A stretch of DNA of 64,000 bases from Pigmentiphaga kullae (GTDB taxonomy: Bacteria > Pseudomonadota > Gammaproteobacteria > Burkholderiales > Burkholderiaceae_B): contig NZ_SGXC01000002.1 of assembly GCF_004216695.1 (NCBI RefSeq), forward strand, positions 806,001-870,000. The letters run 5' to 3'. Made by a program: the position numbers and the translations under genes. Shown here in pieces: positions 1 to 64,000 of this stretch; the first letter of the stretch is position 1, and every line of letters starts with the position of its first letter. The notes beneath the pieces were generated by a model that was given only the letters and a program-made list of their open reading frames with translations, was not told the DNA's origin and did not search any database.

Positions 1-621
1 CCCGGCAAGGTCGCATGGACCGGAGACAACCCCGGCATCTATCTGAAGGAAACCGACGACGGCCCCTGGACCGGCCTGGCCACCTACTTCCGCATCAACT
101 ACTCGCCCTTCGGGCTGGGCCGCGGCGTGCTGCTGCTCGAGCAGCCCGACGAGGCCGCCACCCTGCCCCGCGCCTGCAACGTCTGCATCACCGACAACGA
201 ACCGCTGGCCCGGTATCTGATGGCCGGTTTCTTCTCGAAGTTCGCCTCTTTTCGGGTGTCGGCGGGCACGCAGGCCGTAAGTTACCTGCCGCTGCTGGAA
301 GCCCGCTCCGCCGGCGACACCCGGTCGCGCTACCAGGAGATCCTGCGCTCGGCGGAACTGGAAGTGGTCATGACCTGGGACGGGCTGACCGAGCCCTATG
401 CCGTGGATATGCCGCCCGAAAAAGGGCCGACGCAGCGGCATGAGATGTACAGCCTGTTCATCGACGCGGCCAGCGCCGGCATCACCGTGAACGGACGGCC
501 CCTGCGGGGCCGCGTCACCACCCGCAACTTCGATGGCGGCAAGAAGAGCTCCGCGTTCCTGGCCTTCTCGGAATCGTGGATGGAAATGCCAGCGGACGAG
601 GCCGCAAGGGGGACGCCGTAA
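1..621 (+). CDS. Unrecognised protein, 5' end outside the window
   Basis: The frame is open from the first base to a TAA at 619-621, giving the last 206 residues. I do not recognise the family. The protein looks soluble: there is no hydrophobic segment, and the chain is acidic with several aromatic residues. The stop overlaps the ATG of the next permease gene by one base, so it is translationally coupled to an ABC transporter operon and is probably the enzyme or accessory protein that goes with the transported substrate. The DUF1116 protein in the same operon suggests a carbamoyl or amide compound, but that is inference. Confidence 0.8.
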   Translation, partial: PGKVAWTGDNPGIYLKETDDGPWTGLATYFRINYSPFGLGRGVLLLEQPDEAATLPRACNVCITDNEPLARYLMAGFFSKFASFRVSAGTQAVSYLPLLEARSAGDTRSRYQEILRSAELEVVMTWDGLTEPYAVDMPPEKGPTQRHEMYSLFIDAASAGITVNGRPLRGRVTTRNFDGGKKSSAFLAFSESWMEMPADEAARGTP

Positions 622-1490
622 TGACCGAATTCCTGCAATACCTCGTCTCGGGACTGGTGGTGGGCTGTATCTACGGCCTAATCGCCATCGGTTTCACAGC
701 CGTCTACAACGTCACCAACATCGTCAACTTCGCCCAAGGCGAGTCGGCGATGCTGGCGGCGCTCGGCACCTCGACGCTGCTGGCCGCCGGCGTGCCGCTG
801 CTGGCGGCCGCGGCATGCTGCGTGCTGCTGGTCGGCCTGCTGGGCATGGCCATCGAGCGCTACGCGCTGCGGCCGGTCGGCGGCGACGCGCTGCGCGGCA
901 TCATCCTCACGATAGGCGTCAGCGTGGTATTGCAGGGTTCGGCCGTCGTGGCCTGGGGCACGGACGCGCACGCGCTGCCGGCGTTCTCGGGCTCGGCCTC
1001 GGTTCACCTGGGCGGGGTGGCGGTACCGCCCCAGGTGTTCTGGGTGCTGGGCACCAGCGTGGTGCTGATGGCCCTGCTCTATCTGTTCCTGACCCGCACC
1101 TACCTCGGGCGCACCTTCCGCGCCTGTGCGATGAATCCGCAGGCCGCCTCGCTGATGGGCATTCCCTCCGGCGCCATGCGGGCCCTGGGCTTTTTCCTGT
1201 CGGGCACCGTGGGCGCGATCGCCGGCATCATCATCGCCCCCATCGCGCTCATGCAGTACGACAGCGGCGCGGCGCTGGGCATCAAGGGCTTCGTCGCCTG
1301 CATCATCGGCGGTTTCGGCAATCCGGTGGGCGCGGCCGTGGGCGGCATCTTCCTCGGCCTGCTGGAGGCCTTCTCGGCCGGCTATCTCAGCTCCGGTTTC
1401 AAGAACGCCATCGCCTTCGTGCTCCTGCTTCTGTTCCTCGTGGCCCGCCCCGGCGGCCTGTTCGGCGAATTCGACATGGTGAAGCGATGA
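621..1490 (+). CDS. Branched-chain amino acid-type ABC transporter permease, LivH family
   Basis: This is a 289-residue integral inner-membrane permease of the LivH type. About eight hydrophobic segments are visible, and the N-terminal stretch (about residues 10-40) ends in the family-typical NIVNFAQGE. The ATG at 621 overlaps the preceding stop; an in-frame ATG at 576 lies inside the upstream gene and is less likely. The gene is followed by LivM with an ATGA overlap and belongs to a five-part HAAT transporter operon. Family members carry leucine, urea, amides or aromatic acids, so the substrate cannot be read from this sequence. Confidence 0.93.
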   Translation: MTEFLQYLVSGLVVGCIYGLIAIGFTAVYNVTNIVNFAQGESAMLAALGTSTLLAAGVPLLAAAACCVLLVGLLGMAIERYALRPVGGDALRGIILTIGVSVVLQGSAVVAWGTDAHALPAFSGSASVHLGGVAVPPQVFWVLGTSVVLMALLYLFLTRTYLGRTFRACAMNPQAASLMGIPSGAMRALGFFLSGTVGAIAGIIIAPIALMQYDSGAALGIKGFVACIIGGFGNPVGAAVGGIFLGLLEAFSAGYLSSGFKNAIAFVLLLLFLVARPGGLFGEFDMVKR

Positions 1491-2452
1491 AAAGCCTGCC
1501 TCCGCTCGCGCTGACCGGCCTCCTGGGTCTGGTCTTCCTGTTCGGCAACAACTACGTGCTGAACCTGTTCGTGGTGTGCGCGCTGTGCGCCCTGCCCGCC
1601 GTCGGTCTGTCGCTGCTGGTCGGGCACTGCGGGCAGGTGTCGCTGGGTCACGCCGCCTTCGTCGGCATCGGCGCCTATGCCGCGGCCATCGCCTCCGAGC
1701 GCCTGGGCCTGGATCCCTGGCTGGCGGTGGCGGCCGCCACCGCGCTGTCCGCCGCCGCGGCCTGGGCCGTGGGCCGGATGGTGTTCCGGCTGCGCGGCCA
1801 CCACCTGGCCATGGCGACCCTGGCCCTGGGCATGATCGTGCACACCGTGCTGGCCGAATGGAAACCCGTCACGGGCGGTCCGGACGGCATCTCCGTCAGC
1901 TCGACCCTGCATGTCGCCGGCTTCGAGCTCGCTTCCGACCAGGCCTTCTTCATCGTGGGCTGGATCGCCGCCATCGCCGCACTGGTCCTGGCCGACAATC
2001 TGATCCGCTCGCCCTTCGGCCTGGCGCTGCGCGTGGTCGGCGAGAACGAGCGCGTGGCCGGTTCGATAGGTATCGCCCCCGCCCGCGTCAAGCGTGCGGT
2101 GATGGCCGCCAGCGGCGCGCTGGCCGGATTGTCCGGTGCGCTCTACGCGTTCTGGATGGGCTACATCAGCCCGGATCCGTTCAACGTGGCGTATTCGATC
2201 AAGCTGTTGCTGGTCGTCGCGCTGAGCGGCTTCACCGGCACCTGGCGCGTGCTGGGCGGCGTGTTCTTCGTCGTGCTGGTCAGCGAAGGCCTGAAATCCT
2301 TCGGCAGCCTGGACGTCGTGATCTACGGCCTGCTCCTGATCGCCACCATGCTGTATCCACGCTGCAAGGCGGGCGAGGCGGTGCGCGCCTTCCTGCGCCG
2401 CCGCGCCGAGGACAAGCGCAAGGTTTCCTCCATCATCGAGGCCAAGGCATGA
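1487..2452 (+). CDS. Branched-chain amino acid-type ABC transporter permease, LivM family
   Basis: The product is a 321-residue permease with about nine hydrophobic segments. It carries the LivM signature region GHCGQVSLGHAAFVGIGAY (about residues 46-64) and a conserved cytoplasmic loop with RVVGENERVAGSIGI (about 182-196). The start ATG overlaps the livH stop (ATGA) and the stop overlaps the next ATG in the same way, so the operon is tightly coupled. It would form the transmembrane channel with the upstream LivH-type protein and be driven by the fused ATPase downstream. Confidence 0.93.
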   Translation: MKSLPPLALTGLLGLVFLFGNNYVLNLFVVCALCALPAVGLSLLVGHCGQVSLGHAAFVGIGAYAAAIASERLGLDPWLAVAAATALSAAAAWAVGRMVFRLRGHHLAMATLALGMIVHTVLAEWKPVTGGPDGISVSSTLHVAGFELASDQAFFIVGWIAAIAALVLADNLIRSPFGLALRVVGENERVAGSIGIAPARVKRAVMAASGALAGLSGALYAFWMGYISPDPFNVAYSIKLLLVVALSGFTGTWRVLGGVFFVVLVSEGLKSFGSLDVVIYGLLLIATMLYPRCKAGEAVRAFLRRRAEDKRKVSSIIEAKA

Positions 2453-4044
2453 CCCAGACCCCTTCCCCCTTGCTGGAAGTCGAGGACGTCGCCATCCGCT
2501 TCGGCGGCCTGCAGGCCCTGGACGCCGTGTCATTCGACGTGCGGCGCGGCGAGATCCTGGCCCTGATCGGCCCCAACGGCGCCGGCAAGTCCACCCTGCT
2601 GAACGTCATCTCCGGAACATTGCGGCCGGATCGCGGGCGCGTGCGCTTCAAGGGCGAGGACGTGACCGGCCTGCCCGACCACGAAATCAATGCCCGCGGC
2701 CTGGCTCGCACTTTCCAGGCGGCCGAGATCCTGGCGGGCCTGACCGTGCGCGAGAACGTCATGGCCGCCGGCGTGCGCGGCGCCCGTAGCGGCTTCGCTG
2801 CGGGGCTGATAGGGCTGGGCTGGAAAACCGGCAACGCGGCCGACCTGCCCGGCCTGGCTGCACGCCACCTGGAGGCGGTGGGACTGGCCTCGATGGCCGA
2901 CGCCTCGGCCTCGCAACTGACCGCCGGGCAGCAGCGCCTGCTGGCGGTGGCGAGGGCCCTGGCCTCGGGCGCCGAACTGCTGTATCTGGACGAACCGGGC
3001 GCAGGGCTCAACGGCGCTGAAAAGGACATGCTGGCCGAGGCCATCCTGAACATACGCGGGCGCGGCATCACGGTGGTGTTCGTCGAGCATGACCTGGCCT
3101 TCGTCGGCAAGCTGGCCGAGCGCATCGTCGTGCTGCACCACGGCCGCGTGCTGGCGCGGGGCGAAGCGGCCGAGGTGCGGGCCGACCCGCGAGTCGTGGC
3201 GGCCTACCTGGGCAACACAGAGATCCCCGAGGGGATGCGCGGCGCCGCGCCATCCGGGCAGGCGCGCACCGCGCTCGTGCTGGAGAACCTGTCGGTACGT
3301 TACGGAGCGCTGGAGGCGCTGGTCGACGTCAGCCTTCACGTGCGCGAAGGCGAGATCGTGTCGCTGATCGGCGCCAACGGCGCCGGCAAGTCCACCCTGC
3401 TCAAGGCCATCGTGGGCCAGGTGCGGCCGCTCGCAGGCAGGCTGGTGTTCGAGCAGCGCGACTTGTCGCGCGTCGCGCCCGAACTGCGCGCGGGCCTGGG
3501 CATCGCGCTGGCGCCCGAGGGACGGTCGCTGTTTCCCAGCCTGAGCGTGGAGGAGAACCTGATGATGGGCTTCTATCCGCGCATGCGCCGCGCGGGCGTG
3601 CTGCAGTTGCTGGCACCGCGCCGCGAGACGGCCGAGGCGATGCGCGGGACCATGGAGGAAGTCACCACCCTGTTCCCGCGCCTGGCCGAGCGACTGCACC
3701 AACCGGCGGGGACGCTGTCCGGCGGCGAAGGCCAGATGCTGGCCATCGGCCGCGCGCTGATGAGCGGCCCGCGCCTGCTCATGCTGGACGAACCCTCGTT
3801 CGGGCTCGCACCGCAAGTCGCGCGCGAGATCCTGGAGTCGCTGCCACGCCTGACCGAACGCGGCCTGTCCATCCTGCTGATCGAACAGAATGCCCGCGCG
3901 GCCTTGCAAGTCTCGGACCGTGGCTATGTGCTGGTCAACGGCCGCCTCGCGGCCGAGGACAGCAGCGCGAACCTGCTGCGCCGCGACGACATCGGCGACG
4001 CCTACCTGGGCTGGAACGGCGAGAAACGGAGGCTGAGCGCATGA
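2449..4044 (+). CDS. Fused LivG-LivF ABC transporter ATPase
   Basis: The product has 531 residues and contains two complete ABC ATPase domains. The LivG-like half runs from residue 1 to about 255, with Walker A GPNGAGKST at 41-49. The LivF-like half starts near 275, with Walker A GANGAGKST at about 308. The first half has a degenerate signature, LTAGQQR, where the family usually has LSGGQ or LSYGQ. The second half has LSGGEGQ and Walker B LLMLDEPSFG. Most HAAT systems encode these as two genes. The fusion fixes a 1:1 heterodimer that energises the two permeases. A frameshift artefact is unlikely because the linker is open and in frame. Confidence 0.93.
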   Translation: MTQTPSPLLEVEDVAIRFGGLQALDAVSFDVRRGEILALIGPNGAGKSTLLNVISGTLRPDRGRVRFKGEDVTGLPDHEINARGLARTFQAAEILAGLTVRENVMAAGVRGARSGFAAGLIGLGWKTGNAADLPGLAARHLEAVGLASMADASASQLTAGQQRLLAVARALASGAELLYLDEPGAGLNGAEKDMLAEAILNIRGRGITVVFVEHDLAFVGKLAERIVVLHHGRVLARGEAAEVRADPRVVAAYLGNTEIPEGMRGAAPSGQARTALVLENLSVRYGALEALVDVSLHVREGEIVSLIGANGAGKSTLLKAIVGQVRPLAGRLVFEQRDLSRVAPELRAGLGIALAPEGRSLFPSLSVEENLMMGFYPRMRRAGVLQLLAPRRETAEAMRGTMEEVTTLFPRLAERLHQPAGTLSGGEGQMLAIGRALMSGPRLLMLDEPSFGLAPQVAREILESLPRLTERGLSILLIEQNARAALQVSDRGYVLVNGRLAAEDSSANLLRRDDIGDAYLGWNGEKRRLSA

Positions 4045-5264
4045 ACACAAAGTCTGCCTACGAGGCCGACGCCGCGGCCTTCGCGGCGATGATGGCCGTG
4101 CGTCCCGTGCTGACGGGGCTGCTGCCCGCGGCCTCCGCCTTCGACTATCCGGAACACACGCTGCTGCATGCTGGACCACCGTTCGCCGACATGCGCGAGG
4201 TGCCCGAGCCGGTGCTCAATTCCGCCGTGAACGCAGCCCTGTTCGAAGGCTGGGCCCAGGACCGGGCCGGCGCGCTGTACGCGCTGCGCAGCGGCCAGAT
4301 CACGCTGCGGCCGGCGCAGGATTTTCGCTGCGTCGTGCCCCTGGCCGGCATGCTCTCGCCCGGTCAGATGGTGCAGGCGGTCGCCGACCCGGCCAGCGGC
4401 CGCCGCTGCTTCGCGCCCCTGAACGGCGGCAACGCGTGGCCCATGCGCCTGGGGATGCCCCGACCCGAGGTCCTCGAGCACTTGCGCTGGCTCAACGGCG
4501 AGTTCGCCGGCATGGTGCGCGCGGGCTGCGAGTCGGGCCTGGAGTTGCTGGCGATCGCCGACCTCGCGCTGTCGCGCGGAGACGACTGCCATGGCCGCAC
4601 CGCGGCCGGCACGGCGATCCTGGCCGAGCGGCTGCGGATGGCCTCTCCCACCCCGAGCGAAGCGGAGCCGGCCTGGCGCTACCTGGACGAGTCGCCCGGC
4701 TTCTTTCTGAACCTGTGGATGGCCGCCGCCAAGCTCATCCTGTCCGCGGCCGAAGGCGTGCCCGGGGCCAGCCTGATCACCGCCATGGGCGGCAACGGCG
4801 TGAGGGTAGGCATCCAGGTCGCCGGCCGGCCGGGCACGTGGATCACCCAGCCGGCCCTGCCGCCGCGGGGAACGCTGGCCTCCGGACACAGCGCCGCCGA
4901 CGCCCTGCCCGCCATCGGCGACAGCGCCGTGGTCGAGGCACTGGGCCTGGGAGGCATGGCCATGTCCTATGCGCCCGAACAGCAGCGCGCGCTGGCGGCG
5001 TTCATGCCCGAGCCTTCCGAGGCGCTCGCCGCCTCGCTGCTGATGGGCGCCCATCCCGCCATGGATATCACGGCCCCGCGCATGGGGCTGTCCGCCCGCA
5101 GGGTGGCCGACACGGGCAAGACGCCCGTGGTCGCCCTGGGCATACTCGACGTCCGGGGCATACACGGACGTCTCGGAGGAGGCATCTGGCACGCCTCGCC
5201 GGAGCCGTTCCTCCAGGCGCTGTCGCACATCCAACCCAGCAACCCCCAAGGGGAGTCCCTATGA
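4041..5264 (+). CDS. DUF1116 family protein (YlbE/AllG-like)
   Basis: The product has 407 residues, is soluble and lacks a signal peptide. Two family-typical blocks are visible: RGDDCHGRTAAG (about residues 173-184), matching the conserved GDE-x-H-x-R block, and ITAMGGNGVRVGI (about 247-259). E. coli YlbE (AllG), a DUF1116 protein, is a subunit of oxamate carbamoyltransferase with FdrA and YlbF; that is established for E. coli only. No FdrA or YlbF homologue is visible here, so the enzymatic role is open. It sits between the transporter ATPase and its binding protein with ATGA overlaps on both sides, so it very likely acts on the imported compound. Confidence 0.75.
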   Translation: MNTKSAYEADAAAFAAMMAVRPVLTGLLPAASAFDYPEHTLLHAGPPFADMREVPEPVLNSAVNAALFEGWAQDRAGALYALRSGQITLRPAQDFRCVVPLAGMLSPGQMVQAVADPASGRRCFAPLNGGNAWPMRLGMPRPEVLEHLRWLNGEFAGMVRAGCESGLELLAIADLALSRGDDCHGRTAAGTAILAERLRMASPTPSEAEPAWRYLDESPGFFLNLWMAAAKLILSAAEGVPGASLITAMGGNGVRVGIQVAGRPGTWITQPALPPRGTLASGHSAADALPAIGDSAVVEALGLGGMAMSYAPEQQRALAAFMPEPSEALAASLLMGAHPAMDITAPRMGLSARRVADTGKTPVVALGILDVRGIHGRLGGGIWHASPEPFLQALSHIQPSNPQGESL

Positions 5265-6403
5265 AGCTCTGGAAATACGCAGTCGTCGCCCTTGCCGCCC
5301 TATCCACCCTTCCCGCCTCCGCCCAGGACCTCAAGATCGGCGCCTTGCTGGAGACATCGGGCGCCGTCGCCTCGCTGGGGCAGCCCACGCTGGAGGGCGC
5401 GCAACTGGCGGTCGACCAGATGAACGCGCGCGGCGGCATCGGCGGCCGCAAGGTGTCGCTGGTCAACCTGAACAGCGAAAGCGACAACACCAAGACTGTC
5501 TCCGGCGCGCGCCGGCTGCTGTCGCAGGAAAAAGTCTCGGCCGTTATCGGCCCCAGCAGCTCGGGATCGAACTTCGCCGTGGCCGATGTCTTCGAACGGG
5601 CCCGCGTCCCGATGATCGCCAATGGCGCCAGCCGCGGCATCGTGCTGCCGCCGGAGAAACGCCGCTACATCTTCATCGCGCCGCTGACCGATCAGATCGT
5701 GCAGACGGTCATGTTGCAGGACATGCAGGGCCGCGGCATCAAGCGCGTGGCCATGCTGAACTCGGACGTGGCCTTCGGCACCAACGGCCGCGACACGCTG
5801 GCGGCGCTGGCCGGCCAGTACGGCATCGAGGTCGTCGCCAACGAGACCTTCGGCAACGCCGATACCGACATGACGCCGCAACTGGCCAAGCTGCGCGGCA
5901 CCACGGCGCAGGCCATCGTGCTGTGGGCCACCGGGCCGGGCCTGGCCATCGCCACCCGCAACCATCGCGCGCTGGGCATCGACACGCCGTTGTACGTCAC
6001 GCACGCGGCCAATGACTTCAACTACCTGCGGCTGGCCGGCGACGCCGCCAACGGCATCCTGCTGCCATCCTCCAAACTGTACGTGGCGGCCTCGCTGCCC
6101 GATGCCGATCCGCAGAAGAAGGTGCTGCAGGACTTCCTGGCCGCCTACCAGCAGAAATACGGCAAACCGCCGTCGACCTTCGCCGCGAATGGCTTCGACT
6201 CGGCCAATCTGCTGCTGCACGCGATGCGGACGGCAGGCGCCGATGCCTCGGCGATCCGCGACGAGCTGGAGAAAGACACGCGCTACGTGGGCGTCACCGC
6301 CGTCTACGCCTACGGCCCCACGGACCACTTCGGCGCGCAGCCCGACAGCGTGCGCATGCTGACAGTCAGGAGCGGCGGGTTCCAGCTGGCCTCGGCGCCC
6401 TGA
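5261..6403 (+). CDS. ABC transporter periplasmic binding protein (Leu/Ile/Val-binding fold)
   Basis: This 380-residue protein has a clear signal peptide (MKLWKYAVVALAALSTLPASAQ) cleaved near residue 22. The mature protein begins with the type-I periplasmic binding fold, recognisable by KIGALLETSGAVASLGQP and the later IGPSSSGSNFAVADV block. It is the last gene of the HAAT operon and overlaps the DUF1116 gene by four bases. It binds the transported substrate in the periplasm. The gene ends three bases before the stop of the convergent LysR gene, with no obvious terminator between them. Confidence 0.92.
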   Translation: MKLWKYAVVALAALSTLPASAQDLKIGALLETSGAVASLGQPTLEGAQLAVDQMNARGGIGGRKVSLVNLNSESDNTKTVSGARRLLSQEKVSAVIGPSSSGSNFAVADVFERARVPMIANGASRGIVLPPEKRRYIFIAPLTDQIVQTVMLQDMQGRGIKRVAMLNSDVAFGTNGRDTLAALAGQYGIEVVANETFGNADTDMTPQLAKLRGTTAQAIVLWATGPGLAIATRNHRALGIDTPLYVTHAANDFNYLRLAGDAANGILLPSSKLYVAASLPDADPQKKVLQDFLAAYQQKYGKPPSTFAANGFDSANLLLHAMRTAGADASAIRDELEKDTRYVGVTAVYAYGPTDHFGAQPDSVRMLTVRSGGFQLASAP

Positions 6404-6406
6404 CGG

Positions 6407-7375
6407 TCATTGCGCCTGGATGAGCAGGTCGTCGACCAGCACGGAGATCTGCTCGACGATGGCCGCCGCGACGCGAGGATAGTGATAGCGATAGGAATAC
6501 GCCACCACGATATTGGGTTGACGCACATGCGACTCGAAGGCGCGCGACACGATGCTGCCCACGCCCGGCAGCACGTAGGGCGGACAGAAGTTGAGCAGCG
6601 AGAAGCCATGCCCGGCGGCCACCATGCCCAGCAGCATGCCGATGGACGACACGGCCTGGGCGATGCGGGGCATGACACCGTTGGAACTGAACGCGGTCAG
6701 CATGTATTCGCGAGTGCGCGGCAGGTCCAGCAATACCAGCGGTTCGGTATTGAGGTCCGCCGTCGTCAGCGAGCCCCGGTCGGCCAGCCTGTGCTCGGAC
6801 GGCAGCACGACCTGCAGCGGCGCCGGGCGGAGCGTGACTACCTGCACGCCCGACGGGATCTCGAAGTCGTAGAGCACGGCCAGGTCCAGCGAGCCGGTGC
6901 GCAGCCCTTCAAGCAGGTATTCGTGATGGCCTTCGTTCCAGGTCAGGCGAGCGCCGGGCAGTTGTTCGCGCACGTGGCGCAACAGCGGCGGCACCACGAA
7001 GGGCGCGAAGGTCGTCAGGCAGCCCACCCGCACCTGGCCGCGCAGGTCGCCGCGTTCGAGCACGCTGTCGCTGCCCAGGCCCCAGGCATCCTGCAGGATG
7101 CGCCGGCACTGGACCGCGAAGGCGCTGCCGTACTCGGTCAGGATCAGGCCGCGGGCATGGCGCCGCCGGAACAACTGCGTGCCCAGCGTGGCTTCGAGGT
7201 GCGCGATCGCGGCCGATACCGCGGGCGCCGAGACGTGCAGGGCCTGCGCCGCCTGCTGCACGGATTGATGCTGCGCGGCGGCCAGGAAATAGGAAAGCTG
7301 CCTGAGCGAGAAGTCGGGCGCCCGCAGCGCGCCTTCGAGCTGGGGGTCGGGCGACCCGTGGACATTCTGGAGCAC
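6407..7375 (-). CDS. LysR-family transcriptional regulator
   Basis: The product has 322 residues. An N-terminal winged helix-turn-helix (about residues 24-83, FSLRQLSYFLAAAQHQSVQQ onward) is followed by a co-inducer binding domain. The start is a GTG preceded by AGGA at six bases; no ATG is available early in the frame. It is divergent from the MDR-amidase-reductase operon across only 84 bp and is the natural regulator of that operon. It could equally control the ABC transporter operon that ends next to it. Confidence 0.9.
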   Translation of the reverse strand: MLQNVHGSPDPQLEGALRAPDFSLRQLSYFLAAAQHQSVQQAAQALHVSAPAVSAAIAHLEATLGTQLFRRRHARGLILTEYGSAFAVQCRRILQDAWGLGSDSVLERGDLRGQVRVGCLTTFAPFVVPPLLRHVREQLPGARLTWNEGHHEYLLEGLRTGSLDLAVLYDFEIPSGVQVVTLRPAPLQVVLPSEHRLADRGSLTTADLNTEPLVLLDLPRTREYMLTAFSSNGVMPRIAQAVSSIGMLLGMVAAGHGFSLLNFCPPYVLPGVGSIVSRAFESHVRQPNIVVAYSYRYHYPRVAAAIVEQISVLVDDLLIQAQ

Positions 7376-7459
7376 GGTTGATCCTGATGGTGGCCGCGGA
7401 CAGGGTCACGCGCGCCGGCGGACAGACGAGTCGATTCAAGGTACAGAGGAAAGCCATCG

Positions 7460-8260
7460 ATGACAACCGGGATTCCCCCCTCTTCCCCCGGCGCGGGACG
7501 CCTTCTGATCGAGGTGCGGCGCATAGCGCCGGACCTGGCTTCGGCGCTGGTACCCGGCGTCCCGGTCGTGGGTCGTGTCCTGCGCGAGGCGACGGGTGGC
7601 CCGGCCGCCGGCGCCCGCGTGGCCGCGATGGCGCCCGACGCCGGCATCCCGGGGATGGCCGTCGCCGTCGATGGCGCGCTGCCCGTTCCCGCCACGCTGG
7701 ACGATGGTGCCGCCCTGCTGCTGCCCGCGCTGTGGCCGGTGGTCTGGTGGACGCTGGCCGACCGGCGCCTGGCCCGCCCCGGCGACACGGTGCTGGTACA
7801 CGACGCCGATACGCCCTGGGGTCTGCTGATGACGGCCCTGTCCCGCGAACTGGGCGTCCACCCACTCGCGGCAACGGCCACGAGCGACGGCATGCGGCAG
7901 GCGATGCGGGCCGGCGCGCACGATGGCGCGCTGTACACGACGGACTGGCCGGTGCTGCTGCGCGAACATGGCGGCGCCGACGTGGTGCTCGATCCTTCCC
8001 ATGGCCAGCATCTGCCAGCGTCGCTGGGCTGCGCCCGGCAGGGCGCACGGCTGGCCGCGCTGGGCATCGTCACAGCGGGCCAGGACATCGCGATGCCGCT
8101 ATCGGCGCTGCGCCGGCGCAATGCGAGCCTGCACGCCATCCGGTGGGACCCCGTCCGCCACCGGACCCACGCCGCGCGCGCGGCACGCGAATTGCCCGCC
8201 CTGGTCGAGCACGTGCGTGATGCGCTCGACGCTTCTCTCAACCTTCTCTGCATGCAATGA
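7460..8260 (+). CDS. Zinc-free MDR-type dehydrogenase-like protein, short
   Basis: The product has 266 residues and resembles the quinone-oxidoreductase branch of the medium-chain dehydrogenases. The middle part fits the nucleotide-binding half: GDTVLVHDADTPWG replaces the usual glycine-rich GDxVLVxGAxGGVG, followed by GADVVLDPSHG. The family usually has about 320 residues, so the catalytic N-terminal half is shortened, and the degenerate glycine motif makes NAD(P)H binding doubtful. Start ATG 7460 has GAGGA upstream. It is the first gene of an operon with an amidase (ATGA overlap). It may be a structural rather than an active dehydrogenase. Confidence 0.7.
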   Translation: MTTGIPPSSPGAGRLLIEVRRIAPDLASALVPGVPVVGRVLREATGGPAAGARVAAMAPDAGIPGMAVAVDGALPVPATLDDGAALLLPALWPVVWWTLADRRLARPGDTVLVHDADTPWGLLMTALSRELGVHPLAATATSDGMRQAMRAGAHDGALYTTDWPVLLREHGGADVVLDPSHGQHLPASLGCARQGARLAALGIVTAGQDIAMPLSALRRRNASLHAIRWDPVRHRTHAARAARELPALVEHVRDALDASLNLLCMQ

Positions 8261-9567
8261 ACGACGACACTCATTCCCTCCCACCGCTCGCCATCGAACT
8301 GCGCGCCGCACTCGACGGACATCGGCACACCGCGCTCGACGCCGTCGGGCAATGCCTGGCGCGCATCGAGGCCGACGAGCCCACGATACGGGCCTGGCGC
8401 GCGATCGATCCCGACCATGCGCGAATGCAGGCGCGCCGCATCGACAGCAGGGGCGCGGTCGGCCCGCTTGTGGGCATCCCGCTGGCGGTGAAGGACATCT
8501 TCCTGACACAGGATTTCCCCACCCGCTGCGGCTCCCCCGTCTACGAGGATGGCCTGGACGGCGCCGATGCCGCCTGCGTGGCGGCCGCGCGTGCGGCCGG
8601 CGCGGTGGTGATGGGCAAGACCGTCACCACCGAGTTCGCCTATTTCAACCCCGGCCCGACCGCCAATCCGTGCAACCCGCGGCACACGCCGGGCGGCTCC
8701 TCCAGCGGCTCCGCGGCCGCGGTGGCCAGCGGCATGGTGCCGCTGGCGTTCGGTTCGCAGACCGCCGGCTCGCTGATCCGGCCAGCCTCCTATTGCGGGG
8801 TGTTCGGACTGAAAGCCACGTTCGGATGCCACGACCTGGCCGGCGCGAAGGGCCTTTCGCCGTCGCTCGACACCCTGGGATGGCTGGCGCGCGACGCCGA
8901 CGACCTGGAGCTGATGCGCAGCGCGCTGTCGGGCGAGGCCTACCGCGCCCTGCCCATGCATCGCCAGCCCGGGCAGCTTCGCCTGGGCGTGTGCCGCACC
9001 TGGGAATGGCCGGCCATCGATCCGGCGGGCGCCCGGGCCTTTGAAGACGCGGAGCTGCGTTGCCGGGAAGCCGGCGTCCAGGTACGTCGCCTGGAACTAC
9101 CGCAGGCATGGCAACCGCTCGCGCAGGCGCAGAAGACCATCATGGCCTTCGAAACCGCTCGCAGCCTGTCCATGGAATGGCAAGACCATCGGCATCAGTT
9201 GAGCGCGGCCCTGCGCGGCTTGATCGAGGAAGGCCTGGCCTGCGCCCAGGCCGACTATGCCGCGGCCCAGGCTCTGGCGCGGGCGGCCCGCCAGGAACTG
9301 GACGGCCTGATGGCCGGCGTCGACGCGCTGCTGGTGCCCAGTGCCCCGGGCGCCGCCCCGCTGGGCCTGGACGCGACCGGCGATCCGGTCTTCTGCCGGA
9401 TCTGGACGCTGCTCGGCCCGCCCTGCGTGAACGTACCGGGCCTGCACGCCCCGGACGGCCTGCCCATCGGCATGCAGCTCGTCGGCCGCAGCGGGCGGGA
9501 CCGCGACCTGCTCGCGCTCGCCGCGTCTCTCCATACGATCCTGTCACGGGAAGGATTGCAGTCATGA
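8257..9567 (+). CDS. Amidase, amidase-signature family
   Basis: This 436-residue enzyme hydrolyses an amide to acid plus ammonia. The Ser-cisSer-Lys machinery is in place: Lys79 in AVKD, the glycine/serine block GGSSSGSAAAVASG starting at residue 146, and the nucleophile Ser172 in TAGSLIRP. The length is normal for the family. It overlaps the MDR gene upstream and the reductase gene downstream by ATGA. The context suggests catabolism of an amide or of an aromatic amide; the substrate cannot be read from the sequence. Confidence 0.92.
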   Translation: MNDDTHSLPPLAIELRAALDGHRHTALDAVGQCLARIEADEPTIRAWRAIDPDHARMQARRIDSRGAVGPLVGIPLAVKDIFLTQDFPTRCGSPVYEDGLDGADAACVAAARAAGAVVMGKTVTTEFAYFNPGPTANPCNPRHTPGGSSSGSAAAVASGMVPLAFGSQTAGSLIRPASYCGVFGLKATFGCHDLAGAKGLSPSLDTLGWLARDADDLELMRSALSGEAYRALPMHRQPGQLRLGVCRTWEWPAIDPAGARAFEDAELRCREAGVQVRRLELPQAWQPLAQAQKTIMAFETARSLSMEWQDHRHQLSAALRGLIEEGLACAQADYAAAQALARAARQELDGLMAGVDALLVPSAPGAAPLGLDATGDPVFCRIWTLLGPPCVNVPGLHAPDGLPIGMQLVGRSGRDRDLLALAASLHTILSREGLQS

Positions 9568-10511
9568 AGCTCTTGATACAAGAGGTGCGGACGCTCACGT
9601 CCGAGATCCGGGGGTTCGTCCTGGCCCTGCCCGATGCGGGACCGCTGCCCCGGTACGCGCCCGGCGCGCACGTCCGGGTGCAGGTCGCACTGCCCGACGG
9701 CCGCATCGACCTGCGGGAATACTCCCTGCTGGGCGACGGCGGCGACGAGCGCCGCTACGAGATCGCCGTGCTGCGATGCGCCGACGGCCGCGGCGGCTCG
9801 GCCTGGATGCACGAGCGCCAGGCCGGCGACATGCTGGACGTGCTGCCGCCCGCGAACCACTTCGCGCTGGCGGACGAGGCCCGGGAACACTTGCTCATCG
9901 CGGGGGGCATAGGCATCACACCCATTCTTTCCATGGCGCGCGGCCTGCGACGGTCGGGAGCGGCCTTCGAGCTGCACTATGCGGCCCGCACGGCGAGCCA
10001 CATGGCCTTGCGCGACGAAGCGCGGGCAACGGGCGAGGGCGTCCGCCTGTACTACGACGATGCCGAGCCGCTGCGCGACGCGCTACCGGGGCTGCTGGCC
10101 GGATACCGGCCCGGGCGGCACCTGTACGTTTGCGGCCCCCAGGCCCTGATCGCCGGCGTGGTCTCCGGCGCGGCGGCCGCCGGCTGGCCCGCCTCGCACG
10201 TGCACTACGAACTCTTCGCCGGCGCCTTGTCGCTGGGCGACGACCAGCCCTTCGAGCTGGTGGCCCGTGCGTCCGGGACCACGGTACGGGTCGAAGCCGG
10301 CCAGACCATGCTGGACGCGCTGCTGGCGGCGGGCATCGAGCCGCTGTACGACTGCCGGCGCGGGGAATGCGGCATGTGCGTGACGCCCGTGGCCGAAGGC
10401 GAGCCCGATCACCGAGACCACTATCTGTCGGCGCGCGAACGGGCCGCGGGGGATGTGGTGTGCGTATGCGTCTCGCGCGCGCGCACGCCCACGCTGGTCC
10501 TGGATATCTGA
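9564..10511 (+). CDS. Phthalate-dioxygenase-type reductase (FMN, NADH, plant-type 2Fe-2S)
   Basis: The product has 315 residues in the order of the class IA oxygenase reductases. An N-terminal flavin domain (LREYSL, about residues 53-58) is followed by an NAD domain (IAGGIGITPILSM, about 113-125). A C-terminal plant-type ferredoxin carries Cys264-x4-Cys269-x2-Cys272 and a fourth cysteine at 302. Such proteins pass electrons to Rieske oxygenases such as VanA. No oxygenase is encoded in this operon. The nearest is the VanA-like gene at 59639, which itself lacks a reductase. The ATG overlaps the amidase stop. Confidence 0.92.
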   Translation: MKLLIQEVRTLTSEIRGFVLALPDAGPLPRYAPGAHVRVQVALPDGRIDLREYSLLGDGGDERRYEIAVLRCADGRGGSAWMHERQAGDMLDVLPPANHFALADEAREHLLIAGGIGITPILSMARGLRRSGAAFELHYAARTASHMALRDEARATGEGVRLYYDDAEPLRDALPGLLAGYRPGRHLYVCGPQALIAGVVSGAAAAGWPASHVHYELFAGALSLGDDQPFELVARASGTTVRVEAGQTMLDALLAAGIEPLYDCRRGECGMCVTPVAEGEPDHRDHYLSARERAAGDVVCVCVSRARTPTLVLDI

Positions 10512-10525
10512 TCCGCCCTGGCGTA

Positions 10526-11485
10526 TCAATAGGTATCGAACGCGGCCTGGATGTCGTCCGTGCCGGCGCCCAGCGCCAGCATCAGCAGCACGCGCGCCTT
10601 CCACGGCGACAGCGTGCCGGCGCCCGGCAGCCCGCCCGAGGCAGCGACGCAGCCGCTGCCCGTGCGGGTCGCGCGGACCACGGCCACGCCGCCCTGCCGC
10701 AATTCGTCCAGCGCTTCCTGGGCATCGGCGCTGGCCGAGCCGTTGCCGGTCCCGGCCCAGACCAGCCCGCGCGCGCCGGTGGCCGCCACGGCCCGGATCA
10801 GCGCAGCCGAACCGCCGGCATAGCCGGCCAGCACCTCGACCTGCGGCAGCGGCGTGGCGGCCGTGAACGGCGTGGCGCGCGTGTGCGGACGTTCCGGGCG
10901 GCCCATCCATGCGACCCGGCCATCCTGGACCCAGCCCAGCGCGCCGGCATTCGGCGCCGCGAAGGCGTCGGGCCGGTTGGCATTTGTCTTGGCCGCGTCT
11001 CGTGCGCACAGGATCTGGTGATTCAGCGCCACCAGCACGCCGCGTCCGGCGGCCTGCGGGGCGGCCGCCACCGTGACGGCGTCCAGCAGGTTCAGCGGAC
11101 CATCGGGGGACAACGCGGTGGCCGGGCGCATCGCGCCCACCAGCACCACCGGCCTGTCGGTCTTGAGCGCCAGGTGCAGGTAATAGGCGGTTTCCTCGAG
11201 CGTGTCCGTGCCGTGGGTCACCACCACGCCGTCGGCGCCGCCGTCGAGCAGGGCCTGCACCCGCGCGGCCAGCGACTGCCAGAAAGCGGGCGTGGCGTTC
11301 TTGCTGTCGATGGCGGCGAACTGCTCGGCCTGGATGGCGGCCACCTCGTCCAGGCCCGGCACGCGGGCGCACAGCTCGGCCACGTCCAGCGCGCCGGCGG
11401 CATAGGCCATCGTGGACTGGGGACGGGCGCCGGCCCCGGCGATGGTGCCGCCGGTGGCGACGATGCAAAGGCGCGGCAGGGACAT
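10526..11485 (-). CDS. L-asparaginase
   Basis: The product has 319 residues and hydrolyses asparagine to aspartate and ammonia. The two catalytic threonine motifs are present: ATGGTIAG at about residues 9-16 and HGTDTLEE at about 88-95. The start MSLPRLC (11485) removes a spurious 69-residue upstream extension that runs through the lexA promoter. No signal peptide is evident, so a cytoplasmic enzyme is likely. It is convergent with the reductase gene and divergent from lexA, with 97 bp between its start and the first SOS box. Confidence 0.93.
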
Positions 11486-11582
11486 GGCGGGCGTGCACAG
11501 GAGGACGAGAGCCCGATGATACCCGTGGCCGGATTGGCGTTCCCGCGACAGTTGCGTTTTCTGCTTGCGCCGCGCGTCGATA

Positions 11583-11617
11583 CTGTATAAAAATACAGTT
11601 ACTGGATAAAACCACAG
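11583..11617 (+). promoter_or_regulatory. Two tandem LexA (SOS) boxes in front of lexA
   Basis: Box 1 (11583-11598) is CTGT-ATAAAAAT-ACAG, a perfect match to the CTGT-N8-ACAG consensus. Box 2 (11602-11617) is CTGG-ATAAAACC-ACAG, with one mismatch. The box starts are 19 bp apart, close to two helical turns, so two LexA dimers can sit side by side. A TATAAA-like -10 overlaps box 1, so binding would block RNA polymerase. This is the usual autoregulation arrangement of lexA. Confidence 0.92.
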
Positions 11618-11673
11618 AAGCCCGACACGCGCCGTCGCCACCCGGTGGCGGGCGCCCCGCCACGGAGCCCCAG

Positions 11674-12324
11674 ATGTCCAAGCTGACCGCACGCCAACAA
11701 GAAATCCTGGATCTCATCCGCCAGGCCATCGTCAAGACCGGCTTTCCCCCCACCCGGGCCGAAATCGCCCAGGCATTGGGCTTTCGCTCGCCCAACGCGG
11801 CCGAGGAACACCTGAAGGCGCTGGCGCGCAAGGGAGTGCTCGAATTGTCCGCGGGCACCTCCCGCGGGATACGGCTGAAAGACCCGGTCACGGCCGAACC
11901 GCCGCTCCAGCTCACCCATCCCGTGCTGGCGCAGCTGGTCCTGCCGCTGGTGGGCCGGGTCGCGGCAGGCAGCCCCATCCTGGCCACCGAGCACATAGAC
12001 AAGGAAATCGGCGTCGACGAGGCCCTGTTCTCGCAGCGGCCCGACTACCTGCTCAAGGTGCGCGGCAACAGCATGCGCGACGCCGGCATCCTCGACGGCG
12101 ATCTGCTGGCCGTCAAGAAAACCGCCCAGGCCCGCGACGGGCAGATCATCGTGGCCCGCCTGGGCGACGACGTCACCGTCAAGGAACTGCGCTACACCGA
12201 AACCGGCCTGAGCCTGCTGCCGGCCAATCCGGACTTCCAACCCATCGAAGTCGATCGCGAGCGCGACGATTTCGCGCTCGAGGGCATCGCGGTCGGCCTG
12301 ATCCGGGCCGGCCTGGTGCATTGA
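11674..12324 (+). CDS. lexA: LexA repressor
   Basis: The 216-residue SOS master repressor has an N-terminal winged helix-turn-helix (residues 1-70, starting [15 protein letters not shown]) and a C-terminal S24 self-cleavage domain. The scissile Ala98-Gly99 lies in GRVAAGSP. The catalytic pair is Ser133 (RGNSMRDAG) and Lys149 (AVKKT). RecA-stimulated self-cleavage would derepress the regulon. The ATG lies 56 bp downstream of two SOS boxes, so the gene controls itself. The imuA-like gene starts 22 bp after its stop and is probably co-transcribed. Confidence 0.97.
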
Positions 12325-12345
12325 AGACCCAGACGGACGACCATC

Positions 12346-13215
12346 ATGAAACACAGCACGCCCAGCTCCAGTCTTTCCAGCGGATTTCCCGCGCTCGACG
12401 CCGCCCTGCCCCAGGCCGGATGGCCCGTTGGCGCATTGACGGAAATCCTGGTCCCGCGCGTCGGGCACGGCGAATTGAATCTGCTCGGCCCGCTGCTGGG
12501 CCGGCTCACCAAGGCCGGCCGCACCGTGGCCCTGCTGGTGCCGCCCTATCTGTCCTACGCCCCCGCGTTGATCCAGCACGGCGTCGCGCTGGAATGCGTC
12601 AAGCTCGTACGCACCGATCATCCCCTGGATGGCCTGGAACAGCTGGAAGCCGGCGTGCGGGCGGGCGAGTTCGCCGCGCTGGTCGCCATCCTGCCCCCCG
12701 AGCAGGCCGCCGCGCAATCCGAAAGCAGCGTCCGCCGGCTGTACATGGCCGCGCGGCTGTCCGGGTGCCCGGCCTTCCTGTTCCATACCTGCAGCACGCC
12801 CGCTACGACCTCGGCATCCCAATTGCGGTTGCTGGCGGACATGAGCCAGCCCGGCCAGATCCGGCTCCAGCGCATCGCCCCCACGGCCGAAGGCAGCGAA
12901 GGCGCGGTCACGCTGGATATCGGCCAGCAAACAGCGCGCGCGGGCTTCAAGCCGGGCTTCAAGCGTGCGGCCGGGCTCGCGGTGGCGGGAACCCATACGC
13001 GCACCGCCGAAGAAACGGACACGCATGGCACGGACGCCGACACGCTGCCGGCGCAACGGCCCACCCACCCGCGTACCGGACAGCATGCACCGCACGCCAA
13101 GCCGATCCCGGCCAATCGCAGCCCGTGGCCGTTCAAGCAGCGTCGTGGCGCAAGCAGCAGCCGCGGCTATCCATCCGCGCTGGCACTGCTGTTTTCCCGC
13201 GGCTGGAACGCCTGA
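12346..13215 (+). CDS. imuA: ImuA-like translesion synthesis accessory protein
   Basis: The product has 289 residues. Its first about 200 residues resemble the RecA/SulA-like ImuA family: FPALDAALPQAGWPVGALTEIL, an LTKAGRTVALL strand and the QLRLLADMSQPGQIRLQRI block. ImuA works with ImuB and DnaE2 in damage-induced mutagenesis. The C-terminal 90 residues are low-complexity, rich in Thr, His and Arg. It lies directly after lexA and would share its SOS promoter. No imuB or dnaE2 follows; a strong terminator comes next. It could be a cell-division inhibitor of the SulA type instead, which is a related fold. Confidence 0.75.
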   Translation: MKHSTPSSSLSSGFPALDAALPQAGWPVGALTEILVPRVGHGELNLLGPLLGRLTKAGRTVALLVPPYLSYAPALIQHGVALECVKLVRTDHPLDGLEQLEAGVRAGEFAALVAILPPEQAAAQSESSVRRLYMAARLSGCPAFLFHTCSTPATTSASQLRLLADMSQPGQIRLQRIAPTAEGSEGAVTLDIGQQTARAGFKPGFKRAAGLAVAGTHTRTAEETDTHGTDADTLPAQRPTHPRTGQHAPHAKPIPANRSPWPFKQRRGASSSRGYPSALALLFSRGWNA

Positions 13216-13277
13216 ATCTCCCTTGGACACCCGCGGCGGAATCGGCCGCCGCGGTGCTCGCGCCCGAATGCTCCATT

Positions 13278-13310
13278 GCCCACGAATGTCGAAAATTCGT
13301 GGGCTTTTTT
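13278..13310 (+). terminator. Intrinsic terminator after lexA-imuA
   Basis: A perfect 10-bp stem GCCCACGAAT/ATTCGTGGGC with a seven-base loop is followed by six T. It lies 62 bp after the imuA-like stop and closes the SOS operon. Confidence 0.95.
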
Positions 13311-13432
13311 ATGTCTCGTTGAGTTGTTGTACGCCCGCCATAACCCCCCGTTTGGAGTATGAATTTTTTCGTACTCGTTGCTAGGCTGGTTGCTCCATTC
13401 CCCTCGCTGCGCCAACCCCGGAAGAGGCCATC

Positions 13433-13840
13433 ATGCAAGCGAAATCCAACGTCATCCATACCCTTGCGGTACTTGCCACGGCTGCGGCCGCATCCTTCTG
13501 GTGTGCCAGCGCGGCTGCCCAAGGAGTCTCGATCGGAGGCTCGGGTTCAAGCTCGGGTTCGGACGGCCCCCGCGCCATCGAGGAACAGTCCGCAGCCATC
13601 AGCTACAGCTCTCGCGCGGCGGCCTGCGCGCGGGCCAAGTCCCGCGCCTCGGAGTTCGCCCAGCGCAAGAGCAACTTCAAGGACATCAGTATGGGCGCCT
13701 GCGACTGCTCCTCCACCAAGACCAAGCCGTGGCAGCCGGCATTGCAGGCTCAATACGCGATGGAAACAGGCATGCCCCCTCCTACAGGTCCTGTCGACAC
13801 CCACGAATGCACGGTCACCGCCCGCATTTCGTTCAAGTAG
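13433..13840 (+). CDS. Small exported protein, unknown function
   Basis: The product has 135 residues with a signal peptide ending near ASAAAQ (about residue 31). The mature part starts with a Gly/Ser-rich stretch (about 33-45) and contains four cysteines, at roughly 64, 87, 89 and 125. That suggests disulfides in the periplasm or outside the cell. I do not recognise a family. GAAGAGG is a plausible ribosome-binding site before ATG 13433. It is the first of three consecutive small secreted proteins, but is not clearly homologous to the next two. Confidence 0.75.
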   Translation: MQAKSNVIHTLAVLATAAAASFWCASAAAQGVSIGGSGSSSGSDGPRAIEEQSAAISYSSRAAACARAKSRASEFAQRKSNFKDISMGACDCSSTKTKPWQPALQAQYAMETGMPPPTGPVDTHECTVTARISFK

Positions 13841-13856
13841 CCGCCAGAGGCCAGCC

Positions 13857-14300
13857 ATGAAGACACGCGGGAAAATCAGGGGCCGAGCAATGGCGGCAAT
13901 GGCCGGTTTGATCGCATGGGCGGCATGCTGGCCGGCTTATGCCTTTAGCGATTCAGATCCACTTCAGCTGAAATGCGTGGGGGAAAGAAGCGATGGCTTC
14001 AGGACCCATATATTCATAAACATCGGCATGAGGTTCGAGATCAGGAACCGATCCAATGAATTGGTTTATGACATACAGAAAGACAATGGCTATGGAACCC
14101 CCGGCGACTACTCTCAAGACTACGAAGTCCTGTCCGAAAGAATCGTTTTCCACAGCAGGCTGATCAGCAACAAAAGAATGTACACCCGAGGGGAAATCAA
14201 TAGAAAAACCGGCCGAATAAGCATTGAAACCACGGAGATGGCTAACAACTTCAGCGGTGTATGCAGCGTGGGAAGCTATGTCCCCGACACCAAGTTTTGA
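13857..14300 (+). CDS. Small exported protein with two cysteines, unknown function
   Basis: The product has 147 residues with a signal peptide that ends around AYAF (residue 30). Two cysteines bracket the mature chain: one in LQLKCVGE and one in FSGVCSVG near the end. Before the second lies RKTGRIS, like a strand-turn of a beta-barrel. The same LKC...R-x-G-x-(I/L)S...C layout is found in the following gene, so the two are likely paralogues. Codon use is more AT-rich than in the flanking housekeeping genes. The start is ATG 13857, with an alternative at residue 12. Function unknown. Confidence 0.72.
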   Translation: MKTRGKIRGRAMAAMAGLIAWAACWPAYAFSDSDPLQLKCVGERSDGFRTHIFINIGMRFEIRNRSNELVYDIQKDNGYGTPGDYSQDYEVLSERIVFHSRLISNKRMYTRGEINRKTGRISIETTEMANNFSGVCSVGSYVPDTKF

Positions 14301-14316
14301 GAACAGGCCAGGCAAG

Positions 14317-14739
14317 ATGAACAAGCTCCCTCTTCTGGGCCTGGCCCTGACCGCCTCCGTCTTTTCCTCCGGGCTGGCCGCGCAAAGCGTGATCCTGCTG
14401 AAATGCGAACAGACCGCGGCCAACAATCCAGCGTTGCAATGGACGTCATCGCTGGAAGTCAACGTCTCGGAAAAGAAATTGACCTACGATGGCCAGGCCC
14501 TGCAACTAGGCAGGAAGACCGAGCGAACCGATGTCAAGAACGGAGAAAACCTGCGCTGGGAATACAGCATCACCGAATGGTCCGACAGCGGAATCGCCTG
14601 GGAATTCCGGTTCCATATGAATGGAATACCCAAAGCAGAACCGACGCGCTACCGCCTGGACAGGATCAGCGGCAAGTTGAGCGGGCCCCATTCCAGCGGC
14701 CCGTGCCGGAGGATCGAGGCATCCGAGAAATTGTTCTAG
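14317..14739 (+). CDS. Small exported protein, paralogue of the preceding gene
   Basis: The product has 140 residues, starting at MNKLPLLG with a signal peptide cleaved after LAAQ (about residue 22). It has LLKCEQTAA near the mature N-terminus and DRISGKLSG...GPC near the C-terminus, matching the layout of the previous protein. The ATG at 14317 is 16 bp after the previous stop and preceded by AGGCAAG. A longer frame from 14224 would overlap the upstream gene and destroy the signal peptide. Unknown periplasmic or secreted function. Convergent with rlmB, nine bases away. Confidence 0.72.
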   Translation: MNKLPLLGLALTASVFSSGLAAQSVILLKCEQTAANNPALQWTSSLEVNVSEKKLTYDGQALQLGRKTERTDVKNGENLRWEYSITEWSDSGIAWEFRFHMNGIPKAEPTRYRLDRISGKLSGPHSSGPCRRIEASEKLF

Positions 14740-14748
14740 AGCCGAAGC

Positions 14749-15489
14749 CTACTTCGCTACCCGCTGCCTGAGCGTTTCGTACATGCAGACGGCCGACGCC
14801 ACGCTGACGTTCAGGCTCTCCACGGACCCTTGCATGGGAATCCGGACCAGTTGATCGCAGGTCTCGCGGGTCAGGCGACGCATGCCCTCGCCTTCGGCCC
14901 CCATGACCCAGGCGATGGGCTGGCGAGCGTCCACGTCGTACATGGTCTCGGTGGCTTCGTCGTCGGTGCCGACCACCCAGACGCCGCGCTCTTTCAGGCT
15001 GCGCAGCGTCCGCGCCAGATTGGTCACGGTCAGGTAGGGAACGCTGTCGGCGGCGCCGCAGGCCACGCGCTGAACGGTCGTGTTCAGGCCCACGGCGCGG
15101 TCGCGGGGAGCGATCACGGCGTGGACGCCGGCCCCGTCCGCGGTTCGCAGGCAGGCGCCCAGGTTGTGCGGATCGGTGACGCCGTCCAGTACCAGCAGGA
15201 AGGCCGGGCCGTCGGCATCGTCGAGCACTTCGTCCACGTCCATCGCCAGTTCCAGCGATTCCGCCAGCGCGACCACGCCCTGGTGGCGCTGGCCCTTGGC
15301 CAGCCCGTCCAGGCGCGTCTGCGCCACGGGATGCACCTTGCATCCGGCGGCCTGGGCCTGTTCGACCAGCGTCAACATGCGTCGGTCGCGGCGCGCTTCC
15401 TCGACGTAGATATCCTTGATCGACGCCGGCGCATGGCGCAGCCGTGCGGCCACCGCGTGGAATCCGACCAAAACCTGGCTCGCTGCCAT
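14749..15489 (-). CDS. rlmB: 23S rRNA 2'-O-methyltransferase RlmB
   Basis: This 246-residue SPOUT methyltransferase modifies the 2'-OH of a guanosine in 23S rRNA (G2251 in E. coli). An N-terminal substrate-binding domain (about 1-75) is followed by the knotted catalytic domain. The SPOUT motifs are visible: [16 protein letters not shown] (about 107-122), [13 protein letters not shown] (about 194-206) and [14 protein letters not shown] (about 225-238). It lies 93 bp downstream of rnr on the same strand, the arrangement known from E. coli. Confidence 0.95.
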
Positions 15490-15582
15490 CTTTCACCCCA
15501 ACGTAGATGCATGCCGCAACACGGCAGAAACGACGCGGCGCTGCCCCAGGCAGCGCCGCAATGCCGCTATTAGACCAGAGAT

Positions 15583-18033
15583 TCAGTGCCGCTTGCCGCG
15601 ACCGTGCTTGGCCGCCGCGCGCTTGCCGCTGCGCGCGCTGGCGGGCTTCTCCGGAGCGGCGTGCTTCTTGGGCGCGGCCTTCTTGCCCTTGGGCATCTTG
15701 GACATGTCGGTCAGCAGCACCGCCTTGGGCTTGGCCGGCTTGCGCTCGGGCGCGGGGGCGCTGTCACGCTTGATGGCCTTGCGCAGTCCCTCGTAGGTCA
15801 CGCCCTTGACCAGCTTGAACTCGATGCGGCGGGCCTCGAGGTCGACACGCGCCACCTGTACCTGCACCTTGTCGGTCAGGCGATAGCGCATGCCGGTTCG
15901 TTCGCCGCGCAGTTCGTGCAGGCCGTCGTTGAACTGGAAGTATTCCGCGCCCAGCTCGGACACGTGCACCAGGCCCTCGACGTGGAGCTCGTCCAGCGTG
16001 ACGAACACGCCGAAGGGCGCGACGCCGGTGACCGTGCCGCTGAAGACGTCGCCCACGCGCTCGCGCATGTACCAGCACTTGAGCCAGGCCTCGACATCGC
16101 GCGAGGCATCGTCGGCGCGGCGTTCGTTGGCCGAGCAGAACAGGCCCAGCTTTTCCCACAGCGCGTGTTCCTGCTCCTTGGCCGTACCCGGCATCACCGG
16201 CATATCTTCCAGCGCGTTGGGAACGTATCGCTTGCCATGCAGCAGCGCCTTGATCACCCGGTGGGTCAGCAGGTCGGGATAGCGCCGGATGGGTGAAGTG
16301 AAGTGGGCATAGGCCGGATAGGCCAGGCCGAAGTGACCCGCGTTGTCCGGGCTGTACATGGCCTGTTGCATGGACCGCAGCGCCATGGTTTGCAGCAGCG
16401 GCGCATCCGGCCGGTTCTTGGCGCTGGCCAGCAGCGCCGAATAATCGGCCGCGGTCGGCTTGTCGCCGCCCCCCAGCGACAGGCCGAGCGTCTTCAGGAA
16501 GTCGCGCAGGGCCTGCAGCTTTTCGGGGGTGGGCCCTTCGTGGATACGGAACAGCCCCGGATGCTTGCTGCGCTCCATGAAGTCCGCCGCGCAGGTATTG
16601 GCTGCCAGCATGCATTCCTCGATCAGCTTGTGGGCATCGTTGCGTACGTAGGGAATGATGCTCTGGATGCGGCCCAGTTCGTTGCAGACGATCTTGGTCT
16701 CGACCGTGTCGAAATCGATCGCCCCCCGCTTCTCGCGGGCCTGCGCCAGCAGTTGGAACAACGCGTACAGATCGTGGATCTGCGGCAATACGTCCGCATG
16801 CTTGCGCGCGGCCGGCCCGTCCGGCTGCTGCAGCGCGGCCCAGACCTCGGTATAGGTGGTGCGCGCATGCGAATGCATGACGGCGTTGTAGAACTGGTAG
16901 GCCTGCACCGTGCCGGCCTTGGCGCCGGTGGCGGGAATCACCATGTCGCACACCAGCACCAGGCGGTCGACGCTGGGATTGAGCGAACACAGGCCGTTGG
17001 AGAGCTTCTCCGGCAGCATGGGAATGACCTTGCGCGGGAAGTACACGCTGGTGCTGCGCTCCAGCGCGTCGGCGTCCAGCGCGTCGCCGGGCGTGACGTA
17101 GTGCGCCACGTCGGCGATGGCGACGATCAGCCGCCACCCTGCCCGCTTGCGGGTTCCCGTGCCCAGTTCCACGCGCTCGCAATAGACCGCGTCGTCGAAA
17201 TCGCGGGCATCCTCGCCGTCGATGGTGATCAGCGGCACGTCCCGCAGATCGTAGCGGCCAGCCAGGTCGCCCTTGACCACCTCGGCGGGCAGGCGCTCGG
17301 CGCGCGCCAGCGCCTTGTCCGAAAACTCATGCGGCACGTCGAACTTGCGGACGGCGATCTCGATTTCCATGCCCGGATCGTCGATCTCGCCCAGGATCTC
17401 GACCACGCGGCCCAGCGGCTGTGTGTGCCGGGTGGGCTGTTCGATGATCTCGACCGTGACGACCTGGCCGTGCTGGGCCTGGGCGGTTTCGCCGGGCGGC
17501 ACGAGGATGTCGTGCTTGATCCGCTGGTCCTCGGGCACGACCAGGGTCAGGCCGCGCTCGTTCAGGAAGCGCCCCACCAGCTTGTTGGTGCGCCGCTCCA
17601 GCACCTCGACGATGGTGCCTTCGGGCTTGCCGCGGTAGTCGCTGCCGGCCGGCCGCACCAGCACGCGGTCGCCGTGCAGGACTTTCAGCATTTCCTTGGG
17701 CGGCAGGAAAAGGTCGGTCTGGCCGTCGTCGCGGATCAGGAAGCCGAAGCCGTCGCGGTGCCCCTGCACGCGGCCAGCGATGAAGTCGAGCTTGGTCGAC
17801 AACAGCAGCGCACCCTTGCGGTTCTGCATCAACTGGCCGTCGCGCTCCATGGCGGCGAGCCGGCGCTCGAACCCCACGCTGCCCGGGTCCACACCCAGTC
17901 GACGTGCCAGTTCCGCCGGAGCGATGGGGGCATTCGCCTCCCGCAGCAATCCCAGGATTTGCTCGCGGGTGGGCACGTCGGGATCGAAGTCCGCGGGCGT
18001 GGAGGGAAGATTGTTATGGGATCGAGTTGTCAA
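15583..18033 (-). CDS. rnr: Ribonuclease R
   Basis: The 816-residue 3'-5' exoribonuclease degrades structured RNA. It has an N-terminal helix-turn-helix and cold-shock domains, and an RNB catalytic core with ITIDGEDARDFDDAVYCE (about residues 273-290) holding the metal-binding aspartates. These are followed by an S1 domain (VGDVFSGTVTGVAPFGVFV) and a basic Lys/Pro/Ala tail. No ATG is available early; the frame starts at a TTG (18033) with a weak ribosome site. That TTG lies within the divergent tRNA-Leu promoter, so the exact start is uncertain. Confidence 0.95.
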   Translation of the reverse strand: MTTRSHNNLPSTPADFDPDVPTREQILGLLREANAPIAPAELARRLGVDPGSVGFERRLAAMERDGQLMQNRKGALLLSTKLDFIAGRVQGHRDGFGFLIRDDGQTDLFLPPKEMLKVLHGDRVLVRPAGSDYRGKPEGTIVEVLERRTNKLVGRFLNERGLTLVVPEDQRIKHDILVPPGETAQAQHGQVVTVEIIEQPTRHTQPLGRVVEILGEIDDPGMEIEIAVRKFDVPHEFSDKALARAERLPAEVVKGDLAGRYDLRDVPLITIDGEDARDFDDAVYCERVELGTGTRKRAGWRLIVAIADVAHYVTPGDALDADALERSTSVYFPRKVIPMLPEKLSNGLCSLNPSVDRLVLVCDMVIPATGAKAGTVQAYQFYNAVMHSHARTTYTEVWAALQQPDGPAARKHADVLPQIHDLYALFQLLAQAREKRGAIDFDTVETKIVCNELGRIQSIIPYVRNDAHKLIEECMLAANTCAADFMERSKHPGLFRIHEGPTPEKLQALRDFLKTLGLSLGGGDKPTAADYSALLASAKNRPDAPLLQTMALRSMQQAMYSPDNAGHFGLAYPAYAHFTSPIRRYPDLLTHRVIKALLHGKRYVPNALEDMPVMPGTAKEQEHALWEKLGLFCSANERRADDASRDVEAWLKCWYMRERVGDVFSGTVTGVAPFGVFVTLDELHVEGLVHVSELGAEYFQFNDGLHELRGERTGMRYRLTDKVQVQVARVDLEARRIEFKLVKGVTYEGLRKAIKRDSAPAPERKPAKPKAVLLTDMSKMPKGKKAAPKKHAAPEKPASARSGKRAAAKHGRGKRH

Positions 18034-18055
18034 AGTGTCAGGTTCTCTTTATAAT
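18027..18055 (+). promoter_or_regulatory. Strong sigma-70 promoter for the tRNA-Leu pair
   Basis: TTGTCA (18027-18032) and TATAAT (18050-18055) are separated by 17 bp, a near-consensus housekeeping promoter. Transcription would start near 18062, 86 nt before the first tRNA. The promoter overlaps the first codons of rnr on the other strand. Confidence 0.85.
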
Positions 18056-18147
18056 GCGCAGCTTCTGTTGCTACTGCCCCGCATGCAACGGTACACGCAA
18101 GGAATAACTTGAGTTTACCGCAGCAAATGTTAGGTAGTTGCGACAAT

Positions 18148-18232
<85 letters not shown>

Positions 18233-18303
18233 ATTCTTTGGCAGGCGCAAGCCTTCCAGGTAGTTGGAATACCCGCTCAAAGGGTTTTTAGTTGTGCAGC
18301 AGT

Positions 18304-18388
<85 letters not shown>

Positions 18389-18397
18389 CTGATAAGC

Positions 18398-18430
18398 AAA
18401 ACCCCGCAACTCCAGTTGGCGGGGTTTTTT
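18398..18430 (+). terminator. Intrinsic terminator of the tRNA-Leu operon
   Basis: AAACCCCGC pairs with GCGGGGTTT around an AACTCCAGTT loop and is followed by a T run, starting ten bases after the second tRNA. It also faces the convergent Bug gene. Confidence 0.92.
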
Positions 18431-18452
18431 GTTGCCTGCCCGCATCAGGGCC

Positions 18453-19430
18453 TCAGTCGATGCGGATGTTGGCCGCCTTCACCACGTCGGCGTACTTGCG
18501 CAGATCGGCTTCGATCTGGCCGCGGAACTCCGCCGGCGTATTACCCGAGGCGACGATGCCCAGCCCCGCCAGGCGTTCCTTGACCTCGGGCTGGAACACC
18601 GCGGCGCGGATCTCCCGTTGCAGGCGATCGACGATCGCCTGAGGTGTGCCCGCCGGCGCCAGGATGCCTATCCAGGATGTGACCTCGAAGCCCGGCACCG
18701 TCTCGGCCACCGTGGGTACGTCCGGCAGCGATGCCAGGCGCTGCGCGCTGGACACCGCCACGGCGCGCATCTGGCCGCGCTGGATGAAGGGATAGGCTCC
18801 CGCCACGGCCGTGTAGAGCATGGGCAGCGTTCCGCCGACCACGTCGGCCATGGCCTGCCCGCCGCCCTTGTAGGGGATGTGGACGAAGTTGGCGCCGGTG
18901 CGGACCCTCAGCAGCTCGCCCGCCAGGTGCGGCGTGCTGCCGGTGCCGGCGCTGCCGTACGAGACACCGGCCGGGTTGCGCTTGGAATAGGCGACCAGCG
19001 ACGCGAAATCGGTCACCGGCAGCGCGGGGTTGGTCACGATGACCAGCGCGGCATCGCCGATCTTGCTGACGGGCGCCAGGTCGCGCAAGGTGTCGAACGG
19101 TACCTTGGCATAGACGTGCGGGTTGATGACCAGCGTGCCGTCGAAGCCGACCACCAGCGTATAGCCGTCGGGCGGGGCCGTGGCCGCGAGCTGGGTGCCG
19201 ATGTTGCCTGACGCTCCGGGCTTGTTCTCGACCACCACCTGCTGGCCCAGCCGATGGCTCAGGTGCTCGGCCACGATGCGGGCGCCGGTGTCGGTCACGC
19301 CGCCGGGCGCGAAGGGCACGATCAGCCTGATCGGCTTGGCGGGGTAGTCCCCGGCGCGGACGTCGCCGGCCGCCAGGCACAGCGCGGCCACCAAGGGCGC
19401 GGAAAACGCGGATAGCCATCGTATCGCCAT
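18453..19430 (-). CDS. Bug-type (tripartite tricarboxylate) solute receptor
   Basis: This 325-residue periplasmic binding protein of the TctC/Bug family has a signal peptide ending near GDVRAGDYP (about residue 25). The family blocks are IRLIVPFAPGGVTDTGAR (about 33-50), VVENKPGASGNIG and IPYKGGGQAMADVVGG. Bug proteins bind carboxylates and work with TctAB carriers or as sensors. No TctAB gene is adjacent. It is the second gene after a CaiB-type CoA-transferase (29 bp gap), both probably driven by the sigma-54 promoter at 20690. Confidence 0.93.
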   Translation of the reverse strand: MAIRWLSAFSAPLVAALCLAAGDVRAGDYPAKPIRLIVPFAPGGVTDTGARIVAEHLSHRLGQQVVVENKPGASGNIGTQLAATAPPDGYTLVVGFDGTLVINPHVYAKVPFDTLRDLAPVSKIGDAALVIVTNPALPVTDFASLVAYSKRNPAGVSYGSAGTGSTPHLAGELLRVRTGANFVHIPYKGGGQAMADVVGGTLPMLYTAVAGAYPFIQRGQMRAVAVSSAQRLASLPDVPTVAETVPGFEVTSWIGILAPAGTPQAIVDRLQREIRAAVFQPEVKERLAGLGIVASGNTPAEFRGQIEADLRKYADVVKAANIRID

Positions 19431-19459
19431 GTTGTCTCCTCCTTGTGTTGGTATTGTCG

Positions 19460-20656
19460 TCAGCCGATCACGCCCTGCTCGCGCAGGCCGGCCAGCCTGT
19501 CCGGCGCATAGCCCAGCCAGCCGCCCAGCACGGCGTCGGTCTGCTCGCCCAGCCGCGGCGGCGTGCCGAAGGATGCCGGCGCCGCGCCCGAGAGCTTGAC
19601 CGGATTGCCCGGCATGCGCAGCGACGTGCCGTCCGGCAGCGGCACTTCCGCCACCATGTCCCGCGCCACGACCTGGGGGTCGGCCAGCGCCTGCGCGAAG
19701 TCGTTGACCGGGCCGCAGGGAATGCGGGCCGCTTCCAGCCGCGCGAGCCAATGGGAGGTGGGCTGCCTGCGCAGCTCGGCCGAAATGATTTCGTCGATGC
19801 GCGCCTTGTCGGCGAATCGCACCGGCTGCTGGCGATACTCGGGCCGCCGCAGTTCGGGCACGTCGATGAATTCCACGAAGCGCTCGAAGAAGGCATCGCC
19901 GATGCAGGCGATGATGATGTGGCCGTCCGCCGTCGGATAGCAGTTGTAGGGCACGTGCACGAAATGGCCGTTGCCTATGCCCTCGGGGATCTGGCCGGAC
20001 ATGAAGTACATCGTGGCCATGTAGTTCAGCAGCGAGATCTGCACGTCCAGCATGGCGATGTCGACGTGCTGTCCCCTGCCCGTCTGTTCGCGCTCGACCA
20101 GCGCCGCCAGCACGCCTATCGCGCCGAAGGTGCCGCCGCCCAGGTCGCCGATGGGAATGCCGCTGCGTATCGGCCCGGTGGCCGGCGTGCCGGTGATCGA
20201 CATGCCTCCGCCCATGGCCTGCACCACCTGGTCGAAGGCCGGACGCTGCGTGGCCGGCCCGGTCTGCCCGAACCCCGTCACCGAGCAGGTGACGATGCGC
20301 GGGTTGACCTTGGACAGCGACGCATGGTCGATGCCCAGCCTTTCGGTCACCCCCACGCTGAAGTTGTCGAATACGACGTCGGCGCGCCGCACCAGGTCCA
20401 GGAAGACTTCGCGGCCCGCCGGCAGCTTCAGGTCGACGCAGACGCTTTCCTTGTTCCGGTTCAGCGTGACGTAATAGGCGCCCATGCCGTCTCGCGAATG
20501 CTGCGGGTCGTTCTCGAGCAGCCGGCGCGTGCCCTCGCCTCGCCCCGGGGGTTCGACCTTGATGGTGCGGGCGCCCAGGTCGGCCAGCAGCATGGTGCCG
20601 TACGGCCCCGAAAGCATGTGGGTCAGATCCAGTACGGTGATGTGTTCCAGGGCCAA
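19460..20656 (-). CDS. CaiB/BaiF family CoA-transferase
   Basis: This 398-residue class III CoA-transferase moves CoA between carboxylic acids. It has the N-terminal LEHITVLDLTHMLSGPYGTMLLADLGA (pairs of conserved blocks), KVEPPGRGE, and the catalytic Asp in RPAFDQVVQAMGG (about residue 152). The start is a TTG at 20656, chosen because AAGGAG lies eight bases upstream; frames reaching further upstream would cross the sigma-54 promoter. Together with the Bug receptor it suggests uptake and CoA activation of an organic acid. Confidence 0.93.
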   Translation of the reverse strand: MALEHITVLDLTHMLSGPYGTMLLADLGARTIKVEPPGRGEGTRRLLENDPQHSRDGMGAYYVTLNRNKESVCVDLKLPAGREVFLDLVRRADVVFDNFSVGVTERLGIDHASLSKVNPRIVTCSVTGFGQTGPATQRPAFDQVVQAMGGGMSITGTPATGPIRSGIPIGDLGGGTFGAIGVLAALVEREQTGRGQHVDIAMLDVQISLLNYMATMYFMSGQIPEGIGNGHFVHVPYNCYPTADGHIIIACIGDAFFERFVEFIDVPELRRPEYRQQPVRFADKARIDEIISAELRRQPTSHWLARLEAARIPCGPVNDFAQALADPQVVARDMVAEVPLPDGTSLRMPGNPVKLSGAAPASFGTPPRLGEQTDAVLGGWLGYAPDRLAGLREQGVIG

Positions 20657-20689
20657 TCCGGTATCTCCTTGAAGACGATACCGGGACTG

Positions 20690-20705
20690 TGCAATCCTCG
20701 TGCCA
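20690..20705 (-). promoter_or_regulatory. Sigma-54 (-24/-12) promoter of the CoA-transferase-Bug operon
   Basis: Read on the minus strand the sequence is TGGCACG-AGGA-TTGCA, a complete match to the TGGCACG-N4-TTGCW consensus with correct GG/GC spacing. Transcription would start near 20680, 24 nt before the TTG start codon with its AAGGAG site. A sigma-54 activator gene lies divergently just upstream. Confidence 0.92.
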
Positions 20706-20771
20706 CCTGCGGATTCCGCGCCAAGGTCTTGATTCATCGGCGTTTTCCCGGGTTGGCGACTTTGTCCGGAC

Positions 20772-20783
20772 GTTTCATGGAAC
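20772..20783. promoter_or_regulatory. Imperfect palindrome, possible activator site
   Basis: GTTTCATGGAAC is a 12-bp dyad with one mismatch pair. It lies about 75 bp upstream of the sigma-54 -12 element and 40 bp before the activator gene. The position suits an upstream activating sequence and autoregulation. No consensus supports it, so this is inference. Confidence 0.35.
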
Positions 20784-20822
20784 AATCGTGAGACAGACAA
20801 GACGTCGCACCAAGACACGACC

Positions 20823-22793
20823 ATGGCCCCCTTCTCCTCGCCTCCCACCGGGCTGCCTCGCCTGTGTTTCGTCAGCTACCGGCACATCCGCGAACTGGCC
20901 ATGCCGGTCGTCGCCGAATATGCGCAGCGGGCGCGGATCGAGGTCGTCGATGCCACCTTCGGCGACGCCCTGGCCCTGGCGCAGGACCGGGTCGAACGCG
21001 GCATGGCCGATGCGTTCGTCAGCGCCGGCTCGAACGCCGCCATCCTGCGGGCCGGCCTGCAGGCGCCGGTGGCCACCATCCACCTGGGCGGCTTCGACCT
21101 GTTGCAGGCGCTGATCCAGGCGCGCCGGATCGCCGATCGCGTCGGCGTGGTGATGTACGGCCAGACCATCCCCGAGCTGGACGACGTCAAGGACCTGCTC
21201 AACATCGGCATCAGCCAGCACGCCTATCGGACGCCGGACGACGCACGGCTTCGCTTCGAGACGCTGCGCCAGGAGGGATACCGGGTCATCGTGGGCTCCA
21301 GCCTGGTGGTGGAGCTGGCCGAGCAAGCCGGGCTGCGCGGCCTGCTGGCCTATTCCCTGGCCAGCATCCGCAAGGGCTTCGACGATGCCCTGGAACTGGC
21401 CCGGGTGGCGCGCCTGGAGGCGGGCCGCTACGAGCAGTTGCACAGCGTGCTGCACAACCTGCAGGAAGCCGTGGTGGCGGTCGATCGCGAAGACCGCATC
21501 ATCGCCATCAATCCGCCGATGCGGCAGTTGCTCGGCAAGCCCGACGCGCTGCTGCGGGGGCGGCCGCTGGGCGAACTGGAACCGGCGCTGTCCCTGCGCG
21601 CCACGCTGGCCAGCGGCCGCCAGGAACGGGCCATCGCGCTGCGCTTCGGGCAGCGCGACTGGGTGGCCGACCGCACGCTGATACGGGAACATGGAGACAT
21701 CGCGGGCGCGGCGCTGACGCTGCACGATGCGAACGTCATCCAGGCGGCCGACGCCAGCCTGCGCATCCTGCAGCGGCGCCAGCAGCACACGGCCCGCCAT
21801 ACCTTCGCCAGCCTGGCCGGAGGCAGCCAGGCCATGCGCACGGCCGTCGCCAGCGCCCACCGCTACGCGCGCACGGACCTGGGGGTATTGATCACCGGGG
21901 AAAGCGGCGTGGGCAAAGAGTTGTTCGCCCAGGCCATCCACAACGAAAGCCGGCGGGCCGGGCGCCCCTTCGTGGCCGTCAACTGCGCCTCGTTTCCGGA
22001 ATCGCTGCTGGAAAGCGAACTGTTCGGCCACGAGGAAGGCGCCTTCACCGGATCGCGGCGCGGCGGCAAGTGCGGCCTGTTCGAGGCGGCCCATACCGGC
22101 ACGCTGTTCCTGGACGAGATCGGCGACATGCCCATGCCCCTGCAGACCCGGCTGTTGCGTGTCTTGCAGGAACGGGAGGTCATGCGCCTGGGCGCGACCG
22201 CGCCGCTGCCCATCGACGTACGCGTGGTCGCCGCCACGCATCAACCGCTGGAAGCGCTGATCGAGCAGGGGCGGTTCCGGCGCGACCTGTATTACCGCCT
22301 CAACATCCTGCGCCTGGCCCTGCCCGCGCTGCGTGAACGCCGGGAGGACATTCCCGCGCTCATCCTGCCCATGGCCGACCGCTGCCTGAAGCGCCTGGGT
22401 TCATCCCTGGACGCCGCCGTCGCGCTTGCGCCGTGGATGGACGCGCTGCGCCGCTACCACTGGCCCGGCAACGTCCGCGAACTGGAGAACCTGGCCGAGC
22501 GGATCGCCGTGACGCTGGCGCAGTATGCCGATGCGCGCGACATCCCGTTCGACGCGCTGGCCCACGACTGCCCGGAACTGTTTCATGCCGGGGCCGGCCC
22601 GGCTGCCGCGGAGCGCCCGCTGGCGCAGCGCGTGCGCGCGGCGCTGGCGCAGGCGGGCGGCCGCCGGGCTGAAGCCGCCCGCCTGCTGGGCGTCAGCCGT
22701 TCGACGCTGTGGCGGTGGCTGGCCGAGCAGGAGGTCGGCACAGATACGGCCGAGGAACCTAGGCTGCCGCGACCGATGACCGGGCCTGTCTGA
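20823..22793 (+). CDS. PrpR-type sigma-54-dependent transcriptional activator
   Basis: The product has 656 residues. An N-terminal PrpR_N ligand-sensing domain (about 10-195) is followed by a PAS-like segment (about 205-310) and an AAA+ domain with Walker A GESGVGKE (about 359-366). The sigma-54 contact loop is GAFTGS, a variant I recall from E. coli PrpR in place of GAFTGA. A C-terminal Fis-type helix-turn-helix (RRAEAARLLGVSRSTLWRWL) follows. PrpR family members sense organic acids such as methylcitrate. The divergent sigma-54 promoter in front of the CoA-transferase is its obvious target. The stop overlaps the convergent usp gene by 35 bp. Confidence 0.93.
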   Translation: MAPFSSPPTGLPRLCFVSYRHIRELAMPVVAEYAQRARIEVVDATFGDALALAQDRVERGMADAFVSAGSNAAILRAGLQAPVATIHLGGFDLLQALIQARRIADRVGVVMYGQTIPELDDVKDLLNIGISQHAYRTPDDARLRFETLRQEGYRVIVGSSLVVELAEQAGLRGLLAYSLASIRKGFDDALELARVARLEAGRYEQLHSVLHNLQEAVVAVDREDRIIAINPPMRQLLGKPDALLRGRPLGELEPALSLRATLASGRQERAIALRFGQRDWVADRTLIREHGDIAGAALTLHDANVIQAADASLRILQRRQQHTARHTFASLAGGSQAMRTAVASAHRYARTDLGVLITGESGVGKELFAQAIHNESRRAGRPFVAVNCASFPESLLESELFGHEEGAFTGSRRGGKCGLFEAAHTGTLFLDEIGDMPMPLQTRLLRVLQEREVMRLGATAPLPIDVRVVAATHQPLEALIEQGRFRRDLYYRLNILRLALPALRERREDIPALILPMADRCLKRLGSSLDAAVALAPWMDALRRYHWPGNVRELENLAERIAVTLAQYADARDIPFDALAHDCPELFHAGAGPAAAERPLAQRVRAALAQAGGRRAEAARLLGVSRSTLWRWLAEQEVGTDTAEEPRLPRPMTGPV

Positions 22794-23226
22794 CCAGCAT
22801 CACCGGCACCGACGAAAGCCGCACCACCTGCTCGGCATCGCTGCCTATCAGCACGCGGTCGACGCCGCGCCGGCCATGGGTTCCCATGACGATGGCATCC
22901 ACGCCGCTCTTGGCCGCCTGGCCGGCGATCAATTCCGAGGCCCGGGTGCCGCGGCTCTCCAGCAGCACGGTGTCCACCTCGATGCCCTGCGACTCGATCT
23001 CGGCCCGGGTCTCGTCCAGCAGGTCCTGGCCCGCCTTCAGGAACATGGGCCGGACCTCCTTGATGTAGACCACCGGGCTGGGCCGGCCCCAGATATGTTC
23101 GAGTTCGTCCACGACGTGCAGGAGCTCGATCCTGGCGCCGCTCAGGCGCGCCAGCATCACGGCTTCCTCCAGCGCCAGGCGGGACGTGGCGCTGCCGTCG
23201 ATGGGAACGAGTAGCTTCGTGTACAT
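22759..23226 (-). CDS. Universal stress protein, UspA family
   Basis: This single-domain UspA-fold protein has 155 residues. MYTKLLVPIDGSATSRLALEEA is the conserved beta1-alpha1 part. The ATP-binding motif G-x2-G-x9-G-S is intact (GTHGRRGV...IGS, about residues 118-132), so it is the nucleotide-binding subtype. It has its own promoter with an FNR-type box, suggesting induction under low oxygen. Its 3' end overlaps the end of the sigma-54 activator gene on the opposite strand. Confidence 0.94.
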   Translation of the reverse strand: MYTKLLVPIDGSATSRLALEEAVMLARLSGARIELLHVVDELEHIWGRPSPVVYIKEVRPMFLKAGQDLLDETRAEIESQGIEVDTVLLESRGTRASELIAGQAAKSGVDAIVMGTHGRRGVDRVLIGSDAEQVVRLSSVPVMLVRQARSSVAAA

Positions 23227-23271
23227 GGTTGCTCCTGTCGACCGGACGTCGTAGGCGATCTGCAGTCGTGC

Positions 23272-23313
23272 ATGCTACGCCGGGTTTATTGCACACACTT
23301 TGAGTCAGATCAA
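23272..23313 (-). promoter_or_regulatory. FNR/Anr-type class II promoter of the usp gene
   Basis: TTGAG-TCAG-ATCAA (23300-23313) matches the TTGAT-N4-ATCAA FNR consensus at nine of ten positions. TAGCAT at 23277-23272 (minus strand) is a plausible -10. The predicted start at about 23265 puts the box centre at -41.5, the exact class II position. Confidence 0.75.
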
Positions 23314-23330
23314 TCGCCGCGGCCTGAAAC

Positions 23331-23366
23331 AAAAAAGCCCGGCCGGGATGACTCCCAACCGGGCTT
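23331..23366 (-). terminator. Intrinsic terminator after the phosphoribosyltransferase gene
   Basis: On the minus strand an AAGCCCGG/CCGGGCTT stem with an internal GGGAGTCATCCC hairpin is followed by TTTTTT. It lies 18 bp past the stop of the gene ending at 23385. Confidence 0.9.
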
Positions 23367-23384
23367 CTTGCGCAACCGGCGACG

Positions 23385-23921
23385 TCAGTCGCTCTTGCCC
23401 TTGCGCACCCAGGCTTCGAGCTGGTAAGGCCGGATGCTGTCGTAGTCCTCGAAGGGCTGATGTATCCACGGATTCGTCGGCAGCTTCTGCACATAGTAGT
23501 CCGGCACCACCTTGGAGTGCCCCTTGAACCACAGCACGGCCGTGCGCATTTCCGTGATGGCCGAGAACTGTTGCAGCAGGTGCTGGTGCACGCGGTCGAA
23601 GGTCACGCCGGTGTCGACCATGTCGTCCACCAGCAGCACCCTGCCTTCCAGCGTACCGCGCGTGATCGTGATGAACTGCGCGATGTCCAGCCGCCCCTGC
23701 TCGGTGCCCGCCGCCTCGCGGTAGCTGCTGGTGGCCAGGATGCCCAGCGGCACGTCGTAGATGCGCGACAGCACGTCACCCACGCGCATTCCGCCGCGGG
23801 CCAGGCAGACGATCTGGTCGAACTTCCAGCCCGACTGGTGGACCTGCAGGCCCAGTTGCTCGATGAGTTGGTTGTAGCGGTCCCAGCTGATCCAGAGATC
23901 TTTGTCGGTATCTTGCTGCAT
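23385..23921 (-). CDS. Type I phosphoribosyltransferase
   Basis: The product has 178 residues. The PRPP-binding loop is VLLVDDMVDTGVTF (about residues 97-110), and the ARGGM block (about 43-47) fits the purine PRT superfamily. It could salvage hypoxanthine, guanine or xanthine; the location directly after purA fits purine metabolism. A TTG at 23939 would lengthen the frame, but it lies in the purA terminator, so ATG 23921 is preferred. A terminator follows on the same strand. Confidence 0.9.
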   Translation of the reverse strand: MQQDTDKDLWISWDRYNQLIEQLGLQVHQSGWKFDQIVCLARGGMRVGDVLSRIYDVPLGILATSSYREAAGTEQGRLDIAQFITITRGTLEGRVLLVDDMVDTGVTFDRVHQHLLQQFSAITEMRTAVLWFKGHSKVVPDYYVQKLPTNPWIHQPFEDYDSIRPYQLEAWVRKGKSD

Positions 23922-23937
23922 GGCGTCCGGATACTGC

Positions 23938-23962
23938 AAAAAAGCCCCGGATCAACCGGGGC
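23938..23962 (-). terminator. Intrinsic terminator after purA
   Basis: GCCCCGG-TTGAT-CCGGGGC on the minus strand is followed by TTTTTT, 23 bp past the purA stop and just before the phosphoribosyltransferase start. It may attenuate rather than fully separate the two genes. Confidence 0.88.
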
Positions 23963-23985
23963 GTCAGGATGGAATTCGGACCCGA

Positions 23986-25296
<1,311 letters not shown>

Positions 25297-25319
25297 CTAA
25301 ATTCCGCCCGCGACGGGCG

Positions 25320-26513
25320 TCAGATTGCGGTGGATGGGGATGGCCGGGCTGCGGGCTCGGCGCTGGCCAGGGGTTCGACCCGCCAGGCGCCATTGCGCAG
25401 CACCAGCTCGCGATCGCAGACGAACTCCTGCTGATCGTGTTCATGTCCGGGCAGTATCTGGACCACGATCTGGCCGGCGGCGCGCAGCGCGCGCACGGCC
25501 TGCGCCAGATCGGGCTCGAGACCCCACGGGGCGCGGACCGCGGAACTGGCGGTGGCGGGCGCGAGCAGCCCCGCCAGTTCGCGCAGGTCCAGGCTGAAAC
25601 CGGTGGCCGGGCGGGCCCGTCCGAATACCCTGCCGACGTCGTCGTAGCGGCCGCCGCGCACGACCGCGTTGGGCCAGCCGCCGCAGTAGACGGCGAAGAC
25701 CACGCCGGTGTGATAGTTGAAGCTGCGCACGTCGGCCAGGTCGATGCCGATATCCACGCCCGGCAGCGCCTTGGCCAGCGCGGCCAGCATGTCCAGCGCC
25801 TGGCTGATGCGGGGCAGCGCCGGCAGCACCGCGCGGGCTTTCTCCAGCACGTCCAGATCGCCATACAGCGTCGGCAGCACCTGCAGCGCCTGGGTGGTGG
25901 CCGGCGCCAGATCGGGGCCGAGCGCCGCCAGCCCGGGAACGTCCTTCTCGCGCAGCAGGTTGAAGATCTCGTCGGCGCGGGCGGCGGCGGCCGGGTCGGT
26001 TTCCAGCAGCGCGCGCACCACGTCCAGATGGCTGAGATCGATCCGGTAATCGGCCACCCCGGCGCGCCGGACGCTTTCCAGCGCCAGTTGCAGGACTTCG
26101 ATGTCGGCCTCGGGGCCGGCATGGCCATACAGTTCGGCGCCGATCTGCAGCGGTTCGCGCGTGGCCCACAGGCCGCGCGGCAAGGTGTGCAGCACGCTGC
26201 CGCAATAGCACAGGCGGGTGGTGCCGGCCCGATTGAGCAGGTGCGCGTCGATGCGCGTCACCTGGGGCGTCATGTCGGCCCGGATGCCGAGCGAGCGGCC
26301 CGACATCTGGTCCACCAGTTTGAAGGTGTGCAGGTCCATATCGCCCCCGCTGGCCGACAGCAGCGAGTCGAGGTATTCCACCAGCGGCGGCATGACGAGC
26401 TCATAGCCATAGGTGCGATACAGGTCCAGCAACAAGCGGCGCAATTCTTCTATGCGCCGGGCCTCGGCCGGCAGGATGTCTGCCAGGCTTTCGGGCAACA
26501 GCCATTTGCCCAT
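25320..26513 (-). CDS. hisZ: ATP phosphoribosyltransferase regulatory subunit HisZ
   Basis: This 397-residue paralogue of histidyl-tRNA synthetase has lost aminoacylation and serves as the regulatory partner of short-form HisG. Class II synthetase motifs are recognisable: [25 protein letters not shown] (motif 2 area, about 65-88) and [16 protein letters not shown] (about 276-291). ATG 26513 (MGKWLLPES) is preferred over a TTG at 26537. It continues the conserved block (hflC-hisZ-purA), here separated from hflC by a 3.3-kb insertion. Confidence 0.93.
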
Positions 26514-26885
26514 GCGGGGATCTCGCAAACGATTCAATGAAAACGATGGACGAAAAAAAAGCGGCTGCGGGTATGCACACGTGCAAGCCCATCAACCGCT
26601 TCTTCCAAGCTTGGGTCGCCGAATTGCACCAACTTGGTGCAATAACTAATTCGGACATACCTCTTGGCTTACACGCTATTGTCCGCTCGAATCACGACAA
26701 AATCAAGCTTGCGTGGCGCGGGGCCGACGCATTGTTCACGTTCTTCTATCACGTCATCCAAATGTTTTGCTTACGCCCCATCGTGGGGTGCATTTTAATA
26801 ACGCGGCAGCCTGGACCGATGGGAAGTGCCGCGGCAGCGGCGGCCCACTGGTTCTTTTTCCCAGCACCCGCAATCGGAGACCGCC
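26514..26885. other. AT-richer intergenic region with dyads, no convincing gene
   Basis: The 372 bp between hisZ and the UbiD-type gene are clearly less GC-rich than their surroundings. They hold an NtrC-like palindrome (26624-26642) and the dyad GCCCCA-TCG-TGGGGT (26775-26789), followed by TTTTAATAA. An open frame from 26537 on the plus strand has mixed, shadow-like composition and I do not accept it. The region probably carries the divergent promoters of both genes. Confidence 0.6.
26624..26642. promoter_or_regulatory. NtrC-like operator palindrome
   Basis: TTGCACCAACTTGGTGCAA is a perfect 9+1+9 palindrome and contains the NtrC consensus core GCACC-N5-GGTGC as known from glnA enhancers. 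It lies about 111 bp upstream of hisZ and 243 bp upstream of the UbiD-type gene. I could not find a convincing -24/-12 promoter beside it. Confidence 0.6.
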
Positions 26886-28424
26886 GTGCCTTCGCCTTCC
26901 CCCGCCCTGCCCGACCTGGACGCCTTCCGTCTCAGGCGTTTCCTGGAATCCCTGGACGAGGCCGCCCTGCTGCGCCAGCCCGAAGCGGCGCTGCGCGACG
27001 TCGCCGCCATCCTGGAACGCAGCCCCAAGGCGGTCCTGATCGAACGCCCGGGCGACTCGGACATACCGCTGTGCGGCAACGCCGCCGGTAGCCGTGAACG
27101 GCTGGCCCTGGCCTTCGACACCACCTCGGCCGAACTGCCCGCCGAAGTGACCCGCCGGCTGCGCAACCGGCCCGAATTCATCGAAGTGCCGGCCTCCCAG
27201 GCCCCCGTGCAGCAGATCGTCCTGCAAGGCGACGAATGCGACCTCACGCAGTTGCCCGTCCACCTGCAACACGGCCTGGACGGCGCCCCCTACATTTCCG
27301 CTTCCATTGATTTCACCCGGGATCCGGACACCGGCTGGACCAACGTGGGCGTGCGCCGCCTCATGCTGCGCGGCCGCCGCACCGCCGGGATAGACCTGGT
27401 CGCGCCGTCGGACCTGCGCGCGCTGTACCTGAAGGAGTCCGGCCGCGGCCGGCGGATGCCCATCGCCTTCGCCGTCGGCTCGAACCCCATCGACCATATC
27501 GCCGCCACCATGCGTATTCCCGGCGACGAACTGGGCCTGCTTTCCAGCCTGCGGGGCGCGCCGCTGCCCGTGGTCAAGTGCGTGACCAACGACCTGATGG
27601 TGCCGGCCGACGCGGAATTCATCATCGAAGGCTATCTGGACGAGGCCGGCCACGTCGAGCCCGAAGGCCCCTATGGCGAGTTCCTGGGCTATTACGGCGT
27701 GGTCAAGAAAAACCCATTGTTCCACGTGACCGCCATCACGCGCCGGCGCGATGCCGTGTTCCAGACCGCCACCATCAGCGGCCCCAACATGGCCTGGACC
27801 GATACCGCGCAACTGAACGCGCTGCGCACCGAAGTGATGATCTGGCGCGCGCTGGAAACCGCGGTGCGGGAAGTCCGCGGCGTCTTCGCCGCGCCGGCCA
27901 ACGGCGGCATGTTCAACGTACGCATCGCCTTGCAGCAGCGCGTGCCGGGCGAGGCGCGCAACGCCATCGCCGCGGTGTTCGGTTCGCTCTCGAACGTCAA
28001 GCACGTGTTCGTGGTCGACCCGGACATCGACATTTTCTCGGACTCGCAGATGGACTGGGCCCTGGGCACGCGGTTCCAGGCGGATCGCGACCTGGTGATC
28101 CAGACCGGCATGCGGGCCATGCCGCTGGACCCCTCGCTGAACGGCGCCCGCACCGGGGCCAAGGCCGGCTTCGACCTGACCCTGCCCCTGCTCGCCCCGG
28201 GAACGCAGCGCCCCTTGGAATACCGGGTCCCCGCCGCGCCACGCTACGAGGGCGCCCGTTTTGCCTCGATCGAGGCGGCGCTGGAGGACGGCCCCAAGTA
28301 TTTCGAGGAACTGATGGCCGCGACCGGCACCGACGACGGCCGGGAGATCGTGCGCTGGCTGGAGGATAGCGCCGGCAAGCGCCCCCTGGCCCGGGACGAA
28401 GAAGGCCGCTACCACTTCCGCTGA
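26886..28424 (+). CDS. UbiD-family (prenylated-FMN) decarboxylase
   Basis: The product has 512 residues from a GTG at 26886 with CGGAGA seven bases upstream; a longer frame from 26826 has no ribosome site. The UbiD active-site region EGPYGEFLGYYG (about residues 259-270) corresponds to EGPFGDHTGYY of UbiD, and WTNVGVRRLMLRG is the prFMN/metal-binding region. Such enzymes reversibly decarboxylate aromatic or alpha,beta-unsaturated acids. No UbiX gene is nearby, so prFMN must come from elsewhere. The next gene is a Bug receptor, suggesting uptake and decarboxylation of an organic acid. Confidence 0.9.
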   Translation: MPSPSPALPDLDAFRLRRFLESLDEAALLRQPEAALRDVAAILERSPKAVLIERPGDSDIPLCGNAAGSRERLALAFDTTSAELPAEVTRRLRNRPEFIEVPASQAPVQQIVLQGDECDLTQLPVHLQHGLDGAPYISASIDFTRDPDTGWTNVGVRRLMLRGRRTAGIDLVAPSDLRALYLKESGRGRRMPIAFAVGSNPIDHIAATMRIPGDELGLLSSLRGAPLPVVKCVTNDLMVPADAEFIIEGYLDEAGHVEPEGPYGEFLGYYGVVKKNPLFHVTAITRRRDAVFQTATISGPNMAWTDTAQLNALRTEVMIWRALETAVREVRGVFAAPANGGMFNVRIALQQRVPGEARNAIAAVFGSLSNVKHVFVVDPDIDIFSDSQMDWALGTRFQADRDLVIQTGMRAMPLDPSLNGARTGAKAGFDLTLPLLAPGTQRPLEYRVPAAPRYEGARFASIEAALEDGPKYFEELMAATGTDDGREIVRWLEDSAGKRPLARDEEGRYHFR

Positions 28425-28485
28425 TTTTCCACGGCAAACGACGGGGCGGCGGCACGGCCGACCAGCCCCGCACAGGAGACACGCC

Positions 28486-29505
28486 ATGACCCAACCGCTG
28501 CACCGGCATCCCGCCGGCCTGGACACCCATCGCCGTACCCTGCTCGCGGCGCTTGCCGCCACGGGCCTGCTGGCCTGGCAGCCGGCATCCGCCCAGGATG
28601 CCGCGACCGACTTTCCGACCAAACCCATCCGGATCGTCTCCCCCCACTCGCCCGGCGGACTGGGCGATACCTTCGCCCGCTACATCGCCCAGCAGTTGTC
28701 GGCGTCCGTCGGCCAGCCGGTGATCGTGGAAAACCGCCCCGGCGCCAGCCAGACCATCGCCGCCGAAACCGTGGCCAAGGCCGCGCCCGACGGTTATACG
28801 CTGCTGATCGCCACGCAAAGCGCCATGGTGTTCAATCCGCTGCTGCGCAAGCAACTGCCCTACGATTCGCAACGGGACTTCACCCCCATCTCCATGCTGT
28901 TCGACACCCCGACCTACCTGGTGGTGAACAAGGCTCTGCCGATGCGCACGGTCGCCGACCTCATCGCGGCCGCCAAGGCCTCGCCCGGCAAGTTCACCTA
29001 TGCTTCGCTGGGCTCCGGCAGCTCGCATCATCTGCTGGCGGAAATGTTCAAGAAACAGGCCGGCGTGGACATCCTGCACGTGCCCTACAAGGGCAGCTCC
29101 AATGCCAGCACCGACCTGATCGCCGGCCAGGTCGACATGATGTTCGAAGGCGGCGCCTCGTCCCTGCCCCATGTGCGCGCCGGCAAACTCACTGCCCTGG
29201 CCACCTCGGGCGAAAAACGCACCGAGATCATGCCGGATCTGCCCACCGTGAGCGAGACGCTGCCCGGCTTCAGCGCCAACGTCTGGTTCGCCCTGTCCGG
29301 GCCGGCCGGCATGCCTGCCCCCGTCGTCGCGAAACTGAACCGCGAAGTCGTCCGCATCCTGAAGCAACCCGCCACGCACGACAAATTCGTCGACCTGGGC
29401 GTCGAACTCCTGCCCAGCACCCCCCAGGAAATGGCCGACCGCATCCGCACCGAAATCCCCGAATGGCGCGCCGTCGTCAAAGCCGCCGGCATCACCCCTG
29501 AGTAG
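28486..29505 (+). CDS. Bug-type (tripartite tricarboxylate) solute receptor
   Basis: The product has 339 residues. A signal peptide with a twin-arginine (THRRTLLAAL, about residues 15-24) is cleaved after PASAQ (about 37). The family blocks follow: KPIRIVSPHSPGGLGDTFA, VIVENRPGASQ, VPYKGSSNASTDLIAGQVD and the closing PEWRAVVKAAG. CAGGAGA lies before ATG 28486. It is 61 bp after the UbiD-type gene and probably in one operon. Its stop is followed immediately by the structured repeat element at 29511. Confidence 0.93.
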   Translation: MTQPLHRHPAGLDTHRRTLLAALAATGLLAWQPASAQDAATDFPTKPIRIVSPHSPGGLGDTFARYIAQQLSASVGQPVIVENRPGASQTIAAETVAKAAPDGYTLLIATQSAMVFNPLLRKQLPYDSQRDFTPISMLFDTPTYLVVNKALPMRTVADLIAAAKASPGKFTYASLGSGSSHHLLAEMFKKQAGVDILHVPYKGSSNASTDLIAGQVDMMFEGGASSLPHVRAGKLTALATSGEKRTEIMPDLPTVSETLPGFSANVWFALSGPAGMPAPVVAKLNREVVRILKQPATHDKFVDLGVELLPSTPQEMADRIRTEIPEWRAVVKAAGITPE

Positions 29506-29510
29506 GGGAT

Positions 29511-29835
29511 CCCCCCCTACGCGCTGACGCGCGCCCCCCAGGGGGCGGCACTGGCGGACCGGAAGGGAAGCCCACCCCCACGCCCTTCGGGCGCCCCCTC
29601 AAGGGGGCGATGCGGGTGGACCGGCAAAGCCGGATCCACCGCATCCTGGGGTACCAACGGGCTGGCGGGGACTGGCGTTCTTACCTCTTGCCAGCATAAA
29701 CAAGAACGGCCTTGCATCAGATGCAAGGCCGCTTTTCTTTCCTGAGCGTCTCCAGACCCAGGGCACAGCGGATCCGGCTCCGCCGGTCCGCCAGTGCCGC
29801 CCCCTGGGGGGCGCGCGTCAGCGCGTAGGGGGGGG
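29511..29835. repeat. Structured bimodular intergenic repeat, copy A (inverted relative to copy C)
   Basis: The 325-bp element lies between the convergent Bug gene and hflC. Both ends carry the GC-rich terminus CCCCCCTACGCGCT-x-ACGCG and its complement. A type-2 hairpin (29609-29645: GATGCG...GTGGA-CCGGC-AAA-GCCGG-A-TCCAC-CGCATC) and a type-1 hairpin (29762-29798: GGCAC...GTGCC on the minus strand) flank a central terminator (29707-29739). It is the reverse complement of copy C at 43290-43556, with local differences. The left side is chimeric: it starts like a type-1 arm and switches after GGACCGG. It encodes no protein. Confidence 0.85.
29707..29739. terminator. Bidirectional terminator inside repeat copy A
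   Basis: CGGCCTTGCAT-CAG-ATGCAAGGCCG is an 11-bp perfect stem followed by CTTTTCTTT on the plus strand, with a shorter T-containing run on the minus strand. It separates the convergent Bug and hflC genes. Confidence 0.88.
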
Positions 29836-30708
29836 TCAATTCACAGCCGGCGATTTCATGAAGCGGAAGAAGTCGGAGCTCGGGTCTACCACCAGCATGT
29901 CGGACTTCGAGCCGAACGAGCTGCGGTAGGCTTCCAGGCTCTTGTAGAAGCGGTAGAACTCGCGGTCCTGGCCAAAGGCTTGGGCGTAGACGGCGGAGGC
30001 CTTGGCGTCGCCCTCGCCCTTGACTTCCTGGGCCTTGCGATAGGCTTCGGCCAGGATGACTTCGCGCTGGCGGTCGGCGTCGGCGCGGATCTTCTCGCCT
30101 TCGGCGGCGCCGATGGAGCGCTGCTCGTTGGCCACGCGCTTGCGCTCGGCTTCCATCCGGCGGTAGACCGACTCGGAAATCTCGGGCACGAAGTCCACGC
30201 GCTTCAGGCGCACGTCCACGATCTCCACGCCCAGCAGCTTGGCCGCGGCCTCGGTGTTGGTGCGGATCTCCTGCATGATCTTGTCACGCTCCTTGGAGGT
30301 GACGTCGTTCACGGTGCGGCGGTTGATCGAGGCGTTCAGGGCATCGCGGATCAGGGCCAGCAGGCGCTCCTGCGCCGCGCGTTCGTTGCCGCCGAAGGTG
30401 ACGTAATAGGTGCGCGGATTGGAAATGCGCCACTTCACGAAAGCGTCGATCAGCAGGTTCTTCTTTTCCGAGGTCTGCACCCGCTCGCTGTCGGCCGAGT
30501 CGATGGTCAGGATGCGCTTGTCGAACTGCTGCACGTTCTGGAACGGCGGCGGCAGCTTGAAATACAAGCCGGGTTCGTCGATGACTTCCTTGATTTCACC
30601 CAGGGCGAAGACGACGGCATAGTTGCGTTCGTTGACCACGAACACGCACGACGACAATACGGCCACCCCCACGAGCAGACCGATTACCGCAGGAATCAAA
30701 CGGTCCAT
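29836..30708 (-). CDS. hflC: HflC, membrane regulator of FtsH
   Basis: This 290-residue SPFH/prohibitin-family protein has one N-terminal transmembrane segment (about residues 5-24, IPAVIGLLVGVAVLSSCVFV) and a periplasmic SPFH domain. A long charged coiled coil (about 180-240, RRMEAERKRVANEQ onward) follows. With HflK it forms the large complex that encloses and modulates the FtsH protease. It starts 15 bp after hflK, so the two are cotranslated. Its stop touches repeat copy A. Confidence 0.97.
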   Translation of the reverse strand: MDRLIPAVIGLLVGVAVLSSCVFVVNERNYAVVFALGEIKEVIDEPGLYFKLPPPFQNVQQFDKRILTIDSADSERVQTSEKKNLLIDAFVKWRISNPRTYYVTFGGNERAAQERLLALIRDALNASINRRTVNDVTSKERDKIMQEIRTNTEAAAKLLGVEIVDVRLKRVDFVPEISESVYRRMEAERKRVANEQRSIGAAEGEKIRADADRQREVILAEAYRKAQEVKGEGDAKASAVYAQAFGQDREFYRFYKSLEAYRSSFGSKSDMLVVDPSSDFFRFMKSPAVN

Positions 30709-30723
30709 GTCATTCCTTCTTGA

Positions 30724-32031
30724 TTATCTGTTGCGGTCCCGCGAGCGCAGGGCGTCGCGTCCGGCTTCCGGCAGCACGCTGCCGGCCAGCGGCGGCGGCA
30801 CGTTGACCGACGAGGAACCGCCCGCGGCGGACGGCGAGCGCGCCCCGGCCGCGGATTCCTGCGACACTTGCTGCATCAGCTTGTCCAGCGGCAGGTACAG
30901 CAGATTGCTGCCGTTGCGCGTATCGACCAGCACCTTCGAGGTGTTGGTGAAGACCTGCTGCATGGTCTCGAGGTAGAGGCGGTCGCGCGTGACCTGCGGC
31001 GCCTTCTTGTACTCGGTCAGCACCTGCGAGAAGCGCGCGGCGTCACCCTCGGCGCTTTCGACGATGCGCTGACGGTAGGCCTCGGCCTCCTGGACCAGGC
31101 GCGACGCGGCGCCCGAGGCACGGGGAACCACGTCGTTGGCGTAGGCCTGGCCTTCGTTGATCTGGCGCTCGCGGTCCTGGCCGGCCTTGACCGCATCGTC
31201 GAACGCGGCCTGCACCTGCTCGGGCGGCTGGGCGTTCTGGATCGCCACCGTGCTGATCAGCACGCCGGTGCGGTACAAGTCCATGATCTGCTGCATCAGC
31301 GCCGCCACTTCCGTGGCGACTTCCGTACGCCCCTCGTACAGCACGAAGTCCATCTTCTTCTTGCCGACGATCTCGCGCATGGCGGTCTCGGCGGCCTGCT
31401 TGACGGCTTCGTCCGGGCCACGGTTGTTGAAGAGATAGTCGCGCGCGCCCGTTTCCTTCAGGCGATACTGGACCACGAACTGCATGTCGACGATGTTCTC
31501 GTCGTCGGTCAGCATCAGGGACTCCTGCAACACCTTGCTGCGCGAGGTATTGCGGAAGCCCACCTCGATGGTGCGCAGCTGCGAGAGGTTGACGGTCTCG
31601 TGGCTCTGGATGGGATACGGCAGGCGCCACTGGAAGCCGGCCCGCGTGGTTTCCTTGTACTTGCCGAACTGCGTGATGACCGCGACCTGCCCTTCCTGCA
31701 CGATGAAGAAGCCGGAGGCCAGCCACAGCAGGGCCACCACCACCACGACAACCAGCAGGCCGACGCCGGTGCCGCGCGAGGACGGCGAAAAACGGCCACC
31801 GCCGTTGTTGCCGCCGCCGGGAGGGCCCGAGGGCTTGCGGCCGAACAGTCCGCTCAGCCGGCGGTTGAAGTCGCGCCACAACTCGTCGAGATCGGGCGGT
31901 CCGCCGTTATTGTTGTCCCGTCCGTCGTTCTGCGGACGCCGGGGAGGCTCGTTGCCGGAGCCACCGCCGCTTCCGCGGCCCCAGTTCGAGTCGTTCAGAT
32001 TGAATATTCGAGTTATCGCAGGCAGACGCAT
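30724..32031 (-). CDS. hflK: HflK, membrane regulator of FtsH
   Basis: The 435-residue protein has a disordered Gly/Asn/Pro-rich N-terminus (about 13-85, GRGSGGGSGNEPPRRPQNDG), a transmembrane segment (about 88-110, GVGLLVVVVVVALLWLASGFF) and the SPFH domain. A coiled coil and a Ser/Pro tail follow. It is the partner of HflC. The gene follows hflX by 38 bp in the hfq-hflX-hflK-hflC order seen across proteobacteria. Confidence 0.97.
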   Translation of the reverse strand: MRLPAITRIFNLNDSNWGRGSGGGSGNEPPRRPQNDGRDNNNGGPPDLDELWRDFNRRLSGLFGRKPSGPPGGGNNGGGRFSPSSRGTGVGLLVVVVVVALLWLASGFFIVQEGQVAVITQFGKYKETTRAGFQWRLPYPIQSHETVNLSQLRTIEVGFRNTSRSKVLQESLMLTDDENIVDMQFVVQYRLKETGARDYLFNNRGPDEAVKQAAETAMREIVGKKKMDFVLYEGRTEVATEVAALMQQIMDLYRTGVLISTVAIQNAQPPEQVQAAFDDAVKAGQDRERQINEGQAYANDVVPRASGAASRLVQEAEAYRQRIVESAEGDAARFSQVLTEYKKAPQVTRDRLYLETMQQVFTNTSKVLVDTRNGSNLLYLPLDKLMQQVSQESAAGARSPSAAGGSSSVNVPPPLAGSVLPEAGRDALRSRDRNR

Positions 32032-32069
32032 CTTTGTAATAAGCGAAGCGGACGGGCCGAACCCGTCGC

Positions 32070-33221
32070 CTAGGATCGGGCGTCAGCCGTGGGGCCGACG
32101 GACGAAGACAGCGTACGAAAGCGTGGGTCGCTACTATTATTACCTGGGACCACGGGATCTGCTTGTCCGGCCTCGACGATGGCACCCCGCAGTGCATCCA
32201 GGCCGGTACGCTCGATCGCGCTGACGAACACTCGCGAGATCGTACCATGCTCGTCGCGCTCGACTCCGGCCTCGTGGCTGCTGCGGTCGATCTTGTTGTA
32301 GACCAGGATGCGGGGAATGTCCGCCGCCCCGATTTCTTCCAGGACCTTGTCCACCTCGGCGATCTGTTCGTCGCGCTGGGGGCTGGATGCGTCCACGACA
32401 TGCAGCAGCAGGTCGGCGTGCACGGTTTCCTCGAGCGTGGCCTTGAACGCGGCGATGAGCGTATGCGGCAGCTCGCGGATGAAACCCACCGTGTCGGACA
32501 CGACGACCGAGCCCGCCCCTTCGATCCAGATGCGCCGGGTCGTGGTGTCCAGCGTGGCGAAGAGCTGGTCGGCCGCGTAGACGTCGGCGCGGGTAAGCGC
32601 GTTGAACAGCGTGGACTTGCCGGCGTTGGTGTAGCCCACCAGCGAGACCGACAGCGCCCCGCCCCGCGCGCGCGAGCGGCGCTGGGTCTGGCGCTGGCGT
32701 TCGAGCTTGTCCAGGCGCTCGCGCAGGTAGCGGACCTTGTCGCCGATCATGCGGCGGTCCATTTCCAGCTGCGATTCACCCGGGCCCCGCATGCCTATGC
32801 CGCCGCGCTGGCGCTCCAGGTGGGACCACATCCGGGTCAGGCGCGTGGCCAGATGCTGCAGTTGGGCCAGCTCGACCTGGAGCTTGCCCTCGTGGCTATG
32901 CGCGCGCAGCGCGAAGATGTCCAGGATGAGCGCGACCCGATCGACCACCCGTATCTTCAGGGCGCGTTCGAGGTTGCGCTGCTGGGCGGGCGTCAGGTTG
33001 TGGTTGAACAGGATGATCTCGGCCTGGCCGGCCTCGGCCGCCAGCCCGATTTCTTCCACCTTACCCGACCCCACGAAGAGCGCCGCATCCGGACGCGCCC
33101 GTCGGGCAATGATGGTATCGACGATCTGCGCGCCGGCCCCTTTGGCCAGCATGATGAATTCGTCGGTCTGGGCCTGGAACTCGGGCTCGCCGAAATCCAC
33201 GCTGACGATCAGCGCGCGCAT
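32070..33221 (-). CDS. hflX: GTPase HflX
   Basis: This 383-residue ribosome-splitting GTPase has an N-terminal nucleotide-binding-like domain (LFVGSGKVEEI, GRGPGE-like RGPGESQLE) and a coiled coil (about 160-180). The G domain has P-loop GYTNAGKST (about 195-203), the DTVGFI switch II and NKID. ATG 33221 (MRALIVSVDFG) fits homologous starts. A TTG at 33275 would run into hfq and is not needed. The last 25 residues are a low-complexity tail. Confidence 0.95.
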   Translation of the reverse strand: MRALIVSVDFGEPEFQAQTDEFIMLAKGAGAQIVDTIIARRARPDAALFVGSGKVEEIGLAAEAGQAEIILFNHNLTPAQQRNLERALKIRVVDRVALILDIFALRAHSHEGKLQVELAQLQHLATRLTRMWSHLERQRGGIGMRGPGESQLEMDRRMIGDKVRYLRERLDKLERQRQTQRRSRARGGALSVSLVGYTNAGKSTLFNALTRADVYAADQLFATLDTTTRRIWIEGAGSVVVSDTVGFIRELPHTLIAAFKATLEETVHADLLLHVVDASSPQRDEQIAEVDKVLEEIGAADIPRILVYNKIDRSSHEAGVERDEHGTISRVFVSAIERTGLDALRGAIVEAGQADPVVPGNNSSDPRFRTLSSSVGPTADARS

Positions 33222-33255
33222 CAGCGGCCCGTGGTTCTGCCCGGTAGGCGTGGTA

Positions 33256-33492
33256 TTAGTCTGCAGCTGCTTCAACCTGGAAATTGACCGGACGCGACGG
33301 CACGACGGTCGAAATGGCGTGTTTGTAGACCATTTGCGTCACGGTGTTGCGCAGCAGGACCACGTACTGATCGAAGGATTCGATCTGGCCTTGCAGCTTG
33401 ATGCCGTTGACGAGGTAAATGGAGACGGGTACGTGCTCTTTACGCAGAACGTTAAGGAACGGGTCTTGTAGCAATTGCCCTTTATTGCTCAT
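33256..33492 (-). CDS. hfq: RNA chaperone Hfq
   Basis: The 78-residue Sm-like protein forms a hexamer that pairs small RNAs with mRNAs. Sm1 (about 8-50: [29 protein letters not shown]) and Sm2 with [13 protein letters not shown] (about 54-66) are complete. The start MSNKGQ at 33492 has CCAGGAG upstream; the longer frame to 33531 is not supported. The C-terminal tail is short (about 10 residues), as in other betaproteobacteria. Confidence 0.98.
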
Positions 33493-33665
33493 TAGTGGGC
33501 TCCTGGATGTGTTTTTCTTGGCGGATGCCAACTCTGTTACTGTACCGGGTTTTCCCGAGGGAAACTAGCGAATCTCAAAACTGAGAGAGAGACCGCTTTT
33601 TTCCCCAAATCCCATGTGGGGACGCGGTTGCATTCCCACAAGGGCACACCCCGGAAGATACTCGG

Positions 33666-35072
33666 TTACCCCGCCTTGTCGAGATAAGGATTCCTCGAGT
33701 TTCTGAACTCGATCTTCAATGGAGTGCCCTCGAGCCGGAAAGTTTCCCGGAACCGGGTTTCGAGGAACCTGCGATACGAATCGGGAATCTCGTCCAGCGC
33801 GCTGCCGTGGACCACGATCAGGGGCGGGTTCTGGCCGCCCTGGTGCGCATAGCGCAGCTTGGGCCGGAAAATGCCCTTGCGCGGCGGCTGCTGCTGCTCG
33901 ACCGCGGCCTGCAGCGCGCGGGTCAGCTTGGGCGTGGACAGCTTGGCGAAGGCCGCCGCGTGGGCCGACTCGATGGATTTGAGCAGCGGGCCGATGCCCG
34001 CGCCGCGCAGCGCCGAAACGGTATGCATTTTGGCGAACGACAGGAAGCGCAGCTTGCGCTCGAACTCGCGCTTGATCTCGTCGCGGCGTTCGCTGTCGGC
34101 GCGGTCCCACTTGTTGATAGCCACCACCAGCGCGCGCCCGGTCTCCAGCACGAAGCCGGCGATGTGGGCGTCCTGCTCGGAGATTTCCGCGCTGGCGTCC
34201 AGCATCAGCAGCACGACGTTGCTGGCCTCGATCGCCTGCAGCGTCTTGATGACCGAGAATTTCTCGATCGCCTCGAACACCTTGCCGCGCTTGCGCAGCC
34301 CGGCGGTGTCGATCAGGGTGTAGCGGCGCCCGCCGCGCTCGAATTCGATCTCGATGGCGTCGCGGGTGGTGCCGGGCTGGTCGAAGGCGATGACCCGCTC
34401 TTCGCCCAGCAGCGTGTTCACGAGCGTGGACTTGCCGACGTTCGGGCGGCCGACGATGGCGAGCTTGATGCGGTGGTCGATGGCGTCGACAGGCGAGAAG
34501 GCGTCCTCGTCCGTACCGTCGGCGGTTTCGGCGGCTTCGTCTTCGTCCGCCTCGGGCGGGGTTTCGACCAGGCCTTGCAGCGCCTCTTCGATCATGTCCA
34601 CCACGCCGTCGCCATGGGCCGACGAGATCGCGTGCGGTTCGCCCAGGCCCAGTTCGTAGAACTCGGCCGCGGCGGTGGCGCGCGACATGCCCTCGACCTT
34701 GTTGACCGCCAACAGCACCTTGCGGCCGGAACGGCGCAGGCGCTCGGCAATCTCGCGGTCATGGCCGGTCAGGCCCACGCGGCCGTCGGTCAGGAACACG
34801 ATGGCGTCGGCCTCGTCCACCGCCTGCACGGTCTGCTTGGCCATCTCGGCCATGATGCCGTTCTTGGCCACCGGCTCGAAACCGCCGGTGTCCACGACGA
34901 TGAAGGGATGATCCCCCACCCTGCCCTCGCCATAGTGGCGATCGCGCGTCAGCCCGGGAAAATCGGCCACGAGCGCGTCGCGCGAGCGGGTCAGCCGGTT
35001 GAACAACGTGGATTTGCCCACGTTGGGCCGTCCCACCAGGACGACCACCGGTTTGAAGACTGCGGGTTTCAT
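33666..35072 (-). CDS. der: Ribosome-assembly GTPase Der (EngA)
   Basis: The product has 468 residues with two tandem G domains, each with GRPNVGKST (about residues 11-19 and 201-209), and a C-terminal KH-like domain. It acts in 50S subunit maturation. [14 protein letters not shown] (35072) is chosen as start; MSVNEQGF at 35102 would overlap bamB and adds no conserved residues. An acidic linker (about 165-190) joins the G domains. The 173 bp to hfq contain short dyads but no convincing T-tailed terminator. Confidence 0.97.
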
Positions 35073-35088
35073 CGTCGAAAAGCCTTGC

Positions 35089-36267
35089 TCATTGACCGAC
35101 ATTGATCAGGGTCAGATTACCCCTGGAAGTCTGCACCAGAACCCCACGGTCGGTCGCCACGGGCTGGGAAAGGATGGCGCTGCCGTCGGTGGCGATGCGC
35201 GCCAGCAGGGTTCCATCCTCGCGCTGCAGGAAATGCACGTAGCCCTGGTAGTCGCCCAGGGCGATGGCGCGGCCCACCGAGGCCGGCGCGGTCAGGCCGC
35301 GGTTCTGCAGAACGTCCTGCTTCCAGATGTTCGCGCCGCTGTCCAGGGCGAAGCCGAAGACCACGCTGCGGTCGTTCGGCGCATAGGCGAAGCGCACGTC
35401 GGCGGTCAGGCCCGTCACGCTGGAGAATTCGCGCGACCAGGTGGAATTGCCCGAGCCCACGTCGAAGCAGTTGATGCGCCCCTGGTAGGTGACGGCGCAC
35501 AACTGGCGGCCCGAGATGACGGGCGCGCCGACCACGTCGGCCACGCGCTCGAGCTCGCTGGCGCCGCTGGGATTGGCGACCGTGCCCTCCCAGCGCACCG
35601 CGCCGGTGTTGGTGGCGATGGCGATCAGCTTGCCGCCCGGCAGGCCGGTGAAGATATAGCCGCCGGACAGCAGCATTTCGCCCGGCGCGCGCAGGGCCAG
35701 GGCCGGCCCCGGACGCTGCACGCTCCAGCGGCGCTTGCCGCTTTCGGCGTCGTATGCCTGGATGCGATAGTCGCCGCTGCGCACCACCACCAGACCCTCG
35801 CCCACCAGGGGCGGAACCGTGATCTCGCTGGAAGCCTGGGCCCGCCACTTGATGGCGCCGGTATCGTCGAAGGCGATCACTTCGCCGCGCGGCGTCGCGA
35901 CCGCCGTCACGCGGCCGTCGCTGCCCACGCCCGCCGACAGGTCGGCCTTGGCCGACGAGCGCCAGATCTCGGCGCCGGTGGCCAGCGCATACTTGCCGAC
36001 CGAACCGTTGCCCGTGGCGGCGTAGACGGCGTCGCCGACGACCACGGGTACGAACCCCACGCCGCCCTTGCTGCCCACCGATACCGACCAGCCGCTGCTG
36101 ACCGGCAGCGTGGCGTTGAAATTCGTGAGCGGGGCCGGCGGATAGCGCGGTTTCTCGCTCGAAAACAGGGAACATCCGCCCAGCGCGAGCACGGCCGCCA
36201 CCGCGGCGGCACGACGCAGGTGGCGCCAGCCCAGGCGCTCGCCGGTAAAGCCGTTATGCAACGTCAT
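35089..36267 (-). CDS. bamB: Outer-membrane assembly lipoprotein BamB
   Basis: The 392-residue lipoprotein of the BAM complex has a signal with lipobox LGGC (Cys32). The rest is an eight-bladed PQQ-like beta-propeller with repeated blade motifs such as [17 protein letters not shown]. It sits on the periplasmic face of the outer membrane and helps BamA insert barrels. Its ATG overlaps the yfgM stop by ATGA, and der follows by 16 bp. Confidence 0.96.
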
Positions 36268-36899
36268 CAAGCGCCTCCCAGGGCATCGAGTTTCAGTTGG
36301 ATGGACGAGCGCAGGTCGGTCGATGCGTCGAGCTTGGCCAGCGCCTCTTCATAGGCCTTGCGCGCCTCGTCCCGCTTGCCCTGCCCGGCCAGCACGTCGC
36401 CACGGCGGTCGGCGTACAAGGCCACGAAGGGTGCGGGCGGCTGCGGCGCCAGCACACCCAGCGCCTCGTCATAGCTTTTCTCGTCCAGCAGCAGGCCCGC
36501 CAGCCGCAGGCGCGCCACGGCGGCCAGGGCCTCGTCGCCGCTACGGTCGGCCACCCATTGCAACTGGGCGCGGGCCGAGCGGGTGTCGCCGGCCTTTTCA
36601 TAGGCATGGGCGGCCAGCAGCGCGGCGCGCGGGGCGTAGCCCGTGCCGGAATACTGTTCCAGGATGGTGCCGGCGGTGTCCTTTACGCGGCTCAGGTCGC
36701 CGGCCTCGGCAGCCTTCTCCAGCGCCTCGAACTGGGCCAGCGCGTTCGCGGCCTGGTTGCGCTGGTACCACTGCCAGCCGTTCCAGGCCGCCGCGGCCAG
36801 CAGCACGATGGTCGCCACGGCAAGGATGAAGTTTCCGTACTTCGCCCACCATGCCTTGAGGGATTCCAGTTGTTCCTGTTCTTCGATGTCGTAGGCCAT
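36267..36899 (-). CDS. yfgM: YfgM-like TPR protein, ancillary SecYEG subunit
   Basis: The product has 210 residues with the family start MAYDIEEQEQLESLKAWWAKYGN. A single transmembrane helix (about 24-43, FILAVATIVLLAAAAWNGWQW) precedes periplasmic TPR-like helices. YfgM associates with SecYEG and PpiD in E. coli and helps hand over envelope proteins. The position between hisS and bamB is conserved. The 124 bp upstream, toward hisS, contain a GC-rich dyad without a T tract. Confidence 0.93.
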   Translation of the reverse strand: MAYDIEEQEQLESLKAWWAKYGNFILAVATIVLLAAAAWNGWQWYQRNQAANALAQFEALEKAAEAGDLSRVKDTAGTILEQYSGTGYAPRAALLAAHAYEKAGDTRSARAQLQWVADRSGDEALAAVARLRLAGLLLDEKSYDEALGVLAPQPPAPFVALYADRRGDVLAGQGKRDEARKAYEEALAKLDASTDLRSSIQLKLDALGGA

Positions 36900-37023
36900 T
36901 TATGCCCCGGTTGATGTGGTGATCGCAAGAGTTGTGGCGGGCCGGCCGGCGGCCCGCGCGGACTCCGAGAGCCGCAAGATTAACGGATTCGGCGCCGATT
37001 CGTATCCAGGCCCGGGCGCACGG

Positions 37024-38319
37024 CTATTCAGGGCCGCCCGTCCGGACCAGTTCTTCCACCAGGAAAGCCGGCAGCTCGGCCATGGCGACGCGGCGCTGGG
37101 CCACGCCCTCGGCCCGCAGCGCCTTGACGCTGGCCGCGCCTTCGGCCAGCTCGTCCTCGCCCAGGATGACGGCGTATTCCGCCCCGCAGCCGTCGGCGCG
37201 CTTCATCTGCGACTTGAAGCTGCCGCCGCCGCAGTGCAGGACGACGTCCAGGCCGGCGTCGCGCAGGTCTTCGGCCAGCCGCATCGCCGCGCGCGCGGCG
37301 GGCTCGCCCTGGTGCAACACATAGACGTCGCACTCGGGTTGCGGTTCCGCAGGCTGTGCCTGGGACCACAGGTCCAGCAGGCGCTCGACGCCGATGGCAA
37401 AACCCACCGCCGGCGTCGGCTTGCCGCCCAGCAGCGAGACCAGGCCGTCGTAGCGGCCACCGCCGCAAACCGTGCCCTGGGCGCCCAGGCGATCGGTCAC
37501 CCACTCGAACACGGTCAGGTTGTAGTAATCGAGGCCCCGCACCAGCCGGGGGTTCACCCGGTAGGCGATGCCCGCGTCCTCGAGCCGCTGGCGCACGCCG
37601 TCGAAATGGGCCAGCGAGGCCTCGCCCAGATAGTCCAGCAGGCGCGGCGCGTTGTCGGCCATTTCCTGCAGCGCGGGGTTCTTGGTATCCAGGACGCGCA
37701 GCGGATTCGTATAGAGCCGGCGCTGGCCGTCCTCGTCCAGTTGGTCCTTGAACCCTTCCAGGTAGGTGATCAGGGCCTGCCGGTGCGCCAGGCGCTCCTC
37801 GGCGGAGCCCAGGGAATTGATCTCCAGCCGGATGTCCGCCAGCCCCAGGATCTTCCAGAGTCGTGCCAGCATGAGGATCAGCTCGACGTCGACGTCCGGG
37901 CCGGCGAAGCCCAGGGCTTCCACGTCGATCTGGTGGAACTGGCGGTAGCGGCCGCGCTGCGGACGCTCGTGGCGGAACACGGGCCCGATCGCGAACACGC
38001 GCTGGGGCCGGTCGTAGGTCAGGTTGTGCTCGATCGTGGCGCGCACCATGCCTGCGGTGAACTCGGGGCGCATCGTCAGCGACTCGCCGTTCAGCGAATC
38101 GGTGAAGCTGTACATCTCTTTCTCGACGATATCGGTGACTTCGCCGATCCCGCGCGTGAACAGCCGGGTCTGCTCCAGCACCGGCGTGCGCAGGTTGCGG
38201 TAGCCGTAGCTGCGCAGCCATTCGCGCACCAGCGATTCCAGCCGCTCCCACTGGCCCGAATCGGCCGGCAGGATGTCGTTCATGCCGCGGATCGCGGTCA
38301 CTTTCTTGAAGCTATTCAT
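37024..38319 (-). CDS. hisS: Histidyl-tRNA synthetase
   Basis: This 431-residue class II synthetase has motif 1 and 2 regions ([12 protein letters not shown] at 10-21; [20 protein letters not shown] at about 111-130) and the His-specific block [16 protein letters not shown] (about 258-273). An anticodon-binding C-terminal domain follows. It should not be confused with hisZ at 25320, which lacks parts of these motifs. The start codon is seven bases downstream of repeat copy B, so the repeat lies in its leader. Confidence 0.98.
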
Positions 38320-38325
38320 TTAGGT

Positions 38326-38417
38326 CCCCCCCCTACGCGCTTCGCGCGCCCCCTGGGGGGGCGGCACTGGCGGACCGGCGGAGCCGGATCCGCTGCGCCC
38401 TGGAGTGGCGTCCAGGG
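38326..38417. repeat. Structured intergenic repeat, single-arm copy B
   Basis: Between ispG and hisS lies one type-1 arm of the repeat: terminus CCCCCCCTACGCGCT, then the hairpin at 38363-38399 (GGCAC-TG-GCGGA-CCGGC-GGA-GCCGG-A-TCCGC-T-GCGCC). It is followed by a local perfect hairpin CCCTGGA-GTGGCG-TCCAGGG (38398-38417). The outer pair A-T of copies A and C is A-C here, one unpaired position. It lacks the central terminator, as expected inside an operon. Confidence 0.82.
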
Positions 38418-38436
38418 CCTGTTAGGGGTGTAAAGG

Positions 38437-39723
38437 TTATCTCTTGCTGTAGCGGTTCTCGACGTAAGCTTCCACTAGGGCCTGGAACTCCCGGGCGATG
38501 TGCTCGCCCTTGAGCGTGACCGAGCGCTGGCCGTCGATGAAGACCGGCGCGACCGGCTGCTCGCCCGTGCCGGGCAGGCTGATGCCGATGTCCGCGAACT
38601 TGCTTTCGCCCGGGCCGTTTACCACGCAGCCCATTACCGCGACGTGCAGGTTCTCGGCCCCCGGATACTTCAGGCGCCAGACGGGCATCTGCGCCCGCAG
38701 GTAGCTCTGGATGTCGGCCGCCAGTTCCTGGAACACCGTGCTGCTGGTACGGCCGCAGCCCGGACAGGCGACGACCACCGGCGCGAACGCGCGCAGCCCC
38801 AGGCTTTGCAGGATTTCCTGCGCCACCACTACCTCGCGGGCACGGTCGCCGTTGGGCTCGGGCGTGAGCGACACGCGTATCGTGTCGCCGATGCCCTCCT
38901 GCAGCAGGATGCCCATCGCGGCGGTCGAGGCCACGATGCCCTTGCTGCCCATGCCCGCCTCGGTCAGCCCCAGGTGCAGCGGGTAGTCGCAGCGGCGGGA
39001 GATGTCGCGGTAGACCGCGATCAGGTCCTGGGCGTTGCTGACCTTGCACGACAGGATGATGCGGTCGCCCGGCAGCCCCAGTTCCTCGGCGCGCCGGGCA
39101 TTGTCGATCGCCGACACCACCAGCGCGTCGCGCATGACGGACTGGGCGTCCCAGGGCCGCGCCCGCCGACCGTTCTCGTCCATCATGCGGGCCAGCAGGT
39201 CCTGGTCCAGGCTGCCCCAGTTCACGCCTATGCGCACCGGCTTCCCGTGGCGGCAGGCCACCTCGATCATCTGCGCGAAATTGTCGTCGCGCTTCTTCCC
39301 GGCACCCATGTTGCCGGGGTTGATGCGGTACTTGGACAGCGCCTGCGCGCACTCCGGGTACTGGGTCAGCAGCTTGTGGCCGTTGTAGTGGAAGTCGCCC
39401 ACCAGCGGCGCCTCGACGCCCATGCGGTCGAGCTGCTCGCGTATCGCGGGCACCTCGCGGGCGGCCTCGGCCGTATTCACGGTGATCCGCACGACCTCGG
39501 AGCCGGCCAGGGCCAGTTCCTTGACCTGGATCGCGGTGGCGATGGCATCGGCCGTGTCCGTGTTGGTCATGGACTGGACCATGACCGGCGCATCGCCGCC
39601 AACGGCGACCGACTTGCCGCCCCATTCGATGCGCACCTGGCGCGTGGGCCGGCGGACCGCCGGGCCGGCGGGGAACGGCTCGGCCTCGGAAACGTTGGCG
39701 GTCGTGGACGGGCTAGGATTCAT
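38437..39723 (-). CDS. ispG: 4-hydroxy-3-methylbut-2-enyl diphosphate synthase (flavodoxin)
   Basis: This 428-residue 4Fe-4S enzyme of the MEP isoprenoid pathway has an N-terminal TIM barrel ([13 protein letters not shown], about 47-59). The C-terminal cluster domain has [20 protein letters not shown] and [11 protein letters not shown], which supply the three cysteine ligands. It is eight bases downstream of rodZ on the same strand, as in most proteobacteria. Confidence 0.97.
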
Positions 39724-39730
39724 GATGCGG

Positions 39731-40645
39731 CTACTGGAGGGTGAGCCGGGCGACGTTGTCCCGGCGATACGGCGCGAGGTCGACAGGCGCGCCGCGCCAG
39801 GTCAAGTCTACCCCGCTGACGTTGCCGATCACGACACGGTACGGCGCGCCCGCCACATCCAGTTCGTAGGGCTCGCCGGCGGGAATGATCCGCGACACGG
39901 CCACGGTACCGTCGGCGCGCCGCACTTCGACCCAGCTTGCCTGCCGCATCGTGATGGACAGGCCGGGCGCCGGAGCGGGGGCAGCCGCCGCAGGCGGCTC
40001 GGGAGCCGGCGCGGGCGCGATGGGCGCGGGCGCCGCCGGCGTGATTTCCGCCGGAACGGCAGGCGCCGGCTCGGCCGGGGCCAGCGGCGCTTCGGTCTGG
40101 ACCGAGGTCGTGCCGCCCGCCGGCGTATCCAGGCTGGCCGTGGAGGCCTGCCCGAACGACAGCTTGCCTTGCTGGCTGAGCGCGTAGCCCAGCAGGACCA
40201 GCGCCGCCACCGCCATCACGCCGCCGACCAGCCAGGGAGCCAGCCGCCTGCGGCTGGCGGCCACCGGCCAGGCCCGGCCCGACGAATGCGCCAGCGGGCT
40301 GGACAGCGACGAGGCCTGTTCCAGCGATACCGGATCGGCCACCTGCAACTGGGGCGACAGCGCCTGCAGCATCGGCGCCGGATCCTGGTCCAGCAGCCGC
40401 GCGTAGTTGCGCACGAAACCGCGCAGCGGCATGCCCTGCGGCAGTTCGCTCCACTGTTCGTTCTCGAGCGCGCGGATCTGGCGCACGGCGAACTTCAGGC
40501 GGTCGGACACATATTCCTGCGACCAGCCGCGCGCCTCTCGCAGGCGCGCCAGTTCCCGGCCGACCGACGACGAAGACGGCGAGCCGGCGGTGGGCGCCGG
40601 GCCCTCCTGCCTGCCGGCGGCACCGGTTTCGTGGGGTTCAGACAT
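39731..40645 (-). CDS. rodZ: RodZ-like cytoskeletal membrane protein
   Basis: The product has 304 residues. A cytoplasmic helix-turn-helix (about 27-95, [20 protein letters not shown]) precedes a single transmembrane helix (about 136-157). A long Ala/Pro repeat linker (about 180-225) and a periplasmic DUF4115 domain follow. RodZ connects MreB to the envelope and sets rod shape. AAGGAG precedes ATG 40645. The pilF gene that often lies between rlmN and rodZ is absent; the gap is only 54 bp. Confidence 0.9.
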
Positions 40646-40699
40646 CGACGACTCCTTGTCCGGCCCTGCCGAAACGGCCGGCCCGGCACCGCGGTTGCC

Positions 40700-41914
40700 T
40701 CATTCGCGCACCTCCACGATACGGCCGAAGCGGGTCTCGCCCGCCAGGCGCTCCTTCAGCCGGGTGCGATCCTTGACCTCGCCGGCCAACTGCCCGCAGG
40801 CCGCGTCGATGTCGTCGCCGCGCGTCTTGCGCACGGTGGTGACGATACCGGCGTCCATCAGGCGCTGCGCGAACAGCCGGACCCGGGCCATGGGCGAACG
40901 CTTGAGCCCGGACTGCGGGAAGGGATTGAACGGAATGAGGTTGAACTTGCACGACACCTGCCGCGCAATGTCTATCAATTGCTTGGCATGCTCGTCGCCA
41001 TCGTTGATGCCGTCGAGCATGACGTATTCGAACGTGATGAAATCGCGCGGGGCGAACTCCAGGTAGCGCTGGCACGCCGCGATCAGTTCCCGCAGCGGAT
41101 ACTTGCGGTTCAGCGGCACCAGGTCGTCGCGCAGCGCATCGTTGGGCGCGTGCAGCGACACCGCCAGCGCGACCGGACAGTCGCGCGAAAGACGGTCCAT
41201 CATGGGCACCACGCCAGAGGTCGATACCGTGACCCGGCGGCGCGACAGGCCATAGGCATTGTCGTCCAGCATCAGCCGCAGCGCCGACACCGTATTGTCG
41301 TAGTTGAGCAGGGGTTCGCCCATGCCCATCATGACGACGTTGCTGATGACCCGGTCGTCCTGGGTGCCCAGCGGCGCGGGCATGCCGCCCGACAGGCGCG
41401 CGCCGTCGCGGTCGGCCTCGACCGTGCGGCGGGCCAGCCATAGCTGGCCGATGATCTCGTCCACCCCCAGGTTGCGGTTGAAGCCCTGGTGGCCGGTGGA
41501 GCAGAAGCGGCAGGCGACGGTGCAGCCCGCCTGCGTCGAGATGCACAGCGTGCCGCGGTCGTCCTCGGGGATGAAGACGGTTTCGATGGCATTGCCGTTG
41601 CCGACGTCGAGCAGCCACTTGCGCGTGCCGTCGGCCGACTTGTGGGCGGTGACGACCTCGGGCAGCCGGATCTCGCACTGCCGCGCGAGCTTCTCGCGGA
41701 AGGACTTGGCCAGATCCGACATCTGCTCGAAATCGTCCACGCCGCGCTGGTGCAGCCAGCGCTGCAGCTGCTTCGCGCGGAACGGCTTGTCCCCCCATTT
41801 TTCCACCAGCGAGGCGAGCTCGGCCCCGTTCAGCCCCAGCAGGTTGATGCGCGGGGTTTCGGAACGTGGAGCCTCGGCCGGGGCGGCTTCGGCGAGCGGC
41901 GAGATAGTGTTCAT
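40700..41914 (-). CDS. rlmN: Dual-specificity RNA methyltransferase RlmN
   Basis: This 404-residue radical SAM enzyme makes m2A in 23S rRNA and some tRNAs. The cluster motif C-x3-C-x2-C is seen in [12 protein letters not shown] (about 133-144). [11 protein letters not shown] (about 193-203) and the catalytic cysteine region near [14 protein letters not shown] at the C-terminus are intact. A 20-residue Ala/Glu/Pro N-terminal extension is unusual but harmless. The gene is preceded by ndk, 32 bp away. Confidence 0.97.
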
Positions 41915-41946
41915 CCCGGCCTCCTGGGAAAAACGGACATCCAGGC

Positions 41947-42372
41947 TCAGCGGCTGTGGATGTTCAGTTCGGGGAAGAAGAAGGCGACTTCGACCTTGGC
42001 GGTCTCGACGGCGTCCGAGCCGTGCACGGCGTTGGCGTCGATGCTGTCGGCGAAATCGGCGCGGATCGTGCCTTTCTCGGCCTTCTTCGGATCGGTCGCG
42101 CCCATCAGGTCGCGGTTCTTCTGGATGGCGTTCTCGCCTTCCAGGACTTGCACGAACACGGGACCGGAGACCATGAAGTCGACCAGGTCCTTGAAGAACG
42201 GGCGCGCGGCGTGCACGGCATAGAAGCGCTCGGCGTCGCTGCGCGAGAGCTGCATCATGCGCGCGGCGATGACCTTGAGGCCGGCCGCCTCGAAACGGGA
42301 AACGATCTGGCCGATGACGTTCTTGGAAACGGCGTCCGGCTTGATGATCGACAGGGTGCGCTCGATAGCCAT
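41947..42372 (-). CDS. ndk: Nucleoside diphosphate kinase
   Basis: The 141-residue enzyme transfers phosphate between nucleotides via a phosphohistidine. [15 protein letters not shown] and the active-site [12 protein letters not shown] (His at about residue 117) are present, and length is exact. ATG 42372 is preferred over a start four codons upstream because of homology. An AT-rich 60-bp stretch upstream (42373-42430) probably contains its promoter. Confidence 0.98.
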
Positions 42373-42515
42373 CAAAAACTCCAATAAAAACAGATACTTT
42401 GAGGGGAACTTAAACGTTAAATTGTATCATGGCTCCTTGACGGGACCGCTACCCCCACCACCCCGGACGTACCGTGCCCGCCCTACTGGAACCGGGCGGA
42501 ACCCTGCGGCATACT

Positions 42516-42532
42516 TGGTGTCAGACACACCA
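42516..42532. promoter_or_regulatory. Inverted repeat upstream of the Bax-inhibitor gene
   Basis: TGGTGT-CAGAC-ACACCA is a perfect 6-bp dyad with a five-base spacer, 51 bp before ATG 42583. It has no T tract, so an operator or start-region hairpin is more likely than a terminator. The protein that would bind is unknown. Confidence 0.4.
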
Positions 42533-42582
42533 TGCCCTCGCGGGGCGAAACAGAGCAAAAGACCACAAGGAGTCGCTCGACC

Positions 42583-43284
42583 ATGAACGATCTACGCACT
42601 TCTCCCTTCAACCGGACCGGGACTGCGCCCGGCGAGGTCGCGCGCAATCGCGTACTGCGCAATACCTACTGGCTGCTCGCGCTGTCGCTGATCCCCACCG
42701 TGCTGGGCGCGGCGATCGGCGTCGGCACCGGCCTCGCCCAGGTCATGGGCGGCAGCCCCGGGCTGACCACCATGGCGTTCCTGATCGGCGCCTTCGGCCT
42801 GATGTTCGCCATCCAGAAGAACAAGGACAACGGACTGGGCGTCGCCCTGCTGCTGGTCTTCACCTTCTTCATGGGGCTGATGCTGTCCCGCATGATCGGC
42901 TTCGTCATGGGCATGGCCAACGGTTCCACGCTCATCATGACGGCATTCGGCGGCACGGCCGTGGTGTTCGGCACCATGGCCCTGCTGTCCACCACGATCA
43001 AGCGCGACCTGTCGGGCCTGGGCAAGTGGCTGTTCGTCGGCGCCATCCTGATTCTCGTGGCGGCCCTGGCCAACATCTTCCTGCAGCTGCCGGCGCTGAT
43101 GCTGACCATCTCGGTCCTGGCCATCGGCATCTTCTCGGCCTTCATGCTGGTCGATCTGCAACGCGTCGTCAACGGCGGCGAGACCAACTATGTCTCGGCC
43201 ACCCTGGCGATCTACCTGGATATCTACAACGTCTTCGTGAACCTGTTGATGCTCCTGGGCATCTTCGGCGGAGAACGAGAGTAG
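42583..43284 (+). CDS. Bax inhibitor-1/YccA family membrane protein
   Basis: The 233-residue inner-membrane protein has seven hydrophobic segments after an about 35-residue cytoplasmic N-terminus. The conserved end region DIYNVFVNLLMLLGIFGG (about 213-230) is typical of the family. E. coli YccA is a substrate and modulator of FtsH, which fits its position near hflKC, although transcription is divergent. ATG 42583 (MNDLRTSPFN) follows a weak AAGGAG. It ends just before repeat copy C. Confidence 0.92.
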   Translation: MNDLRTSPFNRTGTAPGEVARNRVLRNTYWLLALSLIPTVLGAAIGVGTGLAQVMGGSPGLTTMAFLIGAFGLMFAIQKNKDNGLGVALLLVFTFFMGLMLSRMIGFVMGMANGSTLIMTAFGGTAVVFGTMALLSTTIKRDLSGLGKWLFVGAILILVAALANIFLQLPALMLTISVLAIGIFSAFMLVDLQRVVNGGETNYVSATLAIYLDIYNVFVNLLMLLGIFGGERE

Positions 43285-43289
43285 TAGAG

Positions 43290-43556
43290 CCCCCCCTACG
43301 CGCTTACGCGCGCCCCCCAGGGGGCGGCACTGGCGGACCGGCGGAGCCGGATCCGCTGTGCCCTGGGTCTGGAGACGCTCAGGAAAGAAAAACGGCCTTG
43401 CTTGACGCAAGGCCGTTTTCATTTTCAACCCAACCGGATGCCAGGCAGTATCGCCAGTCCCCGCCAGCCCGTTGTTACCCCAGGATGCGGTGGATCCGGC
43501 TCTGCCGGTCCACCCGCATCGCCCCCTGGGGGGCGCGCGTAAGCGCGTAGGGGGGG
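43290..43556. repeat. Structured bimodular intergenic repeat, copy C
   Basis: This 267-bp element fills the gap between the convergent Bax-inhibitor gene and rlmD. It has termini CCCCCCTACGCGCTTACGCG and the complement at the right end. A type-1 hairpin lies at 43326-43362 (GGCAC...GTGCC around CCGGC-GGA-GCCGG), a terminator at 43389-43419 and a type-2 hairpin at 43484-43520 (GATGCG...CGCATC around CCGGC/GCCGG). It matches copy A in reverse complement over most of its length, including CGCCAGTCCCCGCCAGCCCG. It is non-coding. Confidence 0.88.
43389..43419. terminator. Bidirectional terminator inside repeat copy C
   Basis: AAAACGGCCTTGC-TTGAC-GCAAGGCCGTTTT is a perfect 13-bp stem with A and T runs on both flanks, so it terminates both the Bax-inhibitor gene and rlmD. 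Confidence 0.95.
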
Positions 43557-43557
43557 A

Positions 43558-44928
43558 TTATTCCAACACTGCGATGGACTCGACGTGGGCGGTGTGGGGG
43601 AACATGTTGACCACGCCCGCCGCCTTCAAGGTATAGCCGCCCTCGTGCACGAGGATGGCGGCGTCGCGGGCCAGGGTGGCGGGGTTACAGGAGACGTAGA
43701 CGATACGCCGGGGGCGGTCGGCCCCTAGTGTCGTCAGGGCCTTGGCCACGGCCAGGGCGCCTTCGCGCGGGGGGTCGATCAGCATGCGGTCGAAGCGGCC
43801 CAGGCTGCGCAGCCAGGTCTCGTCCACCTCGAACAGGTTCAGGGTCGAGAATGCCGTATGCGCGTCCACGCCGTGCCGGCGGGCCGCTTCCAGCGCCCGG
43901 TCGGTCAGGGCCTGGCTGCCCTCCACGCCCACGACCTCGCGGCAGCGGGTCGCCAGCGCCAGCGTGAAATTGCCCAGGCCGCAGAACAGGTCGGCCACGC
44001 GGTCCCCGGGTTGGGGCTCGAGCAGCGCGAGCGCGCGCGACACCAGCACCCGGTTGATCGCGTGGTTGACCTGGGTGAAGTCGGTGGGCTTGAACGGCAT
44101 GCGCAACCCGAACTCCGGCAGCGTATAGGCCAGTCCGTCGACGTCCTGGGGCTCCAGCGGGTGCACCGTGTCGGGTCCCTTGGGCTGCAGCCACCAATGG
44201 ATGTCGTGCCGCGCCGCGAACGCGCGCAGCACGGCCAGGTCTTCGTCGACCAGCGGGATCAGGTGGCGCAGCACCAGCACGACCTGGCTGTCGCCCACGG
44301 CGACCTCGATCTGCGGCACGCGGTCGCGCGCGGGCATGGCCGCGACCATCTCGCGCAGGGGCACCAGCAGCGAGGCCACGTGCGGATGCAGCACGTGGCA
44401 TTCGCGCATGTCGGCCACATAGCTGCTCTTGCGTTCGCGGAACCCCACCAGCACCCCGCCCTTCTTGACGACCACGCGGACCGACAGCCGCGCGCGGTAG
44501 CGGTAGCCCCAGGCCGGTCCGTGGATGGGCGGCAGGACGCGCTGCGGCACCAGCTTGCCGATGTGCCACAGCGTGTCTTCCAGCACGCGCTGCTTGATCG
44601 CGACCTGCGCGGCCGGATCCATGTGCTGCATGGCACAGCCGCCGCACACGCCGAAATGCGCGCAGCGCGGCGCCACGCGCTGCGACGACGCCTGCACCAC
44701 GTGCTCGACTTCCGCCAGTTCGTAGGAAGGCTTGCGCTTGGTCACCTTCAGCATCACGCGTTCGCCGGGCAGCGCGCCGTCGACGAACACCACCTTGCCC
44801 TGGCGGCGCGCGATGCCGCGCCCTTCCAGGTCCACCGATTCGATGGCCACGGAACCGTCGTCGAATTCGACGGCAACAGCCGTCCCTTCCAGGCCGTCCG
44901 CGGCCGCAATGTCTGCTTCTTGACTCAT
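43558..44928 (-). CDS. rlmD: 23S rRNA (uracil-1939-C5)-methyltransferase RlmD
   Basis: The 456-residue SAM enzyme has a TRAM domain (about residues 20-80) and the 4Fe-4S cysteines in [15 protein letters not shown] (about 92-106). The methyltransferase domain has [14 protein letters not shown] (about 316-329), and the catalytic cysteine lies in [12 protein letters not shown]. The start [11 protein letters not shown] (44928) is used; a longer frame adds Arg/Pro-rich sequence without homology. The stop abuts repeat copy C. Confidence 0.95.
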
Positions 44929-44959
44929 GTTCGGAATATCAGTTTCCCCGCGCGGCCGG

Positions 44960-45742
44960 CTAGCGCGAGGCGGGCCAGTTCGCCAGGTATTCACGCCAGT
45001 GGGGCAGGTCCAGGGACTGCAGCGTGCTGCGTACCAGGTCCACTTCGGCGTCGTACTGGGCGCGGGACAACATGCCCCGCATCAGCCGGAAGCGGCAATA
45101 GACCAGCCAGGTATTGACGACGTCGGTTTCGCAATACGCGCGCACCTCTTCCTGGCGGCCGGAACTCCAGGCGGGCCAGACCTGGCTGCCGTCCATGCCC
45201 AGCTTGCCGGGAAAGCCGCACAGCTTGGCCAGTTCATCCAGCGGCGCGTTGGCGCGTCCATTGTATTTCGCCAGCAGGTCCATCAGATCGCAGTGCCGGT
45301 TGTGGTAGCGGCTGATGTAGTTGCTGTAGCGGAAATCGCGGTCGTCTTCGCCCATGTCCCAGTAGCGCGAGGCCTGGATGCCGTGGATCAGCCCGCGGTA
45401 GTGCAGGACCGGCAGGTCGAAGCCCGAGCCGTTCCAGCTGATGAGCTGCGGCGTGTAGCGATCGATGGTCTTGAAGAAACCGGAGATCAGCGTGGCCTCG
45501 GGATCGTCGGCCTTGCCTATGCATTTGACGCGAAAGCCGTCGTCGTCGCGGAACACGCAGCCCACCACCGCGATCTTCTGCAGGTGCAGCGGCAGGAAGT
45601 CGTGCCCCACCGCTTCGCGCCGGGCGGCGGTGGCGCGCTCGACCACCTCGGCATCGGGCACGTCCCCGCCCCACCCGTTCAGCGCGCGCAGGCCTTCCAC
45701 GTCGGGAATGGTTTCCAGGTCGAAGACCAGCATCGGTGTCAT
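44960..45742 (-). CDS. 3'-5' exonuclease, PolB-related DEDDy type
   Basis: The product has 260 residues. The DEDD acidic residues are visible in [11 protein letters not shown] (Exo I, about 4-14), [16 protein letters not shown] (Exo II, about 101-116) and [13 protein letters not shown] (Exo III, about 207-219). The Tyr/Asp spacing in Exo III puts it in the DEDDy class. The family is found as a stand-alone exonuclease in proteobacteria; the role in repair or RNA processing is unproven. It follows nlpD by eight bases. Confidence 0.88.
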
Positions 45743-45750
45743 GGCGGGCC

Positions 45751-46692
45751 TCAGCGTGGCGGCAGGTAGCCGGCCGGATCGACCGGACGGCCCTGGCGCC
45801 GTATCTCGAAGTGCACGCGCGGCGACTCGGCATCTGTGCTGCCCAGTTCGGCGATCTTCTGTCCGCGCCGCACCGCCTGCCCTTCCTTGACCAGCATGGC
45901 GCGGTTGTGCGCATACGCGGACAGGAAGGTGTTGTTGTGCTTGATGATGATCAACTGACCGTAGCCGCGCAGGCCGCTGCCGCTGTAGACCACCTTGCCG
46001 TCGCCCGCGGCCAGCACCGGATCGCCCGGCGTGCCGGCGATGTCCAGGCCCTTGTTGCGGGTCTCGTGGAAGTTCTCGATGATCTTGCCGCTGGCGGGCC
46101 AACCCCACTCCACCCGCTCGCTGGCGGGGTCGTTGCGCGCGGCGGGCGGCGTGACCGGGGTAGCCGGCGGCGCGACGGGTTCGGCCGGCACCGGGGTCGG
46201 CGTCGTGGGCGCGGGCGCCGGCGTGCCCAGAGGCCGCGACGCCGACTGCGACGGCGCGGGCACCGGCGTGACCTGCGCCACGCCGCTGTCGGCAGGTTTG
46301 GCGGCGGTGGATCCCGGACGCGTCACGCGCAGGACCTGCCCCGGCCGGATCTGGTTGGGATCCTCGAGACTGTTCCACTGCGCGATGTCACGCCAGTCCT
46401 CGCCATGGTCCAGGGCGATGCGGATCAGCGTGTCGCCGCGCTTGACGATGTAGGTATCGGCATCGATCAGGCGCGAGGATTCGCGGCCCGCGGTGGCGGC
46501 GGGGCCGCTCGGCGGCTTGGCCGGCGTGGTCCGGTCGACGACCGGAACCGTCCTGGGGGCCGTGCCGCAGGCTGCGAGCACCAGTGCGCAACTCGTCCAG
46601 AGCAGCACCTGCCGTGCGGCCCGCCCGAGCATCCCCGCGCCCGGGCGGGATCGATTGGATTCCTCGCGGCTCGGCTTGCGCCAATTCTGCAT
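45751..46692 (-). CDS. nlpD: NlpD-like LysM/M23 lipoprotein
   Basis: The product has 313 residues. A lipobox LAAC lies in the signal sequence (about Cys43), a LysM domain follows (YIVKRGDTLIRIAL, about 82-95), then a Pro/Thr/Ala linker and a degenerate M23 domain. The M23 part lacks the first metal-binding histidine (NKGLDIAG), as in E. coli NlpD, an activator of AmiC and not itself a peptidase. AGGAG seven bases upstream of ATG 46692 fixes the start. It follows pcm; the usual rpoS partner downstream is missing. Confidence 0.9.
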   Translation of the reverse strand: MQNWRKPSREESNRSRPGAGMLGRAARQVLLWTSCALVLAACGTAPRTVPVVDRTTPAKPPSGPAATAGRESSRLIDADTYIVKRGDTLIRIALDHGEDWRDIAQWNSLEDPNQIRPGQVLRVTRPGSTAAKPADSGVAQVTPVPAPSQSASRPLGTPAPAPTTPTPVPAEPVAPPATPVTPPAARNDPASERVEWGWPASGKIIENFHETRNKGLDIAGTPGDPVLAAGDGKVVYSGSGLRGYGQLIIIKHNNTFLSAYAHNRAMLVKEGQAVRRGQKIAELGSTDAESPRVHFEIRRQGRPVDPAGYLPPR

Positions 46693-46709
46693 CCCAGATC
46701 TCCTATTCA

Positions 46710-47636
46710 TTACAACAACACACCGGACTGCAGGGGCACGAAACGCACCGCCTCCAGTTCGGTTCGCACCCAGCTCTGGGCTCCGGTGCGCTCTATCATG
46801 ACCAATCGCTGCCTGGCGCCCCCTTCCGGGGCCACCAGGCGGCCGCCGACCGCCAGTTGGGCCAGCAGCGCATCGGGTATCTTCAGCCCCGCGGCCGCGA
46901 CGACGATGGCGTCGAACGGCGCGGCGCTCGGCACGCCCAGCATGCCGTCGCCGAAGACGAGGCGCACATGGGGGAGCCGCAACGGCCGCAGTTGGGCGCG
47001 GGCCAGTTCGTGCAGGGCCTTGATGCGTTCGATCGAATACACCTCGCGCGCCACGCCCGCCAGCACGGCTGCCTGGTAGCCGCACCCGGTTCCGACCTCC
47101 AGCACCTTGCCGAGTTCGCGCCCGTTGCGCGCCGCGGCGATCATGCGCGCGACGATCCAGGGCTGCGAGATGGTCTGCCCATGGCCGATGGGCAGCGCCG
47201 CGTCCTCGTAGGCGCGGCTGGCCAGCGCTTCGTCGATGAAGCGATGGCGCGGAATGGCATGCACGGCTTCGAGCACGCGTTCGTCCGTGATTCCCTGCGC
47301 GCGCAAGCGCGCCACCAACGCCGCGCGCATGCGCTCGGAATTCAGGCCGTGGTTGGTCTCGCGCGCCGGGACCCTGGCCTGGATGGGGGCCGGAACGACC
47401 AGCCTTGCCGGCGCCACCCGCGTATTGCTGTTCGTGGGCCTGGCCTCGTCGGGACGCACCGGGCCCGCGGACGTTCCGCGAACGGTTTGCGGACGTCCGG
47501 TGGTGACGCGCGTGTTGCTGTTCGCCGCCGTGATCGGAGGCAAGGGCGCGGCGGGCCGGCGCGAGGCGGTGGAGCGGGCCTGGGCCCCCTCCTGCCGCGG
47601 CGCCTGCGCCGGGGTCAGCGGTTTGCGCCTATCCAT
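46710..47636 (-). CDS. pcm: Protein-L-isoaspartate O-methyltransferase with disordered N-terminal extension
   Basis: The product has 308 residues against about 210 in the usual family. The C-terminal two thirds are a normal [19 protein letters not shown] (about 149-163), then [16 protein letters not shown] (about 176-191). It repairs isoaspartyl residues with SAM. The first about 95 residues are Arg/Pro/Thr-rich and carry the repeated element NSNTRV twice. The start (47636) lies inside the end of surE, overlapping it by 22 bp, so the genes are coupled. Confidence 0.93.
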
Positions 47637-48379
47637 TCCGTGGGGATCCATTCGCGCATGGGTTCGAGTTGGGCGTTGTGCGTCAGGTCGAACCGCAGCG
47701 GCGTGACCGACACCGCGCCGTCGGCGCAGGCATGGAAGTCCGTGCCGGGCGTGGCGTCGGCCGCCTTGCCGGCGGGGCCGATCCAGTAGACCGGCTCGCC
47801 GTACGGGGTGGACGAACGCACCACCGGCTCGGAGGGGTGGCGCCGGCCGAGCCGGGTCACGCGAGGCGGCTTGAGTTCGGACAGGGGCAGGTTCGGAATG
47901 TTCACGTTCAGCAGGCTGGGCGCCGTCAGCGGGCTGGCGACGAAGCGCTCGACGAAGCTGCGCGCGGCGGCGGCCGCCGCATCGAGGTGTTTCCAGCCCT
48001 TGGACACCTGGGAAAAGGCGATCGACGGCAGGCCGAACAGATAGCCCTCGGTGGCCGCGGCGACCGTGCCGGAGTACAGCGTGTCCTCGCCCATGTTCTG
48101 GCCGTCGTTGATGCCGGACACGACCAGATCGGGGCGCCGGTCCAGGAGCCCGGTCAGGGCCACGTGCACGCAATCGGACGGCGTGCCGTTGACGTACAGG
48201 AAACCGTTGGCCGCGGTGCGCACCGACAAGGGGCGATCGAGCGTAAGCGAATTCGACGATCCGCTGCGATTGGTCTCGGGCGCGACCACGATCAGTTCGG
48301 CCAGCGGCCGCAGCGCCTCGACCAGCGCAGCCAGGCCCGGCGCGAAATAACCGTCGTCGTTGGAAATCAATATCAACAT
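47615..48379 (-). CDS. surE: 5'/3'-nucleotidase SurE
   Basis: The 254-residue survival phosphatase has the metal site in the N-terminal [15 protein letters not shown] (Asp8, Asp9). The conserved block [15 protein letters not shown] (about 41-55) and [19 protein letters not shown] (about 88-106) complete it. It is the first gene of the surE-pcm-nlpD operon. A structured RNA ending in a terminator lies 55 bp upstream and may act as its leader. Confidence 0.96.
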
Positions 48380-48433
48380 CTATCGCCCCGACCTCTTACG
48401 CAATGCGATCTCCAGTTGGCGCCGCCGCGAGAT

Positions 48434-48543
48434 AAAAAAAGCCCGCATGGACGCCGTGCGGGCTAGTGTCGTCCGGAAAGCCGGGCAGCCTCCCGGTGGC
48501 TTGACGGTTCCGGACCCGCGTCCGTTTCCGGCCCGCCGAATGC
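48434..48543 (-). ncRNA. Candidate small RNA or attenuated leader upstream of surE
   Basis: On the minus strand TACAAT (48555-48550) is a good -10, though the -35 is weak. About 110 nt of strongly paired sequence follow. GTCCGGAA (from about 48512) pairs with TTCCGGAC (to about 48469) and encloses a CCGGG-AGGCTG-CCCGG hairpin. The RNA ends in AGCCCGCA-CGGCGTCCA-TGCGGGCT-TTTTT (48466-48434). GGACGC in the 5' half could pair with GCGTCC in the terminator loop. No known RNA family is recognised. No open frame fits. Confidence 0.55.
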
Positions 48544-48599
48544 CCTCGGATTGTACATGAGGCCCCCTGTCTGCCGTAGCGCTTTCCCCGAGGACGGGC

Positions 48600-49511
48600 C
48601 TAGGTCGGCGCGGGCGACTGCCGATCGTCGGCCGCCACCAGCGCATCCAGAAAGCCCCGCACCGCAGGCACGAGGCCCCGCCGCGACGGGAACACCGCCT
48701 GCACGATCCCCTCCGGCGGAGAATACTGGGCCAGCGTGACGCGCAGCAGGCCCGCCTCGACGTCGGCCGCCACCAGCGGCCACGGCAGGCACGCGATACC
48801 CAGTCCCTGAAGCGCGGTGCTGCGCAGGGTATTCAGATCGTCGACCGACAGGCGCGGTACGTGCGCTACCGATACCTCGGCGCCGTCCGGCCCGACGAAG
48901 CGCCAGACGTGCCGTTCCGCCGCCTGCATCATGCTGAGCGTGGGCAGGCGTCCCAGGTCCCGGATGTCCTGCGGCTCGCCATGGCGTGCGAAGAAATCCG
49001 GCGTGGCCACCAGCACCAGGCGGCTGGTGGCCAGCGGACGCACGACCAGTTCCGAGTCCTCAAGCGGCGGCGTACGCACCCTCAGCGCGAGGTCGAAGCC
49101 CTCTTCCACCACGTCCACGCGCCGGGAAGTGGCATCGATCTGCACGCGTACCTGGGGATATTGCGCCAGATAGTCCGCCACGATGGCCCCGATGTCGCTG
49201 TGCAACAACGTAACCGGGCAACTGAAGCGGATCAGTCCCTGCGGCTGCGACGTCGTCCGGTCCACGGCCTCGCGGGCGGCGGCGGCTTCCGCGGCCAGCG
49301 CCGCGCAGTGCTGGTAGTAGGTCTGCCCGATCTCTGTCACCGAGATCTTGCGTGTCGTGCGATGCAACAGCCGCACCCCAAGCTCGTCCTCCAGCGCGGC
49401 GATGCGCCGGCTGATCCGGGACACCGGGATGCCCAGCGCCTGCGCGGTGGCGGTGTAGCCGCCATGTTCGACCACCTTGGCGAACAGATACATGTCATTG
49501 AGGTCCTGCAT
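48600..49511 (-). CDS. LysR-family regulator, divergent from azoreductase
   Basis: The product has 303 residues. An N-terminal winged helix-turn-helix (MQDLNDMYLFAKVVEHGGYT, residues 1-60) and a LysR substrate domain follow. MQDLND at 49511 is the family-typical start; the longer frame to 49532 adds only seven residues. It is divergent from azoR across 149 bp with a dyad in between, so it probably regulates azoR in response to a quinone or electrophile. Its 3' region leads into the small-RNA candidate. Confidence 0.92.
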   Translation of the reverse strand: MQDLNDMYLFAKVVEHGGYTATAQALGIPVSRISRRIAALEDELGVRLLHRTTRKISVTEIGQTYYQHCAALAAEAAAAREAVDRTTSQPQGLIRFSCPVTLLHSDIGAIVADYLAQYPQVRVQIDATSRRVDVVEEGFDLALRVRTPPLEDSELVVRPLATSRLVLVATPDFFARHGEPQDIRDLGRLPTLSMMQAAERHVWRFVGPDGAEVSVAHVPRLSVDDLNTLRSTALQGLGIACLPWPLVAADVEAGLLRVTLAQYSPPEGIVQAVFPSRRGLVPAVRGFLDALVAADDRQSPAPT

Positions 49512-49534
49512 ATGCCCCCCAGGACGTAGCATTA

Positions 49535-49548
49535 TTCTAAATATAGAA
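49535..49548. promoter_or_regulatory. Dyad TTCTA-AATA-TAGAA between lysR and azoR
   Basis: A perfect 5-bp inverted repeat with a four-base AT centre lies 24 bp upstream of the LysR gene and 113 bp upstream of azoR. It fits a T-N11-A-like LysR operator. Confidence 0.5.
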
Positions 49549-49660
49549 AAGTAATTCCCAACTACGCCAGTTTAAAAAGAATTGTTGACGCTATATCTTG
49601 TCGACGTGGCGGAGGTCATCCGCATTAACCCTAAGAATTCGACGCATACGAGGAATCCCC

Positions 49661-50299
49661 ATGAAAATCCTGCACATCGACTCGAGCTCCACCGGCGCCG
49701 CCTCCGTTTCCCGCGAACTGACCGCCGCCGTCGTGAAGGCCCTGCGCCAGAACGAACCGCAATCGACCGTCAAGCACCGCGACCTGGTGGCCCAGCCGCC
49801 CGCCCACCTGGACGGCGTCCTGCTGCAATCGCTGCGCCCCCAGCCCGGCGCGGTGTTCCCGGATGACGAGGGATTCCGCAAGGAAGTCGCCTACACCGAC
49901 GAACTGCTGGCCGAATTCCTGGCCGCCGACGTCGTGGTGATCGGCGCCCCGATGTACAACTTCTCGATCCCTTCCCAGCTGAAGGCCTGGATCGACCGCG
50001 TCGCGCAGGCCGGCAAGACCTTCCGCTACACCGCCAACGGCCCCGAAGGCCTGGCCGGGGACAAGAAGGTCGTGATCGTTTCCTCCCGCGGCGGCAAGTA
50101 CGCCGGCACGCCGGTCGAGACCCTGCTGGATCACCAGGAGTCCTACCTGCGGGCGGTGCTCGGCTTCTTCGGCGTGACCGACGTCAGCGTGCTGCGCGCC
50201 GAAGGCGTCGCGCTGGGCGGCGAGGCGCGCGAAGCAGCCGTCAACCAGGCGCTGGAACAGGCCGGCCTGCTGGCCGAGGAACTGGCCGCCGCGGCCTGA
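49661..50299 (+). CDS. azoR: FMN-dependent NADH-azoreductase
   Basis: The 212-residue flavodoxin-fold quinone reductase/azoreductase has the N-terminal MKILHIDSSSTG FMN-phosphate loop (residues 1-12). PMYNFSIPSQLKAWIDRV (about 97-114) and the SSRGGKY block (about 144-150) complete it. MKILHID at 49661 is chosen over a longer frame because it gives the canonical start. It probably detoxifies quinones; azo dye reduction is a side activity. Divergent LysR regulator. Confidence 0.94.
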   Translation: MKILHIDSSSTGAASVSRELTAAVVKALRQNEPQSTVKHRDLVAQPPAHLDGVLLQSLRPQPGAVFPDDEGFRKEVAYTDELLAEFLAADVVVIGAPMYNFSIPSQLKAWIDRVAQAGKTFRYTANGPEGLAGDKKVVIVSSRGGKYAGTPVETLLDHQESYLRAVLGFFGVTDVSVLRAEGVALGGEAREAAVNQALEQAGLLAEELAAAA

Positions 50300-50331
50300 G
50301 GCTCGATGCGGGGCGGGCCTGGCAGCAGGAG

Positions 50332-51240
50332 CTAGGATCCGCCCCGCGTGCCGTACAGCAGCAATACCAGTCCCAGCACGACCAGCACCATGCCGCCGCG
50401 TTCGCGGCGGCTGGCATGCTGGGCGAAGATCCGCCGCGAGGCGAATTGCGCGAACAGGACCTCCACCAGCCCCAGCGTGCGAACGTTGGCCGCCGAGGTC
50501 AGCGCGAAGCCGATGTACCAGCACTGGGACGCGAAGGCGCCCATGAAGCCCGCCGGCAGCGACGAGCGCCATTGCGCCAGCACTCCGCGCAGCACGTCGC
50601 GCCGGAACAGCGCCTGCCACAGCACCAGCGCCCCCGTCTGCATGATCAGGCCCGCCACCAGCGTCACGCTGGCGCGCGTGGCGAACGACCCGCTGTCCAG
50701 CGACACGATGGCGCCCCGGAAGGCCACCGCGGACAAGGCGAAAAAGGCGCCCGAGGCGATGCCCAGCAACGCCGGCCGCCAGTTGCTGCCCGCTCCCGCG
50801 CCGGGCTTCCACGACATGACCACCACGCCAGCGGTCGCCACCAGCACGGCGCAGGCCCCCGCAAGCGAAAGCGGATCGCCCAGCACCGCCACGGCGAAAA
50901 TGGCCACCAGCACCGGTTCGGTCTTCACGTAGACCGTGCTGAGCGCGAAGTTGCGCAACTGCATGGTGGCCAGCATCAGCACGGTCGCCAGGATCTGCGC
51001 CGCGGCGGCGGCCGCCGCATACAGCAGGAAGCCGGTATCGAAACGCGGCAGCGGGTCGCCGCCCACCGCCAGCACCACCACCAGGAACACCAGCGCGAAC
51101 GGCAGGCCGTACAGGAAGCGCACCTGGGCCGCGCCCAGCGTGCCCAACGTTTCCGTCAGCCGGTGCTGCATGGTGTTGCGCGCCGTCTGCGCGGCGGCGG
51201 CGATGAGCGTGGCGGGAATCCAGAGCAGCGAGATGTCCAA
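50332..51240 (-). CDS. EamA/DMT-family transporter
   Basis: The product has 302 residues with about ten hydrophobic helices and the two-repeat EamA layout. The first repeat ends with VYVKTEPVLVAIFAVAVLGDPLSL (about 108-131). The second ends in a short basic stretch (FASRRIFAQHASRRERGG, about 272-289) before a last helix. It starts with a TTG at 51240; no earlier ATG exists and the ribosome site is weak, so the start is uncertain. Substrate unknown. Convergent with azoR. Confidence 0.85.
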   Translation of the reverse strand: MDISLLWIPATLIAAAAQTARNTMQHRLTETLGTLGAAQVRFLYGLPFALVFLVVVLAVGGDPLPRFDTGFLLYAAAAAAAQILATVLMLATMQLRNFALSTVYVKTEPVLVAIFAVAVLGDPLSLAGACAVLVATAGVVVMSWKPGAGAGSNWRPALLGIASGAFFALSAVAFRGAIVSLDSGSFATRASVTLVAGLIMQTGALVLWQALFRRDVLRGVLAQWRSSLPAGFMGAFASQCWYIGFALTSAANVRTLGLVEVLFAQFASRRIFAQHASRRERGGMVLVVLGLVLLLYGTRGGS

Positions 51241-51285
51241 GGGCGTGGCCTGCGATCGATCAGCCGGCGATGATACCGCGCCGCC

Positions 51286-52083
51286 CTACCCCTCGCCCCG
51301 GTTGCGCTCGGCCAGGTAGCGGCCGGGCGGCTTGCCCATGGCCTTCCTGAACATGGTGATGAAGGCGCTGACCGATTCGTAGCCCAGGTCCATCGCCACG
51401 CGCTGCACGGTCATGCCGGCGGACAGGCGTTGCAGCGCGACGATGACGTGCAGCTGCTGGCGCCAGCGGCCGAAGCTCATGCCCGTTTCGGCCTTGATCA
51501 GCCGCGCCAGGCTGCGCTCGCTCATCGCCACCTGCTGCGCCCATTCGGCCACCGTGCTGCGGTTGGCGGGATCGGACGCCAGCGCGTCGGCGATGCGGCG
51601 CAGGCGGCTATGGGCGGGCACGGGCAGGTGCAGCTGCTCGGTGGGCATGCGCCCCAGTTGTTCCAGCAGCACGCCCACCAGGCGATGGGTCGGCCCGTCC
51701 GGGGAATAGTCGGTGGGCTGGGCAGCCAGATACAGGATCAGTTCGCGCAGCAGCGGCGAGATCGACAGCGTGCAGCACACCTCGGGCAGCGGAGCCGTGT
51801 CCGGCTCGACGAACAGCAGGCAGACCTGGCCGTGCTGCGATACCCGGTTGCTGTGCGTCATGCCCGGCGGAATCCATACCGCGCACTGCGGCGGCACCAT
51901 CCAGAGGCCGGTGGGCACATGGCAGGTGACCGAGCCCCGCAGCGCCAGGATCAACTGGCCCTTGCGATGCCGGTGCACCGGTTGTTCGCTGCGGCGCTGC
52001 TGGGCCGTCAGGTGCACGGCCACCACCGGCGCGACGGTTGCATCAGGATCGAACTCGGCGAAGGCGGCTTCGAAAGCGTGCAT
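51286..52083 (-). CDS. AraC-family regulator with cupin domain, NimR-like
   Basis: The 265-residue protein has an N-terminal cupin (about 25-110) and a C-terminal double helix-turn-helix (about 160-260: WAQQVAMSERSLARLIKAETG and VQRVAMDLGYESVSAFITMF). E. coli NimR has the same layout and sits divergently from nimT, as here (start-to-start gap 104 bp). It therefore probably controls the divergent MFS exporter. The assignment rests on architecture and context. Confidence 0.88.
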   Translation of the reverse strand: MHAFEAAFAEFDPDATVAPVVAVHLTAQQRRSEQPVHRHRKGQLILALRGSVTCHVPTGLWMVPPQCAVWIPPGMTHSNRVSQHGQVCLLFVEPDTAPLPEVCCTLSISPLLRELILYLAAQPTDYSPDGPTHRLVGVLLEQLGRMPTEQLHLPVPAHSRLRRIADALASDPANRSTVAEWAQQVAMSERSLARLIKAETGMSFGRWRQQLHVIVALQRLSAGMTVQRVAMDLGYESVSAFITMFRKAMGKPPGRYLAERNRGEG

Positions 52084-52187
52084 GGCGAGCGCTTGGCTGG
52101 TTTTGGCAATTTATTGTCATCTTATCCAAAGACAGACACACGCAAAATGCCTACAGTCCATGGGTACCCCTTCCGACTGCTTCACCC

Positions 52188-53381
52188 ATGACTTCGCTTT
52201 CCGCTCCCAGCTCGTTATCCCGCCCGGCCTGGCTCATCGCCGGCATCCTGCTGATCGCCTCCAACCTGCGCGCGCCGGTTACCGGCGTGGCGCCCGTGCT
52301 GGACATGATACGAACCAGCCTGGACCTGACCGCCGCCCAGGCCGGCCTGCTCACCACCCTGCCCCTGCTGGCCTTTGCCGCCGGCTCTCCCATCGCCGCG
52401 CTGGCCGCCCGCCGCCACGGCCTGGAGCGCACGCTGATGGCGGCGCTGCTGACCCTGGTGGCGGGCCTGTGCCTGCGGTCCTCGGGCGCGGTCTGGGCCC
52501 TGTTCGCCGGCACCGTGCTGATCGGCGGCGCGATCGCCTTCGGCAACGTGCTCCTGCCCAGCCTGCTCAAACGCGATTTCCCCGGGCGCATCGCCAGCCT
52601 GACCTCCGCCTATGCGTTGACGATGGGCGTGGCCTCGGGCCTGGCCTCGATGATCGCCGTGCCGCTGGCGCTCTGGTCCGCCGGCCCCGGATGGCCGCTG
52701 GCCCTGTTCGCCCCCATCGTGATCGCCATCGCCAGCGTCCTCGTCTGGCTGCCGCAGTTGCGCGCCCCCGCCCCGGCCGCGACGCCAGCGGGTGCGGTCC
52801 ACGCCCGCGCCCGGCCGGTCTGGAAATCGGCGCTGGCGTGGCAGATCACCCTTTTCCTCGGCCTGAACTCGCTGGTCTATTACATCGTTTCCAGCTGGCT
52901 GCCCTCGATGCTGCACGACGCCGGCTACCCGCCGGGCTCGACCGGCTCGGTCCACGGCATGTTGCAGATCGCCTCGGCCGTCGTCGGCCTGCCGCTGCTG
53001 GCGCTGGTGCGCCGGGTGCGCGACCAGCGCTGGCTGGCGGTCGGCTGCTCGGGTCTGTCCATCGTGGCCCTGCTGGGCCTGCTGGTCGCGCCCTCCTGGG
53101 CCGCGGCGTGGGCCATCCTGTATGGCTGTGGCGGCGGCGCCTCCATCATCCTGGGGCTGGCCTTCGTCAGCCTGCGTGTCGGCAACGCGCAGCAGGCGGC
53201 CGCGCTGTCCGGCATGGCCCAGGCCGTGGGCTACCTGCTGGCCGCGGGCGGCCCCACGGCCATCGGCGCCGTGCATGACATGACGGGCGGCTGGACGGCC
53301 GCGCTGCTGATCTGCCTGGTCTTCGCCTGCGCCCAGGCGGTGTTCGGCCTGTATGCCGGACGGCATCGCCAACTGGCCTAG
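52188..53381 (+). CDS. MFS transporter, CynX/NimT family
   Basis: The 397-residue transporter has 12 predicted helices. The N-terminal part ILLIASNLRAPVTGVAPVLDMI (about 21-42) is typical of the CynX/NimT branch. The start MTSLSAPSS (52188) is chosen; the longer frame reads through the regulator's promoter. It may export or import a small aromatic, cyanate-like or nitroimidazole compound. It lies next to a NimR-like regulator. Confidence 0.88.
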   Translation: MTSLSAPSSLSRPAWLIAGILLIASNLRAPVTGVAPVLDMIRTSLDLTAAQAGLLTTLPLLAFAAGSPIAALAARRHGLERTLMAALLTLVAGLCLRSSGAVWALFAGTVLIGGAIAFGNVLLPSLLKRDFPGRIASLTSAYALTMGVASGLASMIAVPLALWSAGPGWPLALFAPIVIAIASVLVWLPQLRAPAPAATPAGAVHARARPVWKSALAWQITLFLGLNSLVYYIVSSWLPSMLHDAGYPPGSTGSVHGMLQIASAVVGLPLLALVRRVRDQRWLAVGCSGLSIVALLGLLVAPSWAAAWAILYGCGGGASIILGLAFVSLRVGNAQQAAALSGMAQAVGYLLAAGGPTAIGAVHDMTGGWTAALLICLVFACAQAVFGLYAGRHRQLA

Positions 53382-53487
53382 CCACGGAACGCATAACAGC
53401 TTTGATGGCCCGGCGATAGGCGGGCCCGGATCCTCCTCCTAAAGTGTGGCCGATCACCTGAAAAGAACCACAACGGAGGAGATGTCC

Positions 53488-54471
53488 ATGGGTTTTCATC
53501 GACGACGCGCCTGCCTGGCGCTGACGCAGGCGGCGTTGCTGCTGGCCGCGGCCGGCGGCGCGGGCGCCGCCGGATTTCCCGACCGCGCGCTGCGGCTCGT
53601 CGTGCCCTTTCCCGCTGGGGGCGCCGCCGACATCATGGCGCGCGGCCTGGCCCAGCAGCTGACGGAACAACTGGGCCAGCAGGTGGTGATCGAGAACCGC
53701 GGCGGCGCGGGCGGCACGACGGCGGCCGAGGCGGTCGCCCACGCGGCTCCCGACGGCTACACCCTGTTCTTCGCCACCATGGGCACGCAGGCCATCAATC
53801 CCTCGCTGTACCCCAAGCTGCGCTACGACCCCATCAAGGATTTCGAGTACGTCAGCCTGACCCACACCACCCCGCGCGTGCTGGTCGTCCATCCCTCGGT
53901 GCCGGCGAGAACCGTGGAAGAACTGATCGCGCTGGCGAAGGCCCAGCCCGGTGCGCTGACCTACGGCTCGGCCGGCAACGGCAGCTCCAGCCATTTGTCG
54001 GGCGCGTTGTTCTCGTCGATGGCGGACGTACGGCTGCTGCACGTCCCCTACAAGGGCAGCGCCCCGCTGTTGAACGACGTGCTGGCCGGACGCGTGTCCA
54101 TGACCTTCGATTCGTACGCGGTGTATGCCGAGCACATACGAAGCGGCAAGGTTCGCGCGCTGGGCGTCACCAGCCTCAAGCGCATGAGCGCGCTGCCGGA
54201 CGTGCCGGCGATCGCCGAAGCCGGCCTGCCCGGCTACGACGTCTCGAACTGGCTCGGGCTGCTGGCCCCGCGGGGTACGCCGGCGGCCGTGGTGGACCGG
54301 CTGCACGGCGCGGTCGTCCGCGGCATGGCGGACGAGTCCGCGCGGCGGCGGCTGGCAGGCATGGGGATAGAAGCGACTTCCAGCACGCCGGCCGAATTCG
54401 CCGATCTGGTCAGGACCGAAATCCCCAAGTGGGAAGCCGTGGTGAAGAAATCCGGCGCGACGGTCGACTGA
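53488..54471 (+). CDS. Bug-type (tripartite tricarboxylate) solute receptor
   Basis: The product has 327 residues. ATG 53488 follows GGAGGAG by seven bases; an ATG two codons upstream would be too close. The signal peptide has a positively charged MGFHRRRACLA start and is cleaved near GAGAAGFPD (residue 28). Family blocks: LRLVVPFPAGGAADIMARG, VVIENRGGAGGTTAAE, VPYKGSAPLLNDVLAGRVS. It stands alone: an MFS gene lies upstream and a convergent mutarotase gene downstream. Substrate unknown. Confidence 0.92.
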   Translation: MGFHRRRACLALTQAALLLAAAGGAGAAGFPDRALRLVVPFPAGGAADIMARGLAQQLTEQLGQQVVIENRGGAGGTTAAEAVAHAAPDGYTLFFATMGTQAINPSLYPKLRYDPIKDFEYVSLTHTTPRVLVVHPSVPARTVEELIALAKAQPGALTYGSAGNGSSSHLSGALFSSMADVRLLHVPYKGSAPLLNDVLAGRVSMTFDSYAVYAEHIRSGKVRALGVTSLKRMSALPDVPAIAEAGLPGYDVSNWLGLLAPRGTPAAVVDRLHGAVVRGMADESARRRLAGMGIEATSSTPAEFADLVRTEIPKWEAVVKKSGATVD

Positions 54472-54475
54472 CGGC

Positions 54476-55387
54476 TCAGGCGCCCCAGCTTTCCGCACGC
54501 ATCGTCACGCTCATGTCCGCGGCAGCGCCGGGCGCCAGTTCCAGCACGTCGTCCCAGACCCGGGCGGTCTCGATGCACAGCATGTCGCGCCACGAATCGG
54601 GACGGAACTGCGACAGGCGCAGCGACTTGTCCACCCAGGGGTTCCACACCACTGCCGACCGCGAGCCCGCCGCCTCGATCGTTATGGTGCGACGCCAGCC
54701 GGGATCGCGGATCTGCATCGGCGCCGACAGGCCGGTATAGATGCGGTCGGTTTCCCCCCGGATGGACAGCGGCCCGTCCTGCACCTGCGGCGTCCAGTCC
54801 ATCAGGGTATCGACGTAGGCCGCGCCGTCCAGGCCTTCGACGGCCACGTCGCGCGCATCGCTCACGGCGAAGTAGGTATGCAGCGCCTGGCTCAGGACCA
54901 GCCTCTCCGGCCCCAGGTTGCGGGTGGACAAGGTCAGCGTGAGCGTATCGTCCAGGCGGATGTCCAGCGTCACGGCGGCCGCGTGGTGCCAGCCGCCGTG
55001 ACCGGCGGGCAAGTCCAGGTGCAGCCGCAGGCATGCGGCGTCGCCATCGACCCGGGGGCCGCCGTCCCGCCAGTCCAGCGCCCGCGCGAAGCCATGGGCC
55101 GGCGCGTCGGCGCCGGGCGCCAGCATGGCGCGGACCGCTTCGGGGTTGCGGGCGAACTGGCCGAACCATGGCCAGCAGACGGGAATCCCGCCGCGCAGCG
55201 ACGAGCCCTTCCGGAATTCGGCCTGGTCGCTCAGCCACACCACCGGCGGCTGCCCGGTGGGCGCGTAGTACAGGACCTGCGCGCCCTGGCGCGCCACCAG
55301 CGCCTCGCCATGTTCCGACACCAGGCGCCAGCACGGCAGGTCTTTCACGGTCGTGGCCACGACGGCCGCGCGGCGATGTGCGCCCAT
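54476..55387 (-). CDS. D-hexose-6-phosphate mutarotase (YeaD-like)
   Basis: This 303-residue aldose-1-epimerase-superfamily protein carries RGGIPVCWPWFGQF (about residues 64-77), with AHGFARALDW (about 98-107) and the C-terminal NPWVDKSLRLSQF. It interconverts anomers of sugar phosphates. MGAHRRA at 55387 is chosen because it starts four bases after the stop of the siderophore-interacting protein; frames beginning further upstream overlap that gene. The operon link to iron reduction is probably fortuitous. Confidence 0.88.
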   Translation of the reverse strand: MGAHRRAAVVATTVKDLPCWRLVSEHGEALVARQGAQVLYYAPTGQPPVVWLSDQAEFRKGSSLRGGIPVCWPWFGQFARNPEAVRAMLAPGADAPAHGFARALDWRDGGPRVDGDAACLRLHLDLPAGHGGWHHAAAVTLDIRLDDTLTLTLSTRNLGPERLVLSQALHTYFAVSDARDVAVEGLDGAAYVDTLMDWTPQVQDGPLSIRGETDRIYTGLSAPMQIRDPGWRRTITIEAAGSRSAVVWNPWVDKSLRLSQFRPDSWRDMLCIETARVWDDVLELAPGAAADMSVTMRAESWGA

Positions 55388-55391
55388 GCCT

Positions 55392-56207
55392 TCAATCCTC
55401 GTGCTTGTCATGGGTGGCCGCGGCGCCCAGCTTCCAGTAGCCGGCCGCCTTGATCCATTCCTTGGGCAGTTGCCAGTTCTCGACCAGGACCTGGCGCACG
55501 CGCTTGGCCACGCCCGATTCGGCCGCGACCCAGGCATACCAGTCGCCCTGCGGCTTGCCCAGTTCGGCCACCGCCTGCGCCAGCAGTTCCGGACGGCCCG
55601 GCTCCACGCCGTCGCGATGAACCCAGCGGACCTCGACGTCGGCCCGCGTGTCGAACGATTGTTCCTCGGCCGCGTCGGCCACTTCGGCCACGACCACGGC
55701 GCGCGCGCTCGCCGGTAGTTCTTCCAGGCGGCGGGCGATGGCCGGCAGCGCGGTCTCGTCGCCCACCAGCAAATAGCCGTCGAAGTCTCCTTCCATCACG
55801 AAGGAGCCGCGCGGACCGCCCACGCCCAGGTATTGTCCCGCCTCGGCGCGCGCCGCCCACTCGGCGGCCGGACCGTCGCCATGCAGCGCGAATTCGATGT
55901 CGAGTTCACCCGCCTCGGCATCGTAGCGGCGCGGCGTATAGTCGCGCGCCGGCGGACGGGGCTGGTCTTCGGGGAACACCATGCCGTTGGGGCCGGGCGT
56001 GGGCACCACCGGCCGCTCCTGCCCGGGCGCCGGGAAGAACAGCTTGACGTGGTCGTCGTGCGCGGCGCTGGAGAAGCCGGCCAGATCGCCGCCCTCCAGC
56101 GTCACCCGCAACAGGCGGGGCGTCACCTTGCGCACAGCGCGCACGCGCAGCAGGCGAAACTTCAGTTCGTGGCGGACGCGGCGCACCGCGCGTTCGGTTT
56201 TTTCCAT
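55392..56207 (-). CDS. Siderophore-interacting protein (YqjH/ViuB-like flavin reductase)
   Basis: The 271-residue protein has the FAD-binding RDYTPRRYD block (about 88-96) and the nucleotide-binding LLVGDETALPAIARRLEEL region (about 145-163). Such enzymes reduce ferric-siderophore complexes in the cytoplasm with NADPH. In E. coli the homologue yqjH is controlled by the PadR protein YqjI. Here a PadR gene lies 33 bp upstream on the same strand, so the pairing is conserved as an operon. Length fits. Confidence 0.92.
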   Translation of the reverse strand: MEKTERAVRRVRHELKFRLLRVRAVRKVTPRLLRVTLEGGDLAGFSSAAHDDHVKLFFPAPGQERPVVPTPGPNGMVFPEDQPRPPARDYTPRRYDAEAGELDIEFALHGDGPAAEWAARAEAGQYLGVGGPRGSFVMEGDFDGYLLVGDETALPAIARRLEELPASARAVVVAEVADAAEEQSFDTRADVEVRWVHRDGVEPGRPELLAQAVAELGKPQGDWYAWVAAESGVAKRVRQVLVENWQLPKEWIKAAGYWKLGAAATHDKHED

Positions 56208-56240
56208 GATGAGTCTTTCCGGAATGAGGTTGGAAGGCGC

Positions 56241-56786
56241 CTATCCGCCCAGGATCTCGGCCGTGGCGCGTCTCAGGATGGCGGCGATGCGGATGGCCTC
56301 GCCGCCCTCACAGGCGCCCACCTGGTGCAGCGCCTGCTTCAGGCCGTAGCGCGCCAGCATGAGGTCCTCGGGCGTGCCCGGCGCGATGGTGTCCAGGCCG
56401 TCCTCGCCTTCGAACACGCGGCGCACCTGCGCCATGCGGGCGCCCACCTTGGCCAGTTCGGCCAGGATGCGTTCGGCCTGCCCCCGATGGCGCGCCAGGT
56501 GGGCGCTGCCTTCGTCGGTCAGCCGATAGCGCTTCTTCGTGCCTTCCACGGAGACGACGGCGTGGCCCACGTCTTCCAGGTAGGCCAGCGCGGGATACAC
56601 CATGCCCGAACTGGGGTTGTAGAACCCCGACGAGCGCTCGGCCAATTGCTTGATCAGTTCGTAGCCATGGCTGGGCTGCTCTTCCAGCAGCGCCAGCAGG
56701 ATGAGTTGCAGGTCTTCGGCGGCGAGCTTGCGTCCCATGCGCATGCCCACCCCGCGCCCGCCGGGAGAAATCTCATTGCGTTGCAT
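56241..56786 (-). CDS. PadR-family regulator (YqjI-like)
   Basis: The product has 181 residues. A PadR winged helix-turn-helix (about 19-95: LILLALLEEQPSHGYELIKQL, SGMVYPALAYLEDVG) and a C-terminal helical dimerisation domain follow. GGAG seven bases upstream supports ATG 56786. The N-terminal tail is short, without the His-rich stretch of E. coli YqjI, so metal sensing may differ. It probably represses its own operon with the siderophore reductase through the dyad at 56816-56853. Confidence 0.9.
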   Translation of the reverse strand: MQRNEISPGGRGVGMRMGRKLAAEDLQLILLALLEEQPSHGYELIKQLAERSSGFYNPSSGMVYPALAYLEDVGHAVVSVEGTKKRYRLTDEGSAHLARHRGQAERILAELAKVGARMAQVRRVFEGEDGLDTIAPGTPEDLMLARYGLKQALHQVGACEGGEAIRIAAILRRATAEILGG

Positions 56787-56815
56787 GATGGTCTCCAGCC
56801 TTTGCGGCTGCCAGA

Positions 56816-56853
56816 ATATCTAAAAACATATCTTTAGACATATCTTAAGATAT
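56816..56853. promoter_or_regulatory. Repeated operator upstream of the PadR gene
   Basis: Two near-identical 12-mers, CATATCTTTAGA (56827-56838) and CATATCTTAAGA (56839-56850), lie in direct contact. The second overlaps the perfect palindrome ATATCTTAAGATAT (56840-56853). A third ATATCT half is at 56816. The start of the PadR gene lies 30 bp away. The AT-rich dyads stand out in the GC-rich region and fit PadR binding. Confidence 0.7.
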
Positions 56854-56893
56854 AAAAAACCGGATGCCAAGCCGGGAAACGCGGTTTGTGGGC

Positions 56894-56916
56894 TTATCCA
56901 CCACTTCTGTGGACAA
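56894..56916. promoter_or_regulatory. Inverted pair of DnaA-box-like sequences
   Basis: TTATCCACC (56894-56902) and TGTGGACAA (56908-56916, reverse complement TTGTCCACA) each match the DnaA consensus TTATCCACA at eight of nine positions. They are inverted with a five-base gap. The AT-rich stretch 56816-56858 lies next to them. A third weaker match is possible at 56884. Whether DnaA binds is unknown. Confidence 0.5.
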
Positions 56917-57024
56917 GCTTGGGGATAGCATGAAGGGAGCGCGGCCCAACCCGCGTGGCGACAGGCTTTGAAACACATGGCACAAAAGGCGGGCAGCGGG
57001 CGCCCGCCCGGCCCAAAGGACATC

Positions 57025-57408
57025 ATGCAGATCGACATCGTCAATGCGGAGGCCACCATCTTCTCGGGTGAAGGCAGCTACGTGCAGTTGCCGGGCAAGG
57101 ACGGGTCTCTGGGCATACTGCCCGGCCACATTCCCCTGCTGACGCTGCTCAAGGAAGGCATGATCACCATCCGGCGGGCCGAAGGCGACGAATACGTCTA
57201 CGTATCGGGCGGCCTGGCCGAAGTCATGCCCCGCTGCGTGACGGTCCTGGCCGACACCGCCGTGCGCACCACCGGCCTGGACGACGTCCGGGCCGAACAG
57301 GCGCGCGCCGCGGCCAGCGAACGCATGCACGACCGCCTGGACGCGATGCGCTACGCCGCCGCCCGCGCCGAACTCGTGACCAGCCTGGAACTCAAGCGCG
57401 GCCGCTGA
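57025..57408 (+). CDS. atpC: Orphan ATP synthase epsilon subunit (AtpC-like)
   Basis: The product has 127 residues. The N-terminal beta-sandwich of the F1 epsilon subunit is clear: MQIDIVNAEATIFSG, VQLPGKDGSLGILPGHIPLL (about 19-38). A C-terminal helical part (about 95-127) follows. The start is set by AAAGGA seven bases before ATG 57025; a start at 56968 would add 19 residues without homology. No other ATP synthase gene lies in the window, so this is an isolated, diverged copy or relic. Function uncertain; convergent with mgtC. Confidence 0.85.
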   Translation: MQIDIVNAEATIFSGEGSYVQLPGKDGSLGILPGHIPLLTLLKEGMITIRRAEGDEYVYVSGGLAEVMPRCVTVLADTAVRTTGLDDVRAEQARAAASERMHDRLDAMRYAAARAELVTSLELKRGR

Positions 57409-57414
57409 GCTGCC

Positions 57415-58131
57415 TCAGTCGGAAATGCTGGGCGCCCAGAAGACCTGGGCGATGGCGGGATTGCGGCCCAGTTTCTCCGTGACGCGGTCCAGGTCGCTGC
57501 CGTGGATGGAGGTGGCCATGAGCGTGGCCTTGATCTCGATCTCCTCGTCGCCGAAGGGCACGACCTCCAGGTCGGCCAGCGGATAGTTCGCCTCTTCCAG
57601 TTCGGCTTCCAGCGCCGTCAGCGCGGCGCTGCGGTGAACCGTGCCGGTGATCACGTGGATGATGCTCGTCACCTCGGACGACAGCACGTCCACCGGCTGG
57701 CGATTGAAGGTGTTGACCACCGGCCGCAGCAGCGTGTTGGCGGCCAGCACGAAAATCGTCGCCAACACCGCTTCGGCGATGAGGTCCGCCCCCGCGCAGG
57801 CGCCGATCGCGGCGGACCCCCACAGCGTGGCGGCGGTGTTCAGGCCGCGCACGTTGCCCTCTTCCCGCATGATGACGCCGGCCCCCAGGAAGCCGACGCC
57901 CGAAACCACGTACGAGGCCACCCGTGCCGCGCCGTCCGAGCCCGCGATGCGCATGGCCATGTCGACGAAGATCGCGGCGCCCAGCGCCACCAGCACGTTG
58001 GTCCGCAGGCCCGCCGTGCGCTGCCGGTACTGCCGCTCCAGCCCGACCAGGGCGCCCAGGATGAACGCGCTCGTCAGGCTGACCAGCGTGTCGAGCAGAT
58101 CCAGCGTCTGGATATTGGCGATTGCCTTCAT
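57415..58131 (-). CDS. MgtC/SapB family membrane protein
   Basis: The product has 238 residues. The first about 130 residues contain four to five hydrophobic helices with the family motif FILGALVGLERQYRQR (about 23-38) and YVVSGVGFLGAGVIMRE (about 74-90). A C-terminal soluble ACT-like domain (about 155-235) follows. MgtC proteins support growth at low magnesium and virulence in some pathogens. It follows a small companion gene, 81 bp upstream on the same strand. Confidence 0.93.
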   Translation of the reverse strand: MKAIANIQTLDLLDTLVSLTSAFILGALVGLERQYRQRTAGLRTNVLVALGAAIFVDMAMRIAGSDGAARVASYVVSGVGFLGAGVIMREEGNVRGLNTAATLWGSAAIGACAGADLIAEAVLATIFVLAANTLLRPVVNTFNRQPVDVLSSEVTSIIHVITGTVHRSAALTALEAELEEANYPLADLEVVPFGDEEIEIKATLMATSIHGSDLDRVTEKLGRNPAIAQVFWAPSISD

Positions 58132-58212
58132 GGAACCTCGTTGTTCTTGTCGTCGATCGGATGGGACGGCACGCGGCGCCGTCCGCAGGATAGCGCGGCC
58201 TTGCCGGCGCTT

Positions 58213-58536
58213 TTATTGCAGTTGCTCGTAGTGCACGCGCTGGATGTCGGGATGGCGCCCCAGCCCCAGCGCCACCGAGTTCAACGCGCCGCGCAGGTGC
58301 GGCGCGCACTGCAGCGTGACGGACATCCGGTGGGTATCGTCACCTGGGGAGCCGCTGGCCACGCGCATCTGCGAGATGCGCAGGTCCCGGGCCGACAATT
58401 CGGCGTGCAGATGCTGGCGCAACCGGTCCAGCCGGGGGCTGGCGCTGAACACGGTCAGGCGATAGGACTGGAGCTGCTTGCGGGGGGCGCGCGCGGCCTT
58501 GCCGCCCCATGCGCTCAGGATATGGGCGAAACGCAT
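58213..58536 (-). CDS. Small protein resembling the C-terminal domain of MgtC
   Basis: The product has 107 residues, without a membrane segment. The region RMSVTLQCAPHLRGALNSV (about 69-87) and the ending GRHPDIQRVHYEQL resemble the ACT-like C-terminus of MgtC proteins. ATG 58536 has AGGAGG upstream. The frame beginning at 58581 is not needed. It is the first gene after a long leader and probably interacts with, or regulates, the MgtC protein encoded next. Family identity is tentative. Confidence 0.7.
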   Translation of the reverse strand: MRFAHILSAWGGKAARAPRKQLQSYRLTVFSASPRLDRLRQHLHAELSARDLRISQMRVASGSPGDDTHRMSVTLQCAPHLRGALNSVALGLGRHPDIQRVHYEQLQ

Positions 58537-58759
58537 GTTGACCTCCTGGCAGACAGGAAGACGGACCATGCCGCCCGGCATACGCGGGAACTGCCCGGAG
58601 GCAGGAAGAAAGATGGGGAGAAGTCCCGGTAACGGGACGACCGCATCCTGGCTTGGCAGGACGCGGCAGACAAATCTGCGGACCTGCTAAGCGGCGTTTG
58701 CCGGAACGGCTGAACTACTGCCGTCGTTATCCACGACTTGCCTCAAGAAAGATTGGAAT
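58537..58759 (-). promoter_or_regulatory. Long structured leader of the MgtC operon
   Basis: The predicted transcript from about 58759 has a 220-nt untranslated leader. Three consecutive hairpins are clear: GCAGA-TTTG-TCTGC (58679-58666), GCGTCCTG-CCAAGC-CAGGATGC (58664-58643) and GTCCCG-TTAC-CGGGAC (58638-58623). Two weaker ones lie upstream. A pyrimidine-rich stretch and AGGAGG follow. Magnesium-regulated leaders are known for mgt genes, but no named riboswitch motif is recognised here. Function inferred. Confidence 0.5.
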
Positions 58760-58765
58760 CCATCG

Positions 58766-58794
58766 ATTTTAGCCCAGTCCAGCCCTAGGGACAA
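58766..58794 (-). promoter_or_regulatory. Sigma-70-like promoter of the MgtC operon
   Basis: On the minus strand TTGTCC (58794-58789) and TAAAAT (58771-58766) are separated by 17 bp. Its -35 overlaps the duplicated palindrome CCCTAGGG (58783-58790 and 58795-58802) and the last codon of the TetR gene. Confidence 0.65.
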
Positions 58795-58796
58795 CC

Positions 58797-59480
58797 CTAG
58801 GGTTCACTCACGCCAGCCGCGTCGGTCCTCGGGAACTGCTGGTAGACCAGGCGCACCCAGTCCTGGATGTAGCGCTCGTAGTGCGCCGCGTCGTGCTGCC
58901 AGAGGTTGTTCAGGGCCATGCCGCGCACCAGGTTCAGGGACAGGTTCAGCGCCAGCCGCGCCTGCTCGCCGGTGAAGCCCGCCTTCTGGAACACCTCCAG
59001 CCACAGCGTGTTGGTCGACGACCGGTAGCGCTCCATCACGGGCAGGATCTTGCTCATCAGGTCCGGATCGGTGCGCGCCACCATGATGACCTCGATCGCG
59101 GCGATGAAGGGCCAGTCGAAGTAGACGCTCCAGCAGTCCTTGATGAAGCCCTCGATGGGACGCTCGATCGCCTCGGGCGTGTGGGCCTCGCGCTGGCCGC
59201 GGCGGATGGACTCCTCGTAGATCTCGGCCGTCGCGGCCACCACCAGTTCGGCCTTGGTCGCGTAGTGATGCATCAAGGCGCCGTTGGACATGCCGGCGCA
59301 GCGCGCCACCTCCTTGGTGGTCAGGCCGTTGTAGCCCGAGCGCATCAGCACTTCTATCGTCGCCGCCAGCAGCCGTTCGCGCGCGTCGCGGCTGCGGTTG
59401 GCCTGCGTGCGCCGGGGCCGCGCGCGCGCCGGTCCGGTCTCGGGCGGGGGGGACATCGTCTCTGGGCGGGTGGGTGGCAT
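58797..59480 (-). CDS. TetR-family regulator, divergent from the Rieske oxygenase
   Basis: The product has 227 residues. The TetR helix-turn-helix is clear (SGYNGLTTKEVARCAGMSNGALMHHYATK, about 45-73), followed by a TetR_C ligand domain. The start is uncertain: 59480 (MPPTRPETM) and 59456 (MSPPPET) are both possible and neither has a strong ribosome site. It lies divergent from the oxygenase gene with an inverted repeat between them, so it is probably the repressor of that cassette and released by the aromatic substrate. N-terminal Pro/Arg-rich tail. Confidence 0.9.
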   Translation of the reverse strand: MPPTRPETMSPPPETGPARARPRRTQANRSRDARERLLAATIEVLMRSGYNGLTTKEVARCAGMSNGALMHHYATKAELVVAATAEIYEESIRRGQREAHTPEAIERPIEGFIKDCWSVYFDWPFIAAIEVIMVARTDPDLMSKILPVMERYRSSTNTLWLEVFQKAGFTGEQARLALNLSLNLVRGMALNNLWQHDAAHYERYIQDWVRLVYQQFPRTDAAGVSEP

Positions 59481-59566
59481 CGCTCCCGGGCATCCTCTCT
59501 TACGGCCAAGGCCGCATCTTAGCCTTCCCCGCCCTGCCTGCGATGGTCCTAGGGTTTTCCGCCACT

Positions 59567-59590
59567 TACAAACCGAACACTCTGTTTGTA
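59567..59590. promoter_or_regulatory. Probable TetR operator in front of the Rieske oxygenase
   Basis: TACAAAC and GTTTGTA form a perfect 7-bp inverted repeat with a 10-bp spacer. It lies 49 bp upstream of the oxygenase ATG and overlaps a TATAAA-like -10, suiting repression by the divergent TetR protein. Confidence 0.65.
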
Positions 59591-59638
59591 TAAATCCTTC
59601 CACGAAGCCATTCAAGACGAACGCAAAGGGAGACATCC

Positions 59639-60679
59639 ATGTCCTTCGTGAAAAACGCCTGGTACGTGGCCTGTTGGAGCGACGAGGTCAAGGCCGGCGA
59701 ACTGTTCAGCCGCACCCTGCTGGACGAACGGGTCGTGTTGTACCGCCGGGCGGACGGCACGCCGGTGGCGCTGCGCGACCGCTGCCCCCACCGCTTCATT
59801 CCGCTCAGCATGGGCAGGCTCAGGGACGACGCGGTCGAGTGCGGCTACCACGGACTGCAATTCGACAGCACCGGCGCCTGCGTCAAGAACCCGCACGGCG
59901 ACGGCAGGATCCCCGCCGCGGCCCGCGTGCAGGCCTACACGGTGCACGACCGCCACGGCATGCTGTGGATCTGGATGGGGGAAGCCGCCGCGGACCCCGC
60001 GCTGATTCCCGACTACGGCATGCTGGACGAGGGCTCGGGCTATCGCACCAGCCGCGGCCGGCTGCACATCAACGCCAACTACGAACTGATGGGCGAGAAC
60101 CTGCTCGACCTGAGTCACATCAGCTTCCTGCACGCAGGACTGCTGGGCAGTCCCGAGCAGGTCCACGCCAAGCAGGAAGTCATCCAGGACGGCAACCGCC
60201 TGCAATGCAACCGCTGGATGCCCGAGGTCTCGGTGCCCGGCGTGTTCGACATGCTGTTCCGCCGCGACGGCAAGCCGGTGGACATGTGGACCAACATGCG
60301 CTGGGATCCGCCAGGGTGTTTCCTGCTGGATACCGGCGTGCAGGCACCCGGGGAATCACGCGAACGCGGCGCGTGGTACTACGGCATCCACATCCTGACG
60401 CCGGAAACCTCCCGTACCACCCACTATCACTTCGCCGCAGCGCGCCCGCCCGGCCCCGAACTGGATCCCGAGACCAACGCCAGGCTGGCGGAAATGCGCC
60501 GCATCGCATTCGAGGACCAGGACAAACCCATCATCGACGCGCAGCAGGAAGCCCTGGGCGACAACGATTTCTGGGACATGAAGCCCGTCCTGCTGAACGT
60601 GGACCTCGGGCCGGTGCGCATGCGCCATACGCTCGAACGCCTGCGCAAAGCCGAAGCCGCAAGCGCCCAGTCGCGCTGA
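59639..60679 (+). CDS. Rieske 2Fe-2S aromatic oxygenase (VanA-like)
   Basis: The 346-residue alpha-subunit has the Rieske centre Cys49-x-His51...Cys68-x2-His71 (RCPHRF, ECGYHG). The mononuclear iron site is Asp157-x2-His160-x4-His165 (LDLSHISFLH). The type resembles vanillate O-demethylase; these enzymes oxidise or demethylate aromatic acids. AAAGGGAGA precedes the ATG. No reductase or ferredoxin gene is adjacent; the orphan phthalate-type reductase at 9564 is a candidate partner. An ABC binding protein follows, suggesting import of the substrate. Confidence 0.93.
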   Translation: MSFVKNAWYVACWSDEVKAGELFSRTLLDERVVLYRRADGTPVALRDRCPHRFIPLSMGRLRDDAVECGYHGLQFDSTGACVKNPHGDGRIPAAARVQAYTVHDRHGMLWIWMGEAAADPALIPDYGMLDEGSGYRTSRGRLHINANYELMGENLLDLSHISFLHAGLLGSPEQVHAKQEVIQDGNRLQCNRWMPEVSVPGVFDMLFRRDGKPVDMWTNMRWDPPGCFLLDTGVQAPGESRERGAWYYGIHILTPETSRTTHYHFAAARPPGPELDPETNARLAEMRRIAFEDQDKPIIDAQQEALGDNDFWDMKPVLLNVDLGPVRMRHTLERLRKAEAASAQSR

Positions 60680-60764
60680 TCCGTTTTCCGGCCGGCCGCG
60701 GCAACGAATCGCGGCCGCCTTCCCCGGCAGGCCCGCCCTGCCCCACCTCCAGGAGACAGACATC

Positions 60765-61934
60765 ATGCACCACCGCTTGCGCAGCGTGGCGGCCGCGGCC
60801 GCCCTGATCATGGCCTGCGGCGCCGCCCAGGCCCAGGCGCCGATCAAGATCGGCTTCATGGGAGAGCTGACCGGCCCCCAGGCCGCCGTGGGCCAGGACC
60901 AGCTCGACGGCTTCATGCTGCTGGTCGAACGCAATGGCGGCAAGCTGGGCGGCCATCCGGTCGAGATCCTGCGCGAGGACACCCAGCTCAAGCCCGACGT
61001 GGCCAACCAGGCCGCGCGGCGGCTGGTGGAGCGCGAGAAAGTGTCCATCGTCACCGGCATTTCGTTCTCGAACATCATGCTGGCCGTGCACAAATACCTG
61101 ACCGACCGCGAAGTCTTCGTGATCGGATCGAACGCGGGTCCTTCGCAGATCGCCGGACCCCGGTGCTCGCCCTATCAGTTCATCACCTCCTGGCAAGGCG
61201 ACCAGGCGTCCGAAGCGGTCGGCCAATACGCCGCCGACAAGGGCTACAAGCGGGTCGTCGTCCTGGCGCCCAACTACCAGGCCGGCAAGGACACCGTGGC
61301 CGGTTTCAAGCGCTACTACAAGGCCCCGCTGGCCGACGAGGTCTACACCTCCTTGCAGCAGCTCGATTTCTCCACCGAGCTGGCGCAGGCCGCCGCCCGC
61401 CAACCCGATGCGGTGTTTGCGTTCTTCCCCGGCGGCCTGGGCGTCAGCTTCGCCAAGCAATACGCCCAGTCGGGCCTGCAGAAGACGCCGCTGCTATCCA
61501 CCTTCACCATCGACGCCATCTCGCTGCCGGTGCTGGGCGAGTCGGCGCAAGGCATGATCAGCGGCGGCTTCTGGGCGCCCGATTTCGACAATGCTTCGAG
61601 CCGCCGCTTCGTCCAGGCCTTCGAGCAGCGCTACAGGCGCATCCCCTCGAACTACGCCGCCCAGAGCTACGACGCGGCGCTGCTGCTGGACGCCGCCATC
61701 GCCAAGGTGCAGGGCCGGGTGGCCGACAAGCCGGCGTTCATGGCGGCCTTGAAGCAGGCGGACTTCGCCTCGGTGCGGGGCGACTTCCGTTTCAACAACA
61801 ACCACTTCCCGCTGCAGGACATGCACGTGCTGCAGGCGGTCAAGGACGAACAGGGGCGCATGACCCTCAAGACCCTGGCCACGCCCTTCCACAAACAGCC
61901 CGACGCCTATCACCGGCAATGCCCGTTGTCCTGA
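60765..61934 (+). CDS. ABC transporter periplasmic binding protein (Leu/Ile/Val-binding fold)
   Basis: The 389-residue binding protein has a signal peptide ending at AAQAQA (about residue 25). The mature start is PIKIGFMGELTGPQAAVGQDQLDG, and TGISFSNIMLAVH (about 98-110) is also visible. AGGAGA precedes ATG 60765. It is 85 bp after the Rieske oxygenase on the same strand but no permease or ATPase follows; the transporter must be encoded elsewhere. Aromatic acids are typical ligands of this subfamily when it is linked to oxygenases. Confidence 0.92.
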   Translation: MHHRLRSVAAAAALIMACGAAQAQAPIKIGFMGELTGPQAAVGQDQLDGFMLLVERNGGKLGGHPVEILREDTQLKPDVANQAARRLVEREKVSIVTGISFSNIMLAVHKYLTDREVFVIGSNAGPSQIAGPRCSPYQFITSWQGDQASEAVGQYAADKGYKRVVVLAPNYQAGKDTVAGFKRYYKAPLADEVYTSLQQLDFSTELAQAAARQPDAVFAFFPGGLGVSFAKQYAQSGLQKTPLLSTFTIDAISLPVLGESAQGMISGGFWAPDFDNASSRRFVQAFEQRYRRIPSNYAAQSYDAALLLDAAIAKVQGRVADKPAFMAALKQADFASVRGDFRFNNNHFPLQDMHVLQAVKDEQGRMTLKTLATPFHKQPDAYHRQCPLS

Positions 61935-62111
61935 CCGCCGGTGGCCCGCGCGCCGGGCTGTCGCGGTAAACCAACATTCACCCAAAAACGACAGCAACGG
62001 CAAGCCCGGCCGCCTAGACTATGCGAACTCTGGCGGCCGTCCCCCGGCCGCGGGCTGCCCGCGGGCCCGCATCGGCGCCCGGCGGCGTTGTAGAACCTGC
62101 GGGATCCGACA

Positions 62112-63104
62112 TTGAAATCTCAGCTTTTTGCCCGCCTGGCCGGCGCTCTCGGCCTGTGCGCGGTGTTTGTCGCCTCGGCGGCACCGCCCCCCGTGCTCGT
62201 CCTGAATTCGCTGGACGCTTCGGTCAGCATCCTCGATCCCGCTACCTACGCGGAGTTGCGGCGTGTTCCCACCGGCAAGGAACCTCATCACCTGTATCTG
62301 ACGCCGGATGAAAAATCATTGCTGGTGGCCAATGCCGGCAGCGATTCGCTTACCTTCTTCGACCCCGCCACGGGCAACGTCCAGCGCACGCTGACCGGCA
62401 TCGTCGACCCCTACCAACTGCGTTTCTCGCCCGACATGAAATGGTTCGTGACCGCGGCGAACCGGCTGGACCACATCGACATCTACCAGTGGACCGGGCA
62501 GGCCGGATCGGCCGACCCCAAGCTGGTCAAACGCATTCCGGCGGGCCGCACGCCCAGCCATCTGACGATAGACAGCAAGAGCCGCAACCTGTACGTGTCG
62601 CTGCAAGACAGCGACCAGTTGATCGCCATCGACCTGGCGACGCAGGCGCCGCTGTGGACCATCCCTGTGGGCAAGACCCCCGCCGACGTCTACATCACCC
62701 ACGACGACCGCTACCTGCTGGTCGCGTTGACCGGCGACAGCTACGTCGAGGTCTACGACCTGGCGGCCTCGCCCGCCAGGCTGGTCAAGCGCATCCCCAC
62801 GGCGGCCGGCGCCCACGCGTTCAGGGCCCAGGGCGACGGGCGGCACCTGTTCGTCAGCAACCGCGTGGCCAACACCATCAGCCGCATCGACCTGCAGACC
62901 CTGTCCGTGGTCGATGCCTATCCCGCTCCCGGCGGCCCGGACTGCATGGAAGTGCTGGCCGACGGCAAGACCTTGCTGGTCACCTCGCGCTGGGCGAAGA
63001 AGCTCACCGTCATCGATACGGTCACCCGCAAGGTGGTACACCAGACCAAGGTGGGCCGCTCGCCCCATGGCGTCTGGACCCTGTCCCATGCTCCGCGCCA
63101 GTAG
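62112..63104 (+). CDS. Secreted YncE-like beta-propeller protein
   Basis: The product has 330 residues. It starts with a TTG (MKSQLFARLAG...) and has a signal peptide ending in ASAA (about residue 24). The rest is a seven-bladed WD40/YVTN propeller with repeated blades such as VGKTPADVYITHDDRYLLVAL and VGRSPHGVWTLS. Such proteins bind nucleic acid or envelope partners; the role is unknown. The stop overlaps the next gene by 17 bp, so it belongs with a polysaccharide deacetylase. The 177 bp upstream contain nothing recognisable. Confidence 0.85.
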   Translation: MKSQLFARLAGALGLCAVFVASAAPPPVLVLNSLDASVSILDPATYAELRRVPTGKEPHHLYLTPDEKSLLVANAGSDSLTFFDPATGNVQRTLTGIVDPYQLRFSPDMKWFVTAANRLDHIDIYQWTGQAGSADPKLVKRIPAGRTPSHLTIDSKSRNLYVSLQDSDQLIAIDLATQAPLWTIPVGKTPADVYITHDDRYLLVALTGDSYVEVYDLAASPARLVKRIPTAAGAHAFRAQGDGRHLFVSNRVANTISRIDLQTLSVVDAYPAPGGPDCMEVLADGKTLLVTSRWAKKLTVIDTVTRKVVHQTKVGRSPHGVWTLSHAPRQ

Positions 63105-63894
63105 CCTGGCGCGCGCGGGCGCGGCCGCCCTGCTGCTGGCGGCCACCGGCGCCCAGGCCGCGGAGTGTGCCCGCCCGGTCTACCTGACCTTCGACACAGG
63201 GCACATGGGCGTCGCCCCGCTGGTGGCCGAGGTGCTGGACCGCCAACAGGTCAAGGCGAGCTTCTTTCTGGCCAACGAAAAGACGCGCGACGGCGGCACC
63301 AGCCTGGACGACCGCTGGGCGCCCTGGTGGAAGGCCATGGCGGCGCGCGGACACGTCTTCGGCTCGCACACCTACGACCACGTGTACTGGCTGGCCGACC
63401 GGCCGGACGGCGCCTTCCGCGCCAAGCCCACCTTCGGCCCGCAGGCCGGGCGGATCCAGGTCATGAGCGTCGAGGCCTATTGCGCCGAACTGGACCGCAG
63501 CGCCTCGCGCTTCAAGGAAATGACCGGGCAGCCCATGCTGCCGCTGTTCCGCGCGCCCGGTGGCAAGACCTCACCCGCCCTGCTCCAGGCGGCCGAAAGC
63601 CGCTGCGGCTATCGCCACGTCGGCTGGGCCGACGCCGGCTTCCTGGGCGACGAACTGCCGAGCGACAAATACCCCAACGCGGCGCTGCTGGCGCGCGCCT
63701 TGCGCAACATCCGTCCCGGCGATATCTTGATGGCACACCTGGGCATCTGGTCCCGCCAGGATCCCTGGGCGCCGGCCGTGCTGGAACCGCTCATCACCGG
63801 GCTCAAGCAGAAGGGTTACTGCTTCGCCACGCTGGCCGACCATCCGCAATACCGGGCCTGGCTGGCCACGCATCACGTCCATGGAACTCCTTAG
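63088..63894 (+). CDS. Polysaccharide deacetylase family protein
   Basis: The product has 268 residues. A signal peptide (MLRASSLARAGAAALLLAATGAQA) is followed by the NodB fold. YLTFDTGHMG replaces the family's usual TFDDG, so the catalytic base and one metal-binding Asp are altered (DTG). SHTYDH (about 92-97) is the histidine metal site and FRAPGGK (about 155-161) follows. The altered motif recalls NodB-like proteins of uncertain activity. It overlaps the propeller gene and, by 14 bp, the following gene. Confidence 0.88.
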   Translation: MLRASSLARAGAAALLLAATGAQAAECARPVYLTFDTGHMGVAPLVAEVLDRQQVKASFFLANEKTRDGGTSLDDRWAPWWKAMAARGHVFGSHTYDHVYWLADRPDGAFRAKPTFGPQAGRIQVMSVEAYCAELDRSASRFKEMTGQPMLPLFRAPGGKTSPALLQAAESRCGYRHVGWADAGFLGDELPSDKYPNAALLARALRNIRPGDILMAHLGIWSRQDPWAPAVLEPLITGLKQKGYCFATLADHPQYRAWLATHHVHGTP

Positions 63895-64000
63895 CGATCT
63901 TTTCTCCGGCATGCAGCAGTGGCTGTTCGAGACGCTCGTCCAGCCCCTGCTGTTCCACCTGGGGCTCGGCAGCATCCTCGAGGACGCCTACGACGGCACC
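63881..64000 (+). CDS. Probable sterol desaturase family protein, 5' part only
   Basis: The frame starts at ATG 63881 inside the end of the deacetylase gene and runs to the window edge, giving 40 residues. MELLSDLFSGMQQWLFETLV is like the N-terminus of betaproteobacterial sterol desaturase/fatty acid hydroxylase family proteins, which are membrane di-iron enzymes. The histidine motifs lie beyond the window, so the call rests on the N-terminus and the coupling with the upstream genes. Confidence 0.55.
   Translation, partial: MELLSDLFSGMQQWLFETLVQPLLFHLGLGSILEDAYDGT

Follow-up and report, generated by a model that had tools for sequence, protein, structure and literature searches.

What are the three hairpin-rich intergenic repeats in the window, a stretch of 64,000 nucleotides of the Pigmentiphaga kullae genome, and do they act as DNA or at the ends of messages? 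A preliminary description placed three copies there (A, B and C), built on a hairpin core CCGGC-N3-GCCGG with two types of outer stem, and suggested an insulator or a REPIN/BIME-like element. We find all three copies where they had been placed, and the type-1 and type-2 stems pair as described, the exception being one A-C mismatch in B. They are members of a large hairpin family in Pigmentiphaga and related bacteria.

The features of the three copies are collected in the table. A and C indeed lie in opposite orientation between convergent genes: 29723-29837 is 97% complementary to 43287-43401, and 29591-29686 is 91% complementary to 43443-43538. All five outer ends of A, B and C carry CCCCCCTACGCGCT. 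A is a full paired element, as had been claimed, with an additional truncated outer half-arm that had been overlooked; AAGGGAAG follows the CCGG end of this half-arm. The terminator proposed for both centres was found in A by an automatic scan, whereas the central hairpin of C is absent from the list of that scan and was recognised by eye only. B is a single arm between co-directional genes, to which we add that it is antisense, since its C-tract faces the start of hisS; a few nucleotides separate its G-run on the minus strand from the hisS start codon. A sense arm after ispG is kept in two relatives (L041 and L044), and a third (L042) has both arms. Rfam covariance models at gathering scores recognise two tRNAs only in the window, and the elements have no match at E up to 1.

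Table. Coordinates of copies A, B and C and of the genes flanking A (positions in the window)
Feature	Position	Strand	Remark
Bug/TctC-type receptor gene, left of copy A	28486-29505	+	
Copy A, full paired element	29509-29837	.	Fills the gap between the receptor gene and hflC almost stop to stop
Truncated outer type-1 half-arm of A	29511-29562	+	Ends CCGGAAG
Inner type-2 arm of A, complete	29573-29650	+	Follows the truncated half-arm
Central terminator-like hairpin of A	29705-29733	.	Automatic terminator scan: both strands
Type-1 arm of A	29758-29836	-	Sense to hflC
hflC, right of copy A	29836-30708	-	
Copy B, single type-1 arm	38327-38404	+	Antisense, between ispG and hisS (both -)
Copy C, full paired element	43288-43558	.	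From a Bax-inhibitor-1-type gene (+, ends 43284) to rlmD (-, ends 43558)
Type-1 arm of C	43288-43366	+	Sense to the upstream gene
Central hairpin of C (AACGGCCTTGC..GCAAGGCCGTT)	43391-43417	.	T-runs on both strands, by eye
Type-2 arm of C	43479-43558	-	Sense to rlmD

The bare core proved too weak to define the family and we rejected it in this role, as it occurs at 529 sites of the genome and its reversed version at 414. A search with a model of the whole arm gives at least 150 arms in this genome, whose nearest named relatives are Pigmentiphaga, so that three copies were far from the full number; the arms analysed below are the best 150 by score. In an arm of about 81 nt, a C-tract (about 7 nt) is followed by two small hairpins and a long third one (H3); the arm has no T-run of its own. 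By eye, H1 has CTAC next to it in most Pigmentiphaga arms (GTAG when read on the opposite strand), and many arms of other genera carry a different sequence there. RAYT-associated REPs have their GTAG tag on the other side of the palindrome. A CsrA-type GGA loop was considered and dropped, the loop of H3 being variously GGA, AAA, AGA, GAA, CAA and others.

On the argument of the preliminary description that the paired structure is under selection, covariation supports the maintenance of the hairpins. Among 43 arms of this genome, 9 of 26 pairs have changed on both sides, and in a set of 80 arms drawn from several genera the same is true of 13 of the 21 pairs tested. H2 was left out of the latter test, as its columns do not stay in register from genus to genus. 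The covariation score of the 80 arms is 0.317, as compared with 0.121 after shuffling and at most 0.079 after sliding; covariation of the stems is thus strong across genera. Within the genome itself, a measure of further pair types does not rise above shuffles (236/500). Part of the covariation is exchange of blocks and not independent compensation, since whole arms get replaced. The stems are not simply perfected palindromes either, because a bulged A is retained in all 43 aligned rows. The same pairing would be expected from a DNA cruciform.

The dominant regularity of the family, which had gone unnoticed, is a fixed address at stop codons, taken up in the sense direction. Single arms between co-directional genes, as called by a home-made codon predictor, are sense in 66 cases and antisense in 17 (p 5.6e-8). 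Sixty of these 66 sense arms start at most 10 nt past the stop codon or enclose it (9 arms), and only one lies 15-60 nt after the stop. Without the nine enclosing arms, 51 of 57 fall within 10 nt as against 6.9 expected under uniform placement, and 10000 uniform placements gave at most 16. When all 159 full arms lying outside predicted genes are considered, a sense gene lies upstream in 121, with 106 of these 121 within 10 nt of its stop (stop-inside arms included; median 2). The address is kept in other genomes: after removal of 12 duplicates, the first arm downstream of a sense gene is no more than 10 nt away in 19 of 20 cases in close relatives and in 34 of 39 at the remaining loci. The stretches of G151 and G156 were picked around high-scoring arms of these genomes. 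Convergent gaps account for 34 of 135 gaps with arms versus 21 of 266 without, and divergent gaps for 6 of 135 versus 46 of 266; seven full arms sit between divergent genes. Part of this positional bias is generic, because a preference for convergent gaps and for the first 50 bp downstream of stops has been described for stable stem-loops in general (PMC1590033). In the fetched stretches the stop lies inside the arm in 17 genes, 13 of which have PPTR or PPTP tails; in such proteins the last residues are thus encoded by a shared element.

Because the arms sit almost exactly behind stop codons, their placement suggests that they act on mRNA ends and are not mere debris of jumping DNA. What the data show are the hairpin structure and its covariation, the sense-biased address, and sites that stay stable while their occupants are exchanged; RNA as the acting form, and every function named here, is what we infer. 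We give an even chance to the arm being a structured 3'-end RNA module that was spread as cassettes or by conversion. As a sense-strand RNA it would come first in the 3' untranslated region, with the C-tract perhaps serving as an unpaired spacer. Given an arm within about 10 nt of the stop and a C-tract of about 7 nt, the first stem would begin about 8-19 nt past the stop, which by these distances is near the leading edge of a terminating ribosome. The most likely role of such an RNA cap would be that of a barrier to 3'-5' exonucleases; it may further modulate termination or its sequel (re-initiation, transcription). Between convergent genes, two arms face each other across a centre, which in the class of A and C would add an intrinsic terminator. 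Inverted pairs and/or ectopic conversion between copies could account for the spread without a RAYT. The RNA reading is weakened by the antisense arms, which include B and number 17 among the 83 solo arms between co-directional genes, and by the seven full arms in divergent gaps. Where a gene's stop lies inside the arm, the ribosome would be expected to unfold H1.

The arms might instead be selfish non-autonomous elements, REPIN- or MITE-like, moved in trans by some enzyme, with insertions near stops either targeted or the sole survivors of selection and with hairpins that matter as DNA. We regard this as possible, though on the unlikely side. The architecture speaks for it: arms are inverted with their C-tracts outward in 38 of 40 multi-arm clusters, and close plus-minus pairs among the best 150 arms fall into discrete length classes of 205-209 (4), 237 (1), 248-253 (12) and 270-271 (2). 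Many solo arms retain remnants of the same centres, as decayed pairs would, and the paired elements have terminal inverted repeats, a criterion for MITEs. Sixteen sites were compared with Pigmentiphaga humi, which lacks the arm at 7 of them, a count that includes one weakly aligned row (L219, first). No target-site duplication is evident by eye in the printed flanks. However, no fresh insertion was seen, since a close relative also has an arm at all 30 reliable sites (32 rows minus the unreliable L158 and L227). A site persists between close species even where its arm has been exchanged for another. Survival alone would leave the near-empty interval of 15-60 nt unexplained. A gene-carrying parent element was also sought, and the four intervals between a plus and the next minus arm (400-5000 nt, fetched stretches) hold ordinary genes by eye. 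As for the enzyme, the RAYT-type transposase domain Y1_Tnp (PF01797) has no match in this genome, nor in 20 of the 22 other arm-bearing genome entries (about 19 genomes, as G043, G073 and G050 look the same as G154, G151 and G159 by identical hit coordinates); it is present in G141 and G158. Hence, of the suggested REPIN/BIME likeness the paired inverted architecture stands, and membership of a RAYT-REPIN system is not supported.

The earlier proposal of an insulator or bidirectional terminator between convergent genes seems improbable to us for the family as a whole. It agrees with the centre of A, with the convergent genes that flank 20 of 38 classified pairs, and with the plain terminator-like hairpin that by eye replaces the element at the C site in P. 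litoralis (L045) and L056. But among the three main kinds of centre, the terminator-bearing one shared by A and C occurs in only about 7 of the 40 multi-arm clusters (classed by eye), and single arms between co-directional genes make up most sites (83 of 138 classified). An insulating role could thus apply at most to the class with a central terminator. We consider it very improbable that arms are precursors of 3'-UTR-derived small RNAs, by analogy with the BRE-containing bprJ region of Bordetella pertussis; transcripts were detected there from a region with an 85 bp repeat, as described by Hot et al. (2011, PMC3110155), and BRE is at most a probable relative of the arm.

If the arms are 3'-end RNA modules, a wider proposal may be ventured, although we hold it tentatively and would not bet on it: a "stop-codon cap" used across Burkholderiales, with a long-conserved address and a filling sequence that is swapped among sites as a self-pairing block; selection would then bear on structure and position and leave the sequence free. 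Whether it follows the stop codon directly or supplies it, such a cap would influence a hundred or more genes simultaneously, through either the terminating ribosome or the 3' end of the mRNA. The functions of REP-like repeats have long been disputed. This family, with its strong covariation, its 150 or more arms in one genome and 60 of 66 sense solo arms at the stop codon, makes the alternative of selfish DNA or mRNA-end device directly testable.

Among known repeats, the arms are probably related to the Bor repeats and BRE of Bordetella, a comparison made by description; of six sequence words of the arm sought in a set of papers, one generic word was matched, in two papers. Bor are hairpin repeats near coding regions; Petrillo et al. 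(2006, PMC1590033) compare them with the REPs of E. coli and suggest a role in mRNA stabilisation. H3 could be the 26-30-bp Bor, judging from size and place. The Bor-1 family is described as intergenic, structured, 93-117 bp long and present in 128-196 copies (Cozzuto et al. 2008, PMC2267715). The distance of a few nucleotides to the stop, the three-hairpin module, the pairs and the centres are features of the arms that do not figure in the available descriptions of Bor (PMC1590033, PMC2267715). BRE, the Beta-proteobacterial repeat element, measures 75-91 bp, is mostly intergenic, and occurs in Bordetella and other betaproteobacteria, in tandem at some loci (Hot et al. 2011, PMC3110155). Arms similarly measure about 80-86 bp, are found in a Bordetella species, and stand in tandem in some genomes (spacing 86 in G005, about 80 in P. 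litoralis G157); their set means of GC are 75.0-79.0% versus 69.0% for BRE, whose available description gives no stop-codon address (PMC3110155). At the lexA flank (BRE locus 3), 23 genomes, not known to include the species of that paper, have no confident arm and one weak partial match (L292, E 0.029). REPIN/BIME elements with RAYT (Bertels and Rainey 2011, PMC3116915) are described as sharing with arms the inverted doublets with a spacer, singlets as decayed doublets and tandem clusters; arms differ in their length of about 80 nt, three hairpins, fixed place after stops, and lack of RAYT in most arm-bearing genomes. E. coli REPs close to stop codons would be the comparable case for action at mRNA ends. 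Such REPs are reportedly also the subject of work by Liang, Rudd and Deutscher (2015). Like arms, these REPs are hairpins within 15 nt of the stop, and they are reported to stall ribosomes (RepRanger, PMC12306157); 446 of 4072 E. coli REPs lie that close, as compared with 260 of 496 in an earlier study. Unlike them, the arm is a three-hairpin module, and 60 of 66 sense solo arms lie within 10 nt of the stop or enclose it.

The three repeats described as copies A, B and C were confirmed on inspection of the window sequence, and each holds one or more examples of a unit that we call an arm. It is about 81 nt long and consists, in this order, of a C-tract, the sequence CTAC and three hairpins, H1, H2 and H3. 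The preliminary description anticipated more copies in the genome, and these exist: a DNA search with copy C gave at least 104 matches (40 of 225 first-look candidates were scored), and a covariance model, R1, built on 43 arms, found at least 150 arms in 6.22 Mb, the weakest of those listed having an E of 2.7e-11. In the 113 stretches around the listed R1 matches there are 192 arms, complete or partial, which form 141 clusters: 40 contain at least two arms and 101 are solo, where solo means without a second match at E 1e-3 within 400 nt and includes some pairs with one decayed arm.

Features of the arm and associated loci. Plain positions are those of the window, which is G000:C2:806001-870000 (G000, own genome); G and L numbers are genome and locus handles.
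Feature	Position or locus	Description
H1		small hairpin, GCGC..GCGC
H2		second hairpin, CCCCC..GGGGG
H3		long hairpin, core CCGGC-N3-GCCGG with one bulged A
Copy A	29509-29837	C-like element, inverted; extra truncated half-arm outside the type-2 arm
Copy B	38327-38404	one arm
Copy C	43288-43558	type-1 arm, centre with terminator-like hairpin, inverted type-2 arm
G-run of arm B	38300-38335	minus strand
tRNA genes	18139-18232; 18295-18388	two, in tandem
Tandem array	G005:C1:3180375-3180716	unit about 86 bp
Tandem array	G157:C1:1390186-1390506	unit about 80 bp
Second GC-rich repeat	L207:617-665; L260:47-98; right flanks in L152, L239	
P. humi insert	L366:12248-12581	at the site of own cluster L195
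Proteins ending on a stop inside the arm	L150, L156, L183, L187, L194, L195, L223, L225, L231, L232, L234, L237, L238, L248, L256, L261	

The most striking property of the arm is its position. Genes were taken from a codon-based predictor trained in this analysis, which agrees with the individually read window genes. Of 192 arms, 164 are full with enough flank, and 5 of these overlap a predicted gene; among the other 159, the gene upstream of the C-tract is in sense orientation in 121 and antisense in 38. In 106 of the 121 sense cases the arm lies within 10 nt of the stop codon (arms with the stop inside included; median 2). Solo arms between co-directional genes are sense in 66 cases and antisense in 17, and 60 of the 66 start no more than 10 nt after the stop or enclose it, as against 9.1 expected (maximum 22) under uniform placement. 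Since this null does not model stops inside the arm, we also left out the 9 such arms, which gives 51 of 57 against 6.9 expected (maximum 16). Of 20 pairs in convergent gaps, 13 have each end no more than 10 nt from its stop or beyond it; in co-directional gaps this holds for the sense end in 12 of 17, and the distance between the antisense ends and the next gene ranges from 6 to 1160 nt.

Sense arms stand at 121 of the 425 stops in the fetched stretches. TAG is commoner there than at other stops (48/121 vs 67/304) and TGA is rarer (51/121 vs 187/304). In 17 of the 121 the stop is a TGA or TAG inside the arm itself, and 13 of these 17 predicted proteins end in PPTR or PPTP. In the window, the start codon of hisS is preceded at a distance of a few nt by the G-run of arm B, which may be the ribosome-binding site of this gene; by eye, a G-rich run before hisS is kept in relatives even where the arm is degraded. 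The two tRNA genes of the window are 94% identical over 94 nt.

It had been proposed that the hairpins are maintained, and the covariation test bears this out, with both-side changes within the own genome as well as across genera. In the 43 own-genome arms 98.7% of cells are paired and 9 of 26 pairs show both-side changes; none of 500 shuffles reached the observed cells paired, pairs, cells or score, although further pair types in this set were not above chance (reached by 236 of 500). With 80 arms that include other genera, and with H2 excluded owing to a one-column shift between genera, 96.8% of cells are paired and 13 of 21 pairs change on both sides; the score is 0.317, compared with a mean of 0.121 for shuffles and no more than 0.079 after sliding, and a single shuffle of 500 reached the observed pair types. 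RNAalifold predicts all three hairpins from the 80-arm alignment. Variants at the base of H3 include GGCAC/GTGCC, GATGC/GCATC, GAAAC/GTTTC, GGTGC/GCACC, GTTGC/GCAAC and GGGAC/GTCCC. These values are to be read knowing that related copies are non-independent, that the structure was drawn on the tested sequences and that whole arms are exchanged.

C-tracts point outward in 38 of the 40 multi-arm clusters and are mixed in 2. Pair sizes fall into clusters, and by eye the centres comprise those with a terminator hairpin (7, including A and C), those of 87-90 nt whose CTAG.. ends are mostly complementary (17), those of 44-46 nt with a hairpin (11) and others (5). The first part of a pair-type centre is often retained beside solo arms, as decayed pairs would leave it. 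A second GC-rich repeat, GCGGCAGCCCCCC..GGGGGC..CGCCTTGGGGCGG, occurs either fused to hairpins of arms or next to their centres, as though the arm's outer end had been exchanged for it.

Pigmentiphaga belongs to Alcaligenaceae. By comparison with the BamB of the window, the nearest loci are in the MAG 'Burkholderiales bacterium 67-32' (99%), Pigmentiphaga sp. NML030171 (98%), 'Alcaligenaceae bacterium SAGV5' (97%) and Pigmentiphaga sp. NML080357 (91%), followed by a Pigmentiphaga MAG (85%), P. humi (82%) and P. litoralis (73%). Under strict filters R1 finds arms in at least 26 of 151 genomes of the taxonomic family (own included; 8 of 43 genera) and none in the same-genus genome G135. Order-wide, 8 of 250 genomes (own included) have arms, four of them outside the family, where by eye an arm stands about 10 nt or less from a stop codon. 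Of the genomes behind the named loci, 9 of 30 carry arms and 21 do not. Numbers reach at least 150 in each of G151-G154 and G156, compared with 57 in Verticiella, 43 in P. litoralis, 26 in Bordetella sp. BOR01 and 5 in a Pigmentiphaga MAG. Once 12 duplicates had been removed, first arms that follow a sense gene were counted in two sets of loci. Their distance from the stop is at most 10 nt in 19 of 20 for G151-G154 and G156 and in 34 of 39 for the rest, a set in which P. litoralis and further loci of the same genus stand beside other genera. Another 7 and 6 first arms, respectively, have an antisense gene upstream. Tandem arms occur in P. litoralis (G157) and G005, and the arrays of G005 and G157 are possible variable-number loci; between the stop and the first unit lie 1-3 nt in L269, L286 and L338, but 41 nt in L130.

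Sites persist, and at some of them the occupant changes. In G151, the genome of L039, an arm is present at all 30 reliable sites (32 rows, two dropped), and by eye 6 of these have a pair in one genome and a single arm in the other. P. humi (G156) has an arm at 9 of 16 sites and none at 7, one of the 7 being weakly aligned; at one site its GC-rich palindromic insert is of another kind, and the gene there ends differently. By eye, site B has a sense arm in L041 and L044, both arms in L042 and an antisense arm in L039, L040 and the own genome; the element at site A has the opposite orientation in L039 to that in L040, L041 and the own genome; and site C has a plain terminator-like hairpin in P. 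litoralis (L045) and L056. Orthologous arms were compared at 14 solo sites common to the own genome and G151: their median identity is 96.2%, and that to paralogues is 85.5% (median of means). Four of the 14 reach only 81.0, 81.0, 86.2 and 88.8%; there, between 33 and 114 paralogues are more similar than the orthologue, and the flanks are 93-99% identical. At L159 the stop codon differs from that of G151 (TGA vs TAA), and H1 and H3 are replaced by other stems, which also pair.

The position at stop codons, the sense orientation, the retention across genera and the spacer, which places the first stem 8-19 nt downstream of the stop codon, point in our opinion to an arm that acts as RNA, at translation termination or at mRNA 3' ends; this step from position to function is inferred. 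A possible but less probable alternative is selfish DNA with a peculiar target. However, the RAYT transposase, the usual partner of REPINs, for which a check had been suggested, is missing in most arm-bearing genomes.

A literature search, mostly without subscription papers, returned no report of the arm module, of its distance of a few nt from the stop, of paired arms with their centres or of a change of occupants at a site. Petrillo et al. 2006 (PMC1590033) describe Bor, 26-30-bp Bordetella hairpins close to coding regions, likened to REPs and with mRNA stabilisation as a possible role. They also state that, across bacteria, stable stem-loops are found preferentially between convergent genes and in the first 50 bp behind stop codons; hence the 3'-end preference of such hairpins is already known in general. 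Bor-1 (PMC2267715) and BRE (PMC3110155) are likely further relatives of the arm. Beside lexA, where one BRE locus lies, 23 genomes, which are not known to include the species of the BRE paper, gave no confident arm and one weak partial match (L292, E 0.029). The mean GC content given for BRE, 69.0%, is lower than our arm set means of 75.0-79.0%.
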